Origin: Acidobacteriota bacterium
Lineage (GTDB): Bacteria; Acidobacteriota; Terriglobia; Bryobacterales; Bryobacteraceae
Direction of reading: 5' to 3'
DNA: 64,000 nucleotides
Assembly (NCBI GenBank): GCA_016870995.1
Contig: VFZU01000007.1
Location: forward strand, 1-64,000
Shown here: piece after piece, positions 1 through 64,000 of the stretch
Layout: each line of letters starts with the position of its first letter
Position numbering within the stretch: the first letter of the stretch is position 1
Notes under the pieces: model-generated
What the model was told of the DNA's origin: nothing
Databases searched by the model: none
Seen by the model: only the letters and a program-made list of their open reading frames with translations
Made by a program: the position numbers and the translations under genes

Positions 1-173
1 TCAAGACTCACGTAGCTGATCAGCGATGCCTGGTTCTGGTCGTTTCCGCGCATACAACATAGATGCTCGAAAATGCTCCCGCGTCACAGGTGCCGCTGGG
101 AGTTTTTCAACAAGTTCTTAGAGCTTCCTCAAGGATGCCGGGCCGAAGCCACAAGTTCTTAGGAGGAAATTTC

Positions 174-782
174 ATGAAAAAGTTCTTTTTGGCGATGGCC
201 GCAATAGTCGCGCTCACCGTTGGCACAGCCAGCGCAACCCCTGTTGGCACATTTGCATTCTCCGGCGGCACGCAAACCGTTGTCGCTCCGGGCAACTCCT
301 TTACCCTTCTCCCTGTCGTACTGCCGGGTGATACCTCTGCTTGGGGTACCTTTAGTGGCCCTGGCACTGGCGATTTTCAGATCGTGAACCCGTTCTACAT
401 GTACATCGTGGGTGCAACTGCTGGAAACAACTTCCAAGTCACTGAAACCAACGTGAATGCTGGTCTCACCTTCAACTTCGGTGCGAACTCCAGTACGACG
501 GCATACTCGTTCACGACCACTGGTTTTTCTGGTTCAAGCCTCGTGAGCTCGCCCAGCTTCAACGTTGCTGGCGCAATCTTGCTCGGCTACTTCACCAAAG
601 GTGCGGACACTGAAGTTGGCTCCATCACCTTCAGCTTCCAGAATCCGGTTGCTCCGAGCAACACGGTTCCTACCTCCAGCACGTCTTACTCCGCTGATGC
701 CTCCACCGTTCCCGAACCCAGCACCTACGCCATGCTCGGCACCGCCCTGCTCGGACTCGGCCTGCTCCGCCGTCGCAAGTAA
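174..782 (+). CDS. PEP-CTERM sorting domain protein
   Basis: Secreted protein of about 202 residues. The N-terminus (MKKFFLAMAAIVALTVG...) is a typical signal peptide ending near ATASA-type residues. The C-terminus carries the PEP-CTERM signature: VPEPSTYAMLG, a hydrophobic helix, then RRRK. Such tails are known to be handled by exosortase, with sorting to the cell surface or exopolysaccharide matrix. The middle is rich in Ser, Thr, Gly, Phe and Asn and matches no domain I recognise. The ATG at 174 is preferred over upstream in-frame codons because AGGAGGAAA lies at 161-169, 5 bases before it, and the signal peptide starts there. A strong terminator follows, so it is probably monocistronic. 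No exosortase gene is in the window. Confidence 0.9.
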   Translation: MKKFFLAMAAIVALTVGTASATPVGTFAFSGGTQTVVAPGNSFTLLPVVLPGDTSAWGTFSGPGTGDFQIVNPFYMYIVGATAGNNFQVTETNVNAGLTFNFGANSSTTAYSFTTTGFSGSSLVSSPSFNVAGAILLGYFTKGADTEVGSITFSFQNPVAPSNTVPTSSTSYSADASTVPEPSTYAMLGTALLGLGLLRRRK

Positions 783-812
783 TTGCTCCGGTAACAGCTC
801 GGTACAAAACCA

Positions 813-847
813 CTCGCGAGCCTTCGGGCTCGCGAGTTTTCGTTTTT
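813..847 (+). terminator. Rho-independent terminator of the PEP-CTERM gene
   Basis: A perfect 10-bp stem, CTCGCGAGCC / GGCTCGCGAG, closes a TTCG tetraloop and is followed by TTTTCGTTTTT. It starts 31 bases after the PEP-CTERM stop codon and reaches the 3' end of the opposing DUF1080 gene. Confidence 0.9.
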
Positions 848-1651
848 AGCGGCAAGCTTTAGGATCATGCTTCAGAAAATAATCTCGATACGCGGCCGAC
901 TTCTTGTCCATACACCCCACCAGATTCAGCAACTCCACCTTGCGAAACTGAACTGGATGCGACTCACTCTGCAAGCTGATTGTCCCTTCTTCCAGCAGCT
1001 TGCCATCCACCTTCACCGCAGTATCGTGCCCCGATACATTCCCCCCGCCCATCTGAGGCCGCTCATACTTCAACACGCTTGAGCCTTCCACAAAATGTTC
1101 AATTCCTTCACTCCCCCGCACCAGAAACTCCGCCCTCACCCACTGATCTCCGTCATAAGTCTTGCTCGTTGAATTCAAACAGTGCGGCGTAAACAACTTC
1201 CCCTCCCGCTCCACATTCGTCCCTGGCGTACACAGATTCGCCGTTGTCCGCGGCCCTTTCCCCAACCCGCCCAAAAACTGCGCTTCCACCGAAATCGGAA
1301 AATCCTGCTTCAGTCCCATCGATTCCACCGTCTGTCCATGCAGCATCACGCCGGAATTCCTCGTAGCCCAACCCGGCCCATCCTTAGCCTGCTCCCCCAC
1401 GAACCGATATTCAATCCGCAGCCGGTAATAACTGAATTTGTCCTTGTAGAACAAATGCCCGAACTGATTCGCGAACGAATCATAGCCGTCATAGCGAACC
1501 GTCAGATATCCATCCTCCACGCGAAACGCATTCGCATAGTTCACCCCTGCCGCTTGTCCGGCAATCTTCGGGGTCCACCCGTCAAATCCTTCCCATTAAA
1601 TAGCTGGATCCAATCCTGGCTCAAGAGCAAAAGTAAAAGTGTCGATTTCAC
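846..1651 (-). pseudogene. 3-keto-disaccharide hydrolase domain (DUF1080) gene, frameshifted
   Basis: The intact downstream frame (1544-846, about 232 residues from a GTG) matches the secreted DUF1080/3-keto-disaccharide hydrolase family: concanavalin-like fold, with motifs such as GVMLHGQ and WVRAEFLVRG. It lacks the family's N-terminus. That N-terminus lies upstream in another frame. From a GTG at 1651 the minus strand reads a short Leu-rich signal peptide, then SQDWIQLFNGKDLTG, the classic start of the family. The tryptophan that should follow (GW) is only reached by changing frame near 1580, where one base seems to be missing; from there WTPKIAGQAAGVNYAN continues in frame. So a single-base deletion, or a sequencing error, separates the two parts. 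The 5' end overlaps the region just upstream of the divergent sugar isomerase gene. Confidence 0.8.
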
Positions 1652-1683
1652 GCTACGCAGTTTACATGATAGGAATGGTGTCC

Positions 1684-2529
1684 ATGCTGACCCGGCGCTC
1701 TCTCCTCAGCCTCCTCGCCCTCCAGCTCTCCGCCAAAACCCGCTTCACTATGGCTGGTATGACCCTTCCCTGGTCCGCCTTTCCCTTTACCCGCGCCCTT
1801 GAAGGGATCCAAAAAGCAGGCTTCCACCAGGTCGCCTGGGGTGTCAATCACGCAGGCAAACCTCTCCTCCCGCTCAACGCCGATTCGAAGTTGCTGGCTC
1901 GCCAATCCCGCGATCTAGGCCTGAGACCCATCATGATGTTCTCCACCATCAACCTCGAAGCAGCAAACGCTGTCGAGGGTCACCTCCGCCGCCTCGACCA
2001 GGCCCGCGAAGCCAACATCCCCTTCCTGCTCACCTTCGGCAAAACTACCGGCGGCCAGCGCGACGCCTTCATCGAGTCCCTCACCAAACTGGCCCCTCAA
2101 GCAACGGGCGTCACCATCCTCATCAAGCAGCACGGCGGCAACACCGGCACTGGCGAGCTCTGCGCCCGCATCATCGACGAGGTCAACCACCCCTCGATCA
2201 AGCTCTGCTACGACGCCGGCAACGTGCTGGACTACGAAAACGCCGACCCCATCAAAGACATCCCCAAGTGCGCCCACCAGATCCGCGCCTTCAACATCAA
2301 AGACCACCGCAACTGGCCCAAAGACGAAGACTGCGGCCCCGGCTACGGCGAGATCGATCATTACCGCCTCCTCGAGCCCGTCCTCAACACCGGCCTTGAA
2401 ATCCCCCTCACTTTCGAAAACATCTCGCAACCCTTGCTGCCCAAACCCACCGCACCCGAACAAGTCGACCGTCAGGCGCAGCGTGCGAGAGAATACATGG
2501 AAACCGTCATCGGAGGCCTCCAACTATGA
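1684..2529 (+). CDS. Sugar phosphate isomerase/epimerase (TIM barrel), exported
   Basis: About 281 residues of the xylose isomerase-like TIM-barrel (AP endonuclease 2) family, resembling hydroxypyruvate isomerase-type proteins. Visible motifs are IKQHGGNTG, the metal-site region CYDAGN, FNIKDHRN and GYGEIDH. The N-terminus MLTRRSLLSLLAL has the twin-arginine look common in this group, so Tat export is likely. The start at 1684 is chosen because AGGAATGG lies 6-13 bases upstream; an ATG at 1666 would add six residues. Its stop overlaps the start of the next gene (ATGA), so it is translationally coupled to the Gfo/Idh oxidoreductase. The pair probably handles an unusual or oxidised sugar in the periplasm. 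The substrate cannot be read from sequence. Confidence 0.85.
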   Translation: MLTRRSLLSLLALQLSAKTRFTMAGMTLPWSAFPFTRALEGIQKAGFHQVAWGVNHAGKPLLPLNADSKLLARQSRDLGLRPIMMFSTINLEAANAVEGHLRRLDQAREANIPFLLTFGKTTGGQRDAFIESLTKLAPQATGVTILIKQHGGNTGTGELCARIIDEVNHPSIKLCYDAGNVLDYENADPIKDIPKCAHQIRAFNIKDHRNWPKDEDCGPGYGEIDHYRLLEPVLNTGLEIPLTFENISQPLLPKPTAPEQVDRQAQRAREYMETVIGGLQL

Positions 2530-3608
2530 ACCGCAGACTCATCCTCGCCATGCCCCTTGCGGCCCTGGCGCAAGAAAAAGTGAACACCGCCATGATTGGC
2601 GTCGGCAACCGGGGCAGCTTCCTCATGGAAAGCGTCCTCCGTCAACCCACCTCTCGCCTCGCCATGATCTGCGACCTCAAGCCTGACCGCCTCGATAAGG
2701 CCGCCACTGTCGCGTCCGCATCCAATCCCACGACAACCACGGAATGGAAGCGCGTCATCGACCGCAAAGACATCGATGCTGTCTTCATCGCCACTCCCCC
2801 GCACCTGCACGCCGAGATGGCCATCGCAGCACTCAAAGCCGGCAAGCACGTCTACTGTGAAAAGCCTATCGCTACCACTCCCGCCGATCTCAAGGCGCTC
2901 GTCGAAGCCGCCAAGTCCTCGAACAAAGTCTTCGTCGCTGGCCAGCAACTCCGCTCGATGTCTCAACTCAAAGCCGCCGTCGAGCTCATCCACGATGGCA
3001 TCCTCGGCGATGTCCTCATGGTCAAAGCCCAACGCCACGCTACCGCCGATCTCGATTACAACGGCAGCTCCGGCGACTGGTATTACAACTACGCGAAGTC
3101 TGGCGGTTACCTCGTCGAGCAATCCGTCCACAACCTCGACGCCTGCAACTGGGTCATCAACCAGCGCCCTGCCCGCGCCTCTGGCTTTGGTGGCATCCAA
3201 CTACACAAGAACGAGCCCAAAGGCCGCAACATCTATGACCACCAGGTCCTCAACTACGAGTATCCAAACGGCGTCAAGATGTCCTTCACCCAGATGGTCT
3301 TCCATCCCCGCGGCATGCCCGCCGGCGGTCAGTACATCAACGTGTACGGCTCCAAAGGCTCAGCCGAACTCATGAGCACCTACATGATGTACACCGCTGA
3401 TGGCCAGCCCCCGAAGATGATCTCACCCAAGGCCGTCGAGAACCCCGACGCCCACACGCAGGCCTTCTACGACGCCATCCTCAAAGGCGGCAAGAATCCC
3501 GCCAACATCACGATTGGCGCCACCGCCGCCGCCACTGCCATCCTCGGCAACGAGGTTTGCCGCCAGGGGAAAGTCCTCCGCTGGGAAGACTTAAGCTTCG
3601 GCATCTGA
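2526..3608 (+). CDS. Gfo/Idh/MocA family oxidoreductase
   Basis: 360 residues. A short hydrophobic N-terminus (LILAMPLAALAQ) is followed by a Rossmann fold with the nucleotide motif GVGNRG near residue 25, the conserved CEKPIA (the catalytic-site Lys of the EKP motif), and a C-terminal substrate domain including YNYAKSGGYLVEQSVHNLD. This is the NAD(P)-dependent sugar dehydrogenase fold. In this family members with a leader peptide are often periplasmic and carry a tightly bound cofactor. The ATG overlaps the stop of the preceding isomerase gene by ATGA. Family assignment is secure; substrate is unknown, probably a sugar or inositol-like compound. Confidence 0.9.
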   Translation: MNRRLILAMPLAALAQEKVNTAMIGVGNRGSFLMESVLRQPTSRLAMICDLKPDRLDKAATVASASNPTTTTEWKRVIDRKDIDAVFIATPPHLHAEMAIAALKAGKHVYCEKPIATTPADLKALVEAAKSSNKVFVAGQQLRSMSQLKAAVELIHDGILGDVLMVKAQRHATADLDYNGSSGDWYYNYAKSGGYLVEQSVHNLDACNWVINQRPARASGFGGIQLHKNEPKGRNIYDHQVLNYEYPNGVKMSFTQMVFHPRGMPAGGQYINVYGSKGSAELMSTYMMYTADGQPPKMISPKAVENPDAHTQAFYDAILKGGKNPANITIGATAAATAILGNEVCRQGKVLRWEDLSFGI

Positions 3609-3631
3609 CCAGGCAATTCGCGCCACTCCGC

Positions 3632-4501
3632 TCAAACCGCCCGGAACCCGTAGGTCTCGTACCGCCACGAGATCTCCCCGCCCTTCACCGTTAACACCCC
3701 AAACCCCTCGGGGTGTCCAATCCGTGCACCCTTCCACCAGTTCCCGCTCACGGCCCCTGACGTAATGAACTGCGTCCCCTCATAAACCACCGTCTCCCGA
3801 ATATGCGTATGTCCCTGTAGCACTGCCTTGAGGTTGTAAGGCTTCATCACCTCCAGCACCTTGCTCGCATTCGTTACCAGATACGTCTCCGCCGTCTTCC
3901 AAGGGTCCGGCACAATCTGCATCACCCCGCTCACCAGCGGAACATGCGTCAACACGACAACAGGCCGCGTCGTCCCCACTTTCTTCAAATCCCCCCGCAA
4001 CCACTCCATCTGCTCCTCATCGATCAACCCAACAAATCCCCGGTTCGCGGTCGCCCCGATCGAATCGAGCAACACAAAGTGCCACCCCTTGTGATCAAAC
4101 GATCGATACCGCTTCCCGATCCGGTCCTCAAAGTACTTCTTTCCATAGAGAGGATCCGTCGCCGGCACATTGCTCTTGTTCGATAACCCGATCACATCAT
4201 GATTTCCCGGCACCGCATAAACCGGCGCACTGATCCGCTTCAATGTCTCCTCATACAGCCCGAACAGCTCCCGAGCCTTCACGGTCGACGTCTCATTCGC
4301 ATCAAATACCAGATCCCCGCCAGCCAGAACCAAGTCCGGCCTCAACTGGTCAATCTTCGCAAAGCACGCACGGCATCCATCTGCCGCCTTCAGTTCCACC
4401 TGAATATGTGGATCCGTGAAGTGTACAAACGAAAAGCCCGGCTCCGCCGCCAGCACTGGCGGCAAAAAGGATATTGCTCCCAGAAGACTTCTTCGATCCA
4501 T
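3632..4501 (-). CDS. Calcineurin-like metallophosphoesterase, exported
   Basis: About 289 residues with the full calcineurin-like motif set in order: FTDPHIQ (D-x-H), GGDLVFD, GNHD, VVLTHVPL and GHTH. This is the two-metal phosphoesterase fold; the substrate may be a nucleotide or other phosphodiester. The N-terminus MDRRSLLGAISF is a Tat-like signal, so the methionine at 4501 is preferred to the two ATGs at 4507 and 4510. It points towards the Gfo/Idh gene and diverges from the M20 peptidase gene, with only 38 bases between the starts. I see no clear ribosome binding site. Confidence 0.87.
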   Translation of the reverse strand: MDRRSLLGAISFLPPVLAAEPGFSFVHFTDPHIQVELKAADGCRACFAKIDQLRPDLVLAGGDLVFDANETSTVKARELFGLYEETLKRISAPVYAVPGNHDVIGLSNKSNVPATDPLYGKKYFEDRIGKRYRSFDHKGWHFVLLDSIGATANRGFVGLIDEEQMEWLRGDLKKVGTTRPVVVLTHVPLVSGVMQIVPDPWKTAETYLVTNASKVLEVMKPYNLKAVLQGHTHIRETVVYEGTQFITSGAVSGNWWKGARIGHPEGFGVLTVKGGEISWRYETYGFRAV

Positions 4502-4539
4502 ATGCATCATGCTATCAACACTCTGTTACGCTGACACCC

Positions 4540-5949
4540 ATGATGCGTTTCGTTCTGATTGCAATCTTCGTGACCAGCCTGTTTGCTCAAGCCCCCGATT
4601 GGGCCAAAGTCGAAGCGGAGACCCTCAAACACTTCACCGAGATCGTCAAGATCAATAGCGCCGACCCTGGTGGCAGCGAGAAGCCTGTGGTCGACTACAT
4701 CAAGAAAGTCCTCGACGCCGAAGGCATTGAATCGAAAATCTTCACGATGGAGAACTTCGCCGACCCTGACATCATTCGCCCCAACCTCATTGCCCGCCTC
4801 AAGGGCAGTGGCAAGAAGAAGCCCCTCCTTATCGTCGGCCACACCGACACCGTCAACGTCGACGAGAAGAAGTGGACGCACGGTCCATTCTCGGCCCACC
4901 GCGAAGGTGGCTATGTCTATGGCCGCGGTACCGTCGACGACAAAGACAACCTCGTCGCCGCCATGATGTCCATCATTCTGCTGAAGCGCCAAAAGGTCCA
5001 GCTCGATCGCGACGTCATCTTCATGGCCGAAGCAGGCGAAGAGGGCAACCCCGCCATTGGAGTCGCCTTCCTCGTTCGTGAACACTACCCCGAGATTGAC
5101 GCCGAATACTGCCTTGCCGAAGGCGGTAGCGTTGTCCGCACCGCCGGCACCCTCAAGATGGTCTCCGTCCAAACCACCGAGAAGATCCCCGCAGGCGTCC
5201 GCCTGGTCGCCAACGGCGTCGCTGGCCACGGCTCTGTACCTCTGCAATCGAACGCTGTCGTCCACATCGCCCAGGCCGTCGCCAAGGTCGCCGCCTGGCA
5301 GCCGCCCATGCGTCTCAACGACACCACCCGCACCTACTTCGAGCGCCTCGCCACTGTTGCCACCCCCGAAGAACGCGCCCGCTACAACGGCCTCCTCGAC
5401 CCTGAGAAGACCGACGCGATCCAAGCCTGGATGGCCGCCAACGATCCCCGCCACAATTCGATGCTTCGCACTTCGGTTTCCCCCAACATCATCAAAGCTG
5501 GCTACCGTCGTAACGTCATCCCCTCGGAGGCCGAAGCCACGCTCGACATCCGCGCCCTCCCCGACGAAGACTTGAAGAAATTCGATGAACAGCTTCGCAG
5601 CGTCATCAACGACCCCGCAGTGAAGATCGTTCGCGACGGCTGGGCCTCCCGCCCCGGCGCAGCCCCCTCCAGCCTCACCAATGAAGCCTTCAAGACCATC
5701 GAAGCAGTCGCCAAGAAGCACTACCCCGGCGTCCCCACGATTCCTTCGATGTCCACCGGCGCCACCGACATGGCCTTCCTCCGCTCCAAAGGTATGCAAT
5801 GCTACGGCATCGGCCCCATGATCGACAGCGAAGACGGCCCCAAGGGCTTCGGCGCACACTCCGATCAGGAACGTATCCTCGAATCCTCCCTCTACACCTT
5901 CGTCAAGTTCCACTACGATCTGGTTGAGGAACTGGCCAAAGTTAAATAA
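4540..5949 (+). CDS. M20 family metallopeptidase, secreted
   Basis: 469 residues from tandem ATGs at 4540/4543. A signal peptide (VLIAIFVTSLFAQ) precedes an M20 di-zinc peptidase/deacylase domain. Zinc and catalytic residues are visible: GHTDTV (His101, Asp103), GRGTVDDKD (Asp133), EAGEEG (Glu167 catalytic base, Glu168) and the terminal GAHSDQE histidine. The lid/dimerisation domain lies between. The length fits the carnosinase/CPG2-type M20 group, which cleaves dipeptides or N-acyl amino acids; exact substrate unknown. The gene ends at 5949, directly before the VapB operator palindrome. Confidence 0.9.
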   Translation: MMRFVLIAIFVTSLFAQAPDWAKVEAETLKHFTEIVKINSADPGGSEKPVVDYIKKVLDAEGIESKIFTMENFADPDIIRPNLIARLKGSGKKKPLLIVGHTDTVNVDEKKWTHGPFSAHREGGYVYGRGTVDDKDNLVAAMMSIILLKRQKVQLDRDVIFMAEAGEEGNPAIGVAFLVREHYPEIDAEYCLAEGGSVVRTAGTLKMVSVQTTEKIPAGVRLVANGVAGHGSVPLQSNAVVHIAQAVAKVAAWQPPMRLNDTTRTYFERLATVATPEERARYNGLLDPEKTDAIQAWMAANDPRHNSMLRTSVSPNIIKAGYRRNVIPSEAEATLDIRALPDEDLKKFDEQLRSVINDPAVKIVRDGWASRPGAAPSSLTNEAFKTIEAVAKKHYPGVPTIPSMSTGATDMAFLRSKGMQCYGIGPMIDSEDGPKGFGAHSDQERILESSLYTFVKFHYDLVEELAKVK

Positions 5950-5950
5950 T

Positions 5951-5982
5951 CTACCTTTCATGATAGAATTCATGAAAGGTAG
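5951..5982. promoter_or_regulatory. vapBC operator palindrome with embedded -10 element
   Basis: Two perfect 13-base arms, CTACCTTTCATGA and TCATGAAAGGTAG, flank a 6-base spacer TAGAAT that differs from the consensus -10 TATAAT at one position. A weak -35 (TTAAAT) ends 16 bases before it. The right arm supplies the purine-rich stretch AAAGGTAG just before the vapB ATG at 5988. Autorepression of type II TA operons by antitoxin binding to such palindromes is well established; the assignment to VapB here is inference from position. Confidence 0.75.
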
Positions 5983-5987
5983 AAAGC

Positions 5988-6242
5988 ATGCCGATCAGCA
6001 TTAAGAACGAGGCAACCGAGGAATTGGCTCGTAAGCTCGCCGACCTCACCGGCAAGAGCTTGACGAATACAATTCACGACTCCCTTCAAAAGGAGTACGA
6101 TACAGTGATCTCCGAGCGGTCTGGAAAGGCTTCTGTTGATGAGCTTATGGAGATCGCTCGCCGTTGCGCCAATAGGCCATCACTGACAAATCTCACGGCC
6201 GATGAGATTCTTGGCTACGACGAGTTTGGGCTTCCCACCTAG
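5988..6242 (+). CDS. vapB: VapB family antitoxin (Rv0623-like)
   Basis: 84 residues. The N-terminal half (MPISIKNEATEELARKLADL) fits the ribbon-helix-helix type VapB antitoxins of the PSK_trans_fac/Rv0623 group, which bind their own operator. The C-terminal part (DEILGYDEFGLP) is the usual toxin-wrapping tail. The stop overlaps the toxin start by one base (TAGTG), so translation is coupled. The 32-bp palindrome just upstream is the likely operator. Together with VapC it forms a toxin-antitoxin pair that controls its own expression. Confidence 0.88.
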   Translation: MPISIKNEATEELARKLADLTGKSLTNTIHDSLQKEYDTVISERSGKASVDELMEIARRCANRPSLTNLTADEILGYDEFGLPT

Positions 6243-6634
6243 TGACCATCGACACTTCCGCTTTGATCGCAATCCTGTTCGATGAACCCGAACGCTTGGA
6301 GTTCACCCAGTTGGTCAGCGTCGCGAGCAGAAAGTTAATTTCAACCGTCAGCATTCTTGAGGCCACCATTGTTCTCGAATGCAGAAAAGGCGAGGATGGG
6401 GTCGCCGATTTGGACGCATGGCTTCGCAAGGCAGCGGTTCGTAGCGTGGACTTCGATAGCGATCAATTGGAACTCGCTCGCCGGGCTTCCCACCGCTTTG
6501 GCAAGGGCCGCCACCCGGCCGCCCTTAACTTCGGCGATTGCGCCTCCTACGCCCTCTCCCAATGGAGCGGCGAACCACTCCTCTTCAAGGGCAACGACTT
6601 CACTCTCACCGACGTTCTCCGCGTCCGCTCCTAA
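6242..6634 (+). CDS. vapC: VapC toxin, PIN-domain ribonuclease
   Basis: 130 residues from a GTG start that overlaps the vapB stop. It is a PIN domain of normal length with the acidic metal site intact: Asp4 (TIDTSA), Glu40 (SILEA), Asp99 (NFGDCASYA) and Asp119 (KGNDF). VapC toxins are Mg-dependent endoribonucleases that usually cut tRNA or rRNA; the target cannot be inferred. The gene seems intact, unlike the second VapC near 57 kb. Its 3' end overlaps by four bases the end of the convergent selenoprotein gene. Confidence 0.9.
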   Translation: MTIDTSALIAILFDEPERLEFTQLVSVASRKLISTVSILEATIVLECRKGEDGVADLDAWLRKAAVRSVDFDSDQLELARRASHRFGKGRHPAALNFGDCASYALSQWSGEPLLFKGNDFTLTDVLRVRS

Positions 6635-6972
6635 CCCAACACCTCCCGATACGCCCCCTCCTCAAACCCCACAACCACCGTCTTCCCCTTCCGGAAGGTC
6701 GGTGCCCTAAGGTTCCCCGTCGGCCCCAGCGCCACGGCCAGCACCTCCTCCATCGAAGCGCTCTTCATCGAAAAATGAAGCACCTTCTTCCCCTTCGCGA
6801 CGTAGACATCCGAGGCCGCCCCAAGGATCGCCCGCGCTCCCTCTCCATCAATCGGACGCTTCTTCGCATCCACCTGCTCCACCACCCCAATCTGATGCTT
6901 CGCAAGAAACTCCTGCGTCTTTCCGCAGCTCGTTCAACCAGGGCGATGATAATTCCAATCCACTTTGCTCAT
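6631..6972 (-). CDS. ArsC-like thioredoxin-fold protein with UxxC motif; predicted selenoprotein
   Basis: Reading from the ATG at 6972 gives MSKVDWNYHRPG, then TGA (6936-6934), then TSCGKTQEFLAKH and onward in the same frame to 6631: 113 residues if TGA is read as selenocysteine (Sec13). In the ArsC/Spx-like family this position is the first Cys of the CxxC redox motif (RPGCTSC), so UGA sits exactly where Sec would act; Cys16 is the resolving residue. The cis-Pro region APTFRKGKTVVVGF is intact near the C-terminus. A purine-rich GGAAG precedes the ATG. Downstream of the UGA the mRNA can form a bacterial-SECIS-like hairpin. The genome encodes SelA (26735-28033), which supports Sec decoding. 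An ordinary caller would start after the TGA and lose the active site. The alternative is a nonsense mutation of Cys TGC/TGT to TGA. Confidence 0.75.
6901..6936 (-). promoter_or_regulatory. UGA codon and candidate bacterial SECIS hairpin
   Basis: On the minus strand the UGA is 6936-6934. The following bases can pair as TGC-GGAAA with TTTCT-GCG (one bulged T, two G-U pairs), leaving a 10-base loop whose first base is G, 15 bases after the UGA. This spacing and loop G resemble the known bacterial SECIS pattern. A shorter alternative stem CTGCG/CGCAG (6913-6917 with 6924-6928) with loop GAAAGA is also possible. I folded it by eye only. Confidence 0.45.
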
Positions 6973-7004
6973 GCTTCCAGAATCGCAGAAGTGATAGTCT
7001 ACCA

Positions 7005-8611
7005 ATGATGCGAAAAGCAACCATTCTCCTTCTCCTCGCCGCTCTCTCAACCCTCGCCCAGACCGTCGAATACTCAAACGTCGGCGCCAAGATGGAGATG
7101 GACATCACTCGCCCCACTAACCAATCCGGCCCCGCCCCTGCCGTCCTGCTCATCCATGGCGGCGGCTTCCGCGCGGGCAAGCGTGAAAGCTACGCCGCTC
7201 TCGCCACGCGCCTCGCCGCTAAGGGTTACGTCGCCGCCACGGCCAGCTATCGCCTCGCCCCTCGTCATCAATTCCCCGCCGCCGTTGAAGACGTCAAAGC
7301 CGCCGTGAGATTCCTCCGCGCCAACGCAACCAAATACGGTATCGACCCCGAAAAAATCGCCGCCTGGGGCGGCAGCGCCGGCGGCCACCTCGTCTTGATG
7401 CTCGGCCTCACCGGCGACGTCGCCGAGTTCGAAGGCACCGGCCCCAACCGCGAGTTCTCCAGCAAAGTCCAAGCCGTCGTCAACTACTACGGCCCCACCG
7501 ACTTCACCCAGAGCTACTCAAAGAGCGTCGACGCCGCACAAGTCCTCCCGATCTGGCTCGGCGGCCACCTCGATCAAAATCGCAAGATCCACCAAAAGGC
7601 CAGCCCCCTCAACTGGGTCACCCCCAACGCCGCTCCCATCCTCTCCATCCACGGCACCAAAGACACCTACGTCGCCTACGAGCACAGCGTCATGCTCACC
7701 GAGCGCCTCCTCGCCGCCGGTGCCGAAGCTGAGCTCGAAACCATCTCTGGCGCAGGCCACGGCTTCAAAGGCGCAGACGCCGAAAAGGCCGAGACCCTAG
7801 GGGTCGCCTTCCTCGATCGCATTCTCAAAGCAGCACCCCCACAAACCCGGCTCCTGCTTTCCGACCATGGCCCCCGCGGTGAAATCCTCTCGATAGACTG
7901 GCCCTCCGGCAAGATCCACTGGACCCGCAAGAACGGCCGCGGCCACGACGTCCAAAGTCTTCCCAACGGCCACGTCCTCTTCACGATCGCCCCAGAAAAA
8001 CGCGTCGTCGAACTCGATGCAAAACAGGCCGAGGTCTGGTCCTACTCGGAAGGTCTCGAGCACCCCTTAAGCGCCCAGCGCCTCAAGAACGGCAACACCT
8101 TGATCGGCGACGCACGCGCCGGCAAAGTCATCGAAGTCACTCCCGACAAGAAAGTCGCCTGGACCTACGCCGCTCCCAACATCGCCAATATGCGCATGCG
8201 CAACAGCCGTCGCACCGATCATGGCACAACCCTCATCGCCGAAGAAGCCATCGCCAAGATCATTGAGGTGGATGCAAGTGGCAAAGTGATCTGGTCCTGG
8301 CAAGCCCCCAATGGCGAGCAACGCCGCTCTTACCAAGCCCTGCGTCTCCCCAACGGCAACACGGTCATCAGCATTTCTGATCCTGGCGAAGTCGTCGAAG
8401 TCTCTCCCGATGGCAAGGTCGTCCGCTCCATCGCTGGCTCCAAGATGGATCTCCAATTCGGCTGGGCGTCCGGCATGGCCGTCCTGCCCAACGGCAACTG
8501 GTTGATCGTCGATTACACAGGCCGCCGCGTTGTTGAAGTCGACCCCAAAGGCAAACTCGTTAACGAAATGCGCTCTGGCGACCGCACCTTCGCGAGTATC
8601 GACGTCGTTCG

Positions 8612-8615
<4 letters not shown>
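7005..8615 (+). CDS. Secreted alpha/beta hydrolase fused to a beta-propeller
   Basis: 536 residues. A signal peptide ([15 protein letters not shown]) is followed by an esterase/lipase-type alpha/beta hydrolase at about residues 20-275, with the oxyanion motif HGGGF, nucleophile Ser124 in GGSAGG, acid Asp220 (HGTKD) and His252 (GAGHGF). Residues about 280-536 contain five to six repeats of the type LPNGNTLI...VIEVDP.GKVVW, a PQQ-like/arylsulfotransferase-type beta-propeller. The hydrolase half probably deacylates a sugar or aryl ester; the propeller may bind substrate or a surface. The divergent neighbour on the left is the selenoprotein gene, 32 bases away. The fusion is unusual to me, and both halves look complete. 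Confidence 0.85.
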
Positions 8616-9982
<1,367 letters not shown>

Positions 9983-9986
9983 AAAA

Positions 9987-12965
9987 CTATTCCTTCGTGA
10001 TCGTCTCGTCCAGGTTCAAAATCACACGCGCCACCGCCGTGAACGCCTGCTCATCGTTGAAGTTGCGTTCCCGCTGTTTGTTCAGAAACGCCTCTAGCTC
10101 CTTCAACTCCGCCGCCAGCGGCACACGCGACAGCGCGCGCCGGAAGGCATACGTGATCCGGCTCGCATCCGTCTTGCCGCCTTCAAAAATTGCCCTGGTG
10201 CCCAGCGCTTTGGCCGCCTCCAAAAACAGCGGCTCATTCAACGACGTCAATGCCTGCAACGGCGTGTTCGATCTCGTGCGCCGCACGCACGAAACATCTC
10301 CATTCGGCGTATCGAAATTCGTCAACACGGGGTAGGGAACACTCCGGTAGCGGAACGTGTAAAGCCCCCGCCGGAAGCGGTCTGCATCATGATTCTCATG
10401 CCAGTTCTTCGGCCCATAGCTCGAAGGCGGCAAGAACAGAAAGTCCGGCGCGGGAGGAAACACACTCGGCCCACCCACCTTCGCGTTCAACAACCCGCTG
10501 GCCGCCAGCGTGATGTCTCTCACAATCTCGCCTTCTACCCGGAACCGCGGCGCTCGCGCGAGCAACCGGTTATTCGGATCCTTCGCCAGATGCTCCTCTG
10601 TTACTTTCGACGATTGCCGGTAGGTATTCGAAGTCACAATCATCCGGTGCAGTTTCTTCATGCTCCAGCCCGAATCCATGAACTCCACCGCCAGCCAGTC
10701 CAGCATTTCCGGATGCGAAGGCGTTGTCGCCTGCCGCCCCAGATCCTCGCTCGATTCGACGATGCCCGCCGAAAAATAAGCCTGCCAAACCCGGTTCACA
10801 AAGGCTCGCGCCGTAGTCGGCGCATTCCGGTCTGTCAGCCAGTTCGCCAGGTCCAATCTCGTCCCGCCTGCATCCTTCGGCAGCGGGTTCAAGAACGCGG
10901 GCACCCCCGGCGTCACCGCCTGCTTGGGCTTCAGAAAATCGCCCCGCTCCAGCAGGTTCGTCGTGCGCATTTCATCCCGCGCAGCCAGCACTAACTGTGA
11001 AGATCCTTCCGGCAGCGACTTCATCAAATCGTCGATCTGAGCATTCGCTTCCTTCCATGCATCCACTGTCGTCCGCCAGTAGGCAAATACGGCCTGTGTC
11101 TGCTGCGGCGTCCGTTTCTCGGCAGCGATCGACAAAATCTCTCGCACACGCATCGGCATCGGGTCCACGGTTGCGTTGGCATCATCCGTCACAGACAATC
11201 GCACCCGTCCCAGATTCTGATTCATGTTGTCGTCGCTGTTCCAGCCTCCATGCCGCTGGCTCAGGTACACAGTGATCTGCGTTTTTCCATCCGAGTTGTC
11301 AATCGGCGTCTCGAGGTTGAACACAGCCTTGCGCGGCAGATTCCGCAGCACAGGCCCCGCGTCATGTCCCCACGCCGTCTCATCCTTACCGTCGATCGCA
11401 TAAGCGATCGGCCCCGTCACCCGCCGCTTGTTCGACTTATCGTCGTAGATCTTGGCGAGCTCTTTCTCGGGCAAGTTCAAGTCCGCCGATGCCGCCTTGA
11501 TCTTGAGCTTCTTCGTCCCCACCTCAACTTCAAACTCTGTCAACGCCCCCGTGCCGTAAATCGAACGCCCCGGCCCGCCCAGCGGCAGGTTTGGATCATT
11601 GAGCAGATCAAGTCGAAACGCAGTAATCGTCTTCACCGCAGGCGTAAACGTCAGCTTTGCCCGATGCTTCGTTGGAGCATAGCCGGCACCGACCATCGAC
11701 GCATCCTTCTGCATCACATACTTCTGTCCGCCGGTAGAAATATCGTCCACCTCCGGCCTCACTGTCTCCCACTTCGTCGCATAACCGGCCTTCGCTTCCC
11801 ACTCGCGCATCCGCGCGCTCCAGTCCGGCGTCCGGTGCTGCAAGTCCGCTTCGATCTCCTTCACCTTTTCGAAGATCCCAGCTCGTTGCATCTGTTCCTT
11901 GGGCGTATACACCGGGATGTTCGCCTCATGCGTGTTGTTCAAGAACGCGAACAACCGGTAATACTCTTCCTGCTTCAATGGATCGAACTTGTGGTTGTGG
12001 CATTGCGCGCAGGCAATCGTCAGTCCTAACATCGACTTGCCCACCGCATCCATCCTGTCGATGATCGCTTCCATCCGGAACTGTTCCGGATCAACGCCGC
12101 CCTCTTCGTTAATCATCGAGTTCCGTAAGAACCCGGTCGCCACCATCTGATCCTGCGTCGGGTTCGGCAACAGATCTCCAGCCAATTGCTCGCGGATGAA
12201 CTGCTCATAGGACACGTCCTTGTTTAGCGCGTTGATGACGTAATCGCGATAAAACCAGACCTGCCGCATCTTGTCCTTCTCGTACCCATCTGAATCCGCA
12301 TACCGGGCCGCATCCAGCCAATGCCGTCCCCAGCGTTCGCCATAGTGTGGCGAGGCCAGCAAGCGGTCCACCTGCTTTTCATACGCGTTCGGCGTTTTGT
12401 CTCGCAAGAACGCATCCACTTCGGCAATCGTCGGCGGCAAGCCAGTCAAATCGAGCGAAAGCCGTCGCAGCAATGTCGTCCGGTCTGCCTCTGGGCTCGG
12501 CTTCATCTGCTCTTTGTCGAGCCGCGCCAGAATGAATGCATCGATCGAATTCCGCCCCCAAACTGCTTTCGAAACCTTCGGTAAGGCACTCTTTTGGGGT
12601 GGCGTAAACGCCCAATGTTTCTTTACTTCGGCAACAACAGCACCTGCCCCATCAGGCCACTTCGCCCCATCTTCAATCCACCGCTTGATCGTCGCTATCT
12701 GATCGGCCGGCAACTGCTTGCCACCCATCGGCATCAGCGCTTGGTCCCCGATATTCGCGATCCGCCGGTACAACTCCGAACCGGTTGGATCCCCCGCCTT
12801 GATGCTCTTCGACGCTGGCCCTTTGGCATCCAATCTCAACTCACCCAACTGCTGGGCCGCCCCATGGCAGCCATAACAATTGCGCTTCAAAATCGGCTGA
12901 ACATCTCGCTCATAGTCGGGAGACTGCGCATAAAGGCCAAGGATCAGAAGTGTTGCGACTTGCAC
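9987..12965 (-). CDS. Planctomycete-type cytochrome C / DUF1549 / DUF1553 protein
   Basis: 992 residues. After a short signal peptide there is a PSCyt1-type heme domain with the motif CYGCH near residue 31 and a distal [10 protein letters not shown] methionine region. DUF1549 follows at about residues 120-340 ([18 protein letters not shown], and a CAQCH motif that could bind a second heme). A beta-rich middle of about 400-620 resembles carbohydrate-binding or F5/8-like modules. DUF1553 forms the C-terminal third ([27 protein letters not shown]). It is the first gene of a two-gene operon with the DUF1501 gene and diverges from the next hydrolase gene with 21 bases between starts. Confidence 0.92.
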
Positions 12966-12986
12966 AAATACGTTAACCTGCCATTA

Positions 12987-14237
12987 ATGTATCGCATGTT
13001 GTTGGTCCTGATCGCCTCCTTGGCTTCGTTTGCCCAATCCTTCGAAGGGGCCTTTGTCGGAGACCTCCAGGCGCCCAATGCGGTCCTTCAACTCGGCCTG
13101 ACACTGAAGCCGAATCCGTCTGGCGGCTGGTCTGCCGAATTCATATCTCTCTCCCAGGGCCGAGCCAAACTTCCTGCCACGGCCACAGTCGAAGGCAAGC
13201 ATCTCAAGCTTGACATTGCCCCTGCCAGAATCTCGTTTGAAGGCACTCTCAGCGAGGACGCTCAAACCATCTCGGGCAAGTTCAAGCAGGGGATCGAGAT
13301 CGATCTCGTCTTCAAACGCGTGGCCGAGCTCCCTCGCCCGATCCGCCCACAGGAACCTCAAGGCACGCCTCCATATACAGTCGAAGATGTCACCTTCCCC
13401 GGCGGCGCTGATACTGTCACACTCGCGGGCACGCTCACTCTTCCCAAGTCTTCCGCCAAATCCCCCGCGATCGTACTCGTCTCCGGCTCAGGCCCTCAAA
13501 ATCGCGACAGCGAACTCTTCGCCCACAAGCCTTTTTGGATCTGGGCCGACACTCTGACGAAGGCCGGCTACATCGTCCTTCGCTACGATGATCGTGGCAC
13601 CGCCAAATCCACCGGAACATTCAAAGGCGCAACCACGAACGACTTCGCTCTCGACGCACAAGCTGCTCTTAAGTTCCTCCGCTCCCGTCCTGAAGTCGAT
13701 TCGAAACGCCTCGTCGTCATGGGCCACAGTGAAGGCGGCGTCATCGCCCCCATCGCTGCCGCAAGCGACGGTCAACTTGCAGCCATCGTTGTCCTCGCTG
13801 GGCCCGGCGTCACGGGTGAAGCAATCCTTCGCAAACAACTTCCCGACCTGGCCAAAGCTGCGGGAGCCCCGGAACAATTCGCCCAAATGCAACTCGACGC
13901 GATGCAAAAGCAGGCGAAAACCGAACCGTGGCTCGCCACCTTCTTAGTTCTCGATCCCGCCGTTGCCCTCAAAAAAGTGCAGTGTCCCGTCCTCGCCCTC
14001 AACGGCGAGCTCGACCTCAATGTCAACGCCGACATCAACCTTGCTGCCATCGAAGCAGCCCTCAAAGCTGGTGGCAATAAAAACTACCTCACCAGGAAGC
14101 TCCCCAGCTTGAACCACATGCTCCAGACCGCCAAAACCGGCGCGCCGCTGGAGTCCGCCAATATCTCCGAGACCATTTCCCCCGTCGCACTTACCGAAGT
14201 GACAAGCTGGCTGGCTAGGACACTGGCCACGAAATAA
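12987..14237 (+). CDS. Secreted alpha/beta hydrolase
   Basis: 416 residues from the ATG at 12987 (second ATG at 12996). A signal peptide (MLLVLIASLASFAQ) and a beta-rich N-terminal domain of about 100 residues precede an alpha/beta hydrolase with nucleophile Ser248 in GHSEGG, an upstream GSGPQNRD loop, and the C-terminal His in LPSLNHML. The arrangement matches the secreted hydrolases annotated as prolyl-oligopeptidase/dienelactone hydrolase-like proteins. The substrate is unknown. It starts only 21 bases from the divergent PSCyt gene and overlaps nadB tail to tail by 23 bases. Confidence 0.85.
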   Translation: MYRMLLVLIASLASFAQSFEGAFVGDLQAPNAVLQLGLTLKPNPSGGWSAEFISLSQGRAKLPATATVEGKHLKLDIAPARISFEGTLSEDAQTISGKFKQGIEIDLVFKRVAELPRPIRPQEPQGTPPYTVEDVTFPGGADTVTLAGTLTLPKSSAKSPAIVLVSGSGPQNRDSELFAHKPFWIWADTLTKAGYIVLRYDDRGTAKSTGTFKGATTNDFALDAQAALKFLRSRPEVDSKRLVVMGHSEGGVIAPIAAASDGQLAAIVVLAGPGVTGEAILRKQLPDLAKAAGAPEQFAQMQLDAMQKQAKTEPWLATFLVLDPAVALKKVQCPVLALNGELDLNVNADINLAAIEAALKAGGNKNYLTRKLPSLNHMLQTAKTGAPLESANISETISPVALTEVTSWLARTLATK

Positions 14238-15753
14238 GTTTCGTCGCCTGGCCCCGCCGCACGCTCGAATGCAGCGGCTCATCCAGCTTCGCCGGAAAGT
14301 CCGTTCGGTAATGGCCTCCGCGCGATTCCTCGCGCTTCAGCGCAGCCTTCGCTACCAGCCGCAGCACCGTCGCCAGATTGCGCCTCTCATAGTCGCGCCG
14401 GCCCGGTGATGCAATGTTGTGTCGCCCGCCGTGATCAATCGCCTTCAGCACCCGCTCAATCCCTGCCGCGTTCCGCGCAATGCCACAACCTTCCCAGGCC
14501 AGTTGCTGCAAACGTTCCCGCTCGAGCAGTGGAAACTGCTCATCTCCAAACGTTCTTCCCGTCGCCGGCTTCGCAGCCTCTCCCAGCATCGCCTCCCCAG
14601 CCCGGGCCCCAAACACAACGCCTTCGAGCAACGAGTTGCTCGCCAGCCGGTTCGCGCCATGCACTCCCGTGCAAGCCACCTCGCCAGCCGCATACAATCC
14701 CGGCACACTCGTCTGCCCCAGCAAATTCGTCCGCACGCCACCCATGATGTAGTGTGCCGCCGGGTGCACTGGTGCCGCTTGCTTGGTCAAATCAATCCCA
14801 AACTTGAAGCACGTCTCATAAATCGTCGGGAATCTCTGCCGAATCCAAGCCGCATCTTTGTGGCTCAAGTCGAGCAACACATGCGTCGCCTGTGTCGCGG
14901 CCATCTCAGCGATGATCGATCGCGACACCACATCCCTTGGTGCCAGCTCTTCCATCGCGTGATAGCGATGCATAAACCGATCGCCATTCACATTCCGCAA
15001 GATCGCGCCTTCCCCACGCAGCGCCTCGCTCAATAGAAACCGCGGTCGGCCCGGAATAAACAACGCCGTTGGGTGAAACTGAATGAACTCCGCATCCGAC
15101 ACTTCCGCCCCCACGCGGTATGCGATCCCGATCCCATCTCCCGTGGCCACCGTCGGGTTCGTTGTATTCAAAAACAACTGCCCCGCCCCACCCGTCGCCA
15201 GCAGCACCGCCCGCGCATGTACATGCACCCGCGACTTCGTCTTCTGGTCATACGCCACCGCCCCCGTCACGCGCCCATCCTCCATCAACAAATCCGTCAC
15301 CGCCGCAAAACTCTGAAAGCTCAAATTTTTCAGCGATGAAGATTTCTCATACAGTGCTCGCGCAATCTCGCGTCCTGTAGAATCACCACCCGCATGCAGC
15401 ACTCGGCTCCGGCTATGCGCCCCTTCGCGGCCCATCACAAAGTGCCCATTCTCCATGTCGAAGTTCGTGCCCCATCGCAGCAACTCGTCGATCCGCGCTG
15501 GCCCCTCCTTCACCAGTGCCTCCACCGCCGGGCCAGAACACAACCCATCCCCAGCCATCAAAGTATCTTGCACATGCAGCGAAAAGTTATCATCATCAGA
15601 GAGTGCCACCGCAATCCCGCCTTGCGCGTACTCTGTGGAGGATTCTTCTATGGCGTCTTTGGCAACCACGAGCACAGTTCCCTGCTCGGCCAGCGTAATC
15701 GCCGCCCTCATCCCCGCCACACCCGCGCCCACGACTAAAAAATCGACGGACAT
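14215..15753 (-). CDS. nadB: L-aspartate oxidase
   Basis: 512 residues from the ATG at 15753. NadB oxidises L-aspartate to iminoaspartate in de novo NAD synthesis in the cytoplasm. The FAD motif VVGAGVAGMRAA is at the N-terminus, followed by STEYAQGGIAVAL, GREGAHSRSRVLHAGGD (active-site region), the catalytic-domain HPTALF, and VHGANRLASNSLLEG near the FAD-binding end. The C-terminal helical domain is present. A TTG at 15771 would add six residues but has no better signal. The gene diverges from a secreted-protein gene starting 10 bases away. No nadA or nadC is nearby. Confidence 0.95.
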   Translation of the reverse strand: MSVDFLVVGAGVAGMRAAITLAEQGTVLVVAKDAIEESSTEYAQGGIAVALSDDDNFSLHVQDTLMAGDGLCSGPAVEALVKEGPARIDELLRWGTNFDMENGHFVMGREGAHSRSRVLHAGGDSTGREIARALYEKSSSLKNLSFQSFAAVTDLLMEDGRVTGAVAYDQKTKSRVHVHARAVLLATGGAGQLFLNTTNPTVATGDGIGIAYRVGAEVSDAEFIQFHPTALFIPGRPRFLLSEALRGEGAILRNVNGDRFMHRYHAMEELAPRDVVSRSIIAEMAATQATHVLLDLSHKDAAWIRQRFPTIYETCFKFGIDLTKQAAPVHPAAHYIMGGVRTNLLGQTSVPGLYAAGEVACTGVHGANRLASNSLLEGVVFGARAGEAMLGEAAKPATGRTFGDEQFPLLERERLQQLAWEGCGIARNAAGIERVLKAIDHGGRHNIASPGRRDYERRNLATVLRLVAKAALKREESRGGHYRTDFPAKLDEPLHSSVRRGQATKLISWPVS

Positions 15754-15762
15754 ATTTTCGTT

Positions 15763-16644
15763 ATGAAGCAAAGCGTTTTCCTGTTTCTATTCGCCCTTGG
15801 CAGCCTCGTGGCTCAAGTACCAGACTACTTCCCTTTGGTGCCCGGTAGCACCTGGGTTTACCGCACCACCGGCGGCATGAGCCCGCTCACGATCCGTGTT
15901 GGCGAGCCCATCCTTCGTCAGGGCAAACTGTTTTTCGCTCTCGATGGCTACACATCCTCACGACTTTACGTCAGCAGCGCACTCACGCGTTGGGACGAAC
16001 GCACCGAGCGAGAAGCCCCATTCTTATCCTTTGACGGTCGCGAGTTCCCGAGCCCCTTCGGCACTTGCAACCAAATCGGCACGGCGCACAAAGACGATCA
16101 GGAGTACCGCGGCCCGGTCGGAATCTCATCGGCGGCACGTGTCATCCGCTACAGCCCCGGCATCTGCGCCGACACCGGCCTTACTCGCGAAGTCTTCGTC
16201 CCCTGGCTCGGCCTCGTCCAACGCGCGGAGACCTCCATCCTCGGCGAACGGACGGCCGACCTCATCTATGCTCAAATCGGCGGCTTCACTTACATCCAGG
16301 AACCTGGCATCAGCTTTTCGCTGAACGCCACGGTTAACGAAAAAACGCTGTCCGCCCGCATCGTTCTCCAAAACCGCACTGCGCAAGATCTCACCCTCGA
16401 CTTCGCCTCCGGCCAAATCTACGACTTCCAGATTCGCGACTCTCGCGGAGAAGTGATCTACACCTGGAGCTCGACACGCCTCTTCCCACAAGCCACACAG
16501 CGGCGTGTCATCCGCGGGGAAGAAGTCTGGTTTGAGTCGATCCCCATCGACACACTCCGTCCAGGCGAATACTCAATCGAAGGCCGCCTCGTCAACAGCG
16601 GTGCCAAACGCTTCAGCGCCAGCTCAACCTTTAGCCTCCAATAG
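15763..16644 (+). CDS. Secreted protein with C-terminal BsuPI-like domain
   Basis: 293 residues. The signal peptide is MKQSVFLFLFALGSLVAQ. The N-terminal half begins YFPLVPGSTWVYRT, a pattern frequent in uncharacterised secreted proteins of Acidobacteria. The C-terminal 110 residues (DLTLDFASGQIYDFQIRD, GEVIYTWSS, LRPGEYSIEGRL) resemble the BsuPI/intracellular proteinase inhibitor beta-sandwich. The function is unknown; the domain suggests a structural or inhibitor role rather than an enzyme. It overlaps the end of glnD by 14 bases. Confidence 0.75.
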   Translation: MKQSVFLFLFALGSLVAQVPDYFPLVPGSTWVYRTTGGMSPLTIRVGEPILRQGKLFFALDGYTSSRLYVSSALTRWDERTEREAPFLSFDGREFPSPFGTCNQIGTAHKDDQEYRGPVGISSAARVIRYSPGICADTGLTREVFVPWLGLVQRAETSILGERTADLIYAQIGGFTYIQEPGISFSLNATVNEKTLSARIVLQNRTAQDLTLDFASGQIYDFQIRDSRGEVIYTWSSTRLFPQATQRRVIRGEEVWFESIPIDTLRPGEYSIEGRLVNSGAKRFSASSTFSLQ

Positions 16645-18940
16645 CCTCCCGCAGGCTCGCATTCAAGACATCCACCTGCGCAGCAGTCAGCTTCTGCCCG
16701 CCGCTGCGCAGGTAGAACACATCGACTGCCCTCTGCCCCTCTGTATGCAGCAGCACCGTATCGATCTCGCATTCCTGCCTTGAAATCGTCCGCGCAAGGT
16801 CATACAGCAACCCGGGGCGATCCTGCGCCTGCAACTCAAGTAGCGTCGCCACCTTCGACGTCTCATTGTCGAATCGCAACACGGTGTCGATCTGCATGCG
16901 GTACCGAATTGTTGTCTTCGGCCTCTGCTTCATCAATCTCTCCGCGCTCTCCTTGCCCAGCACCACTCGACGGATCGATTCCTTCAGTTCTTCAACGAGC
17001 GGCGGATTCAATTCAAGACTTCGCAATGGATCCGAAAACACAAACAGGTCGAGCACCTCTCCTCGCGTGTTTCCAAACGCCTCCGCCTTCAAGATATTCA
17101 TCCCGGCGCTGGCCAGCGTGCCCGCCAGATCGGCCAGCAAGCGCGGCCGGTCTTTCGTCACCACCGTCAGTTGCCAGTCTTCCTGCCGCGCCACCAAATC
17201 CAACGCCACACCAATTTGGCTCGCCGCAGCGCAAAGATTCAAATGACGAAACCGGTCCTGATCGTTCGTCCGGAACCAATACCGCGTCGGGAATCCTTTC
17301 ACAAAGTCCGCGAGCTCTCCCGAATGCGTATCCTTGATCCGATCGTCTTCGAGCTCTTTGGTCAACGCCCTTTCGATAGCAGTGTGCGCATGCCAAAGCT
17401 GCGACCGCCTCCAGGTTGTCATCGCCCCGGGAAACACGGCGCTCGAATCTGCGATGGTCATCAACGTCAGCATGCCCAGGTATTCCTTGGTCTCCATCCG
17501 GTGCGCTGCCTGCTCTGTCACATCCGGGTCATCCAGATCCCGTGTCGTGATTAGCGTCGACAAGAAAAAGTGCTCCCCGATCAGCCGCTGAATGATCTGC
17601 AGCTCGCCATCGGGAATTGAAATTCGCTCTCCAATTTCCGCCGCCATCTGCACAGCCCGCGCGTCATGGTCGCCTCCCATCCCCTTGGCGATGTCGTGCA
17701 ACAAAAGCGAGAACCGCAACAAAGGCTTCGTTTCGCAATTCGACCACAGCGCTCCAAATTGAACCTGCTCGAAACTTAGCGCCTCAAGATTTTCAAGGGC
17801 AATCAGCGTATGCTCATCCACCGTATAGCGGTGATAGAAATCCCTCACCACCAAGCAGTCTGCATGTTCCCACTCCGGCAATTGGCTGCTCAGAAATCCT
17901 GATTCCGCCATCGCCCGCAGCGCCGTTGCCGCATGCGGCAATTCGAGAATCGTCTTCCACTGCGTCCAGCTCCATTGCGCCCCGGGCTCAATCCGCCGTT
18001 GCATATCCCGCGCCAGTTTCAAACCATGCCGAGCCTGAAATGCAAACAGCCGTCGCTTGGCGTCTGGGTCGACCTGAAACGCTGCAGGGTGCCTCAACAG
18101 AATCTGCTCCCGCGATACGGTGAACTCCTCGTTCGACAACTTGGATCGCGACTCGAAAAAGCTCCCTACCAATCCCGGCCTTCGATCCAGTAGCCGGTCC
18201 TTCATCGCCCGGCAGGCTGCAAAAATTCTTCTTGCCTGCCTGAAGTAATTTCGCATCCATGCTTCAGGCTGGGTCGACAATGCATCCTGCTCGGCGAAAC
18301 GCAGCGAATTCTGGTCTCGCCCGGCATGCTCATGCAGCGCCCAGCGGATAGCAAACAACACTTCGCTTTCATTCGTCAGATCCGGCGGCTGCTCACTGGC
18401 CAGCTTGGCGAACCATCGCACCACGTTCAAATCCCGCAAGCCCCCGCAGGTTTCCTTGATGTCAGGTTCCAGATGTTGGATCGTGTTGTGAAATCGCTCA
18501 TGCCGGCGTTCGGTCATGCGGGCCAACTCCAAGGCCAAATCGGAAGGTGGTTTCCGGCACGCATCGTCGCAGGCCTTCGAAAGTGCTGCACTCCCCGTCA
18601 AATAGCGACGATCGAGCAAGCTGATGCTAAACTCCACATTGCCTGGGCTGATCCGTTTGCAATCCGCCACCGTATGCACGCTCTGGCTCGCCCGGTACCC
18701 CGCGTCCCACAGCGTTCGCAGGAATTCGCTCAATTCACCCGCAGAAAATGTATTCGGCTCTTCCAGAATCAACAGATCAATATCCGAATGAGGAAACAAT
18801 TCTTGACGGCCGTAACCCCCAACCGCAAGCACTGCACTCTTGTCTCGTTGCCCCGCGGGCACGCAGTTTTGCCAGGCTTCGATGACGAACTTGTCGGCAA
18901 CGTTCGTACGTTCCCGCATCTTGGTCACAGTTGGACCCAT
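16631..18940 (-). CDS. glnD: [Protein-PII] uridylyltransferase
   Basis: 769 residues from the ATG at 18940 (an upstream ATG at 18979 would overlap the divergent gene). GlnD uridylylates and deuridylylates PII according to glutamine, controlling nitrogen assimilation. Domains in order: nucleotidyltransferase with GGYGRQELFPHSDIDLL; the GlnD linker (ETCGGLRDLN); an HD domain (LLHDIAKGMGGDHD); and two C-terminal ACT domains (about residues 590-680 and 700-770, the second with LQAQDRPGLLYDLA). All catalytic motifs look intact. It is slightly shorter than proteobacterial GlnD (about 890). No glnB or glnK is nearby. Confidence 0.95.
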   Translation of the reverse strand: MGPTVTKMRERTNVADKFVIEAWQNCVPAGQRDKSAVLAVGGYGRQELFPHSDIDLLILEEPNTFSAGELSEFLRTLWDAGYRASQSVHTVADCKRISPGNVEFSISLLDRRYLTGSAALSKACDDACRKPPSDLALELARMTERRHERFHNTIQHLEPDIKETCGGLRDLNVVRWFAKLASEQPPDLTNESEVLFAIRWALHEHAGRDQNSLRFAEQDALSTQPEAWMRNYFRQARRIFAACRAMKDRLLDRRPGLVGSFFESRSKLSNEEFTVSREQILLRHPAAFQVDPDAKRRLFAFQARHGLKLARDMQRRIEPGAQWSWTQWKTILELPHAATALRAMAESGFLSSQLPEWEHADCLVVRDFYHRYTVDEHTLIALENLEALSFEQVQFGALWSNCETKPLLRFSLLLHDIAKGMGGDHDARAVQMAAEIGERISIPDGELQIIQRLIGEHFFLSTLITTRDLDDPDVTEQAAHRMETKEYLGMLTLMTIADSSAVFPGAMTTWRRSQLWHAHTAIERALTKELEDDRIKDTHSGELADFVKGFPTRYWFRTNDQDRFRHLNLCAAASQIGVALDLVARQEDWQLTVVTKDRPRLLADLAGTLASAGMNILKAEAFGNTRGEVLDLFVFSDPLRSLELNPPLVEELKESIRRVVLGKESAERLMKQRPKTTIRYRMQIDTVLRFDNETSKVATLLELQAQDRPGLLYDLARTISRQECEIDTVLLHTEGQRAVDVFYLRSGGQKLTAAQVDVLNASLREAIGG

Positions 18941-18984
18941 AACCAAATGTAACCGACCGACGGCTAGAATTGAAGGCAAAGCAT

Positions 18985-20142
18985 ATGTCCAAGATTTCTC
19001 TTGCAGTCTTGATCGCTTCTGCCAGCCTGATTGCCTGGCAAGGCCCCGTAAAGCTTCCGCCTCCCTTTCATACTCCTTCGGCGACCAATCGTCCGCGTCC
19101 CGTGGAGCGACCCGAAGGTGCCAAACTCAATCTCCCCCCGGGCTTCACCATTAAGGAATTCGCCAGTGGCTTCCAGCGCCCGCGGCACATGATCCTCGGG
19201 CCTTCTAAAGAAATCCTCCTCTCCGACTCGATGGTCAACGGCTCCGTCTTCGTGCTCAATGGTGACAACAAGTCTGAGATCCTCAAGAACCTCGACCGCC
19301 CCTACGGCCTCCTGCTGCTCAAGGATTACCTCTACGTCGGCGAAACCACTTCTCTCAAGCGCTACAAGTACAACCCCAAAACGATGACCGCAGGCCCCGG
19401 CGAAGAGATCCTCAATATGAAAGATTTCAGCGCTGGCCACTGGACGCGCAGCCTCACCGCCGACCGCAAAGGCGAGCACATCTTCGTAGGCATCGGTTCC
19501 CGCTCCAACGTCGATGCAGGCGAACCCGAAATGCGCGCCGCGATCATCAAGATCACGCCCGACGGCAAATCCAAAGAGGTCTACGCCTCCGGCACCCGCA
19601 ACCCCATCGGTCTGCACTTCATGCCCAACAGCGATCAGCTTTGGGCTGCGGTGCAAGAGCGCGATGGCCTCGGTGACGATCTCGTCCCCGACTACTTCAC
19701 CAGCATCAAGCCCGGTGGCTTTTACGGTTGGCCCTACGCCTACATCGGCCCCAATGAAGATCCTCGCCGCAAGGGCGAAAAGCCCGACCTCGTTGCCAAG
19801 ACCATCGTCCCCGACGTCCCTCTCGGCGCTCACGTCGCGGTTCTCGACTTCCTCTTCTACACCGGCAAGCTCTTTCCCAAGGAATATCAAGGCGGAGCAT
19901 TCCTCGCCCAACACGGCTCCTGGAACCGATCGAAGCGTGTCGGCTACAACGTCGTCTTCATCCCCTTCAAGGATGGCAAGCCCTCCGGCCCCGCCAAGGA
20001 ATTCCTCCAGGGCTGGATGATGGACCCCGAAAAGACCGATGTCTGGGGACGCCCCGTCGGCTTCCTCCAGCTACCCGACGGCAGTATCCTCGTTTCTGAC
20101 GACGTAGGGAACAAGATTTGGCACATCACCTACAAAAGCTAG
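18985..20142 (+). CDS. PQQ-dependent sugar dehydrogenase (sorbosone/glucose dehydrogenase type), secreted
   Basis: 385 residues. The ATG at 18985 is chosen because GAAGG lies about 8 bases upstream and a signal peptide starts there (KISLAVLIASASLIAWQ). The rest is a six-bladed beta-propeller of the soluble PQQ glucose/sorbosone dehydrogenase family: LPPGFTIKEFASGFQRPRHM, IGSRSNVD, YASGTRNPIGL (catalytic/PQQ region), GGFYGWPYAY, QHGSWNRSK and GRPVGFLQLPDGS. It probably oxidises an aldose or sorbosone in the periplasm. The downstream six-heme cytochrome gene overlaps its 3' end by 25 bases, so the cytochrome is a plausible electron acceptor. Confidence 0.88.
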   Translation: MSKISLAVLIASASLIAWQGPVKLPPPFHTPSATNRPRPVERPEGAKLNLPPGFTIKEFASGFQRPRHMILGPSKEILLSDSMVNGSVFVLNGDNKSEILKNLDRPYGLLLLKDYLYVGETTSLKRYKYNPKTMTAGPGEEILNMKDFSAGHWTRSLTADRKGEHIFVGIGSRSNVDAGEPEMRAAIIKITPDGKSKEVYASGTRNPIGLHFMPNSDQLWAAVQERDGLGDDLVPDYFTSIKPGGFYGWPYAYIGPNEDPRRKGEKPDLVAKTIVPDVPLGAHVAVLDFLFYTGKLFPKEYQGGAFLAQHGSWNRSKRVGYNVVFIPFKDGKPSGPAKEFLQGWMMDPEKTDVWGRPVGFLQLPDGSILVSDDVGNKIWHITYKS

Positions 20143-20696
20143 TTCTCTGTTTCTTGCCCGCCTTGCTTGGCGCGCAGACCTTCTCCCACAAAGAGGCACT
20201 TGAGAAAAATCTCCAGTGCCTCACCTGCCATGCGCAGCAGAAAGATTCGAAATCACTCAGTGACAAGCGCCGCGGAAAAATCCTCCAGGATTTCAACCAC
20301 CAACGCCACCTCAGCTTCGGCAACATCGCGCCCTTGATTGCCGACGCCATCGACCGCAAAGCCTACCTCGGCTCTCCCAACCGCATCGATCTGCTCAAGC
20401 TTCGTGCCGACCTCATTACCGACAACCCTTGCCAGGCCTGCCATCGCGGTCTCCGCGAATCCACAGGCGCGCTCACCAAAGCCAACTTCCCCCACATGGA
20501 AGATTGCCTTGTCTGCCACAACAAAGTCGAAGCCCCCTTCAGTTGCGAGAAATGCCACGCCCCCGGCTTTAACCTCAAGCCCGCCAATCACGCCCCCGAC
20601 TTTCTCGATCGTCACACTACCGGCAAGCTCAATCTCGACAAGACCACCTGTGCTTCCTGCCACGGCAAACGCTTCACTTGCCTCGGATGCCACTAA
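20118..20696 (+). CDS. Six-heme c-type cytochrome, secreted
   Basis: Up to 192 residues; the start is uncertain because the only in-frame upstream start is a TTG at 20118 inside the preceding gene. A signal-like stretch (LVLCFLPALLGAQ) is followed by six CxxCH heme motifs: CLTCH, CQACH, CLVCH, CEKCH, CASCH and CLGCH. Extra histidines (FNHQRHLSF, NFPHMED, NHAPDF) can serve as distal ligands, as in cytochrome c3/c7-like and NrfB-like proteins. It likely carries electrons in the periplasm, perhaps from the PQQ dehydrogenase encoded just before it. wecB starts 2 bases after its stop. Confidence 0.85.
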   Translation: MAHHLQKLVLCFLPALLGAQTFSHKEALEKNLQCLTCHAQQKDSKSLSDKRRGKILQDFNHQRHLSFGNIAPLIADAIDRKAYLGSPNRIDLLKLRADLITDNPCQACHRGLRESTGALTKANFPHMEDCLVCHNKVEAPFSCEKCHAPGFNLKPANHAPDFLDRHTTGKLNLDKTTCASCHGKRFTCLGCH

Positions 20697-20698
20697 CC

Positions 20699-21799
20699 AT
20701 GAAAACTCTTCTGATCGTCCTCGGCACTCGCCCTGAGGCCATTAAGCTCGCACCGCTCGCGATGCACTTTCGCAAATTCCCTGACGAATTCAACGTCCAT
20801 GTCTGCCTCACCGGGCAACACCGCGAAATCGTCCATCAAGCCCTTCAAGTCTTCGGCCTCAAGCCCGACACCGATCTCGACCTGATGCTTCCCGGACAAA
20901 CCCTGTTCCAGTCCACATCGCGCATTCTCAGCGCCCTTGAGGCCGTGATGCGCGACGTGCGCCCAGACCTCGTCTTCGTCCAGGGCGACACAACCACGAC
21001 CCTCTGCGGCGCTCTGGCGGGCCTATACGCAGGCGTGCCTGTGGCCCACGTTGAAGCCGGCCTCCGCACTTGGGATCTCTCCCGCCCTTTCCCGGAAGAA
21101 GCCAACCGCCAAATGGTTGGCCGCATAACAACCCTGCATCTCGCCGCAACCTCCTGGGCCGCGGCGAATCTCGAACGCGAAGGCGTTGCCCCATCTTCCA
21201 TCACCGTCACCGGCAACACCGGCATCGACGCCCTGCTCCACACTGCTCGAAACCTACCCCACTTCGACTGGCCCTTCCTCAACCCTGCCCTCCGAACCAT
21301 CCTCGTTACCGGCCACCGCCGCGAGAACTTCGGCGACGGCCAGGAGCGTTTCTGTTCGGCCCTCAAAACTCTCGCAGCTCGCGGTGACGTGCAAATTGTC
21401 TACCCAGTCCACCCCAATCCCAACGTCCGCGGCCCTGTCGAGAAAGCCCTCGGCGAACTTCCCAACATTCACCTCATCCACCCGCAGGACTACCAGCCCT
21501 TCATCGACCTCATGCGCCGCAGCTATCTGATCATTACGGACTCAGGTGGCGTCCAGGAAGAAGGCCCCTCCCTCGGCAAACCCATCCTGGTCAGCCGCGA
21601 AGTCACCGAGCGCCCTGAAGCCGTCGAGGCCGGCACCGTGCGACTAGTGGGAACAAACGAAGCCAAAATCGTCGCCGAAGCTACCACCCTTCTCGACGAC
21701 CCCGTGGAATACCAGCGCCGTGCCCTCATCCACAACCCCTACGGCGACGGCCAAGCCTGCCCCCGCATTGAAAAAGCGGTCAGAGCCTACTTCGCGTAG
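20699..21799 (+). CDS. wecB: UDP-N-acetylglucosamine 2-epimerase (non-hydrolysing)
   Basis: 366 residues from the ATG at 20699. The N-terminal motif GTRPEAIKLAP and later VQGDTTT, HVEAGLR, PEEANR, VTGHRRENFG, VYPVHPNP, DSGGVQEE and GKPILV cover the whole WecB/MnaA fold. The enzyme interconverts UDP-GlcNAc and UDP-ManNAc for surface polysaccharide synthesis. It follows the cytochrome gene by 2 bases, probably a chance operon. The convergent DegT-type aminotransferase, which also belongs to nucleotide-sugar pathways, overlaps its end by 13 bases. Confidence 0.94.
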   Translation: MKTLLIVLGTRPEAIKLAPLAMHFRKFPDEFNVHVCLTGQHREIVHQALQVFGLKPDTDLDLMLPGQTLFQSTSRILSALEAVMRDVRPDLVFVQGDTTTTLCGALAGLYAGVPVAHVEAGLRTWDLSRPFPEEANRQMVGRITTLHLAATSWAAANLEREGVAPSSITVTGNTGIDALLHTARNLPHFDWPFLNPALRTILVTGHRRENFGDGQERFCSALKTLAARGDVQIVYPVHPNPNVRGPVEKALGELPNIHLIHPQDYQPFIDLMRRSYLIITDSGGVQEEGPSLGKPILVSREVTERPEAVEAGTVRLVGTNEAKIVAEATTLLDDPVEYQRRALIHNPYGDGQACPRIEKAVRAYFA

Positions 21800-22914
21800 A
21801 ACGCTCGAATCGTCTCCGCCACGTACACCTGATCGTCTTCACTCAACTCCGGGTGCACCGGCAGGCTCAACGCCTCGGTCGCAATCTGCTCACTCACCGG
21901 CAGATCACCCTTCTGATACCCAAGCTCGCTGAAGCAATTCTGCAAGTGCAGCGGCAGCGGATAGTAGATCTCCGTTCCGATCCCATGCTCCGCCAGATAA
22001 ACCTTCAGTTCGTCCCTCCGCGCACACCGGATCGTGAACTGGTTAAACACATGCCGCGTCTGATAAGGCGCAACCGAAGGCAGTAATACCGGCACTCCTT
22101 CAAGCAGCTTCAAATAGCGAGCCGCATTCGCCTGACGCAACTCGGTCCACTTGTCCAGGTGCCTCATCTTGATCTTCAGCACTGCCGCCTGCAACGTATC
22201 GATCCGTGAATTGATGCCAACCAGATCGTGGAAATACTTGTTGTGCCCACCATGGATCCGCAACTTGGCCAGCAGATCCGCCAGCTCCGGATCATTCGTC
22301 GTCACTACGCCCGCATCGCCATACGCACCGAGATTCTTCCCTGGGTAAAAGCTGAAACACCCGATCGCCCCAATCGCACCCACGCGCCGCCCTTCATACT
22401 CAGCCCCAATTGCCTGCGCCGCATCTTCCACCACAACAGCGCCATTGCGCTGCGCAACCTCAAGCAACGGCCCCATATTGGCCGCCCCGCCATACAGATG
22501 CACCGGCTGCACCGCCCAAACATTCTTATGCTTCCGGAACGCATCCTCCACCTGATTCGGGTCGAGGTTAAACGTATCGGGCTCGACATCCACAAACACC
22601 GGTTCAACACCAATTCGCGCCAGCGACCCTGCTGTGGCAAAGAACGAATAGGGCGTTGTGATCACCTTGTCACCCGGCCCAAGCTCCAGCGCCATCCAAG
22701 CCAGCAAAAGTGCGTCGCTACCCGAAGCGCACCCGATCGCATACTTCGATTGCGTGTACCCGGCAATCTTGCACTCCATCTCCCCCACTGCCGGCCCCAT
22801 GATAAATCGTTGCGAGTCAATCAGCGGAATCAACTCCGCCAGTACTTCTTCGCGGATTGTCGCGTGCTGGGCGACCAGGTCAAGGAGCGGAACTTGCCGC
22901 TTGGATGAGCTCAT
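21787..22914 (-). CDS. DegT/DnrJ/EryC1/StrS family aminotransferase
   Basis: 375 residues of the PLP-dependent nucleotide-sugar aminotransferase family. Motifs include GCASGSDALLLAW (phosphate loop), PVHLYGG, VVEDAAQAIGA, the PLP-lysine motif FYPGKNLGAYGDAG, RIHGG and the C-terminal YPLPLHLQ...LPVHPE. It is close in pattern to WbpE/WlbC-type enzymes that aminate 3-keto-UDP-sugars in O-antigen synthesis. With wecB alongside, a role in a surface polysaccharide is likely, but the exact sugar is not known. Confidence 0.9.
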   Translation of the reverse strand: MSSSKRQVPLLDLVAQHATIREEVLAELIPLIDSQRFIMGPAVGEMECKIAGYTQSKYAIGCASGSDALLLAWMALELGPGDKVITTPYSFFATAGSLARIGVEPVFVDVEPDTFNLDPNQVEDAFRKHKNVWAVQPVHLYGGAANMGPLLEVAQRNGAVVVEDAAQAIGAEYEGRRVGAIGAIGCFSFYPGKNLGAYGDAGVVTTNDPELADLLAKLRIHGGHNKYFHDLVGINSRIDTLQAAVLKIKMRHLDKWTELRQANAARYLKLLEGVPVLLPSVAPYQTRHVFNQFTIRCARRDELKVYLAEHGIGTEIYYPLPLHLQNCFSELGYQKGDLPVSEQIATEALSLPVHPELSEDDQVYVAETIRAFYAK

Positions 22915-22953
22915 GCTGCTTCTTCGATCATAGCGTCCAGTAAGATCGAACTA

Positions 22954-24303
22954 GTGGAACAAATCGGGTTGGAGTGGCAGCCGTGGCAGCCTGAAAAGCT
23001 CAGCGTCAAGCAGATCACCTCAAAGCTCAAGCGCACGTTGCGCGATGGCTTTTCAAATCTCTACGTCACTGGCGAAGTCTCCGGCCTCAAGCAAGCCGCC
23101 AGCGGCCACCTCTACTTCAATCTCAAAGAAGAAGACACCGTTCTCCCCTGCGCGATGTACCGGCAGAATTCGCGCCTCCTTCGCGCCCCCCTCCGCGACG
23201 GCATGATGGTCGAAGCCCGCGGCTCGATCGACCTCTACGAACCTCGCGGCGCCTACCAGTTCATCGTCGAATCGGCTGCCCCGGTCGGCATCGGAGCTCT
23301 CCAGCAGGCCTTCGAAGCTCTCAAGAAAAAGCTCGCCGCCGAAGGGCTCTTTGAAGCCTCTCGCAAACGGGAACTCCCACGTTTCCCGCGCCGCATCGGC
23401 ATCGTCACTTCCCCCACAGGCGCCGTCATCCAGGACATGCTCAACGTGTTCCAACGACGCAGCCGTGGCCTTGAAATTCAAATCTATCCGAGCCTCGTCC
23501 AAGGCGCCGGCAGCGCCCAGCAACTCTGCGAAGGCCTGGAGTACTTCAGCGCCTCCGGCTGGCCTGATCTCGTCGTTATCGCCCGTGGCGGAGGGTCGCT
23601 CGAAGATCTCTGGAGCTTCAACGAAGAGGCGGTCGCCCGCGCCATCGTCGCCTCCTCCGTCCCCGTGGTCTCCGCCGTCGGCCACGAAACCGACTTCACC
23701 ATCGCCGACTTCGTCGCCGACCTCAGAGCCCCAACTCCCTCCGCCGCCGCCGAGATGATCGCCCCCGACGTTGAAGCCCTGCTTGAACGCCTCGCGATTC
23801 TTGACCGTGGCATGCAACGCAGCATGCAGTTCCTGCTCACCCAATGCCGCGAACGCATCTTCCGCCAGGGCATCGACAAAGCTCAGGCCCTGCTTGAGCG
23901 CCGCCTGAATCAAGCCTCACAGCGCATCGACGAAGCCGACTCCCGCATCGTTGCCGGCGTCAAACTCCGCTTCTGGTCCCTCAAGATGGCCTGGCAAAAA
24001 CACACGCTCGAGCTCTTCGCCCTCGACCGCAAGATGATCTTCATGGACCGCCGCAATCGCATCCTCGCCGCTCAGGTTGCAATGCGAAACCGCATGACCG
24101 CCATCCTCTCGCAGCACTCCTTGCGCCTCGAATCCCTGGACGGCCAACTCCGCCAACTGAACCCCACCCGCATCCTCGATCGCGGCTTCGCACTAGTCCG
24201 CACAGAAGACGGTAAGCTCGTGCGCAGCCCCAGAGACCTCCGCAAGGGAGCCTCGATGACAATTCGCGTAGCGAAGGGTGAGTTTGAAGCTGTAAAGAAG
24301 TAG
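22954..24303 (+). CDS. xseA: Exodeoxyribonuclease VII large subunit
   Basis: 449 residues from a GTG. XseA with XseB degrades single-stranded DNA. Visible parts: N-terminal OB fold (LSVKQITSKLKRTL...LYVTGEVSG), the catalytic-domain motifs RIGIVTSPTGAVIQD, VVIARGGGSLEDLWSFN, SAVGHETDFTIADFVAD and RAPTPSAAAE, then a long coiled-coil and the C-terminal ILDRGFALVR. No xseB is seen nearby. The last 22 codons are repeated twice more downstream (see the 175-bp repeat). Confidence 0.95.
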   Translation: MEQIGLEWQPWQPEKLSVKQITSKLKRTLRDGFSNLYVTGEVSGLKQAASGHLYFNLKEEDTVLPCAMYRQNSRLLRAPLRDGMMVEARGSIDLYEPRGAYQFIVESAAPVGIGALQQAFEALKKKLAAEGLFEASRKRELPRFPRRIGIVTSPTGAVIQDMLNVFQRRSRGLEIQIYPSLVQGAGSAQQLCEGLEYFSASGWPDLVVIARGGGSLEDLWSFNEEAVARAIVASSVPVVSAVGHETDFTIADFVADLRAPTPSAAAEMIAPDVEALLERLAILDRGMQRSMQFLLTQCRERIFRQGIDKAQALLERRLNQASQRIDEADSRIVAGVKLRFWSLKMAWQKHTLELFALDRKMIFMDRRNRILAAQVAMRNRMTAILSQHSLRLESLDGQLRQLNPTRILDRGFALVRTEDGKLVRSPRDLRKGASMTIRVAKGEFEAVKK

Positions 24304-24760
24304 CGCTTACTCGAGCCGGTATTTCGGCGCATCCTTGAGGATAATCACGTCCTGCACGCCACAGCTTCGTCATACGCTGCAATAACCCATGCCTCTATCG
24401 ATCGCAGGTAAGTCCCGCAAAGGAGCCTGAATGACGATTCGCGCAGCCAAGGCTTCGCTTGAATCTAAGAAGAAGTAGCGCCTACGCTAGTCGATAGCTC
24501 GGAGCTTCCTTGGTGAAAATAACGTCGTACACGCAAGAGCTTCGCCCTGCTCTGCAAAACCCCATGCCGTTCTCGACCACAGGTAAGCTCCGCAAAGGAG
24601 CAGGAATGACGATTCGCGCAGCCAAGGCTTCGCTTGAATCTAAGAAGAAGTAGCGCCTACTCAAGCCGATAGTTCGACGCTTCCTTAGTGATGATCACGT
24701 CATGCACATGGCTTTCGCGCAAGCCCGCCGGGCTCACCCGCAAGAACTTTGCCTTGTGCT
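24236..24760. repeat. Three-unit, 175-bp tandem repeat of the convergent xseA and guaB 3' ends
   Basis: The xseA tail (CGCAA.GGAGC...AAGAAGTAG) occurs three times, ending in TAG at 24303, 24478 and 24653, exactly 175 bases apart. Each is followed by a copy of the guaB tail on the other strand. Read on the minus strand the guaB-like tails give VQDVIILKDAPKYRLE (copy A), VYDVIFTKEAPSYRLA (copy B) and the true end [16 protein letters not shown] (copy C). In copies A and B the guaB tail is shortened: GMGYC/GMGFC is joined almost directly to this peptide. The xseA tails of B and C are nearly identical (TIRAAKASLESKKK) and differ from the true xseA tail (TIRVAKGEFEAVKK). Confidence 0.85.
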
Positions 24761-26111
24761 GCAAGTCCTTGATCGTACCCGCGCCGCAATAACCCATGCC
24801 AGCCCTCAAGCCGCCAACCAGCTGAAACACCAGCTCACTCAGCGGACCCTTGCTCGGCACGCGCCCTTCAATTCCTTCAGGCACCAACTTGCTCGCGCCT
24901 TCCTGCCCATACCGGTCGCTCGAACCCTGCGCCATCGCACCCTGTGAACCCATACCGCGATAGCTCTTAAACGTGCGGCCCTGATACAGAATGGTCTCTC
25001 CCGGGCTCTCATCGGTGCCGGCAAACAGGCTGCCGATCATCACACAATCCGCCCCAGCCGCAATCGCCTTCGTCACATCACCCGAGAACTTAATGCCACC
25101 ATCGCTGATCAGCGGCACGCCAGCCGGATGGGTCGCCTTCGCACATTCGGCGATCGCCGTAATTTGCGGCACACCCGCTCCGCTCACAATACGCGTTGTA
25201 CAAATCGACCCTGGCCCAATGCCAACCTTAATCCCGTCGGCCCCAAGCTCAATCAGGTCCTTGGCCCCTTCATAGCTCGCCACATTCCCCACGATCACCT
25301 GTACGTTCGCGATCTTTTCCTTGATCGTCTTGAGCGCATTCATCACTCCCTCGGAATGTCCATGCGCGCTGTCGATCACCAGAATGTCCACCTTCACTTC
25401 GACAAGCGCCCGCGCCCGGTCGAGAAAATCCTTGCCCGCCCCAACCGCCGCAGCCACACGAAGACGCCCATGGTCATCCTTCGCCGCATTCGGGTACTTG
25501 ATCTTCTTCTGGATGTCCTTCACCGTAATCAGCCCCTTTAGCGTGTACTCATCGTCCACCACCAGCAGCTTCTCGACACGGTGCTGGTGCAGAATCAATT
25601 CCGCGTCTTCGAGCGTCGTTCCAACCGGCACCGTGATGAGATTGTCCTTCGTCATCAGGTCCTTAATCGGCAGATCATAGCGACTCTCAAACCGCAGGTC
25701 GCGATTGGTAAGAATGCCAACCAGCTTCCCGTTCTTCGTCACCGGCACACCGCTAATGCGATAGCGGCGCATCAGATCCAGCGCATCCTGAATTCGCTGA
25801 TCTGGGTCGATCGTCACCGGATCGACAATCATGCCACTCTCCGAGCGCTTCACCTTATCCACTTCCTCGGCCTGGCTGTCGATGGAGAGATTTTTGTGAA
25901 TCACACCCATCCCGCCTTGCTGCGCCAGCGCAATCGCCAGATGACTTTCAGTCACTGTGTCCATGGCGGAGCTGACCAATGGAATATTGATGCCAATACC
26001 GCGCGTAAACCGGGTTTTGGTTTCGACTTGCGCGGGCAACACGGCACTGCGCGAGGGAACGAGGAGCACGTCGTCGAATGTTAGGCCTTCGGCTATGAAC
26101 TCAGGGATCAT
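24657..26111 (-). CDS. guaB: Inosine-5'-monophosphate dehydrogenase
   Basis: 484 residues. GuaB oxidises IMP to XMP with NAD in GMP synthesis. Motifs: [12 protein letters not shown] at the N-terminus, two CBS domains at about residues 90-210, the [11 protein letters not shown] loop with the catalytic Cys, [21 protein letters not shown], the flap ([10 protein letters not shown]) and the C-terminal GYCGAG. The length and order are normal. It converges on xseA; the gap between them holds two partial copies of both gene ends. It diverges from efp. Confidence 0.96.
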
Positions 26112-26195
26112 TTTGATTCATGGTACGACAATCCCGGTGCCTCGCCAAGCAATGAAAACAGGCTCCGGAATGCTAAAATAAATGGTCGGATACAT

Positions 26196-26753
26196 ATGAT
26201 TGCAGCAACACAAATTCGCCCGGGTATGGTCATCAAGTTCAACAACGACCTTTATTCCGTTTTCACGATGACGCACCGCACTCCGGGCAACCTGCGTGGC
26301 TTCGTGCAGGTCAAGATGCGCAACCTGCGCAGCGGCTCCATGAACGAGCACCGGTTCGCCTCTGAAGACAAGGTCGAAAAGGCCATCATGGACGAGCAGA
26401 AGATGGAGTTCATGTACAAGGACAGCGAGTTCTTCTACTTCATGAACACCGAGAGCTACGAACAGGTGCAATTGTCGGCAGAGTTCATCGGCGATGCCGC
26501 CAACTACATGATCGACAACCTCCCAGTCTCGGTCACCTTTTATGAAGGCCGCCCTATCAGCGTCGAACCGCCGCCCACCGTCGATCTGAAGATCATCGAA
26601 ACCGAACCCGGCCTGCGCACTGGCAGCGTCTCGAACGTCGGCAAAGCCGCCACCCTCGAAACCGGCCTCGTCGTCACCGTTCCTCAGTTCATCGAGCAGG
26701 GCGAGAAGATCCGCGTCAATACTGCCGAAGGCACCTACATGGAGCGCGCGTAA
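26196..26753 (+). CDS. efp: Elongation factor P
   Basis: 185 residues with the three OB/KOW-type domains of EF-P, which relieves ribosome stalling at polyproline. Clear family blocks: IRPGMVIKFNNDLYSV, SGSMNEHRFASEDKVEKA, FYFMNTESYEQ and the C-terminal LKIIETEPGLRTGS...GLVVTVPQFIEQGEKI. At the tip of the first domain the sequence is THRTPGNLRGF; the position that is Lys34 in E. coli (PGK) is Asn32 here, so the usual lysylation site is absent. A TAAAAT at 26174 may be the -10 element. It overlaps selA tail to tail by 19 bases. Confidence 0.95.
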   Translation: MIAATQIRPGMVIKFNNDLYSVFTMTHRTPGNLRGFVQVKMRNLRSGSMNEHRFASEDKVEKAIMDEQKMEFMYKDSEFFYFMNTESYEQVQLSAEFIGDAANYMIDNLPVSVTFYEGRPISVEPPPTVDLKIIETEPGLRTGSVSNVGKAATLETGLVVTVPQFIEQGEKIRVNTAEGTYMERA

Positions 26754-28033
26754 GCATTCACCGACGAGACGATCACCGCATCGTCCTCGGCAAACACCGT
26801 TCTCAGATCAATCAGTAACTGATCCTTTTCAATTCGCGCCACAACCGGAGGGTTGCTGGCGCGAAGGTGTTTTTCAAGGCCCCTCGCCGCGTGCGGCAAC
26901 GCTACCAGCCATGTCGGGATGCTCTGATCTGGCGTCGACCCTCCACCCAGCACGCTCTGCCCCGCCACCACCTTGGCTCCTTCGATCGCCCCGGCCAGAG
27001 CCTCCGCGCGCTCGCGGATCGCATCAATCGGCAGCATCAACATCCTGAGCCCGGGCAGGCTCGCGAAGTCTCCAGCCGTGAGCGACCGCAGCGAATCCGA
27101 AAGAGCCTGCACTGCCAACTTATCCAGCCGCAAGGCCCGATACATCGGGTGTCGCCGGATCTTTGCAATCAACTCGCCGTCCCCCGCGATAATGCCCGCC
27201 TGCGGCCCTCCCAACAACTTGTCGCACGAGAACGAAACCAGATTCACGCCTGCCGCACGACTGTCGGCCACCAGCGGTTCATCCACGCCATAAGGCCGCA
27301 AATCCATCAGGCAGCCGCTGCCAAGATCTTCATACAGAGGAAGGTTCGATTCCTTGGCAAGCCCGGCCAACTGCTTCAATGTCGGCTTGCCCACAAACCC
27401 AGTCTGATGAAAATTACTCGGATGCACCCGCATCAACATCCGCGTATTGGGCCCAATCGCTCGCGAGTAATCATCAAGATTCGTCTTGTTGGTTGCCCCC
27501 ACCTCTTTCAATTTCGCGCCGCTCTGCTCCATGATGTCGGGGATACGAAAGCCATCACCGATCTCAACCAGTTCACTGCGCGAAACCACAACCTCGCCAC
27601 CCTCAGCCAGCGCTCGCAACACCAGATAAGTCGCAGCCGCATTGTTATTCACCGCGATCGCGGCCACCCCAAGCAACTCGGCCAACAAGGGAGCGAAGTG
27701 TTCATCACGCTTGCCGCGCTTGCCTGTGGCCAGATCGTATTCGAGGTTCGAATAACCCGCAACAGGTTCAAACGCCCGCAGCGGTGCACGCCCCAGATTC
27801 GTATGCAGCACCACACCTGTCGCATTGATCACGCGCCGCAACGTCGGCTGCGTCAGCCTCGCAACGCGCCGCGCGATCTCACTCTCAATCTCTTCAAACG
27901 GCAACTCCAGCTCGCGAACATGCTGCAACACATCACGGGCAATCGACAACAGCCGGTCCCGCGCAACGCCAGGATACAGAGGACTGATTTTGCGCAGCAG
28001 CAGATCGACAGAAGGGATTGCCGCGCGATCCAC
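26735..28033 (-). CDS. selA: L-seryl-tRNA(Sec) selenium transferase
   Basis: 432 residues. SelA is the PLP enzyme that converts Ser-tRNA(Sec) to Sec-tRNA(Sec) using selenophosphate. Motifs: RRVINATGVVLHTNLGRAPL, NNNAAATYLVLRAL, SRSELVEIGDGFRIPDIM, GATNKT, MRVHPSNF, YEDLGSG, and SCDKLLGGPQAG with the PLP lysine. Its presence argues that this genome decodes UGA as selenocysteine, consistent with the UxxC gene at 6631-6972. The GTG start overlaps the stop of the upstream PIG-L-type gene by one base (CTAGTG). selB, selC and selD are not in this window. Confidence 0.95.
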   Translation of the reverse strand: MDRAAIPSVDLLLRKISPLYPGVARDRLLSIARDVLQHVRELELPFEEIESEIARRVARLTQPTLRRVINATGVVLHTNLGRAPLRAFEPVAGYSNLEYDLATGKRGKRDEHFAPLLAELLGVAAIAVNNNAAATYLVLRALAEGGEVVVSRSELVEIGDGFRIPDIMEQSGAKLKEVGATNKTNLDDYSRAIGPNTRMLMRVHPSNFHQTGFVGKPTLKQLAGLAKESNLPLYEDLGSGCLMDLRPYGVDEPLVADSRAAGVNLVSFSCDKLLGGPQAGIIAGDGELIAKIRRHPMYRALRLDKLAVQALSDSLRSLTAGDFASLPGLRMLMLPIDAIRERAEALAGAIEGAKVVAGQSVLGGGSTPDQSIPTWLVALPHAARGLEKHLRASNPPVVARIEKDQLLIDLRTVFAEDDAVIVSSVNAYARSM

Positions 28034-28890
28034 TAGTTGCCCACCATGGGGAACAACTTGCGCAACGTGGCTTCGTCTGGCTGGCCACCATACTCACTCA
28101 CTTCAAAGGCCTCTGCCTGTTGCACCTTGGCGGCGCGTTCCTTGCCATACCACTTCTCCAGCGCGGCTCGCACTGCCGGCGTAATCGGACGTGCGCCCCG
28201 CTTGCCGCCCAACCACTTCTTGCGCTCTTCCTTGCCGGCCGGCACTTCGTCCAGATAGCCCTCAATCCATGGCAGCCATTCATAGAACTGGCTCACATGC
28301 GCATCCATCGCGTCGATCTTCTTGCTGTAGACATCCGTGATGTCGATCGCCATGTCAGGCCGAAATGGCGACGGCAGCTTGAACCGGTCCTGAAAATGCA
28401 AAAACACAGGGTTCTTCTTCAGTGGCGGAGTGTCCGGCGCAACATTCGGCACCATCAACATATAGGCGGTGTCCTGCACCAGAATGCTCGTATTCCGGTG
28501 ATCCGGATGGTAGTCGTTCGATCGCGGTGAGATCACGACATCAGCTCCAAACTGGCGGATGCGGCGAATGAGGTCCAGCCGAATCTCGAGCGTCGGCAAC
28601 AATTCGCCGTCGTGGTTATCCATCACCTCGTATTCGATCCCCAGCCTGCGGCCCGATTCTTGCGCTTCGGCCCTGCGTCGCTTGGCCAGTGCGCCTCCAC
28701 CCATCGACTGATGTCCCGCGTCACCATTGGTAACAGATACAAATTTCACCTTGTGCCCCATCGCCGTCAGCTTGGCCGCCAGGCCTCCGGCCCCAAGGTC
28801 ACAATCATCCGGGTGAGCGCCAATCGCAATTACACGCAGCTGGGCCGGCAGGCACAAAGCCGCCAATAGAAGAACAACAAAAAGTCGCAT
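28033..28890 (-). CDS. Secreted PIG-L/LmbE family deacetylase
   Basis: 285 residues. A signal peptide (RLFVVLLLAALCLPAQ) precedes a LmbE-type fold with the zinc motif AHPDD near the N-terminus and the second metal motif HPDHRN. The family removes N-acetyl groups from GlcNAc-linked substrates such as GlcNAc-PI or mycothiol and bacillithiol precursors. Secreted versions are frequent in Acidobacteria and Planctomycetes and probably act on sugars. It is coupled to selA by a one-base stop/start overlap, although no functional link is known. Confidence 0.9.
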   Translation of the reverse strand: MRLFVVLLLAALCLPAQLRVIAIGAHPDDCDLGAGGLAAKLTAMGHKVKFVSVTNGDAGHQSMGGGALAKRRRAEAQESGRRLGIEYEVMDNHDGELLPTLEIRLDLIRRIRQFGADVVISPRSNDYHPDHRNTSILVQDTAYMLMVPNVAPDTPPLKKNPVFLHFQDRFKLPSPFRPDMAIDITDVYSKKIDAMDAHVSQFYEWLPWIEGYLDEVPAGKEERKKWLGGKRGARPITPAVRAALEKWYGKERAAKVQQAEAFEVSEYGGQPDEATLRKLFPMVGN

Positions 28891-28901
28891 CGCCCTCTAT
28901 T

Positions 28902-29957
28902 TTATACGTGGCCTTTTTCGTCTGCTGTGCTCGCGCTTGCTTGCAACTCTCGCAGCTTGAATCCAGTAACCGAAAGCGCGATCAGCCCCGCAAACAAAAG
29001 TGGCAACGTGACGATGCACCACACGATCAGGCTAAAGCGCTTCGCCACGTTCTCATCGATGCCAAAGAAGACCAGGCTCAATACGATCAGGCCTTGATAC
29101 ACACCCAGATTTCCCGGTGCCCCCGGTACAACCGTGCCCAGCCGCACAATCACATTGATCACGGCGGCATCCCAGAGCGTAAAGTCAGAAAACCCATAAG
29201 CCCGCAGCACGCAGTAGATCGGGATCGTCATCGACAACAGATGCGGCAAGCTCGCCAGCCACGATTGATAAAAGCTGCGCGAGCCACCCATCGCCTGCAA
29301 GTCTTCGATGAAAATCCGGGCTTTGTCGCCCCACTTCCAATGAGCCGCCAGCTCCTTGGCTCGCTTCTGAAACGCAATGATAAAGCCCAGCGCTCCCGCA
29401 AGCAGTCCGACCAGGAGAATCAGCGCAAAGCCACCATCTCGAATCGACCGCGGCAGATCAACGAATTGAACCACAAGCGCCAAATAGAGCACTAGCCAGA
29501 TGCCATCAAAGATACGCTCAATCGCAATGCTCGACAGCACAACGCTAAACGGCAGGTGTCCCCAACGGGATTGCAGATAGCAACGGATAATTTCGCCGCT
29601 GCGGAACGGCAGCACCTCGTTCGCATATAGCCCGACATAGATTGCCCTTACGCTACGAATCATAGGGATATCGGAAATCGGCCTCAGCAGGATGCTCCAC
29701 CGCCAGCCTTGCAGAACATAAACCATGATGTCGCTGAAGGCCGCCAACCCCACCCAACCCCAATGCATGCCTTTGATCTCTTTCCAGACCTCGGCGAGCT
29801 CGACATCATGAAGCACCCAGAGCAGGACTCCCAATGAAGCCAGATTGGTAAGGACGAGGAATACGATTCCCTTCAACCCAAGTTTTTTGCCCCCATGAAC
29901 AACTGTTGGTTCCAACTCCCCATCATAGCGAGGAGGCTGGTTTCGATTGGGTTTCAA
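28902..29957 (-). CDS. Lysylphosphatidylglycerol synthase-like (UPF0104) membrane protein
   Basis: 351 residues with about eight hydrophobic segments (for example GIVFLVLTNLASLGVLLWVL). The conserved block YANEVLPFRSGEIIRCYL and the later PGAPGNLGVYQGLIVL are the signature of the LPG_synthase_TM/YbhN family, which includes MprF flippase-like domains. It probably moves or modifies a lipid in the inner membrane. The start overlaps by 35 bases the end of the upstream membrane-protein gene, suggesting one transcript. Confidence 0.88.
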   Translation of the reverse strand: MKPNRNQPPRYDGELEPTVVHGGKKLGLKGIVFLVLTNLASLGVLLWVLHDVELAEVWKEIKGMHWGWVGLAAFSDIMVYVLQGWRWSILLRPISDIPMIRSVRAIYVGLYANEVLPFRSGEIIRCYLQSRWGHLPFSVVLSSIAIERIFDGIWLVLYLALVVQFVDLPRSIRDGGFALILLVGLLAGALGFIIAFQKRAKELAAHWKWGDKARIFIEDLQAMGGSRSFYQSWLASLPHLLSMTIPIYCVLRAYGFSDFTLWDAAVINVIVRLGTVVPGAPGNLGVYQGLIVLSLVFFGIDENVAKRFSLIVWCIVTLPLLFAGLIALSVTGFKLRELQASASTADEKGHV

Positions 29958-31170
29958 TCACAAGCCAAATCAGCAGGTCCGTCGCCAGGTGAAACAGCAG
30001 CAAGTGCCGGTAGGTCTCGCAGGCATCGGCCAGTGAGGCAATCCCATACTCATAACCCATTGCAGCGAGCACTGCCCACAAGATCGGACGATTTCCAACC
30101 CTCCATGCCGCAACGCCAATCACGATGAAGATGTGCCACGGAGCACGCAAAAACAGCCACGACTTAAGCTGGCTGTACCAGCCAAAGCTTGTGGACAAAG
30201 TGCAATAGCGCTTCCCGGTCGAGCGTTCGTAATTGCCGAGATTCACGGCCCGGATCTGCGTAGCCTCCGTGCTCAAGTCGGCCCAGAGCACTTCCGCTGT
30301 CACGCTCGGGTGAGTCAGGTAGTAGCGCAAGGCATTGCCATAGCCGCCCGCGGGATAAAAACTTTTTAGCCACTCCGTGTTTTGGGCGGGACTGTCTGGC
30401 ATGAAGGCATGCGTGCCCACGAGGTGCCGATCTTCGGCACGAATCTTGAGGGCATCGAGGGCCTGCGGGTCCTTCTGGGCGAGTTTGAAAAAGGCGAGGT
30501 TGTAATACGCCGTTGCCTTGTATTCATCTTTCGTTTGGCTCAGCATGTAGCCGCCACCAGCCAGCAAAGCCAGGGCCGCAGGGAGAAACCTGCGATTCTT
30601 TTCAGCCAATAGAATCAGGCCAAGCAGCACCGCCAGTGGAGCGTGAGGCGCTTTCGCAAGCGCGAAGCAGGTACCGGCAATGGCAAGCGGGATGGGCTGC
30701 TTTGCCAGCCACGAAGCAAACAGCAGCAACAAAAACAGGATGCTCGCGGTATCGAAGTAAAAGCTGTGAAAGTAGGTCACATAGGCCGCGTCTGTAAAGG
30801 CAATTACCGCGAAAAGATTTGGCGCAAGTTGCTTGCGGATCATTAGCCACGCAGACCCCATAAAGATCGCTGTGTGCAAAAGACCCAGCCAGATGATGTC
30901 GAATGGCTGCGTGCCGGCCACTGTCACCGCAAGCTTCGCCAGCCAGACTTCGATGCCCCAATAAGGGCTCTGCCACGCAGCCGCCCGGTTGCTTTGCCAA
31001 TACCGGTGAAAGAAATGGAATGTCGGCTGCGGCCCTGGATCGACGGGGCTCAAAGCGAATCGCCCGATCACTTTGGCAAAGTCTCCATTGTCGGCCAGAC
31101 CCGTGATCGGCGCGAGCCAAAGCTGCCAGGCGACGGGGATGAGAAAGACAAGAAGCCAGAGACGAGTCAC
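29923..31170 (-). CDS. Polytopic membrane protein of unknown function
   Basis: About 415 residues with 8-10 predicted membrane segments (LWLLVFLIPVAWQLW, FDIIWLGLLHTAIFMG, ALLAGGGYML, IFIVIGVAAWRV and others) and an extracytoplasmic loop rich in charged and aromatic residues (TKDEYKATAYYN...HAFMPDSP). The layout recalls membrane glycosyltransferases of the PMT/ArnT type, but I cannot see a decisive motif. The start is unclear: the frame is open to 31248, and GTG codons lie at 31197 and 31170. I chose 31170 because it avoids overlap with the divergent kinase gene. It is cotranscribed with the YbhN-like gene downstream. Confidence 0.65.
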   Translation of the reverse strand: MTRLWLLVFLIPVAWQLWLAPITGLADNGDFAKVIGRFALSPVDPGPQPTFHFFHRYWQSNRAAAWQSPYWGIEVWLAKLAVTVAGTQPFDIIWLGLLHTAIFMGSAWLMIRKQLAPNLFAVIAFTDAAYVTYFHSFYFDTASILFLLLLFASWLAKQPIPLAIAGTCFALAKAPHAPLAVLLGLILLAEKNRRFLPAALALLAGGGYMLSQTKDEYKATAYYNLAFFKLAQKDPQALDALKIRAEDRHLVGTHAFMPDSPAQNTEWLKSFYPAGGYGNALRYYLTHPSVTAEVLWADLSTEATQIRAVNLGNYERSTGKRYCTLSTSFGWYSQLKSWLFLRAPWHIFIVIGVAAWRVGNRPILWAVLAAMGYEYGIASLADACETYRHLLLFHLATDLLIWLVIETQSKPASSL

Positions 31171-31190
31171 ACTTGTTCTAACTTCAAAGA

Positions 31191-31637
31191 GTGACACAGG
31201 CGAAGGTGATTGTGCTGATCGGTATCCCAGGCTCAGGCAAATCGACATGGGCGGCGAAACAGAACGCCACCGTAATCAGTTCCGACGAACTGCGCGGAGT
31301 GCTCAGCGGCGATGTCAAGAACCAGGACATCCACGCGAAGGTCTTTGCCACGATGCGCTACTTGCTCCGCACCCGGCTCGAACTGGGCGCGACGCCCACC
31401 ATTATCGATGCCACAAACATCCGTCGCAAAGATCGCAAAGCTTGGCTCCAAATCGCGCACAAATTTGGTGCCAGCGTGGATGCAGTCCTTTTCGATCTGC
31501 CCATCGAAGTGGCCCTCGAAAGAAATCGCAAACGGGATCGAGTCGTGCCCGAAGATGTCATTCGCTCCATGGCCAAACGGCTTCAACTTCCAACCATCGA
31601 AGAGGGCTTCAAGAAGATTTCGACCATTGTCGCGTAG
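31191..31637 (+). CDS. Small AAA-type P-loop kinase
   Basis: 148 residues. A Walker A motif GIPGSGKST lies at the N-terminus, followed by ISSDELRGVL, IIDATNIRRKDR and a lid with LERNRKRDRVVPEDVI. This order matches the polynucleotide-kinase-like/zeta-toxin-like family of single-domain kinases (as in the N-terminal half of bacterial Pnkp). It could phosphorylate a nucleic acid end or a small molecule; no partner gene tells which. The start is a GTG at 31191. The 3' end overlaps the MFS gene tail to tail by 29 bases. Confidence 0.8.
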   Translation: MTQAKVIVLIGIPGSGKSTWAAKQNATVISSDELRGVLSGDVKNQDIHAKVFATMRYLLRTRLELGATPTIIDATNIRRKDRKAWLQIAHKFGASVDAVLFDLPIEVALERNRKRDRVVPEDVIRSMAKRLQLPTIEEGFKKISTIVA

Positions 31638-32874
31638 CCCACAGCCACAATAAGACCGGCAGAGCGGTGAGGGCAGCGACGTAAGTTGCGACACGTTGCG
31701 CCGGGATTCCCGAGTCGATCGCCTCGCCAGCAAAAAAACTGGATAGCGAAATCGAGGTCATCATCAGCGCGAACTCAAGGCTGGTCACCCGGCCCCGAAA
31801 CTTGTCCTCAGAAAGCGTTTGCACAAGCGTGCTCGAAAACACATAGTTCATCGAAGTTCCAGCATGGCCAATCACGACGGCGATCGCAGCGAGGCCAAGG
31901 CTCGGCGCCAGGCCAAGGCCCATATAGCCGGCGCAGGCAATGGCAAAGCCAAGGCAGATGCTCCAATGCAATCGGCTGAGTTGCATCGACACCAGCGGAG
32001 ACCCAAGCATCGGGCCGATAAAGCTGCCAACGCCGCGTGCTCCCATCAGAGTGCTCATGCCGAGCATGCCCGCCTGTGAAGGAGACAAGCCCCAGCCATC
32101 CAGTTTGAATACGCCTTCGCCCAGTACTGGCAGCAGTACCCAGTTGGCGCCGATCAATCCAACACCCGCCTTGATCAGCAGGATTGGCTTCAGATTCGCA
32201 TGGCTCTGAATGTAGCGCCAGCCTTCCAGAATTGGCGAGAAGTCAAAGAGATCTCGAAATCGCAATGGGGCTTGGCCTTCGGCATGGGCTTCCGTCGTGA
32301 CGATGCGCGTCAGCAACCAGGCCGACACCAGAAACGTAAGCGCATCCATGATGAAAACCGCATTGCGTCCCAGGCTTGCGGCAACAAAACCGCCCAGCGC
32401 GGCGCCGAGAAAAAAGTTCACCGCCCAGGTCGTCGCGCCAAGCGCGTTAGCAGTCAGGATTTCCTTTTCATCCCGGCAAAGGTTCGGCATCAAGCTCGAG
32501 CGTCCATGCTCAAACAGGGCCCACATCACCGTCTCGAGAAACATCAGTACATAAAGCATCCAGATGCGGTCTGCCGATTGCGCAAACAACATCCCGCCGA
32601 TGATGAAGAAGCGCGCAATATCAGCAAAAATCATCACGCGGCGGCGGCTCATACGGTCGTTGAGGACCCCAGCGATCGGAGAAGTCAACACCTGAGGAAA
32701 CACCATGAAGACCGTAGCAAGCGCAACGGTTCTGGCACTGCCGGTCAGCTCTAGCAGAAGACTGAAGATTGCGACCGCGTTAAACCAGTCGCCAATTTCG
32801 CTTACGACCTGCGCCATCCAAAGCCGACGCACGTTGGGGTTGGTTCGGAGCAGGTTGGCGTAAGCAGTAAGCAT
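31609..32874 (-). CDS. MFS transporter (EntS/MFS_3-like)
   Basis: 421 residues with 12 hydrophobic segments. The N-terminus (LLRTNPNVRRLWMAQVVSEIGDWF) and GVLNDRMSRRRVMI between helices 2 and 3 match the MFS_3 group, which includes the enterobactin exporter EntS and many predicted drug or metabolite exporters. Its ATG overlaps the trpS stop by one base (TGATG), so it is translationally coupled to trpS. The substrate is unknown. Confidence 0.87.
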   Translation of the reverse strand: MLTAYANLLRTNPNVRRLWMAQVVSEIGDWFNAVAIFSLLLELTGSARTVALATVFMVFPQVLTSPIAGVLNDRMSRRRVMIFADIARFFIIGGMLFAQSADRIWMLYVLMFLETVMWALFEHGRSSLMPNLCRDEKEILTANALGATTWAVNFFLGAALGGFVAASLGRNAVFIMDALTFLVSAWLLTRIVTTEAHAEGQAPLRFRDLFDFSPILEGWRYIQSHANLKPILLIKAGVGLIGANWVLLPVLGEGVFKLDGWGLSPSQAGMLGMSTLMGARGVGSFIGPMLGSPLVSMQLSRLHWSICLGFAIACAGYMGLGLAPSLGLAAIAVVIGHAGTSMNYVFSSTLVQTLSEDKFRGRVTSLEFALMMTSISLSSFFAGEAIDSGIPAQRVATYVAALTALPVLLWLWATRQWSKSS

Positions 32875-33860
32875 CAGGTGGTGTAAACGCCCATCCGCTG
32901 CTTGGTCAGTCGAACCGTTTGCTCGGCGATCGGCGCCACACGGCTCCGGCCCTCTTCAAGAATGTTGGCAAGGTAGCTCGGGTCCGCCGTAATTTCTTTG
33001 AACTTCGCCTGAATCGGCTCCAGATATGCGATCACCATCTCAGCCACAGTCTTCTTCAAGTCGCCATAGCGCATCCCAGTGAACTTGGCTTTCATGGCAT
33101 CGTCTGTCGTCTCATCGAAGGCCTGATAGATCGCAAGCAGGTTCTGGACGCCGGGTCCCATCGTCTCAAAGTCGACGTGAGGGTTCGAGTCCGTCGTGGC
33201 GCGATTGAACTTCTTGCGAATTACGGCCGGCTCGTCGAGCATCGCGATGGCATGGCCGCTACCGGCGGCGGATTTGCTCATCTTCTTTTCCGGCTCATCC
33301 AGGCCCATCACGCGAGCGCCCACCGTGGGCAACTTGGTCTCGGGCATCACAAAGGTCTCGCCATAGAGCGAATTAAAGCGCTGGGCAATGTCGCGGGTGA
33401 GCTCAAGGTGCTGGCTTTGGTCGTCGCCCACCGGCACAACGCTGGCCTGGTAAAGCAGAATATCGGCGGCCATCAACACGGGGTACTGCATCAGGCCAGA
33501 GAGAATCGTCTCCTGTCCAGCTGCTTTCGATTTGTACTGGGTCATGCGCTCAAGCCAGCCAATCGGCGTGAGGCAGGTGAGCAACCAGGAAAGCTCAGAG
33601 TGGCCCGGCACAGTGCTTTGCGCGATCACCGTGGAGTGCTTCGGGTCGATACCGCAGGCGATAAAGATCCCGGCAATCTCAAGGATCTTTCTTCGTAGTT
33701 CTTCCGGCGATTGGTAGACTGTAATCGCGTGCAGATCAACAATACAGAAGATGCTCTCGTAGTCGTATTGAATCTTCGTCCAATTTTTGAGCGCACCTAG
33801 ATAGTTGCCGATGTGCAGGTTCCCTGTGGGCTGCACACCCGATAAGACCCTCTTTTTCAT
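32874..33860 (-). CDS. trpS: Tryptophanyl-tRNA synthetase
   Basis: 328 residues from the ATG at 33860. A class I synthetase with SGVQPTGNLHIGNYLGA (HIGH-type motif HIGN) and KKMSKS near residue 190, plus DIAQRFNSLYGETF and MGLDEPEKKMSKSA. Length is normal for bacterial TrpRS. The start codon shares the palindrome CATG with the ATG of the divergent methyltransferase gene, so the two coding regions leave no intergenic DNA. It is followed directly by the MFS gene. Confidence 0.95.
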   Translation of the reverse strand: MKKRVLSGVQPTGNLHIGNYLGALKNWTKIQYDYESIFCIVDLHAITVYQSPEELRRKILEIAGIFIACGIDPKHSTVIAQSTVPGHSELSWLLTCLTPIGWLERMTQYKSKAAGQETILSGLMQYPVLMAADILLYQASVVPVGDDQSQHLELTRDIAQRFNSLYGETFVMPETKLPTVGARVMGLDEPEKKMSKSAAGSGHAIAMLDEPAVIRKKFNRATTDSNPHVDFETMGPGVQNLLAIYQAFDETTDDAMKAKFTGMRYGDLKKTVAEMVIAYLEPIQAKFKEITADPSYLANILEEGRSRVAPIAEQTVRLTKQRMGVYTT

Positions 33861-35085
33861 GTCGAATTCCAATTCTCTCACTGAATCCCCCACCGAGACG
33901 TTTCCGGTGGAAAAGCTTGTTTATGGCGGCGCTGGCCTCGCGCGCCATCAGGGCCGCGTGTACATGCTGCCGAAAGTTGTGCCTGGCGACGTGGTGGAAG
34001 CGATGGCGAAGAAGAGCAAGTCGAACTTCATTGACGCTCGTGTTGAGCAAATCGTCACTCCCTCGCCAGACCGCATCGAGCCCGCCTGCCGGCACTTCGC
34101 CCGTTGTGGCGGTTGCCACTACCAGATGATGAGCTACGAGAAGCAGCTTGAGTGGAAGCGCGCGATCCTGCGAGAGTTGTTCGAGCGGGCCCGCCTCACT
34201 CTCGATGTCGAGATTGAAACGATCTCAGCCGAGCCTTGGGGATACCGCAACCGCACTCAGTTTCACTTTCACGACGGCAAGGTCGGCTTCCTCGAAGTCG
34301 CCAGTCACAAGCTCGTCCCTGTCGATCAATGCCCTGTCTCTTCGCCCAAAATTAACGAAGTGCTGAAGGTGCTCAACCTGATCGCGAAAGATCATCGTTT
34401 CCCGAAGTTCTTAAAATCGCTGGAAGTATTCACCAATGAGACCGACGTGCAATTGAACGTGGTCGACACAAACGCTCCCATCGCCAGGCACTTCTTTGAA
34501 TGGATGGAACACGAGATCAAGGGCGTGAAGTCCGGGGCCATCCAGTATGGGGCGGCCGGTTACGACTGGAAGGTGAGCTACCGCAGCTTCTTCCAGGTAA
34601 ATCGCTTTCTCGTCGATGCCCTCGCCGATCTTTCCGTGCGTGGGCTCAACGGCGCTCATGCGCTTGATCTTTATGCTGGCGTTGGTTTGTTCAGCCTTCC
34701 TTTATCCAAAAAGTTTGAACGTGTAACGGCAGTCGAGTCGGGCAAGGTCGCCATGTATGACCTTGAGGCCAATTCCCGAAACTACAGTGTCGAAAATGTT
34801 CGCATCGTGCAGGCCAACGTCGATGCCTATCTGACCGATCTCACGGAGAAGCCCGATGTCATTCTTGCCGATCCGCCGAGGAGCGGTCTGGGCAAGGTGG
34901 CCGCAGAGCAACTGGCTCGCGTCCAATCCCCTGAGCTGCGCTTGGTCAGCTGTGATCCTTCAACGCTGGTGCGAGACTTGCAGGTGTTGATGGCTACGGG
35001 TTACAAGGTGGAAGAAATGGTCCTGATCGACCTGTTCCCGAATACCTTCCATATGGAAACCGTTACAAAGCTAAAGCTTGCCTAA
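33859..35085 (+). CDS. TrmA/RlmD-type rRNA (uracil-5-)-methyltransferase
   Basis: 408 residues. It begins with a TRAM-like domain (EKLVYGGAGLARHQGRVYMLPKVVPGDVVEA). A 4Fe-4S ligand set follows (CRHFARCGGCHYQ and a later CPVSSPK). Then come the AdoMet-binding DLYAGVGLFSLPL, LADPPRSGLG, and the catalytic SCDPSTLVRDLQ with the nucleophilic Cys. This is the RumA/RlmD family, which makes m5U in 23S rRNA or tRNA; which site is modified cannot be read. The ATG at 33859 overlaps the divergent trpS start within CATG. A GTG at 33907 is an alternative start that would leave some leader. Confidence 0.9.
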   Translation: MSNSNSLTESPTETFPVEKLVYGGAGLARHQGRVYMLPKVVPGDVVEAMAKKSKSNFIDARVEQIVTPSPDRIEPACRHFARCGGCHYQMMSYEKQLEWKRAILRELFERARLTLDVEIETISAEPWGYRNRTQFHFHDGKVGFLEVASHKLVPVDQCPVSSPKINEVLKVLNLIAKDHRFPKFLKSLEVFTNETDVQLNVVDTNAPIARHFFEWMEHEIKGVKSGAIQYGAAGYDWKVSYRSFFQVNRFLVDALADLSVRGLNGAHALDLYAGVGLFSLPLSKKFERVTAVESGKVAMYDLEANSRNYSVENVRIVQANVDAYLTDLTEKPDVILADPPRSGLGKVAAEQLARVQSPELRLVSCDPSTLVRDLQVLMATGYKVEEMVLIDLFPNTFHMETVTKLKLA

Positions 35086-35880
35086 TAGGGCGGCGGCTTT
35101 CGGGTTGTTGTTTGAATTTGCCCGGGCTTCGGCTGTTTCCCCTCGATAGCTGTTCACTTTTGGATTCGCACCGCGATCCAGAAGTAGTTGTAGGATTTCC
35201 AGCTCAACCGTCTTGGCGAGAGCTTCAAAGTAGACCGGGTCGCCTAGAGAGTTCAGCTTGTTTGGGTTGGCGCCGGCCTTCAGCAGCACCTCGATGGGTC
35301 GATTGCCGATTTTCTTGCTAGCTTTGATCGCTGCCTCGAGCGGCATGGTGGAAGAGGCGTCGTTTGGGTCAGCTCCAGCTTCAAGCACAGCTTCGAGGAT
35401 GTCAATCCGCTCTGGGGCTTTTTCGAGGCGATAGAGCGCCGTGATGATGAAGCTACCACTATTACGGCTCCCTCGCAGTCTAACTTGCACTGCCGCCTCC
35501 TTGACCGCATTGACATCGCCGTTGCGAATGGCGGAATCGAGCGGCGCGGTCGAGATCGGCTTGAACGAAACAGGCTTGTTGGCCTCCTCCGGATTGGCGC
35601 GCATCATCAACAGCGTGGCGATCTGGCCACCAATCACCAGGAGTGCTGGGCTTGCTGCGATCAATAGAACCACGATCCGGAAAACAGGCGCTTTGATCGC
35701 CAAAAACCAAGCCGCCAGCGCCACCAGGACGATCCCCGGAAGGATAAGCATCAAGAAGACAACGGACAGAGGGTTGGACTTGGAAGGACCAGCGGCTGCC
35801 AGGCCAAGAACGAAAAAGACGGCGATGATGGCAGCGTCCAGTGCCAGCGCGGCCCAGAACAGTATGGAGACGATCAGCAT
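35071..35880 (-). CDS. Membrane-anchored ankyrin-repeat protein
   Basis: 269 residues. Three hydrophobic segments occupy about residues 1-95, and the rest holds four to five ankyrin-type repeats (PLDSAIRNGDVNAVKEA, EAVLEAGADPNDASSTMPLEAAI, EVLLKAGANPNKLN, QLLLDRGANPKVNS). Ankyrin repeats bind proteins. The gene lies 3 bases after the stop of the 444-residue protein upstream, so the two are surely cotranscribed and may interact. It overlaps the end of the methyltransferase gene by 15 bases. Confidence 0.8.
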   Translation of the reverse strand: MLIVSILFWAALALDAAIIAVFFVLGLAAAGPSKSNPLSVVFLMLILPGIVLVALAAWFLAIKAPVFRIVVLLIAASPALLVIGGQIATLLMMRANPEEANKPVSFKPISTAPLDSAIRNGDVNAVKEAAVQVRLRGSRNSGSFIITALYRLEKAPERIDILEAVLEAGADPNDASSTMPLEAAIKASKKIGNRPIEVLLKAGANPNKLNSLGDPVYFEALAKTVELEILQLLLDRGANPKVNSYRGETAEARANSNNNPKAAALLGKL

Positions 35881-35883
35881 AAG

Positions 35884-37218
35884 TTACGCACTCAACCAGC
35901 CTCGCACCATATCCCGGCCGCAGTAGGTCAATGCAGTGTAGCGCTCTGGCTTCCACCAGCCCTTAAGTACACGTTCCTGCCCCAGCCCGCTGCTGCCTTT
36001 CTTTACTTGGCGGATCAGATTTCGAGCTGCATCGAATTGGCCAGCGCGGGCCTGCGCAATCATCTTTTTCCGTGCTTCATTCAGTCTGGGCAACATCAGC
36101 TCGCGGTCGAATCTCTCGATTGCGGCAAGAAGGTGTTTGCCTGACAGAAGGTTTTTTCGCAGCCATTCCAGCACCGCCGCTTCGGTGCCGAAGTTCTTCA
36201 TGTAGTTATCTACTTCGGCAATGTTTGCTTGCGAGAACGACTTGCCAGGATTGTCTAGCGTCCAGCCGATTGGCTGCGCGAATTTGACCGCACGTTTGTT
36301 GTGGTAGTCGATCTTGGCACCGCCGCCAGAGCCGCCGTCAATCGTATCGACAAACATACCTGCAAGGTTGCCAACGACGATACCAACGTGAGCCGCAGCC
36401 GCTCCACCCGCACAAAGCAAATGCTTGAAGTCGCCTTCGCCATCGACATAGTAAATGTCGCCTACTTCCATTTGGGGGCGAACCTGGGCATTGTCGTCAT
36501 TGAAGCCCTTCGGGCCCAAGTCATATTGATCGCTGCGCAACTTGGTGGCGGACGTTAGCAACTTGCCCGATTCCAGAGTTCTTTGTGCAGGGGAACCCAG
36601 TTCGAGTTGTGGGCCGCCTGGCGTCCCAACGTCCGGTTTGCGTTCTCCAATCATCTCAAGGCCTGCCGCCTGATAGGTGGCGCGAGCCGTCATCACACAA
36701 TTGGTGCCGCCGGAACGCTTCGCATCCTTCAGCCCCACCTCGGATTCCTTCTTTGAAAAATAGCCGTTCAGTGAATAAAAAACCGTAAGCAGGTCATTGC
36801 CAAGATCGGCGCCGACATGCGCCTTGGCGATGGCGGCAACACGTTGCCGGACCTGTGAAACGGATTCGTAGAATTCGCTATCGAAAACGTACTTCTTGGC
36901 GTTGGAGCGCAACTGCTCTCGGATAGGCGCACACGCAAGCATCGCTTTGCACAGGTTGTGCAGAAAGGGGTTTACACGATAGCTGTCTTCCGGTGCGGCC
37001 TGCAGGTACTGGCCGCCAAGGCAAATTCCGTACATGCCAGCCGCCAAGGCGTTGATGGCGCAGGTGTTCATGAAGCTTTCGCGTTTGAGAAGCTCGCGGA
37101 AATGCTTCTTCAGGTCGGCATTGTCGCGGTTGGCGGCGATTTGCGTGATGATCTCGAGAAGTGCGGACTCAGTAGAGTCGTCTTTAATTGTTTCGAGTTT
37201 GGCGATGATGTCCTGCAT
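35884..37218 (-). CDS. Hypothetical protein with possible Cys/His peptidase-like core
   Basis: 444 residues; no family recognised with confidence. Residues 1-160 are mostly helical and without a signal peptide. The segment SGGTNCVMTARATYQAAG (Cys174) followed about 100 residues later by GAAAAHVGIVVGN (His277) and GGSGGGAKIDYH resembles the Cys and His blocks of NlpC/P60 or CHAP-type papain-fold enzymes, including a preceding DIYYVDG. The C-terminal 130 residues are basic and helical. Cotranscribed with a membrane-anchored ankyrin protein 3 bases downstream. An effector/immunity pair is possible but unproven. Confidence 0.55.
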   Translation of the reverse strand: MQDIIAKLETIKDDSTESALLEIITQIAANRDNADLKKHFRELLKRESFMNTCAINALAAGMYGICLGGQYLQAAPEDSYRVNPFLHNLCKAMLACAPIREQLRSNAKKYVFDSEFYESVSQVRQRVAAIAKAHVGADLGNDLLTVFYSLNGYFSKKESEVGLKDAKRSGGTNCVMTARATYQAAGLEMIGERKPDVGTPGGPQLELGSPAQRTLESGKLLTSATKLRSDQYDLGPKGFNDDNAQVRPQMEVGDIYYVDGEGDFKHLLCAGGAAAAHVGIVVGNLAGMFVDTIDGGSGGGAKIDYHNKRAVKFAQPIGWTLDNPGKSFSQANIAEVDNYMKNFGTEAAVLEWLRKNLLSGKHLLAAIERFDRELMLPRLNEARKKMIAQARAGQFDAARNLIRQVKKGSSGLGQERVLKGWWKPERYTALTYCGRDMVRGWLSA

Positions 37219-37268
37219 GTCTGCTCCGTAAGGCAGAGCGATAACGTGTGCAGGATTCGATCAGCAGC

Positions 37269-40200
37269 TTAAGAAAAATTTTCGGTCTTGCGTTGAAAGT
37301 ACTCCCGCACACCCTTGCGGAAGAAAAGCTCAATCAGGTTCAGCAGCAGGGCCAGACCAAGCAGGAGGGGCCAGAGGGCCAGGGAGGTCTCAATTTGCCG
37401 GCCGCCGCCACGGAAGATGTCGCCGGATTTCGGCTCAAAGGTTCCGCCACTGAAGCGTGCCAGTTGCTTGAGCAGTTCAGAATTGTTGCCGTATTCGACA
37501 ACTTCCGATTCCTGACGGTAGAAACCAACTTCTGGGAAGAGTCGGGTGGTTTCGGCGGGGCGAACGCGGAACAGTCCGGTACGATCGGCAATCAACAGAC
37601 GACCGCGATATACGCCAGCTGCAACCTTTTGCAGCGGCACAGGCTGACGGAATTCGTAAGGCCCAAATGCAAAGATCGCGGGTGGTGTCGTCTTGGCATC
37701 TTCGCTCGAAGGCAGCCGGTAGGTAACTTCCAGCTCGCGGTTTGTAGGGTCAAACGTGAGCGAAGAATCTTCTGATTCCGAGTGCGGAAGCAGGTCACGT
37801 AATACATTGCCCCAGAAGCGGTCGAACCCTCGCCACGCCATCCAATTTTCGGCCCAGCGGCTCTTGGCGTCAGAGGTAAACACGGTGACGCGCCCAAGGC
37901 CATATTGCCAGCGAGCCAGCAGCGGATCTTTGGTGTCGCCTTTCTCGCCAGGGACAGTCAGCAGAAGGTCCGCCGATGGTTTCGCCTCGTACTTGACATA
38001 GCCCTTAAGGACGGGCGCTTTGTCGATCGCAGTGCCATCAAGGATCTCGGCGGCTCGCATCAGGATCGGTTGGGCGGGTTTCTCAACAGCTGTCGAGCCG
38101 GTGAACTCCATAACGTCTCGCAGCAGGATCTGTTCGAGACCACTCGGGTCAGTCAGGAAGTAGCTCTTACCCTTGGAGAACTGAGCAACCTTTTCAAGGT
38201 AGCCCTTGTTCACGTCCTGCCCAAGGCCCACCGTCGAAATGGTGACGCGCTGGGTGCCGGCTTCTCGTGCAAGGTTGATCGAGTCGCCTTCCTCAGAGAT
38301 GCCGTCCGTGAGGAGCACGATGTGCTTGAAGGTAGCCTTCACGGGGACGATCTTCTTGAATGCTTCCGTCAGCGCGGGGGCAATCTGCGTACCGCCATCC
38401 GGTGTGACGCCAGCGACGAGGCGCTTGATCAGTACCTTGTCTTCCGCCTTGCGGATGGGGACAGCCCACTGGTGAGAGTTGTCGAAAATCAGCACGCCGA
38501 TCAGGTCGATCGGGCGGAGGTTCTCAATCACGCCGATCGAGGCGATGCGGGCCAACTCCATTTTGCGGCCTTCCATCGAGGAGCTCTTGTCAACGATCAG
38601 AACGACACAGGTGCCTTCGGGGCTGCGTGGCGGGGCGAGCTTGGCAGGGAGGGTGCGTTCCAGGGCGTCCTCGGGGGTGCCAGGCTTCTTCTCAACATAT
38701 TGGTTGCGCTCGCCGCCAATCGTCAGCAGGCCGCCACCGCGTTTGACGTAGGTCTCGATCGCACCCTTGGCTGTGGGCGAGTAGCCTGCCAGATCCTGAT
38801 TGTTGAGCACAACAACTTCGTACTTCTGCAGGGTGTCGATCGGCAGGTCAGCCTGCTTGGTGACTTCGAACTGATACGAATCAACCGCACGCATGAAGTT
38901 GATGTCGGTACCGGCAGGGTCCTGTGTGACGTAAAGCATGCGCGGCTTCTGGATGTACACGGCCTGATCAAAGCGTGCTTCGCCAAGCTCGCCAGCGTTG
39001 AGTGTGCCGGAGAGATGAATGACTCCCGAAGTCGTAATCGCTGAAGTGATCGTGAGGTCGTTCGAGCCAGGCTTTAGTTTCACGTCGCCCGCACCGATGG
39101 TCTTGCCCTCGGCCTTCAGGTCGAGCTTGGCGCTTGCCTCGCGCGGGGAGCGTAGGGTGATCTCAACAGGGAACTTTTCCCCAGCAAAGGCCTGGGGCGG
39201 CATCTTGACGGCTTCGATAGAAAGCTGTGGCTTTTGGCGACCCTTGAGCAGATAGGTGTCGATCGGGATGTTCATCTGCTGCGCTTGCCAGAGGGCTTGC
39301 ATCGCGTTGCCTTCGGTCTCCATCCCGTCGCTGACGACGACGAAATGAGGAACCAGGCCCGCGGGCGTGGACGCAATCGCGTCACGGATGGCGGCTTCGA
39401 GATTGGTGCCGAGGCCGACATCTCCTGAGGTGGGCTTGAGCGTGCCGGTCGCTTCTTCTGTTGTGAAAGGGCGTACGCCACGAGCGAAGGGCAGCACGCG
39501 CACGACATGGCGTCCACGAGCGCGTTGAACATCGCTCACGCGGGCTGCCAGTTGATCAATGTCTTGTTGCGTCAGGCTCTGTGACGTGTCGGCCAAAATG
39601 GTGACGGCCAGCTTGGTTTCGAACAGCGACATCGCTGGGCCGAACAGGGCGATCGCGATCGCTGCGACTGCGGCGAGCTTGAGCCAGAGGCGTTGGCGCT
39701 TGGCGAAGAGCCACCATTCAACCATCAGAATCAGCCCGCCAGCGAGCGCAAGCCAGCGCCAGAGTTCTTTCGCTTCTGGAGAGCTGATGCCCTCAGGCGG
39801 AATGCCGCTCGCAATGCTTGAAGGTGCATCCCAGCTCTTGTCAGGCAGGTCCGGCAACGTCAGCGAGTAGACGATTTCGCGCGAACCATCCAGAATACGA
39901 ACGGTTCCTGGATATGGCATGTAGCTGCGCAGCATGCCGTTCTCGACGGTGAAGGGCAGCGCCTTGCCGTCGCCGGTGAGCACTTGTAGAGTCTTGCTTT
40001 CGACATCACCAACGGGAAGTTGGATCGCACCAGGGCTTGCCGCGACACTCTCCCATTGCTTGTAGCTGTCCGGCGCCAGATATCGGAGGATGTTGGCGAT
40101 TAGAAGAGGACCGGTGACTTCCTGGCGCATGGCCGTCTTGGCGGGTTGAAAGCCGAGGCGTACCGTGCCTTTCCCCGCCATTAACAGCGGCCCACTTTCG

Positions 40201-41498
40201 CTTTCGAGCACCGGTACTTCGCCACTGGTTGGAGTAAGCGTCTTTGCGCCCGAGAGCCTGAAGTCGCGGCTGCGAATGCCGCTTGAAATCGGGTGGTCGC
40301 CACGCCAGGTCTTGAGCACAAGTTCCTGTGTGCCTGTCGTAACGTAAAGCGCTGACGACTTTTCGGGTTTGGTCGGTGAGATCCCGTCGAAGATCAGAAG
40401 GCTGTCATCGGCTGCCTGAGGCGTGTATTGCTCGGGGCTGAAGTACGATGCCTCGACCAACGGGTTAGCGGCGAGCAGAGGCCGCCACACCTGAGGCTCG
40501 CGGCTGAATACTTTCGCGCGAACGCTCGGCAGGCTGGGGAGTTCCACTTCGACGCGATCATCGAGAGCAATGTCATCGCTTCCCAGCAAGCGCACTTCAA
40601 GCATGCCGGACGACTTGGTGCGATGTGTGAGCGTGAGAGTTTGCTCGGCACCCGCTGCGAGGGTCGCGTTGGTGCTGGCGACAGGGACGCCGCCGTAAGA
40701 CAGGCCAACCGCAAGGGGCTTGGGTCGAGAAGCGTAGTTTTTGATCGTGACCAGGACGTCCCAGACGTTTAGGTCTTCCAGGCTGCGGCGAACCCCGGCC
40801 TTTCGAATCCCGATGTTGTTGAGCGAGGTGTCGGTAACCAGCAAGCGAAGATTCTGGGGGACCTTCGAAATCTGTTCCTCACCAGAGGCCAGGCGAGCCG
40901 GACCGGCATAGACGATTTCCCCGGCAATGCCGCCCGCGCGGCGCTGGAGGGTGCCGGCGAACTCAAAGGCCGATTCGATATGTGTGCTGCCCGTGCCGCT
41001 ACGCAGCTCCTCAATAGCCTTGATGGTCTGCTGTCGATTGGTCTCAAGCGAGGTGCGTGGTGTCAGTAGTGTGCCGGCTTCGACGACGCTCACTTTGTCC
41101 TGCGTGGGCAGAGTCTTCAGCCAGGCAAGGGCCTTGCGCTTGGAGGCGGTGAGCACATTCACCCCTGCATCGGCACGGCTGGGAGCGGCGCTGGCCGCCG
41201 AAGCATCGAGGATCAGAACATGATTGTGAGGTGTGTAGCGTTCTCCACCCCAGCGTACTTGTGATGCGGCCAGGAGCAACAACGCAATGGCTAGCAACTG
41301 CAGCAGAAGGCTCCATGGTTGCTGTATGCGGCGACGTCGTTGCTGGCTCGGCGGAATCTGAGCAGCTTGCCAGAAGCGTAGCGTGGCTGCCTGAATGCGA
41401 ACCCGGGAGCGGTCGAGCAAGTAGAGCGCAACCACTGCGGCACTGATCAGCGTGAAGAGAGCGGAGAACTCAAGAAAGCTGAGATTTAAAAACTCCAT
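37269..41498 (-). CDS. Giant BatA-VWA fusion membrane protein
   Basis: 1409 residues. The N-terminus (about 1-90) is a BatA/aerotolerance domain with two membrane helices (FSALFTLISAAVVALYLL, LLLQLLAIALLLLAA). A degenerate VWA-like region follows at about 90-230 (HVLILDASAASAA). Near 600-650 are two more helices (LALAGGLILMVEWWLF, LKLAAVAAIAIALFGPA). A second half holds one VWA-like domain (TILADTSQSLT) and then a canonical VWA domain with the MIDAS motif DKSSSME at Asp970. A final helix (LWPLLLGLALLLNLIELFF) ends the protein. It looks like two separate BatA/VWA proteins joined. Zero gap after the DUF58 gene and the moxR upstream place it in a MoxR-type complex-assembly operon. Confidence 0.85.
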   Translation of the reverse strand: MEFLNLSFLEFSALFTLISAAVVALYLLDRSRVRIQAATLRFWQAAQIPPSQQRRRRIQQPWSLLLQLLAIALLLLAASQVRWGGERYTPHNHVLILDASAASAAPSRADAGVNVLTASKRKALAWLKTLPTQDKVSVVEAGTLLTPRTSLETNRQQTIKAIEELRSGTGSTHIESAFEFAGTLQRRAGGIAGEIVYAGPARLASGEEQISKVPQNLRLLVTDTSLNNIGIRKAGVRRSLEDLNVWDVLVTIKNYASRPKPLAVGLSYGGVPVASTNATLAAGAEQTLTLTHRTKSSGMLEVRLLGSDDIALDDRVEVELPSLPSVRAKVFSREPQVWRPLLAANPLVEASYFSPEQYTPQAADDSLLIFDGISPTKPEKSSALYVTTGTQELVLKTWRGDHPISSGIRSRDFRLSGAKTLTPTSGEVPVLESESGPLLMAGKGTVRLGFQPAKTAMRQEVTGPLLIANILRYLAPDSYKQWESVAASPGAIQLPVGDVESKTLQVLTGDGKALPFTVENGMLRSYMPYPGTVRILDGSREIVYSLTLPDLPDKSWDAPSSIASGIPPEGISSPEAKELWRWLALAGGLILMVEWWLFAKRQRLWLKLAAVAAIAIALFGPAMSLFETKLAVTILADTSQSLTQQDIDQLAARVSDVQRARGRHVVRVLPFARGVRPFTTEEATGTLKPTSGDVGLGTNLEAAIRDAIASTPAGLVPHFVVVSDGMETEGNAMQALWQAQQMNIPIDTYLLKGRQKPQLSIEAVKMPPQAFAGEKFPVEITLRSPREASAKLDLKAEGKTIGAGDVKLKPGSNDLTITSAITTSGVIHLSGTLNAGELGEARFDQAVYIQKPRMLYVTQDPAGTDINFMRAVDSYQFEVTKQADLPIDTLQKYEVVVLNNQDLAGYSPTAKGAIETYVKRGGGLLTIGGERNQYVEKKPGTPEDALERTLPAKLAPPRSPEGTCVVLIVDKSSSMEGRKMELARIASIGVIENLRPIDLIGVLIFDNSHQWAVPIRKAEDKVLIKRLVAGVTPDGGTQIAPALTEAFKKIVPVKATFKHIVLLTDGISEEGDSINLAREAGTQRVTISTVGLGQDVNKGYLEKVAQFSKGKSYFLTDPSGLEQILLRDVMEFTGSTAVEKPAQPILMRAAEILDGTAIDKAPVLKGYVKYEAKPSADLLLTVPGEKGDTKDPLLARWQYGLGRVTVFTSDAKSRWAENWMAWRGFDRFWGNVLRDLLPHSESEDSSLTFDPTNRELEVTYRLPSSEDAKTTPPAIFAFGPYEFRQPVPLQKVAAGVYRGRLLIADRTGLFRVRPAETTRLFPEVGFYRQESEVVEYGNNSELLKQLARFSGGTFEPKSGDIFRGGGRQIETSLALWPLLLGLALLLNLIELFFRKGVREYFQRKTENFS

Positions 41499-42380
41499 TT
41501 AGCGCAACCCCTGTGTGGCAACAAGTGCGCCGAAGACGGCATCTTCCACGTTGGTGCTGGTGGGCAAGCCGGAATAGCGTCCCTGGTTGCGCAAGGCGAG
41601 ACGGCGAAGCTCTTCAGCATAGACATCGAACGCATCGGTGTACTGTTGGCGCGCCGATGTGTCGAAAGTCAGTTTGACCTGTTTGCCCGATTCCACTTCA
41701 GTGATTTCGAGATCACCTTCCGCTGCAGGAGTGCGGTCTTCATCATTCCAAACCTGGATCAGGGTGAGTTCGTGGCCATAGTCAGCGAGGTATTGCAGCG
41801 GGCGCATCCAATCCTCTTCGCCGAGAAAATCCGAAATCACGATGATGAGACCCTTTTGACGTCCGCCACCAAGAAACTCACGGACAACGCGATTGAAGTC
41901 GGTCTTGCCGGTGGCTTCGAGCGCAGAAAGGTAATCAGCGACTGGGGAGAACTGGTGGCGGCCTCCGCCGCAGGCAAGGCCCTCTTCAAGCGATTCACGA
42001 AACGGAATCAACTGCATGGCATCCAGGCGCACGAGACCGACATAGGTAATGGCGGCGGCCAGCCGTCGCGCATAATCCCACTTGCCACCAAGATTCATAC
42101 TGGCGCTCGAATCAAGAAAGAGGCGGATCGGAACTCGCGGCTCGATCGTGAAGAGTTTGAGGAACATCTTCTCGAGGCGCATGTAGGCGCGCCAATTCAC
42201 AGCGCGAAGGTCGTCGCCACTCGAAAAGTTGCGATGGTCAAGAAACTCCTGGCCGGGCCCGGAGAATCGGCTGGCGTTATGTCCGCCGACAACCCCAGGA
42301 AACGACTTCTGCCAATGAATGGTAAGCCGCTCCAGCCTTTCGAGAAAGGCTTTTTCGATTTTTAACTCTTGACGCGCCAC
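41499..42380 (-). CDS. DUF58 domain protein
   Basis: 293 residues. The DUF58 signature GDDLRAVNWRAYMRLEKMFLK is near residue 55, followed by a VWA-like fold (RLFLDSSASMNLGG...) with partial MIDAS residues, LIIVISDFLGEEDW and the C-terminal DTSARQQYTDAFDVYA. DUF58 proteins sit between moxR and VWA genes and are thought to be adaptors in MoxR AAA chaperone systems. Its stop TAA directly abuts the ATG of the giant VWA gene, and it starts 9 bases after the moxR stop. Confidence 0.92.
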   Translation of the reverse strand: MARQELKIEKAFLERLERLTIHWQKSFPGVVGGHNASRFSGPGQEFLDHRNFSSGDDLRAVNWRAYMRLEKMFLKLFTIEPRVPIRLFLDSSASMNLGGKWDYARRLAAAITYVGLVRLDAMQLIPFRESLEEGLACGGGRHQFSPVADYLSALEATGKTDFNRVVREFLGGGRQKGLIIVISDFLGEEDWMRPLQYLADYGHELTLIQVWNDEDRTPAAEGDLEITEVESGKQVKLTFDTSARQQYTDAFDVYAEELRRLALRNQGRYSGLPTSTNVEDAVFGALVATQGLR

Positions 42381-42389
42381 GCTGAATGC

Positions 42390-43364
42390 TTACTTCCGGG
42401 GGATGCCTTTGAGGATTTCAGGGAGGATCGTTTCTGTCGTTTGTCCGTCGGCGTGAGCGTCGAAATTGAGGATGACGCGATGGCGGAGAACCGATGGCGA
42501 AACTGCGGCGATATCGTCGATGCTGAGGTGCGCACGGCCCTGCATCATGGCGCGGACACGGCCGCATTCCACCAGAGATTGCGCGCCGCGCGGCGAGCTG
42601 CCGTAGCGGATATATTTCTTGGCCAAAGGATGCGCTTGGCCTTGGTCGGGTTGTGTTGCCATCACCAGGTCAACAGCAAAGTCCTGCACGTGCGGGGCGA
42701 CAAGCACTTCACGGCAAAGCTTGCGCATTTCGAGAATGCCAGCGATATCGAGTTTCGGCTCGATTTGCGCTTCGTCGCGGGTGATGGTCCGCTCGACGAT
42801 GGTGGCAAGGTCGTTGCGATTCGGGTAGCGCACCAGGATTTTCATCAGGAAGCGATCGAGCTGCGCTTCCGGCAGCGGATAGGTGCCTTCCATTTCGATC
42901 GGGTTCTGCGTGGCCATAACGAGGAAGGGGCTCTCGAGTTGGTGCGTCGTGGTTCCAGTGGTAACCGTGCGCTCCTGCATCGCTTCGAGCAATGCGCTTT
43001 GGGTCTTTGGTGTGGCGCGGTTGATTTCGTCGGCGAGCACCAGGTTTGAGAAGATCGGGCCAGCCTGGAATCGGAAGCTCTTGTGTCCGCGATCATCCGT
43101 ATCCATGATCATGCTGCCGACGATGTCAGCGGGCATTAGGTCCGGGGTGAACTGGATGCGGCTGTACTTGAGATGGAGTACGCGAGACAGGGTGCGTAAG
43201 AGGGTAGTTTTGCCGAGGCCGGGAACTCCTTCAAGAAGCACGTGGCCGCCGCCGAGGAGGCAAATGAGCACTCCCTGAACCACTTCATCCTGTCCGACGA
43301 TGATTTTGCCGATTTCGTCCGTTACCGTCCTGATGCGCTGTGTCGCAGCCGAGAGATCGCTCAC
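42390..43364 (-). CDS. MoxR-family AAA+ ATPase
   Basis: 324 residues. Walker A GVPGLGKTTLL, Walker B NLVLADEINRATPKTQSALLEAMQE, sensor 1 VMATQNPIEMEGTYPLPEAQLDRF, and the C-terminal lid with SPRGAQSLVECGRVRAM. MoxR ATPases act as chaperones for metal insertion or assembly of VWA-containing partners. It heads a three-gene operon with DUF58 and VWA genes that encode the usual partners. The motifs are complete. Confidence 0.94.
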   Translation of the reverse strand: MSDLSAATQRIRTVTDEIGKIIVGQDEVVQGVLICLLGGGHVLLEGVPGLGKTTLLRTLSRVLHLKYSRIQFTPDLMPADIVGSMIMDTDDRGHKSFRFQAGPIFSNLVLADEINRATPKTQSALLEAMQERTVTTGTTTHQLESPFLVMATQNPIEMEGTYPLPEAQLDRFLMKILVRYPNRNDLATIVERTITRDEAQIEPKLDIAGILEMRKLCREVLVAPHVQDFAVDLVMATQPDQGQAHPLAKKYIRYGSSPRGAQSLVECGRVRAMMQGRAHLSIDDIAAVSPSVLRHRVILNFDAHADGQTTETILPEILKGIPRK

Positions 43365-43452
43365 ATTGTCATCTTATGCAAAAAGGGTATGGCAGCGTGA
43401 AGACAAACGACACGGAATCAAGCCGATATACAAAATTGATAGGGCTGAGAGG

Positions 43453-44001
43453 TTAATAAAACAGGTATTTCCGCCACTGCTCGTCGCTGCGGGCGAGCAG
43501 CCGCATCAGGTGGCGCGATGTATGAAGGCTAAAGGGCTTTGGCGGCTTCAGGAGCCGGAAGTTTGCTTCCTCCGGTGTGCGGCTACCCTTGCGGTTATTG
43601 CAGGGGTGGCAGCAGGCGACGAGATTCTCCCAGCTAGTAGCGCCGCCACGGGAGCGTGGCATGACGTGGTCGAGCGTGAGTTCGCCGGCAGGCATCACCT
43701 TCTGGCAGTACTGACAGGTGTACTTGTCGCGCATGAGGATGTTCTTGCGCGAAAGGGACCTGGTCTGATGCGGAATGCGGCGATAGTCGTGCAGTCGAAT
43801 GACGCTCGGCAGGCGGATATCCTTGCGTGTGGAATGGACATGGTTCTGAGTGTGCTCCTCGGCGCTAGCCACTCCTTTGAGGATCAGCACCAGAGCGCGC
43901 CGTGCGGCACACACATTAATCGGCTCGAAGCTGGCGTTGAGAACCAGCACCGGCTTATGGAGTCGATCGAGGGCGTGTCGATCATGCATTCGTTCGATCA
44001 T
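43453..44001 (-). CDS. HNH endonuclease
   Basis: 182 residues. The start at 44001 is preceded by GGAG at the right spacing. The C-terminal half is an HNH nuclease with zinc ligands CQYCQ and CHPCN and the catalytic block [24 protein letters not shown]. The N-terminal 80 residues ([26 protein letters not shown]) match the widespread cyanobacterial/acidobacterial HNH family often found as single housekeeping-like genes. The role is unknown (DNA repair or restriction). It lies 9 bases after comF on the same strand. Confidence 0.9.
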
Positions 44002-44010
44002 CGGAGCTCC

Positions 44011-44751
44011 TTAGACAAACTGCGAAACAGCGACTGCAGCCTCCGGCCCCGCACCGATCCGGCGATCGGCACGAGCCAGAGCCAAAATAGCGACATACGA
44101 CGCACCGGCTTTTTTCAAAGCCGAAGCGCAGGCATTAGCGGACGCGCCCGTTGTGAGCACGTCGTCAATCAACAAAATCCGTTTTTCGCGGACCCGTTCC
44201 GGGTCCGGTACACGGAAGGCATCCTTTACGTTCTGGCGACGTTCTTTGCCGGATAGCCCGGCTTGCTTTTGTGTGTTCTTGTGGCGGATCACCCAATTGC
44301 GTTCGAGCGGGATGGGGGCGATGTCCTTGAGAGCTTCGGCGAGCTTTTCGGCCTGGTTGAAGCCTCGATCTCGCAGGCGCTTGCTATGGATCGGCATGGG
44401 CACCATCGCGTCGAACTTCACTTCGCGCGGGTAGCCGGTTCGCATGAACTTGCCGAGAGGTTTGCCGAGGCGCTCCATCGGCTCGTATTTATAGAGCTGA
44501 ATGAGCGTGCGGAGACGGCCGTCGTAGGAACCGACGCAGTACATTGCGTCGAACTGCGTGATGCCGGAACGGCAAAGGCGGCAACGTCCGTCGGTGTCTA
44601 GGGCAGCCTCAGTATTGAAAGGTGCATAGCACTGCACGCAGAAGGTTCCAGCTGAGAGGGGTTCGGGGTGGGAAAGGCAGGGGGAACAAACAGGGTAAGG
44701 GGGGAAGCCACTCAAGCGGGTGCCACATACGCGACAATCGTCGGGAAACAT
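44011..44751 (-). CDS. ComF family phosphoribosyltransferase-like protein
   Basis: 246 residues. Two N-terminal zinc-finger-like Cys pairs (CRVCG...CSPC, CVQC...CRLCR) precede a PRT domain with VPMPIHSKRLRDRGFNQAEKLA, KNTQKQAGLSGKERRQNV and the PRPP loop ILLIDDVLTTGAS. ComF homologues help DNA uptake or primosome restart. The ATG at 44751 begins directly before FPDDCRVCG. The same frame stays open for about 130 bases upstream and reads ASDLVTEAVAGVLAL, which looks like the usual N-terminal helix, but no ATG, GTG or TTG occurs there; the true start may be non-standard. Confidence 0.87.
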   Translation of the reverse strand: MFPDDCRVCGTRLSGFPPYPVCSPCLSHPEPLSAGTFCVQCYAPFNTEAALDTDGRCRLCRSGITQFDAMYCVGSYDGRLRTLIQLYKYEPMERLGKPLGKFMRTGYPREVKFDAMVPMPIHSKRLRDRGFNQAEKLAEALKDIAPIPLERNWVIRHKNTQKQAGLSGKERRQNVKDAFRVPDPERVREKRILLIDDVLTTGASANACASALKKAGASYVAILALARADRRIGAGPEAAVAVSQFV

Positions 44752-44921
44752 AAGCGCAAGAACACCCGCGACGGCTTCCGTGACAAGGTCACTCGCCGTC
44801 GTGATTCCTCCTCGAGGCTCTCCTATACGGGGTTTGCGTCGAGGCTTAATCGCATCTATCAGGTCGCGAAACAGAGTTGTCGCGAAGATGCACCTCCCTG
44901 AAGCTATGATTGTATCTCAAG

Positions 44922-45995
44922 ATGTCAGAGTCCGCGCCACAGCCCGAAACCAGCGCCGCCGCCGAACAGCGCCGTCGCCTGGAAACGCTCGGCCGATTGG
45001 CGGGAAGTGTGGTGCATGACTTCAACAATCTGCTAATGGTGATCGACAGCTATGCGCGGATGATGCTTGAGGAACCGCATCTATCCTCGAACCTGCGCGA
45101 GAGTGCAACCGAGATTCTTGGCGCGACGGAAAGGGCATCCAACCTCACCGGGCAACTGCTGGCTTTTACTCGCAAGAAGAGTCCTGCGCCGGTGACGCTT
45201 GACTTGAATGGACAGCTGGTTTCGATGCGTTCTTTGCTTGAGAGACTACTCGGGGAAACCGTATTGCTCGATTACGAGCTGAGTGCTGAACCGGTTTATG
45301 CCCGCGGGCAGAATGGGCAGCTGGAACAGATTGTGCTGAATCTGATCATCAACGCCCGGGATGCGATGCCGGTGGGAGGGCGGATTGTGGTGAGGACGCG
45401 CCGTGATGGCGGCAGTGTTTACCTTGAGGTGGAGGATAACGGCGAGGGTATTCCAGCGCATCTGGCAGGGCAGATTTTCGAGCCGTTTTTCACGACGAAA
45501 CCTGAAGGCAAAGGGACGGGGATCGGGCTTTCGCTGGTAAGCGAGATTGTTGCGGAATGGGGTGGAACGATCGAGGTAGCTTCGCAGCCCGGGCGCGGGG
45601 CGCGGTTCTTGATCACCCTGCCGAGGGTTTCGCCAGCAGCGAAGAGTTCCGGTACGATCCTGGTGGCCGAAGACGAGGATGCGGTGCGGACGCTGATTCG
45701 GAGGGCGCTTGAGCAGCAGGGGTACAAGGTGCTGGAGGCGGCCAGCGAAGCCGCCGCCATTGAGGTGATTCACGGCGCAACCCAATTGAATCTTTTGATT
45801 ACAGACCTGGAACTGAAGGGTGGCAACGGCCGAAACGTTCGCGGGAAGCTGCTGGCGGCGCATCCTTCTGCCCGTGTCCTCTACATCTCGGGGTACCTAT
45901 AGGACCCTCCCCCTGCCGGGGAAATGGCTCTTCAGAAGCCTTTTTCGCCAAAAGCTCTAGTACTAGCAGTACAAGATCTACTAAAATCTCATTAG
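44922..45995 (+). pseudogene. Hybrid histidine kinase (HisKA-HATPase-REC) interrupted by in-frame TAG
   Basis: From the ATG at 44922 the protein has a HisKA domain with phospho-acceptor His32 (VVHDFNNLL), a HATPase with the N box NLIINARDA, G1 box DNGEGIP and G2 box GKGTGIGLS, and then a REC domain with acidic pocket VAEDED and phospho-acceptor Asp295 (LITDLE). Translation stops at TAG 45900-45902, right after YISGYL. The same frame continues for 30 codons with LQKPFSPKALVLAVQDLL, which is the expected end of a REC domain including the conserved Lys (codon at 45936), to a second stop at 45995. So the last helix and Lys are lost unless the TAG is read through. No sensor domain is present. An HPt gene follows 63 bases later. 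Confidence 0.8.
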
Positions 45996-46058
45996 CTTTT
46001 GAAGATTTGATTAAAGAGCCTCTGGTTCTTGGTCGATTTCTATCTTGAAGAGAGTCCA

Positions 46059-46406
46059 GTGCAAGCACAGCTATTTGATCGGGAAGCCGCGTTGGCCCGC
46101 GTCGGGGATGACGAGGATCTGTTGACTGAACTCATCAAAATTTTTCTCGACGATTACCCGAATAGCATGACGGCTATTGACGAGGCGGTTGCTGAGCATG
46201 ACGCTTCGCGGCTGGAGCGGGCGGCTCATACGCTCAAGGGTGCGGTTGCCAATTTCGGTGCCGATGCGGTGGTGAAAGAGGCATTTGAGCTGGAGCAGCA
46301 GGGGCGAAGAGGGGACTTGTCGCACGCAACGGAGAATCTGACCCGGTTGCATGAGATTATTCGCCAACTGGATTACGAATTACGCCCGATCACAGGGAAT
46401 TCCTAG
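46059..46406 (+). CDS. Histidine phosphotransfer (HPt) domain protein
   Basis: 115 residues from a GTG at 46059 with GAAGAGAG upstream; a TTG at 46029 would add ten residues. It is a single four-helix HPt domain with the phospho-acceptor His57 in AAHTLKGAVANFGA. HPt proteins relay phosphate between REC domains. Its position just after the hybrid kinase suggests a phosphorelay, but the kinase REC domain is truncated, so the relay may be broken. The next gene, mqnD, starts 30 bases later and is unrelated in function. Confidence 0.85.
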   Translation: MQAQLFDREAALARVGDDEDLLTELIKIFLDDYPNSMTAIDEAVAEHDASRLERAAHTLKGAVANFGADAVVKEAFELEQQGRRGDLSHATENLTRLHEIIRQLDYELRPITGNS

Positions 46407-46436
46407 CCAATTTGTTAGACTGGAGTTTCAGCCATT

Positions 46437-47282
46437 ATGGAAGAAACTTCACTCCGGGAAATCGTCTGCGCCCACAGTCCTGACTCAGACGACGCATACA
46501 TGTTTTACGCCTTGGCCACCCGCAAACTGCGGTCTCCCCTGGTGAACTTTGTACATCAATTGTCGGACATACAGCTCCTGAATCAGAAGGCGATGGAGGG
46601 TGTTTATGACCTTACGGCCATTTCCTATCACGCCTATCCTTACGTTGCTGACAAATACCAACTGATGGCTGCGGGTTCGAGTATCGGCGATGGCTACGGG
46701 CCGATGATCGTCGCGATGTCGCCGATGTCGCCGGATGATCTCAAGGGCAAGCGGATCGCGGTACCTGGGAAGATGACGACTGCCTATTTGACGCTCAAGA
46801 TCTTTCAGCCGGATTTCATCGAGGTGGTTGTGCCATTCGATAAGATCCTCGATGCGGTGGAGGAAGGCTCTGCCGATGCAGGGCTTGTGATCCACGAAGC
46901 TCAACTTACTTACGGACGAGGCGGTTTTCATAAGATCATCGACTTGGGCGTGTGGTGGAAGAAGCTTTATGACCTTCCGTTGCCGCTTGGCGCCAATGCG
47001 ATTCTCCGCAGCCTGCCGGAAGACATCAAGAGCGAGTGCTGCCGCTTGATGAAGGCCAGCATTCAGTACGCAATCGACAACAAGGAAGAAGCGCTGAACT
47101 ACGCGATGCAGTTTGCGCGCGACATGGAGCAGCCTCTGGCTGAGAAGTTTGTCGGGATGTATGTGAACCACTACACCGTGGATTGCGGTGAGGTGATTCC
47201 GGTGGCAGCGCAAAAGCTGCTTGATATGGGCCATGACCTCGGATTGATCCCCAACCGTGTCAAAGTTGAATTTGCTCGCTAA
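46437..47282 (+). CDS. mqnD: 1,4-dihydroxy-6-naphthoate synthase (futalosine pathway)
   Basis: 281 residues. The family start CAHSPDSDDAYMFYALAT, followed by TAISYHAYPYVAD, GYGPMIVA, AVPGKMTTAYLTLKIF, AGLVIHEAQLTY, LPLGANAI and a C-terminal NHYTVDCGE, identifies MqnD, a periplasmic-binding-protein-like fold that converts cyclic dehypoxanthine futalosine to 1,4-dihydroxy-6-naphthoate in menaquinone synthesis. Its presence indicates the futalosine rather than the classical Men route. The downstream HEAT-repeat gene overlaps its end by 26 bases. Confidence 0.92.
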   Translation: MEETSLREIVCAHSPDSDDAYMFYALATRKLRSPLVNFVHQLSDIQLLNQKAMEGVYDLTAISYHAYPYVADKYQLMAAGSSIGDGYGPMIVAMSPMSPDDLKGKRIAVPGKMTTAYLTLKIFQPDFIEVVVPFDKILDAVEEGSADAGLVIHEAQLTYGRGGFHKIIDLGVWWKKLYDLPLPLGANAILRSLPEDIKSECCRLMKASIQYAIDNKEEALNYAMQFARDMEQPLAEKFVGMYVNHYTVDCGEVIPVAAQKLLDMGHDLGLIPNRVKVEFAR

Positions 47283-48540
47283 AATCGCTTTCTCAGTGCT
47301 GCTGACCCTGGGTCAGCTTGGAGGACAAGACCGTCCCAAGGACAAGATCAAGAACCTGGAGGCGCTTGCCAAGCAGGGCAAGGGGGCAGTGCCCTCGATT
47401 GCTGCTTATCAGCGAGACCCAGACCTTTCGGTGCGCTATGCGACGGTGGAGGCGCTGATTGACGCGGGCGGTGTTGAGTCTGTCGATGCGCTGCGCGTGA
47501 GTTGTCAGGATGGCGCGGCTGAAGTGCAGCGCCTCGCCGTTGCGGGCATCGTGAACTTCTACCGGCCAGGCTATGTGCGCAAGGGCGTGCGTGCGCGGAT
47601 TACGGCGATTAACGAGAAGATCACGGGTTCGTCGAATGAGCCCTTGCTCGATCCTTATGTGACGGCGCGGGCCGAGGACATCGAGGCTGTGCGCGGGGTT
47701 TTGTTGAAGGGGTCGAACCGGGCGGCAAAACTGCAGGCGGCACAGGCGCTGGGTACAATGCGCGCGAAATCTGCTTTGCCTGATCTTTATCCGCTGCTCC
47801 AGTCGAAGGACGATCCGATGATGCTGGCGGCGCTCCGCGCTATTGAAGTGGCGGGAGACAAAGCGGCGGCAGCAGAAACCCAGTTTTTGTTGCGCGATTT
47901 GAATGATCGCATTCAGGCGCGGGCCATCTCGATCAACGGAATCTTCCGTAATGAAGCGGCGCTGCCGGATTTGGCCGAGGTGTTTGCGCGCGGCCGTTCT
48001 CCGCAGAGCCGGGCGGCGGCGCTGGAGGCGATCGCGATGATCGGGTCGGCGGAGAGTATGGGTTTGTTTGAGCAGAATCTGGAGAACCGGGACGACCGGC
48101 TGCGGGGCTATGCCGCCGAAGGTGTGGGCCGGGTGGGGAATCCTAATTCGAAGGCAAAGCTCGAGGAACTGTTTAAGGCAGAATCGAGCCAGCGGGCGCG
48201 GTTGGGGCAGGCGTTTGCCCTGGTGCGATTTGGACAACTGGATGGGGGCGAGTTCAGCCCGATGACGTATTTGTTCAACACGCTGAATTCCGCGGCCTGG
48301 AATGGGTTCGCTGAAGGGTATTTGCGGGAATTGGCGCGCGAAGACCGGGTGCGGGCTGTATTCAAGGAAAAAGCGCCGACGGCGACGAGATCCGAGAAGA
48401 TCGGGCTTGCAAGAATCCTAGCGGCCGAGGGTCAGGCATCGGATCGGGAACTGGTTGACGCCCTGGCGCATGACCGGGAAGCTGCTGTGGCCGAAGAAGG
48501 CATCAAAGCGGCGCGGGCGCTTGGGGCGCGCTTCCCCTAA
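47257..48540 (+). CDS. Secreted HEAT-repeat protein
   Basis: 427 residues from a GTG inside the mqnD end. A signal-like stretch (IAFSVLLTLGQLGGQ) is followed by about eight HEAT repeats (for example SVRYATVEALIDAGG, AAKLQAAQALGTMRAKSALPDL, LRGYAAEGVGRVGNPNSKAKL). HEAT repeats form protein-binding solenoids. No catalytic motif is visible. The codon third positions are strongly G-rich on this strand, in contrast to genes left of 30 kb. The link to mqnD is positional only. Confidence 0.78.
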   Translation: MSKLNLLAKIAFSVLLTLGQLGGQDRPKDKIKNLEALAKQGKGAVPSIAAYQRDPDLSVRYATVEALIDAGGVESVDALRVSCQDGAAEVQRLAVAGIVNFYRPGYVRKGVRARITAINEKITGSSNEPLLDPYVTARAEDIEAVRGVLLKGSNRAAKLQAAQALGTMRAKSALPDLYPLLQSKDDPMMLAALRAIEVAGDKAAAAETQFLLRDLNDRIQARAISINGIFRNEAALPDLAEVFARGRSPQSRAAALEAIAMIGSAESMGLFEQNLENRDDRLRGYAAEGVGRVGNPNSKAKLEELFKAESSQRARLGQAFALVRFGQLDGGEFSPMTYLFNTLNSAAWNGFAEGYLRELAREDRVRAVFKEKAPTATRSEKIGLARILAAEGQASDRELVDALAHDREAAVAEEGIKAARALGARFP

Positions 48541-48555
48541 TTGGGTTCGTTTTGT

Positions 48556-49191
48556 TCAGGCTGCGTTTAGCTCCGGAGCGGGGTGGATTGGGTTCGTTTT
48601 TTCATTTTGAAGTTTGAGGCCGTGGTGTATGGCAAGGCCGAAAAAGAGCGCTTCTTCCTGCTTGAGTTCGTGGGCGCGGAGCTTGGCACAAGGCAGGGCG
48701 GGGGAAATGTTTTCATCCAGTTCGACGTCTTTGAGCTCGGCGTGGATCTCGACGGCGGCGAGACGATCGACTTGCAGCTGTGAGAGTTGCTTGAAGGCTT
48801 TCAAGGCGCGGCGCTCGAAGAGGGCTCCTTGCTTGACGATGCGTTCCATTTGAATGAAGAGGTTTTGGTTATCGGGGTTGGCGAGCCAGCGGTCCTGGGC
48901 TTCGGCTTCGAAGCGTTGGGCGCGGAGGGCCTGAAAGGTGGAGTAGGCGTATTGCTCGAAGACGACTTCTTCGGCGGGGCCAAAAGGGACGATTTGCTGG
49001 AAGAGCTGTTCGCGGAGAGCTTTGTATTGGGTTTGTTCCTGCGGGTTAGCGGCGAAGAGGGAGTCGGCCGAGGCGTTGAGGCCGTGGCGGAGGGAGTTCT
49101 TCGCGGATTGCTGTTTGCCGGCCTCGGTGCGGGGGCCGGTGGATTTTTTCGCATTACGCAGGTTGGCAAGAAGTTGGGCATCGGAAGCCAT
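48556..49191 (-). CDS. Hypothetical protein with STGPRT-EAGK motif
   Basis: 211 residues from the ATG at 49191, which has GAAAGGA about 9-15 bases upstream; an upstream in-frame start at 49266 is less likely. The N-terminal motif LRNAKKSTGPRTEAGKQQSAKNSLRHGL is a short signature that occurs in large paralogous families of Acidobacteria and Planctomycetes and is of unknown function. The remainder is helical and acidic (FEQYAYSTFQALRAQRFEAEAQDRWLA). The C-terminus (NEKTNPIHPAPELNAA) is also typical. It could be linked to mobile or repeat-rich regions; not established. Confidence 0.6.
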   Translation of the reverse strand: MASDAQLLANLRNAKKSTGPRTEAGKQQSAKNSLRHGLNASADSLFAANPQEQTQYKALREQLFQQIVPFGPAEEVVFEQYAYSTFQALRAQRFEAEAQDRWLANPDNQNLFIQMERIVKQGALFERRALKAFKQLSQLQVDRLAAVEIHAELKDVELDENISPALPCAKLRAHELKQEEALFFGLAIHHGLKLQNEKTNPIHPAPELNAA

Positions 49192-49337
49192 GATGTGGTT
49201 GTCCTTTCGGATTGAATTTCTGGATGTTGATCCGAGGACAGGATAGCGGGTGGGGGTTGAGCGCAAGAGGAGGGGATTGAAGCGAAGTTGTTGAAAGAAT
49301 TCGAGTAAATTTTTTCAAAAATTGTGTGAATAAGTTT

Positions 49338-49496
49338 GGGGCGGTAGGCGGAAATCGATACGTCTGGATGGGCAGCGCTGATTTGATGCGCGATCCGCGG
49401 CTGGTGCTGGATTGGCACGGTGATTTGGCCGCAAGTGATGTAAATGCCCAAGCCCTCAGAGGGTGAGGAGTGAGTCGCGATTTCCGTCGCCGCCCC
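49338..49496 (+). ncRNA. Structured small RNA candidate (6S-like shape)
   Basis: In a gene-free gap, nested complementary segments define a long hairpin: GGGGCGG (49338-49344) with CCGCCCC (49490-49496), CGGAAATCG (49349-49357) with CGATTTCCG (49478-49486), TGGGCA (49369-49374) with TGCCCA (49445-49450), GCGGC (49397-49401) with GCCGC (49428-49432), and GTGC (49404-49407) with GCAC (49415-49418). Large internal loops separate them. An AT-rich stretch (49297-49335) lies just upstream and a terminator follows at 49540. The apical CCGCGGCTGGTG recalls the CCGCGGTTGGTG region of E. coli 6S RNA. Class assignment is tentative. Confidence 0.45.
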
Positions 49497-49539
49497 TTAA
49501 CTGGTAAGGATCCATGGGGCCTCCGTGGTGTAGAAGGTG

Positions 49540-49560
49540 CAGCCGCAATCGGCTGTTTTT
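49540..49560 (+). terminator. Rho-independent terminator downstream of the RNA candidate
   Basis: CAGCCG / CGGCTG form a 6-bp stem with loop CAAT, followed by TTTTT. It points along the plus strand, yet the nearest plus-strand gene ends 1 kb upstream, so it most likely ends a separate short transcript such as the structured RNA at 49338-49496. Confidence 0.75.
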
Positions 49561-49650
49561 CTCTTTTGAGTCCTCCTTTTGGTTTGATACTGCGCCTGAT
49601 TTGAGAGGTTGTCAAGGTTCATTTTCGATGCGACAGGGAAGCGGATCTTC

Positions 49651-50352
49651 TCAGTTGTCCTGATGTCTGATTCGAGCGAAGAAATAAGCGAAGCATGCAG
49701 CCGTCGCGATGGGAGAAAACAGGTAGAGCACTAACATCACGGTGTCGAACCAGGTGAAGCGAGCCTTCGAAAAAACCACGTAGATTTGCTCCAGATTTGG
49801 TTGTGAGCCCAACTTGCGAACGTTTTGCTCGAAGTCGGCGCGGTCGTAATAGTCCAGTCTTTTTCTTGTTCTCGTGTCGAGGATGAAGTAGCGGTCTACT
49901 GACTGTGAATCGCTGCCGAAGTGTTCGCGTGCCTTGCTATCGATAGCTCCAAAGATATGGTCTTGCGCGAGCTGCAAAAGCCTGATGTCGTGGATGACTT
50001 GGGCTTGTTTGCTGAATTCCTTGTTGGCTTTCAAGTCCGAGAGGAAGCCGATGTTGATGTCGTCAATCAGGGTCACCGTGTAACCTCCGGGCAAGGGGGT
50101 ATGCCATTCGTCGCCGATCCCGATATCCCGATTCAGGAACCCAACGTTGATGATTGCTTGAAACACAAACAGAGTTGCAAGCACGGCCATACAGGCAAAT
50201 GGGTAAGCTGCCGCCCCGAGAGCGCGAGACTTTCTTCGGGCAGGATCATGGCGATAACGGAAGGCAGTGATTGCCGCAAGGAAGGCGCCGGAGATGGTCG
50301 CAAGGAAGCCGCCTATCAAGAGCCAAAAGCCCAATACGAAACCGGCACCCAT
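49651..50352 (-). CDS. Hypothetical membrane protein
   Basis: 233 residues, not recognised. Two N-terminal hydrophobic segments (GFWLLIGGFLATISGAFLAA, YPFACMAVLATLFVFQAI) and one near the C-terminus (FDTVMLVLYLFSPIATAAC) flank a soluble region of about 120 residues with GGYTVTLIDDINIGFLSD and YFILDTRTRKRLDYYDR. The topology suggests a sensor-like or structural membrane protein. No operon partners; the gap to the kelch gene is 164 bases. Confidence 0.6.
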   Translation of the reverse strand: MGAGFVLGFWLLIGGFLATISGAFLAAITAFRYRHDPARRKSRALGAAAYPFACMAVLATLFVFQAIINVGFLNRDIGIGDEWHTPLPGGYTVTLIDDINIGFLSDLKANKEFSKQAQVIHDIRLLQLAQDHIFGAIDSKAREHFGSDSQSVDRYFILDTRTRKRLDYYDRADFEQNVRKLGSQPNLEQIYVVFSKARFTWFDTVMLVLYLFSPIATAACFAYFFARIRHQDN

Positions 50353-50516
50353 TGGAGCGGATGATAACTCAGGTTGTTCAGAATGGAGTGGATCCTAGCA
50401 AGCGTGTCGGTGGGTCAATACACAGTCCGGGCTTTGAGGTTGGCAAGGCAATAGGTGCCGGAGCCGGGGACGAATGTGCTGATACGACCGGGTGTGCGGC
50501 TATCTTGGGGCTGCGC

Positions 50517-53198
50517 TCATTGCACGGTGATTGGTCTAGCGAGAGAAGTGGAGCCGCGGACTACGGCGGGCGGTCCATTCGTGATGAGGTCGAAGCCATC
50601 GTAAATGGCGCTGATCTGGCGGGTTCCAGAAGGACGGGAGATGCCAGTGAGGGTGACATTAGCTTGTGTGTTTCCCCCCTCCCCAAACAATATCGTGTTG
50701 CTTGTGCCATCGGAGCTAGTGTTCCTCGGGCAGACTGGGATGGTTGTGCCGCGGGTGAGGGAGACTGTGCCAAGGTTGAGGGTGCCATCTAAAAACCGCA
50801 CTTGGCCCGACATGCCAGGAACCGGGATCGCAGTGACGGTGCAGAGGCTCGCACTGATGGAAAACGGGTTGAGAACGGGATTGGTTGGCGCAACAATCTG
50901 GATGCGGGTATCAATCGGATTCAGGGCGGGTGTGAAGAGGATCGCGGCCCGATCGAGATCGCCACTGGCGGCATACTCGGCCCTGATGGTCGGGACATCG
51001 AGATCTGTTGCCAAGACCAGATTCACAACGCCGGAGGCTAAGCCAGGTGCAGATGGAGTGAGATTGACGAGACCGAGCACGGCGCCGCTGCGACCTGTGA
51101 TTGCCACGGTGCGCGAGACGAGGCCGAGTTCCGGATTGAATTTGAGCTGGACCGTGACTCTGGTTGATTCGCCGAAGTTCGTGGAATTGTTGAGGGTTGA
51201 AATGGTGAGGGCCGGAGCGGCAGCAGCGACCGGGAAACACTGGGAAGGCGCACTGGCACGTTTGTAGGCGGTATCGCCGCGGTAGACGGGCGCGAAACAG
51301 ACAGTGCCGTTGCGACGGTCATCGAAGGTAGGAGTGTAGGTGAGGGTGGCAACCGAAGTTGTGGATCCCGCAGGGGTCGAAAGAGAAATCGTTTTGAGAG
51401 CAATGTCGACCGCGCCACGAGGAGCTGGACTGGTTACCTGATCGGGGGGACTCACGAGGATTTCGAAGGTGGCGGGGGTGAGGAGACGCAGGCCGCCCGA
51501 TGGTGCGCGGAGTGAGACCCTAGGGAGATTGTCGATGACCGTGTGGGTGAATGCGTTGGAGGCAACCGGGGCCAAGATGGCGGTTCCAGGATAGGTAAGT
51601 TGACCCGGAAACGGGCCGATTTGACCAATGCAGCAGACCTGGACGGTACCGGTGCCGCCGGGGCCGATCAGCGATGAGGCCGAAGCACTGGAGATAAAGC
51701 CGGAGACGGAGCCAGGGAAGAGTGTGGCTCCGTTGGCTGCAGAGAGTTCGAACTTGACGGGGACGGGTTGGTTGACGATTGTGCGGCTTGCGGGTGTGAC
51801 GGTGGCGGTGAGAGTGGTGCGGATGCGGGTGACGAAATTGCGTGTGACGCTGGCTCCGCGGGAATTGCGGACGGTGAGGGTGAATGTGGCGGCGCCGTCG
51901 TCGGCGGTTGGGTTGAAGATCCCGACGGCGGCGAAGCTACCGCGCAAATCGAGGGTGGCGCTGGTGGTAAGTAGACGGTTGGAGATGTTGGTGCTGACCA
52001 GATTGAGAGTGCGGGAGAGGCTGAAGGTGACCGTGGAACCTCCGCCCGAGAGGGGGAAGGTGCCTCGGACGTCGACTCGCTCGCCAGCGAGATACATGGG
52101 GCTGTCGACGTTGGGGGATTTTGTGAAAGAGATTGAGTTGAGGGTGAGGACGCCGCAGGCGGTGGAGGGGATGTTGTCGTTGAGGCCACCGACGGCGAGG
52201 GCGGTGCCGTCGGGAAGCATTGCGGCGAGGATGCTGGAGCGTGGGGCGGTGAGGTTGCCGATGGTGGTGAAGGTGTTGGTTTCCGGCGAGAAGAGCTCGG
52301 AGGAGGCGAGGGTGCCGGAGGAGTTGGAGCCGCCCGAGATGAGAACGCCGCCATTGCCGGCCATGAGGAGCGCGAAGTGGTTGTTGCGAGCCGTGTTGAG
52401 AGTGGCGGAGAGGGCGGTGAGGGTGTCGTTGGCGGGGTTGAAGATCTCGGCCGAGTGGAGATCGGAAGTGCCGCTAGAGCCGCCGAGGATGAGGAGACGG
52501 CCGTCGTTAAGGAGAGTGGTGGTGTGGTCGCGGCGGGGCGTGAGCATGGTGAGTTCGAGGGGCATGGTGTCGTTTGCGGGGTCGTAGAGTTCGACCGAGG
52601 CGGTGGGGCCATCGGCTCGATTGCCGCCGATGAAGATGACGCGGCCGCCGGGGAGCAGATTCGCGGTATGGCCGGAGCGGGGGACGGCGAGCTTGGCGGT
52701 GGCGGTGGTGGATTCGAAGGTGACTGGATTGATGAGAAGGAGGGAGGCTGCGGGACCATCCGAGGTGAGGCCGCCAGCGATGAGGATCTGGCCGTCGTCG
52801 AGTTTGGTGGCGGAGAAGGCAGTGCGGGTGGGGCCGAAGTTGCCGACGGGGAGCCAGGTGTCGATGGCGGGGTCGTAGAGGGAGGCGGTGAATTGGCCGT
52901 CGGTATCGCCGCCGATCAGGAGGACGCGCTCATCGAAGAGGACAAGGCAGCGATGGCCGACTCGCGGTTTGTCCATGGAGGTGAAGGGGATGAAGGCGCC
53001 TTCAGTGGTGGAGTAGATTTCGGCGGAGTTGAGGGGGCCTTCGGAGTTGGAGCCGCCGGTGACGAGGACGCGGCCGTCGGGGAGGGATAGTGCGCAGGCG
53101 CCGGCACGTGCGTTGAGGAGTGGGCCGGTGCGTTGCCATTCCGGTGAGGTGTCCTGGGCGTTGAGGAGTAGGGCGGAAAGCAGGATGAGAATGGCCAT
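50517..53198 (-). CDS. Secreted kelch-repeat protein with Ig-like domains
   Basis: 893 residues. A short signal peptide (AILILLSALLLNAQ) is followed by about six kelch-type repeats over residues 20-340 (LPDGRVLVTGG, LVLFDERVLLIGG, LDDGQILIAGG, LLPGGRVIFIGG, LLNDGRLLILGG, MLPDGTALAVGG), forming a beta-propeller. The C-terminal 550 residues are Thr/Ser/Pro-rich Ig-like beta-sandwich repeats, with PVKFELSAANGAT and VATLTYTPTFDDRRNGTVCF. The composition fits a cell-surface or matrix protein; no catalytic site is visible. It is strongly G-rich on the plus strand, part of the skew-inverted segment. Confidence 0.82.
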   Translation of the reverse strand: MAILILLSALLLNAQDTSPEWQRTGPLLNARAGACALSLPDGRVLVTGGSNSEGPLNSAEIYSTTEGAFIPFTSMDKPRVGHRCLVLFDERVLLIGGDTDGQFTASLYDPAIDTWLPVGNFGPTRTAFSATKLDDGQILIAGGLTSDGPAASLLLINPVTFESTTATAKLAVPRSGHTANLLPGGRVIFIGGNRADGPTASVELYDPANDTMPLELTMLTPRRDHTTTLLNDGRLLILGGSSGTSDLHSAEIFNPANDTLTALSATLNTARNNHFALLMAGNGGVLISGGSNSSGTLASSELFSPETNTFTTIGNLTAPRSSILAAMLPDGTALAVGGLNDNIPSTACGVLTLNSISFTKSPNVDSPMYLAGERVDVRGTFPLSGGGSTVTFSLSRTLNLVSTNISNRLLTTSATLDLRGSFAAVGIFNPTADDGAATFTLTVRNSRGASVTRNFVTRIRTTLTATVTPASRTIVNQPVPVKFELSAANGATLFPGSVSGFISSASASSLIGPGGTGTVQVCCIGQIGPFPGQLTYPGTAILAPVASNAFTHTVIDNLPRVSLRAPSGGLRLLTPATFEILVSPPDQVTSPAPRGAVDIALKTISLSTPAGSTTSVATLTYTPTFDDRRNGTVCFAPVYRGDTAYKRASAPSQCFPVAAAAPALTISTLNNSTNFGESTRVTVQLKFNPELGLVSRTVAITGRSGAVLGLVNLTPSAPGLASGVVNLVLATDLDVPTIRAEYAASGDLDRAAILFTPALNPIDTRIQIVAPTNPVLNPFSISASLCTVTAIPVPGMSGQVRFLDGTLNLGTVSLTRGTTIPVCPRNTSSDGTSNTILFGEGGNTQANVTLTGISRPSGTRQISAIYDGFDLITNGPPAVVRGSTSLARPITVQ

Positions 53199-53660
53199 TT
53201 GAAATTAGAAGTGCAAACGGCGGGGCGGGTGGGTCGATCTTTATTTGGTTTGTTTTGAGTGGGTTGGGGGGGGCGGGTTTCAGGAAGTGGAGTTCGCGAA
53301 GACGTCTCGGCTGGATCTATTCGGGTCTGGTGTCCAGATCGAATCGCTTTCGATCGCCCACCAGGCCACCAAGGACTCTGACGGGCCTTTCCCGAATCGT
53401 CGCTCGCTCTGCGGTCCTTGAAGCCAAAACGCTGGCAAGACATTTTGCTCACGGTACGAACAGCGCAGAAGTTGAGGGAGTTCAGCCTTCCATGTCCGCT
53501 GAGTTGGCAGGGGTCGGACTTGATTGCTTGGCTCATCTCACCCTGAGACCTGTCCCGGGTGTCATGAGACGCAGGATCCAATGCCCCCAGCTCGAGCCTT
53601 GCCCAAGTCGGCATACATATCCGTTGCCATGAACCCGCTACACTGCAAGGGAGGCACGGA
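53199..53660. other. Gene-free stretch upstream of hicA
   Basis: No convincing gene in this 462-base gap. Small frames on both strands match nothing I recognise. It contains the leader of the kelch gene on the left (with a G-rich run near 53262-53275) and the hicA leader on the right, including AAGGGAGG at 53647-53654, 6 bases before the hicA GTG. Confidence 0.6.
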
Positions 53661-53882
53661 GTGAAAGTACGTGATCTAATCGAAATGTTGGAAGCTCATG
53701 GATGGGAAATGCATCGGCAAAGAGGCAGCCACCGTCAGTTTAAGCATGCTTCCTCCATCAACGTGATTACAGTTGCAGGTCAAGCTGGAGGCGATGTGCC
53801 GCCGGGAACGCTGAGCAAAATACTACGAGATGCTGGTCTGAAGAAAAATCTTGGAAGGGATGATCAGGAGGCACAATCATGA
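53661..53882 (+). CDS. hicA: HicA-type mRNA interferase toxin
   Basis: 73 residues from a GTG with a strong upstream AAGGGAGG. It is a single dsRBD-like HicA/YcfA domain: VRDLIEMLEAHGWEMHRQRGSHRQF contains the catalytic His of GSH, and PPGTLSKILRDAGL ends the fold. HicA cleaves mRNA independently of ribosomes in the cytoplasm. hicB follows with a 4-base ATGA overlap. This is the HicA-first order. Confidence 0.92.
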   Translation: MKVRDLIEMLEAHGWEMHRQRGSHRQFKHASSINVITVAGQAGGDVPPGTLSKILRDAGLKKNLGRDDQEAQS

Positions 53883-54097
53883 AATACACGGTGATTTATG
53901 AGAAGGGTGAGGCATCCTGGGGCGCCTATGTGCCGGATCTCCCGGGCGTGATCGCGGTGGCAGAGTCCCGAGAGTCGATTGAGGCAGAGATTCGGGAGGC
54001 TGTGGCGTTTCATATTGAAGGACTGCGAGAGAGTGGTCTGCCAGTGCCGCCGCCTTCGAGTGAAGCAGGGTTGTTGGACGTGATGCAAGTCGCGTAG
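53879..54097 (+). CDS. hicB: HicB-type antitoxin
   Basis: 72 residues. The partial RNase H-like fold YTVIYEKGEASWGAYVPDLPGVIAVAESRESIEAEI is the HicB signature; the C-terminus is short and lacks an obvious ribbon-helix-helix DNA-binding extension, so this is the small HicB form. It neutralises HicA by direct binding. The ATG overlaps the hicA stop. An imperfect stem CCTCAAG/CTTTGAGG at 54231-54256 followed by TTAATTTT could end the transcript, but it is weak. Confidence 0.9.
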   Translation: MKYTVIYEKGEASWGAYVPDLPGVIAVAESRESIEAEIREAVAFHIEGLRESGLPVPPPSSEAGLLDVMQVA

Positions 54098-54516
54098 AGG
54101 CTTGCGACGGAGCATGGGGCGGCACTTGCCTTGCTAGCCGATACTCCGAAGGGATGCATTTTGCGTGCGATTGCGACATTGGCAGGGTGGAAAAAGTTTG
54201 CAATGTGGGTCTGTCTTGGGAATGCACGCACCTCAAGCGCGAAGACGTCTTTGAGGTTAATTTTGCCCTGTTGATTATGGTGCGGCGCTTGACCTGTCCC
54301 AGTAAGAAATTGCAAAAAAACTGTTGAATGAGAACGCCGGCAGAACTGCTTTCTTGTTCTTTCTTTTCTCCGGCATCAAGCGAGTTTTCGGCCTGCAAGC
54401 CCGCTTGGATGTAGGACAGTTTATTTGGTGCGTGCGTCACGAGAGGCTTGATTTTATTGGAGACTGTGCAAGGTACAGATCAGGCTGTCCTCTTCAACCC
54501 TTCAACACTCTTCAAC
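54098..54516. other. Gene-free stretch between hicB and the inverted-repeat unit
   Basis: About 420 bases with no supported gene. There is a weak terminator-like stem at 54231-54256 and a CTTCAAC-type short reiteration (CTTCAACCC, TTCAACAC, CTTCAACC) at 54491-54516 just outside the left repeat arm. An 85-residue frame at 54324-54581 runs into the repeat arm and is not convincing. Confidence 0.5.
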
Positions 54517-54603
54517 CAATCGCCACGCCCTCTTCCAAAACCCATCTCCCCGCTTCAAATCAGCGAGGGGAAGTTATATGATCGAGTGTGCGGAAATAGG
54601 GGG
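54517..54603 (+). repeat. Left 87-bp inverted repeat arm
   Basis: Begins CAATCGCCACG and ends near GCGGAAATAGGGG. It pairs with 55133-55219 in inverse orientation with six mismatches. The core 54546-54575 is identical in both arms and contains the hairpin CTCCCCGCT/AGCG-A-GGGG. Confidence 0.9.
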
Positions 54604-54633
54604 GGTACTATATGAATCTACATGGAGAAGATC

Positions 54634-55104
54634 ATGTTAGAATGCGCTCAAATTAAGAAGCGCTTTGTCAAAGCGATAGACGAATTACAACGGCCCGTAG
54701 GTTTTGTGCGCGCTAAATCAACCTGGAGAAGAATGGGGCCAATCGTACATGAGTTGTCGTTAACGAAATCCAGATGGGATGATAACAAGTATCAGTGCTG
54801 TTACTATTTTGATATCCACTTCTACCCAAATGGTTTTGAACCTAAAGTCGATTTTAGGAGCGATTGCTCTGGACGTGTACAGGCTATTCCTGGAAGTCCC
54901 AATATTCCTAATACTACCTTTGATCAGGTGAATGAAGATCAAGCTCAAGAGTTGATCAATCAGGCAATTGATTTGCTTGCTATTTGGTATCTGCCGTGGG
55001 TCGAAAAGCATCAGACGCTTGAATCCGTCAAGGCATCGTATTTAACTGGAGCCTTTAGGTCATTCGGTGTGGGGACCATACTTCAAGAGATCTTAAAGAA
55101 ATAA
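54634..55104 (+). CDS. DUF4304-like protein, cargo of the inverted-repeat unit
   Basis: 156 residues from the ATG at 54634, chosen because GGAGAAG lies 3-9 bases upstream; an ATG at 54622 would add four residues. The pattern FVKAIDELQRPVGFVRAKSTWRR, then VHELSLTKSRWDDNKYQCCYYFDIHFYPNG, resembles the DUF4304 family of small cytoplasmic proteins, some of which occur with toxin or defence genes. The function is unknown. Codon use is clearly AT-richer than the surroundings, suggesting recent transfer. It lies alone between the 87-bp inverted arms, and its terminator uses the right arm. Confidence 0.65.
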   Translation: MLECAQIKKRFVKAIDELQRPVGFVRAKSTWRRMGPIVHELSLTKSRWDDNKYQCCYYFDIHFYPNGFEPKVDFRSDCSGRVQAIPGSPNIPNTTFDQVNEDQAQELINQAIDLLAIWYLPWVEKHQTLESVKASYLTGAFRSFGVGTILQEILKK

Positions 55105-55132
55105 CAACCATAAGTCACGTCCTAGTGACCTT

Positions 55133-55219
55133 CCACCCATTTCCGCACACTCGATCATAGAACTTCCCCTCGCTGATTTGAAGCGGGGAGATGGGTTTGA
55201 GAAGAGGGGGTGGCGATTG
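55133..55219 (-). repeat. Right 87-bp inverted repeat arm
   Basis: Inverse copy of 54517-54603. It contains the mirror hairpin CTTCCCCTCGCT...AGCGGGGAG. Its outer end supplies the left half of the terminator at 55199-55239. Confidence 0.9.
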
Positions 55220-55239
55220 AGCCACCACTTCTCATTTTT
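55199..55239 (+). terminator. Rho-independent terminator spanning the right end of the unit
   Basis: GAGAAG/CTTCTC (55199-55204 with 55228-55233) and GGTGGC/GCCACC (55209-55214 with 55221-55226) form a bulged stem with loop GATTGA, followed by a TTTTT tract. The left half is inside the repeat arm and the right half lies outside it. Confidence 0.8.
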
Positions 55240-55381
55240 CCAGGCCGCCAAGCGAAGTCATGATGAGAGCTCCTGATCCATACCGTGAGCGCGACTTTGT
55301 AGCTAACCTCACTTGGTCCATCAACCTAAAAACGGCAGTTGGCTCCCCCTCGCTACACGCAACTGATGGATACTGAACGGG

Positions 55382-56956
55382 ATGAGTGCCCACGAGGACG
55401 ATTTCGGTCTTCACCCATTGGGTGAGCATGAGGAAGACTTTGAGAAGTACCCGCCACCGCAGAAATTAGACACGTTTGGCGGCATGATCGAAGTGAGGTG
55501 GGAAGAGGACGCCGGGGTGAGCATGCACGGCGGTCTAGCTTTCTTTATCGAGTTCCTCAAGGTAAGCGGGATCTGGGAGAGGTTCGTCGAGGAGTGCCCT
55601 CTGAAGTATGTGTCGCCGAATGCGCCGAGTAAGTCCGAGATCCTGGGTACGATTTTGTTGAGTGTGTTGAGTGGGCATCGCCGCTACTCTCACATCACTG
55701 GGATGCGAGGGGACGATGTGTTGCCGCAGTTGCTGGGCATCGAGAAGTTCCGCAGCGAGGACAGCGTGCGGCGGGCCTTCGAAAAGCAGAACGAAGAGGC
55801 GCTCACGCTGTGGATGGACCGGCAGATGAACGAGACCTATGCAGCGTTGCTCGATCAGCAATGGGTGCTCGATCTGGATGCGACGGTGAAGACCTTGTAT
55901 GGCCGTCAGGAGGAAGCCCGGGTTGGGTATAACCCGATGAAGCCTGGACGGCCCTCGCACATTTATCATGCGATGGTGTTGACGGCGGCCAAGCTGGTGT
56001 TGAACGTGGACGCCGAGGCGGGCAACCGCATTGCCAGCGCTTACGCGCAACCTTCTTTATGGGGATGGCTCGAGTCGCGCAAGCGCAAGGACTGGCCAAC
56101 GCTGGTGCGCGGCGACATCGCCTACGGCAACGAAGAGATGATGGCCGGTTGCGAACAGCGCGGGCTGGCCTATTTGTTCAAGCTGCGGCAGACGCAGCGG
56201 GTGGGACAGATGATTGGCAAGCTAGCCAAGCAAGGTGGCAAGGCCGGGTGGCGTAATGCCGGGCAGGGCTGTGAAGGCGTCGAGCAGGAGTTGCAACTGC
56301 AAGGTTGGACGCGGGCGCGGCGGGTGATCGTATTGCGGCGCAAGCTGGAGGCTCCGCCTAAGGCCGAGCCGGATCCGGCGCAGCCATCGCTGCCCGGGCT
56401 GATGCTGGAACATAAGGGCGGCGAGTGGTACGAGCACGCCGTGCTGGTGACCAACTGGGCCGAACGCGAATTGCTGGCCGTTGCGCAGATGTACCGCGAC
56501 CGGGCCGGGGCCGAAAACCTGTTCGATGAGCTGAAGAACCAATGGGGCTGGACGGGGTTCTCGACGCAGGATCTCAAGCGCAGCCAGTTGATGGCGCGCA
56601 TGGTGGCGCTGATCTACAACTGGTGGAGCATCTTTACGCGGATGGGCACGGGGCCGAAGCACGGCGAGGCGATTACGACGCGAGCGCTGCTCCAGCAAGC
56701 GATTGCCAAGAAGACCAAACACGCCAACCAGACGCGGTTGAGTATCTCAAGCTTGCACGCCAAGGCAAAGCAGGCGGCCAACTTACTGGGGCGAATCAGC
56801 CAGTGGCTGAAGTTATTTGTCAAGCCTGCGGAGCAGTTGCCGGACGAGCGTAGATGGGGCCTCATGCTGCGTAGGATCTTTGAGGACTTCGGGAGGTTTG
56901 CGTTCCAGTCAGACCCCCAAAAGGGGGCACTTGTGGCTGTCAAATGCCGAATTTAG
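55382..56956 (+). CDS. DDE transposase (IS1380/IS4-like)
   Basis: 524 residues. N-terminal helical region (YVSPNAPSKSEILGTILLSVLSGHRRYSHI), first Asp in WVLDLDATVKTLYGRQEEARVGYN, second in RGDIAYGNEEMM, and the Y-(2)-R-(3)-E-type block YRDRAGAENLFDELKNQWGW with the catalytic Glu. This matches DDE transposases of the IS1380/IS4-like groups. The coding region looks intact. I could not fix the element ends: no convincing terminal inverted repeats were found between 55240-55381 and 56920-56990. Its C-terminal codons run into the tail of a decayed antitoxin gene, so the IS probably inserted there. A CCCCC-AAAA-GGGGG palindrome near 56920 lies in the last codons. Confidence 0.82.
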   Translation: MSAHEDDFGLHPLGEHEEDFEKYPPPQKLDTFGGMIEVRWEEDAGVSMHGGLAFFIEFLKVSGIWERFVEECPLKYVSPNAPSKSEILGTILLSVLSGHRRYSHITGMRGDDVLPQLLGIEKFRSEDSVRRAFEKQNEEALTLWMDRQMNETYAALLDQQWVLDLDATVKTLYGRQEEARVGYNPMKPGRPSHIYHAMVLTAAKLVLNVDAEAGNRIASAYAQPSLWGWLESRKRKDWPTLVRGDIAYGNEEMMAGCEQRGLAYLFKLRQTQRVGQMIGKLAKQGGKAGWRNAGQGCEGVEQELQLQGWTRARRVIVLRRKLEAPPKAEPDPAQPSLPGLMLEHKGGEWYEHAVLVTNWAERELLAVAQMYRDRAGAENLFDELKNQWGWTGFSTQDLKRSQLMARMVALIYNWWSIFTRMGTGPKHGEAITTRALLQQAIAKKTKHANQTRLSISSLHAKAKQAANLLGRISQWLKLFVKPAEQLPDERRWGLMLRRIFEDFGRFAFQSDPQKGALVAVKCRI

Positions 56957-56996
56957 GCTCACCAACGAGGAGATCCACGAGGTGTTTGGCGAGTGA
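56949..56996 (+). pseudogene. 3' remnant of an antitoxin gene
   Basis: The frame reads EFRLTNEEIHEVFGE and then TGA, which overlaps the GTG of the following VapC gene (GAGTGAAG). This acidic tail is what a VapB/Phd-type antitoxin would have next to this toxin class. Its 5' part is missing and replaced by the transposase gene. I could not find the N-terminal portion on the other side of the IS. Confidence 0.5.
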
Positions 56997-57376
56997 AGCT
57001 TCTGCTCGATACTCACGCCTTCCTGTTCGCCATCGGCGAGCCGGAATTCTTATCCCCTTCTGTCACAAAGCTCCTGTAGACTCCGACCTCCCAACGCTGG
57101 CTCAGCGTCGCCTGCCTTTGGGAAATCGCCCTCAAGATCCAAATCGGCAAGCTGATTCTCCCCACAGATCCCGCGTTCTTCCAACACCACCTTCGCCAGT
57201 TCAGATGTGACCTCCTATCGGTTGATGCCACCCACACCATCGAACTCCTCCGCCTGCCCCTCTTTCACAAAGACCCCTTCGACCGACTCCTCATCGCTCA
57301 AGCGCGCGTAGAACAGATGACACTCCTCACCCGCGACGAACAAATCCGGACCTACGAAGTTTCCACCCTCTTGTAA
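56993..57376 (+). pseudogene. VapC-type PIN toxin with in-frame TAG
   Basis: Read as one frame from GTG 56993 to TAA 57376 (128 codons) the product is a PIN domain: KLLLDTHAFLFAIGEPE with the first Asp, SVACLWEIALKIQIGKL with the conserved Glu, HKDPFDRLLIAQA with the third and fourth acidic residues, and TLLTRDEQI. Codon 29 is TAG (57077-57079), so only the first 28 residues would be made. With the antitoxin destroyed by the IS, loss of toxin activity is expected: a free toxin would be selected against. The codon use is C-rich, like the genes that follow. Confidence 0.8.
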
Positions 57377-57423
57377 CCCAAAATTCACCTCATCCCTTCC
57401 CCTCCTACGCTACCCTGCCCTCC

Positions 57424-60069
57424 ATGAGACTTGTTGCGCTCCTCCTCTGCCTCGCGCAAAACCTCCGCGCTCCCGCAGGCGACGCCTACGCCCTCCACAA
57501 CCCCGCCGGCATCACCATCCTCCCCAACGGTCGCTTCCTCGAACCCGTCGGCAAACACTACCCTCTCGCCCGCTTCCCTCACGGCATGGCCATCAGCCCC
57601 GACGGCTCCACACTTTTCGTTCCGAGCGACGGCATCGGCCAACTCGTCACCAACTGGCAATCGCCTACTCCTAAGATCACCGAGCTCAAGCCCCCACCTC
57701 CAGAAGGCAACAAGCGCATCCACCTCAACGCGGGCGGCGCAGACTTCTCACCCGACGGCACGCTCCTCTACTGGAGCAGCGGCGAGCGCGGCTCCGTCTT
57801 CGTCTACAACGTCTCCACCGGCAAACTCGAGGCCGACATCTCCCTCAACGCCCTGGGCTTCAACGACAGCTACGCCGTCGATGTAAAGCTCTCCGCCGAC
57901 GGCCGCTACCTCTATTGCGCCGACGTCACCAACTTCCGCCTCGCCGTCATCGACACCACCGCAAAGAGCACCATCGGCTCCGTCCCAGTCGGTCGCTACC
58001 CCTACGCCCTCACCGTCTCAGGCAACCGCGTCCTGGTCGCCAACATCGGCTTGTTCGAATACAGCTCTGTACCTGTCCCTACGGGCCCAGGCCACGACCC
58101 GCGCGGAATCACCCGCCCTGACTTCGGCTACCCCAGCAAAGAAGCCCGCGACGGCGTCGAGTTCGAAGGCCGCAAGATCCCCGGCCTCGGCGACGACAAC
58201 GCCCCCGAAGCTTTCTCCGTCTGGACCGTCGACGTCTCCACCCCCAACCAACCCAAAGTCGCCAACCGCTTCAAGACCGGCCTCCTCCTCCACTCCCCCG
58301 CCGACAACGGCACCACCGTTGGCGGTAGCGCCCCCAACTTTCTCACGGCCCGCGGCAACGATGTCTATGTTTCCAACGGTAACAATGACATGATCGAACG
58401 CTACGACATCAATACCGGCAAGCTCCTCGCCCGCAAGCGCCTCGTCCCCTCTCCTCTCGTCGCCCGCCTCCGCGGCGTCGGCCCCAGTGGCATGACGCTC
58501 TCTCCCGATGGCAAGCGCCTCTTCGTTGCCGAGAGCGGCATCAACGCCATTGCCGTCCTCAACGCGACCACCCTCGACATCCTGGGCCACATCCCTACGG
58601 CCTGGTATCCGTACCGCCTCGCAATCTCTCCCGACAGCAACCGCATCGCCGTCACCTGCTTCAAGGGCTTCGGCAACGGCCCCAGCGCCGGAGCCAACAT
58701 CCCAAACAGCGACTTCCTCAAACTCAGAGGCGTCCTCACCATCCTCGACACCCCAGCTGAATCCACGCTGCCTCAGCTCACCAGCAAGACCCTCCACAAC
58801 AACGGCATCGAGAATCATCCAAACGAACCCATCCTCGGCCTCCCCAAACAGATCAAGCACATCGTCTTCATCACCAAAGAGAACCACACCTTCGACACCA
58901 TCTTCGACCGCGTCCCCGGCGCCAAACACGACCCCTCTCTCCTGCGCTGGGGTCTCAATCAAACCATCACCGAACCCGGCCAGCCCACCCTGACCAACGT
59001 CCCCGTCATGGTCAACCACAACGCCCTGGCCCGCCAGTTCACCATCAGCGACAACTTCTATCTCGAACCCGAAGCCTCCGGCGTCGGCCACCGCTGGCTC
59101 GTCGGCGTCCAGCCCAACAACCTCATGCAGATGACCTACAGCCTCGGCTGGACCTTCAACGAAAAGTCCACCGCCCCAGGCCGCCGCTACTCCATGGGCT
59201 CGAATGGCTCCCTCATGCCTGAGGATTACCCCGAGGCCGGCTCCATGTGGGAACACCTCGCCCGACACCGTGTTCCTTTCCGCAATTACGGCGAGGGCTT
59301 CGAATTCCCGGGCGTCAAAGAAGAAGCCGACGAGCACCCCACCGGGGCTCGCGAGGTCGTCAACATCCCCATGCCCAAAGTCCTCTACGACAACACGAGC
59401 TTCGAATTCCCCATCTACAACACCAACATCCCCGACCAGTACCGCGCCCACTGGTTCATCAAAGACGTCGAGCAGCGTTTCCTCAGCGGAAAACACAAGT
59501 TCCCCTCCTTCCTCAACATCGCGATCTGCAACGACCACGGTGCCGCCCGACGTCCCGACAAAGGCTATCCCTACCTCGCCTCTTACATGGCCGACAACGA
59601 CCTCGCCCTCGGCCGCATCGTCGAATTCCTCTCACACACGCCCTACTGGAAGAACATGGCCATCTTCGTCACCGAAGACGACGCGGGCGGCGAACCCGAC
59701 CACATCGACGCACAACGCAGCTTCCTTCTCGTCATCAGCCCTTGGGCCAAGAAAGGCTACGTCACCCACCGCCACACCACCATCCTCAGCATGCACCGCA
59801 TGCTCTATCACACGCTTGGCCTGCCCCCTCTCAACATGTTCGACGCCCTGGCCAGCGACCTGTCAGACGCCTTCACAACCAAGCCTGACTACCGCCCCTA
59901 CCAGGCCCGCAAAGTCGACCCGCGCATCTTCGATCCCGAGAAAGCCAAGGACCCCAAAGACCCCGACTACGGCCAAGCTCGTCGCACTCCTTTCGCTCCC
60001 ATGGACGACCCCGAAGAAGTCGAACGCCTCGCCAGACAGGGCGACAAGAAGCCTGCGAACAAACAGTAG
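57424..60069 (+). CDS. Secreted YncE-like beta-propeller/alkaline phosphatase-type phosphoesterase
   Basis: 881 residues. A signal peptide (RLVALLLCLAQ) is followed by a seven-bladed YVTN/YncE-like propeller over about 20-470 (HGMAISPDGSTLFVPSDG, SADGRYLYCADVTNFRLAVID, LSPDGKRLFVAESGINAIAVL). The C-terminal half is a phosphoesterase of the PF04185 type, with HIVFITKENHTFDTIF (metal-site Glu/Asn), DNFYLEPEASGVGHRW, VTEDDAGGEPDHIDAQRS and HTTILSMHRMLYH. This bifunctional architecture is known in Acidobacteria and Planctomycetes. It probably cleaves phosphate or phospholipid-type esters outside the cell. It is strongly C-rich at third positions. Confidence 0.9.
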   Translation: MRLVALLLCLAQNLRAPAGDAYALHNPAGITILPNGRFLEPVGKHYPLARFPHGMAISPDGSTLFVPSDGIGQLVTNWQSPTPKITELKPPPPEGNKRIHLNAGGADFSPDGTLLYWSSGERGSVFVYNVSTGKLEADISLNALGFNDSYAVDVKLSADGRYLYCADVTNFRLAVIDTTAKSTIGSVPVGRYPYALTVSGNRVLVANIGLFEYSSVPVPTGPGHDPRGITRPDFGYPSKEARDGVEFEGRKIPGLGDDNAPEAFSVWTVDVSTPNQPKVANRFKTGLLLHSPADNGTTVGGSAPNFLTARGNDVYVSNGNNDMIERYDINTGKLLARKRLVPSPLVARLRGVGPSGMTLSPDGKRLFVAESGINAIAVLNATTLDILGHIPTAWYPYRLAISPDSNRIAVTCFKGFGNGPSAGANIPNSDFLKLRGVLTILDTPAESTLPQLTSKTLHNNGIENHPNEPILGLPKQIKHIVFITKENHTFDTIFDRVPGAKHDPSLLRWGLNQTITEPGQPTLTNVPVMVNHNALARQFTISDNFYLEPEASGVGHRWLVGVQPNNLMQMTYSLGWTFNEKSTAPGRRYSMGSNGSLMPEDYPEAGSMWEHLARHRVPFRNYGEGFEFPGVKEEADEHPTGAREVVNIPMPKVLYDNTSFEFPIYNTNIPDQYRAHWFIKDVEQRFLSGKHKFPSFLNIAICNDHGAARRPDKGYPYLASYMADNDLALGRIVEFLSHTPYWKNMAIFVTEDDAGGEPDHIDAQRSFLLVISPWAKKGYVTHRHTTILSMHRMLYHTLGLPPLNMFDALASDLSDAFTTKPDYRPYQARKVDPRIFDPEKAKDPKDPDYGQARRTPFAPMDDPEEVERLARQGDKKPANKQ

Positions 60070-60107
60070 CGAGCAACTCATCGAAGAATGTGTTGGTGTT
60101 GCATGCC

Positions 60108-60899
60108 ATGCGGCCGCTCCTGCTGTGGTTCTCGTTTCTTCTGCCCTGCCTGGCTCAAACGCTCGAGGAGAAAGAAGTCTTCCTCGCCAAAGCAGAAATC
60201 GTCCGTGAGCGGAACTCAAAGAAGGGCATCACGGGCACGGTCCGCGCCACCCTTTCCGACGGCACCATCACGCACGACGCAAGCATTCAGGCCATCAACG
60301 AGAGCAAGGCAAAATTCAAAGGCTCCGTTGGTGTCGAGATCAACTTCCGGGACAGCTACCTCTACAACGTCGCCGCTTATCGGCTCGGCAAATTGCTTGG
60401 CCTCGGCGGCATGATTCCTCCTTCCGTCGCCAGGTATCATGCGGGCCACGCCGCAGCGTGGACCTGGTGGGTTGAGAACGTCCTCATGGATGAAGGGGAA
60501 CGGCTCAAGAAAAACACCACAGGCCCGGACAAGGACAAGTGGGCCCGACAGACCCTGATCATGCGCGTCTTCGATCAGCTCATCGCCAACACCGGCCGCA
60601 ACGTCGGCAACATCCTTTACGACAAGGATTGGAACCTCTGGCTGATCGATCACACCCGCGCCTTCAGGCTGCAAAAGGAACTGTTAAAGCCAGAGATGCT
60701 CGACAAGTGCGACCGCCAGTTCCTGAATGCCCTACGCGGGCTCAACGATGAAATGCTCCGCGCGGAACTGTCTTCCTGTCTCCAATCCTCCGAGATCCGC
60801 GCCATACTGAAACGCCGCGATGTCATCGTCGCCCACTTCGATAAGGCCGGGCCCGAAAAGTTCTACGACTACCTGCCCAGTTCCACCCGCTTACCCTGA
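60108..60899 (+). CDS. Secreted kinase-like (HipA/FAM20-type fold) protein
   Basis: 263 residues from the ATG at 60108. A signal peptide (PLLLWFSFLLPCLAQ) leads into a protein with FKGSVGVEINFRDSYLYNVAAYRLGKLLGL (possible ATP-site Glu), RVFDQLIANTGRNVGNILYD and DWNLWLIDHTRAFR. The N-x-x-RN-x-GN and LIDH blocks are like the catalytic Asn/Asp and metal Asp motifs of HipA and of secreted FAM20C-like kinases. A secreted bacterial kinase would be unusual, so the activity is uncertain. It starts 38 bases after the phosphoesterase gene and overlaps the decayed phosphatase gene tail to tail. Confidence 0.6.
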   Translation: MRPLLLWFSFLLPCLAQTLEEKEVFLAKAEIVRERNSKKGITGTVRATLSDGTITHDASIQAINESKAKFKGSVGVEINFRDSYLYNVAAYRLGKLLGLGGMIPPSVARYHAGHAAAWTWWVENVLMDEGERLKKNTTGPDKDKWARQTLIMRVFDQLIANTGRNVGNILYDKDWNLWLIDHTRAFRLQKELLKPEMLDKCDRQFLNALRGLNDEMLRAELSSCLQSSEIRAILKRRDVIVAHFDKAGPEKFYDYLPSSTRLP

Positions 60900-61730
60900 G
60901 ACAGCGCGAACACTTCGCCCTTCTCAATCACCAGGCAAGTCAGCGAACCGTTGTAGGCAGCCGACAACCCCACATCGGCAAGAATGATCCGCCCATCAAA
61001 CCTTGACATCACCTCGCCCTTGGTCGGCGTATGGCCAATCACGATGCGCTTCACACCAAAGGCCTTCAGAATGCCGTCGAGTTCCGGCTCTGGCCCGCTG
61101 GCCATGCCTCGGTACCAGAGCGGCCCATCTGGGTCCATCAGCATTCCGTTGCTCACCAGCCCGGACAGTTCCTCTTTCGCCTGATCGTTGAGCATTGAGA
61201 TCGACATGCGCGCATACTTCGGGCTGATCCCGGCATGCACAAACAAGGTATCGTCGATCTTCAGCACCACCGGCCACTTTAGCAGAGCCTTGCCATACTT
61301 ACCTTCGAGCGAAAAGGCCTTCCGGTGCTCGGCATATCCAAGCGGCTTATCCTTGACGCGCAGTTCCTCCGACTTTGGAGTCACAAATGCCGCATACTCT
61401 CCGGGCGAAACATATCGCAGCTCACCCAGCACGTTCATCACCTCATGGTTCCCCCAACAACGTATGCACTCGTCCTTTCGCCTTGCGAGCCTGTCCCTCA
61501 AGCGAAGCAATCAGGTCGAGTGCCTTGCGCGAATCCGGCCCCCGGTCCGTGACATCCCCAAGCTGCACCAATTGTGCGTTTCCGCCTGTCCACTGATTGG
61601 CTTCATCGATTAGGCCTGCCTACCGCAGTACGGTCAAAAACTCGTCATAACCGCCATGGACATCCCCCACGACAACAACGCGGTCGACGAAGGCCATCAA
61701 TAAAGCAAAGAGAAGTACCAACATACGCAT
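60869..61730 (-). pseudogene. PPP-type (Shewanella-like) phosphatase, disrupted
   Basis: From ATG 61730 the frame gives a signal-like MLVLLFALLMAF, then GDVHGGYDEFLTVLR, a TAG (61622-61620), and AGLIDEANQWTGG, QLGDVTDRGPDS. At a run of five G (61455-61451) one extra base shifts the frame; after it the ORF 61510-60869 continues with GNHEVMNVLGELRYVSP, VHAGISP and IGHTPTKGE. These are the motifs of PPP-family metallophosphatases of the Shewanella-like branch: GDxHG, GDxxDRG, GNHE, HAG and GHT. The TAG replaces a residue that is often Gln or Ala (a CAG to TAG change would suffice). Two separate lesions make this a pseudogene unless both are sequence errors. Confidence 0.82.
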
Positions 61731-61744
61731 TATCATTAAAGCTC

Positions 61745-63484
61745 ATGGCAGGCCCCACGATGAAGGCGATGATCGCATCCGCCCTCATGATCGCGCAAAT
61801 GGTGGCGGCCAAGACCCTTCGTGACGCGGCCTTTCTGGCCACCTTCCCGGCCAACATGCTCCCTTGGGTTACTGGTCTTGCCGCGGTCCTGGCAATCGCC
61901 TCCAGCTTCGCCGCATCGAAACTCTTTACGCGGATCCCGCCTTCAGCAATTCTTCCCACCGGATTCCTCATGAGTGGCCTGCTGCAGTTGGCTGAGTATC
62001 AACTTTACGTTCGGGATATCCACACCGCCGCAGTCGTCATCTTTCTGCACGTCTTCGTGATCAACCTCCTGCTCACCTCCGCCTTCTGGCTGCTGATGAC
62101 GGAGTACTTCGATCTGCGCTCCGCCCAAAGAGCCTTCGGCAAGATCACGGCGATGGGCACACTCGGCGGCATCCTCGGCGGTCTTGCCGCAGCGGCCATC
62201 GGTTCCATACCGATGCTGATCCTCTTTACTGCTGCATTGCATATTGCCTGTGCCGTGGCCTTATGGGGCTTCCCTTCAACCGAGCCACCGGGCCCACCCG
62301 CACCTCTCAAGCCTTCGCCCTATCTGATGAACCTTGCCGGGCTTGCCGTCACAGTCTCCATCGGAGCCGGCGTACTCGACTATCTCTTCAAGTGGCAAGC
62401 CACCCAAACCATCGCCCCAGGTCCTGCGCTCACGCGTTTCCTCGCCCTGTTCTATACCGCCACTTCTCTGCTCTCCGTGGGAGTCCAGGCCCTCGCCAAG
62501 CCCGCTGTCCGCAGCCTCCCAGCCGCGATGGCGCTCGGGGCAGGCACCCTGATCTTCAGCTTCGGCTTTCCAGGCCTTGTCCTCTTGCGCGGGATCGAAA
62601 GCATCCTGCGGGGTTCGACATTCCGCGCCGGCTACGAGGTGTTTTATACCTTCATCGCAGCCCGGGAAAAACGAGCGGTGAAGAGCGTGATCGATATCAC
62701 CGGTGAGCGCCTCGGCGATCTACTCGCCAGCGCCTTCATACTCGTGCTGCTGGCGTGGAACGCAAGCAGCCCCCCATTGCTGCTGGGTATCGTGATCGCC
62801 AGCGCGGTTGGGGCTTTGCTGCTCGCCCTTTCGTCGGAACGGCAGTACCTGAAAGCACTCGAGAAAAGCCTGGTGCGCCAGCCCAAACCGCTTGCCAGCG
62901 ATGTCGGTCCGCAGTCCGGGATCATCCGTCCTGGTGGCGTCTTCGACAGCGGGTCTGATCATCGCATCACTGACCTCATCCCGCAGCTCGGCGACGATGA
63001 AGTCGCTTTTATTGCCATCGAGAAGTTAAGAGGCATGGCACCAAAACACGCTGGCCAACTCGCCGACGCTTTGCTCGACCCGCTTGCCTCGCCGGTCGTC
63101 CGCCGCCGCATCCCTCTCATATTGGCCGTCAGTCGTTCGCAATTGGCTCTCGACGCGCTCACCCTGGCCCTCAAAGATCCTGAGCATCAGGTGCGCTTGC
63201 GCTCCGCTCACGCCATGCGGCGGATCCTCAAAGAAAACCCTTCTCTGCTGCTCCAAACCGATCGGCTATGGAGCATCGTCGAGGCCGAATCGGATGTGGA
63301 CTTCATCTTCAGTCTGCTACGTCTGCTGCTCCCTTCAGCGACAGTAGCCATGGCCCAACAAGCCTTGAGCACCGACGATCGCCGCTTGCGTGGCACGGCC
63401 CTCGAATACCTCGAGAAGGCTCTCCCTCCTGCTACGTGGAAGAAGCTGGAGGCTTTGATTGAGCACCAGCCAAAGCGCTCTTGA
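61745..63484 (+). CDS. NTT/MFS-like membrane transporter with C-terminal HEAT-type repeats
   Basis: 579 residues from the ATG at 61745 (a second at 61760). The first 420 residues hold about 11-12 hydrophobic helices. The start MIAQMVAAKTLRDAAFLATF, then LPWVTGLAAVLAIASS, is like the ATP/ADP translocase (NTT, Npt1/Npt2) group: KxLRDALFL at helix 1. A later AREKRAVKSVIDITGERLGD matches the same family. Residues about 440-579 are HEAT-like helices (SPVVRRRIPLILAVSRSQLALDALTLALKD). NTT proteins with HEAT or cNMP domains are found in free-living bacteria; the substrate is unknown. Confidence 0.75.
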   Translation: MAGPTMKAMIASALMIAQMVAAKTLRDAAFLATFPANMLPWVTGLAAVLAIASSFAASKLFTRIPPSAILPTGFLMSGLLQLAEYQLYVRDIHTAAVVIFLHVFVINLLLTSAFWLLMTEYFDLRSAQRAFGKITAMGTLGGILGGLAAAAIGSIPMLILFTAALHIACAVALWGFPSTEPPGPPAPLKPSPYLMNLAGLAVTVSIGAGVLDYLFKWQATQTIAPGPALTRFLALFYTATSLLSVGVQALAKPAVRSLPAAMALGAGTLIFSFGFPGLVLLRGIESILRGSTFRAGYEVFYTFIAAREKRAVKSVIDITGERLGDLLASAFILVLLAWNASSPPLLLGIVIASAVGALLLALSSERQYLKALEKSLVRQPKPLASDVGPQSGIIRPGGVFDSGSDHRITDLIPQLGDDEVAFIAIEKLRGMAPKHAGQLADALLDPLASPVVRRRIPLILAVSRSQLALDALTLALKDPEHQVRLRSAHAMRRILKENPSLLLQTDRLWSIVEAESDVDFIFSLLRLLLPSATVAMAQQALSTDDRRLRGTALEYLEKALPPATWKKLEALIEHQPKRS

Positions 63485-64000
63485 CCAGCTCTCCGAATGG
63501 AGTCCCAAGCAGATGCGGTTTGTCTCGCCAGCTCCAGGCTGTCCAGCCCATTTGCCTCGCGTCGAAATAGGCAAGCAGTTCCCTGCCCCAATCGAGGTCT
63601 TCGTCCCAACCACCGAATTCGCCAGCAAAAACGGGCTTCTCCCAGGCGAAATCGCCAAAGCAGCGATCCCATTGCTTGCCCTTGTTTGGGTAAACATGCG
63701 TGGAATAAATGACATTGGGGAGATCGAGATGAACCCCTCTCAAGTCATAGGCCCAATCGAGCCCGCCCACCATCACAACCCGTTCCGGGTCCACCGCGCG
63801 GACGGTATCTGTGAGCAGATAGGCCCACTCCACCCATTGCTTCGCCGGCACATCATGCGGCTCGTTCAATAGATCGAAGATCACATAGGGAGCGTCGTTG
63901 AAGGCATGAGCCAGTGTCTCCCAACAAGCGATCGATCCCAGGTTAGGTTCGGGCGCAACTCCCGATTCAGCGCTCAACCACTGCAAATCCAAAATCGCGA
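63432..64000 (-). CDS. Glycoside hydrolase family 5 cellulase-like protein, 5' end outside window
   Basis: The last 189 residues of a GH5 enzyme; the frame stays open through the right end of the window, so the N-terminus is missing. Visible catalytic parts: FDLLNEPHD with the acid/base Glu, YSTHVYPNKG with the conserved His and Tyr, and VFAGEFGGWDEDL with the nucleophile Glu. The C-terminus ends WTAWSWRDKPHLL, the expected last strand and helix. It probably cleaves beta-1,4-glucans or mannans. It overlaps the transporter gene tail to tail by 53 bases. Confidence 0.85.
   Translation of the reverse strand, partial: AILDLQWLSAESGVAPEPNLGSIACWETLAHAFNDAPYVIFDLLNEPHDVPAKQWVEWAYLLTDTVRAVDPERVVMVGGLDWAYDLRGVHLDLPNVIYSTHVYPNKGKQWDRCFGDFAWEKPVFAGEFGGWDEDLDWGRELLAYFDARQMGWTAWSWRDKPHLLGTPFGELVKSALAGAQSKPPASST

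Follow-up and report, generated by a model that had tools for sequence, protein, structure and literature searches.

The locus and its features

The window analysed here is a 64,000-nucleotide stretch of a contig from a member of the Acidobacteriota (family Bryobacteraceae), and its minus strand carries a gene predicted to encode a small selenoprotein (Table 1). Translation from 6972 to 6631 reads MSKVDWNYHRPG-UGA-TSCGKTQEFLAKHQ...YREVLG, followed by TAG, and this 113-residue frame contains a single in-frame TGA, which opens the active-site motif U-T-S-C; the frame continues past the TGA into a UxxC-type site, as a sequence-only reading of this DNA had proposed. The table 11 listing of open reading frames gives, in this frame, only an 84-aa ORF with a GTG start at 6885, and plain table-11 gene calling truncates the selenoprotein gene. 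The same reading expected standard annotation to miss the active site; this holds for plain table-11 ORF calling, but not for the NCBIfam '(seleno)protein' model NF041106, which recognises the read-through product. No second close copy was found in the same genome, the next match having an E-value of 0.86.

Table 1 Coordinates of the features described in the text
Feature	Position	Strand	Details
ArsC/Spx-like selenoprotein gene (predicted), 113 aa	6631..6972	-	ATG 6972-6970, TAG stop 6633-6631; read-through translation and NF041106 score
In-frame UGA, codon 13, predicted selenocysteine	6934..6936	-	Translation; TGA in 60/60 homologues at DNA level
TGC, Cys16, second residue of the UxxC motif	6925..6927	-	Translation; UxxC 58/60, UxxS 2/60
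Predicted bSECIS hairpin	6901..6917	-	Stem 6917-6912 with 6906-6901; apical loop 6911-6907 (AGUUU), starting 22 nt after the UGA
Competing hairpin, 6928-6924 with 6917-6913	6913..6928	-	Minimum-energy fold of the isolated window RNA; pairing not conserved
vapB, PSK_trans_fac antitoxin	5988-6242	+	Side feature
vapC, PIN toxin	6242-6634	+	4-base overlap with the stop of the selenoprotein gene
selA, L-seryl-tRNA(Sec) selenium transferase	26735..28033	-	468 bits, cut-off 268; not adjacent to the selenoprotein gene

Directly next to the gene lie an M20 peptidase, the vapB/vapC pair and a divergent hydrolase of BD-FAE type; none of these is an arsenic gene. ORFs in the flanks of 60 loci, antisense ones among them, were clustered (flank length no more than 1.5 kb, and up to 4 kb for L070), and among the largest clusters listed the largest was common to 15/60; as no cluster extends beyond 15/60 loci and the clusters are unnamed, the context gives no pathway. 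The vapBC pair separates the selenoprotein gene from the M20 peptidase. Four congeners (L007, L008, L009 and L011) have the end of the peptidase adjoining the selenoprotein gene, and a tblastn search of five congener loci found no vapBC. Upstream of vapB, a 14-bp inverted repeat without mismatches was seen by eye (5950-5963 / 5970-5983) and is a plausible operator.

Conservation of the TGA among homologues

Across 237 genomes of the same family the protein was recovered in 50, comprising 41 good matches (E <= 5.1e-7) and nine distant ones with 23-30% identity. Exactly one in-frame TGA is present in 41/41 of the good matches, two of which are fragments. The NF041106 family is well represented in the phylum, with matches in 83 genomes of a 396-genome sample, 28 of them over the cut-off, and the best 37 of the 83 (E <= 1e-13) again each have exactly one TGA (37/37).

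Sixty homologues were read at the DNA level: 30 from the family search (41 good matches), 29 from the phylum sample (37 best matches), and L070. Left out were 11 family rows and seven phylum rows without a locus, L050, which is the window itself, and L068 and L069, which are duplicates of L029 and L024; the start is the edge of the match and not a start codon in 15/60 rows. All 60 have TGA at the position that aligns with codon 13 of the window gene. The motif reads UxxC in 58 and UxxS in the other two (L048 and L070), and an R-A-P motif is found in every homologue. The terminal stop is itself TGA in 27/60, the window copy ending in TAG. The sequence-only reading had counted relatives without any residue aligned to the UGA as evidence against Sec; instead, close homologues carry TGA there (60/60), and Cys occupies the position in 4/4 of the distant stop-free ArsC/Spx relatives that were read (L094-L097, e.g. 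YQKPNCTTCRKA). Upstream of the UGA, codons 2-12 of the 30 family genes show 728, 877 and 2171 pairwise differences at positions 1, 2 and 3, respectively, and since these differences fall mostly at third positions, translation very likely proceeds in the same frame before the UGA and continues through it.

The distant matches also include sequences of another kind. All 12 that have an in-frame TGA (L082-L093) carry the active-site motif U-T-[ST]-C, and the four stop-free matches that were read, L094-L097, carry C-x-x-C, L097 coming from the window's own family. In an NCBIfam scan of three of the TGA-bearing sequences, L089 passed TIGR01617, L083 and L091 fell below it and none passed NF041106; L083 and L091 pass Pfam ArsC, and L093 carries a TAG too, at its C-terminal end. 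L082-L093 represent a second putative ArsC/Spx-type Sec group that has Cys relatives.

A conserved hairpin downstream of the UGA

The interval 6895-6940, in which the sequence-only reading had placed a SECIS-like fold, contains a conserved and covarying hairpin, CGCAGG-AGUUU-CUUGCG (6917-6901). Rules given for bSECIS elements in the accessible part of PMC13188914 comprise a loop of 3-9 nt, an upper stem of 4-16 bp and a G in the first two loop positions, together with a loop 16-37 nt from the UGA and an MFE <= -7.5 kcal/mol. The hairpin agrees with these rules (PMC13188914, same part): it has a 5-nt loop, six pairs, a G at loop position 2 and a spacing of 22 nt, and its energy is -8.2 kcal/mol when the 11 nt that directly follow the UGA are left out. 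In the whole stretch, another fold has the minimum energy.

The hairpin coincides with a short run of unusual codon constraint. Codon-pair identity is 91% over codons 19-24, against 46% over codons 2-12, 37% over 14-18, 22% over 25-40 and 24% over 41-113. Among the family's 30 genes, wherever the residue is shared, only one codon occurs at each of codon positions 19, 21, 23 and 24 (ACG, GAG, CTT and GCG), and two occur at positions 20 and 22 (split 24/6 and 28/2, respectively). At other sites of these genes, by contrast, conserved Leu and Ala are encoded by four or five different codons.

Pairing was scored on alignment A2, which has 39 columns and contains 42 of the 49 distinct sequences. Within these 42 sequences, to which the figure of 100% pairing applies, the six-pair stem is kept in 252/252 cells, a value reached by 0/500 shuffles. 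Two pairs show two-sided changes (three cells; 1/500 shuffles as high) and a third shows a G-U/A-U change, and RNAalifold returned the same stem with a seventh pair having six two-sided changes and one break. The sequences omitted from A2 (L052, L053, L054, L056, L062, L066 and L067) have a hairpin in another register; L053 and its relatives, for example, form from other bases a stem shifted by one base around the same G27-T28. Taking both registers together, a perfect stem of at least six pairs with a loop spanning bases 27-28 is present in 48/50 distinct sequences, while synonymous shuffles would be expected to give even five or more pairs in only 14.8/50. The shifted-stem group alone is not individually unusual, a fraction of 0.105-0.148 of synonymous shuffles reaching its stem.

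Two sequences just under the NF041106 cut-off in which the TGA is present, L066 and L067, lack the fixed-register hairpin (three pairs) and, folded alone, form other hairpins nearer the UGA, which suggests that the SECIS may have shifted in this branch.

A covariance model of the element, built from sequences that include the window itself, placed its top match in the window at the hairpin site (62 bits, E 1.5e-18; next 15.3 bits) and ranked the same site first in the genome (next 19.1 bits). Rfam returned nothing at gathering scores for the window.

The energy comparison with synonymous shuffles gave a weak signal. Fold energy is only mildly lower than that of synonymous shuffles (mean z -0.89, 5/50 sequences at p<=0.05); five control windows from the same genes gave z of -0.36 to 0.24, with p<=0.05 in 2/57, 3/60, 8/60, 5/59 and 6/53. 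When the whole stretch is folded, the conserved stem exceeds 50% probability in 29/50 sequences, those with the shifted stem being counted as misses in this and the next count. The first 11 nt after the UGA would sit inside the ribosome. With these nucleotides removed, the stem exceeds 50% probability in 42/50, and its mean pair probability in the window is 0.99. The competing hairpin was also considered as a conserved element and rejected: 90.5% of its cells are paired, a level at least matched by 500/500 shuffles, it shows no two-sided change, and its covariation score of 0.098 was reached by 483/500 shuffles.

Sec machinery in this and related genomes

The selA gene that the sequence-only reading had noted about 20 kb from the selenoprotein gene was found there (Table 1). 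The genome further encodes SelB (358 bits, cut-off 242, with a PF09106 match too), SelD (369 bits, cut-off 125) and a tRNA-Sec with anticodon UCA (73.1 bits, cut-off 47), which makes the required set of SelA, SelB, SelD and tRNA-Sec complete. With selB, selC and selD all present, their absence, which the earlier reading had named as a refuting outcome, did not occur.

The SelD gene (L036, G000:C3:70063-70986) has an in-frame TGA of its own near the start, reading MEKRLTAHAKAAGUASK (GUASK). The SelD Sec motif is listed as UxxK in the available part of PMC13188914; the SelD TGA fits this motif, and at least two genes of the genome therefore look Sec-coded, SelD being a likely second selenoprotein.

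Across genomes, the gene and the Sec machinery were compared at two levels. SelB is over the cut-off in 34/41 family genomes with the gene, judged from the best E-values among the matches listed, versus 153/196 without it; SelB is thus common in the family, and presence of the gene does not track it there. In the phylum sample, tRNA-Sec was scored in 35/37 gene carriers versus 260/359 others, a comparison in which relatedness is not controlled and whose cut-off is also reached by a tRNA-Ser (L078, 47.7 bits), so that no weight is placed on it here. Thirty-four of the 37 carriers have a tRNA-Sec match at E <= 1e-11, and the match in G544 (1.4e-9) is ambiguous. The remaining two carriers, G241 and G443, have the gene with its TGA but gave no match at the threshold of that search and no convincing tRNA-Sec, the two best of the weaker matches in each being other tRNAs (Ser and Trp in G241; Gly and Leu in G443). 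Both are draft genomes, listed as 100% and 89% complete, respectively, and a missing contig or an oddly diverged tRNA may lie behind the gap.

Family assignment and predicted fold

For family scoring, the read-through product was used with Cys written for Sec. It matched NF041106 (ArsC_rel_Se_1, 'ArsC family (seleno)protein') over the whole model at 125.8 bits (cut-off 85), and this score above the curated cut-off, together with a single Sec in a UxxC motif, places the protein in that family. The window protein did not reach the Pfam ArsC (PF03960) gathering cut-off of 24 bits, scoring 20.3 (its homologue L068 passes at 37.6 bits), or the curated cut-off of 75.05 bits for the Spx/MgsR model TIGR01617, scoring 25.3. 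TIGR00014 (arsenate reductase) was absent among the seven NCBIfam families that it matched up to E = 1. The best sequence matches among solved structures are the Spx proteins 6ghb, 1z3e and 3gfk (E about 5e-4), in which CTSC aligns with UxxC and with which an L-R-x-P stretch is also common.

Five AlphaFold2 models were built from a 4-sequence alignment (pLDDT 89.7, 84.8, 68.6, 68.4 and 66.0). The best of these (pLDDT 89.7) matched the ArsC-related 3gkx (Z 9.2, 2.6 A over 89), Spx 3ihq (Z 9.0, 2.7 A over 88), Vibrio ArsC 3f0i (Z 8.3, 2.4 A over 90) and an E. coli ArsC mutant, 1sd8 (Z 6.7), with glutaredoxins ranking below the ArsC/Spx entries; Foldseek put Spx-type entries on top, with TM-scores of only about 0.55. 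Z values differing by under 1 were treated as tied, and with the top values tied, fold similarity favours neither Spx nor ArsC. The modelled product is a thioredoxin-fold protein of ArsC/Spx-like type. The ArsC-like label of the sequence-only reading is accordingly right as to superfamily but loose as to 'ArsC', the sequence and fold matches going to Spx and ArsC-related proteins alike.

Decoding of the UGA and possible function

Computation establishes the UGA position, the SECIS-like hairpin, the machinery, the family and the fold. The reading that we favour, at a probability of roughly 0.93, is that UGA13 of this thioredoxin-fold protein of the ArsC/Spx superfamily is decoded as Sec by SelB and tRNA-Sec under the direction of the hairpin, and that the product is a redox protein. 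Sec had also been the proposal of the earlier reading, and it is supported by the TGA in 60/60 homologues, the Sec machinery and the conserved hairpin; none of the three contrary outcomes that it had named (unaligned relatives, a genome without selB/selC/selD, no conserved hairpin after the UGA) occurred.

Were the UGA a real stop, the locus would be an inactivated ArsC-like pseudogene or a truncated gene beginning at the GTG at 6885, as could be taken from the table-11 listing, where the 84-aa GTG ORF is the sole entry for this frame. That 60/60 homologues have TGA at this codon, with coding-type variation on both sides of it, argues strongly against such a decayed or shortened gene, and the 84-aa product would be without strand 1, the active site and helix 1, making this explanation very improbable. 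We give just as little credence to a reading without Sec in which an altered genetic code or a suppressor makes UGA encode a standard amino acid, Trp or Cys: the frame is open whatever residue the UGA gives, but 27/60 of these genes end in a TGA stop, the full Sec machinery is present and the constraint just after the UGA is of the SECIS type.

The function could also be more specific than a general redox role. A true arsenate reductase (ArsC) with a catalytic Sec, acting in arsenic detoxification, would agree with the ArsC superfamily and with fold matches that include Vibrio ArsC (Z 8.3) and the E. coli ArsC mutant (Z 6.7). This is nonetheless unlikely, given a Pfam ArsC score of 20.3 bits against the 24 needed, TIGR00014 unmatched up to E = 1, Spx and ArsC-related entries that rank at least as high, and immediate neighbours that include no arsenic gene. 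The top solved-structure sequence matches (6ghb, 1z3e and 3gfk) and the alignment of UxxC with the Spx CTSC would point towards a redox sensor of Spx type, a regulator binding to RNA polymerase alpha in which Sec would sharpen the sensitivity of the switch. TIGR01617, however, reaches 25.3 of 75 bits, the likeness in fold is common to arsenate reductases and, more weakly, to glutaredoxins, and the second Cys is missing in 2/60; we hold such a regulator to be improbable, somewhat more so than an arsenate reductase.

Returning to Sec decoding, SelB and tRNA-Sec would insert Sec at UGA13, directed by the hairpin whose loop starts 22 nt downstream, and we infer that Sec is actually inserted and takes part in redox chemistry. 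As a selenolate, Sec13 would attack an oxidised substrate (a disulfide, sulfenic acid or oxyanion), the intermediate would be resolved by Cys16 or an external thiol, and the protein would be recycled by a general thiol reductant. Cys16 being Ser in 2/60, a Cys-resolved cycle would not be universal. The nucleophilic Cys of thioredoxins, glutaredoxins, ArsC and Spx sits just before the first helix, and Sec13 lies just before helix 1 in the AlphaFold2 model. Because of this placement, the second Cys in 58/60 and the R-A-P motif in 60/60, our best guess is that the protein may be a small thiol/selenol reductase.

In the family and phylum genomes searched, every close NF041106 member found has Sec and none has Cys; many redox selenoprotein families have common Cys forms. 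The all-Sec close members in these genomes make the family well suited to the question of which roles of Sec are closed to Cys. It is conceivable, if speculative, that NF041106 is a Sec-obligate ArsC/Spx lineage providing a selenium-dependent redox switch or reductase that Cys could not replace, possibly an Spx-like regulator of selenium status.

Comparison with known selenoproteins

A literature search, with most subscription papers beyond its reach, found no functional or biochemical study of NF041106 and nothing on arsenate reductase selenoproteins in Acidobacteria, and ArsC is not mentioned in the accessible portion of PMC12013277. Elsewhere ArsC-type selenoproteins have been catalogued repeatedly. 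In the parts of these sources that were available, the Sargasso Sea paper describes a UxxS arsenate reductase family (PMC1088965), a 2006 survey reports ArsC-like selenoproteins in Deltaproteobacteria (PMC1794560), and the Global Ocean Sampling selenoproteome contains two arsenate reductase groups, UxxS (pfam03960) and UxxC (cd03032) (PMC2398784). Similarly limited views of two reviews give 'Arsenate reductase-like protein, COG1393, UxxC' in 2022 (PMC9312934) and NF041106 as a UxxC family with one Sec in 2026 (PMC13188914).

The window protein has the same UxxC motif and single Sec as NF041106 and the 'Arsenate reductase-like protein, UxxC', and nothing was found in the available text of PMC9312934 and PMC13188914 that sets it apart from them. 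'Arsenate reductase 2' of the Global Ocean Sampling set (cd03032), compared by its description in part of PMC2398784 and not by sequence, is likewise an ArsC-type selenoprotein with UxxC and is likely the same family as NF041106. The Sargasso Sea arsenate reductase selenoproteins (COG1393), as far as the consulted part of PMC1088965 describes them, also belong to the ArsC superfamily and have Sec first in the motif, but differ in being UxxS, and the portion of PMC13188914 at hand lists such proteins apart from NF041106, under TIGR00014. Spx (6ghb, 1z3e, 3gfk) and YffB (1rw1) have the same fold as the window protein, and the position of CxxC/UxxC is common with Spx; the window protein differs from both in having Sec for Cys, aligns structurally at 19-26% identity and scores far under the Spx model cut-offs. 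The window gene is a new member of an already catalogued selenoprotein family, one instance of which is here backed by codon and RNA comparisons.
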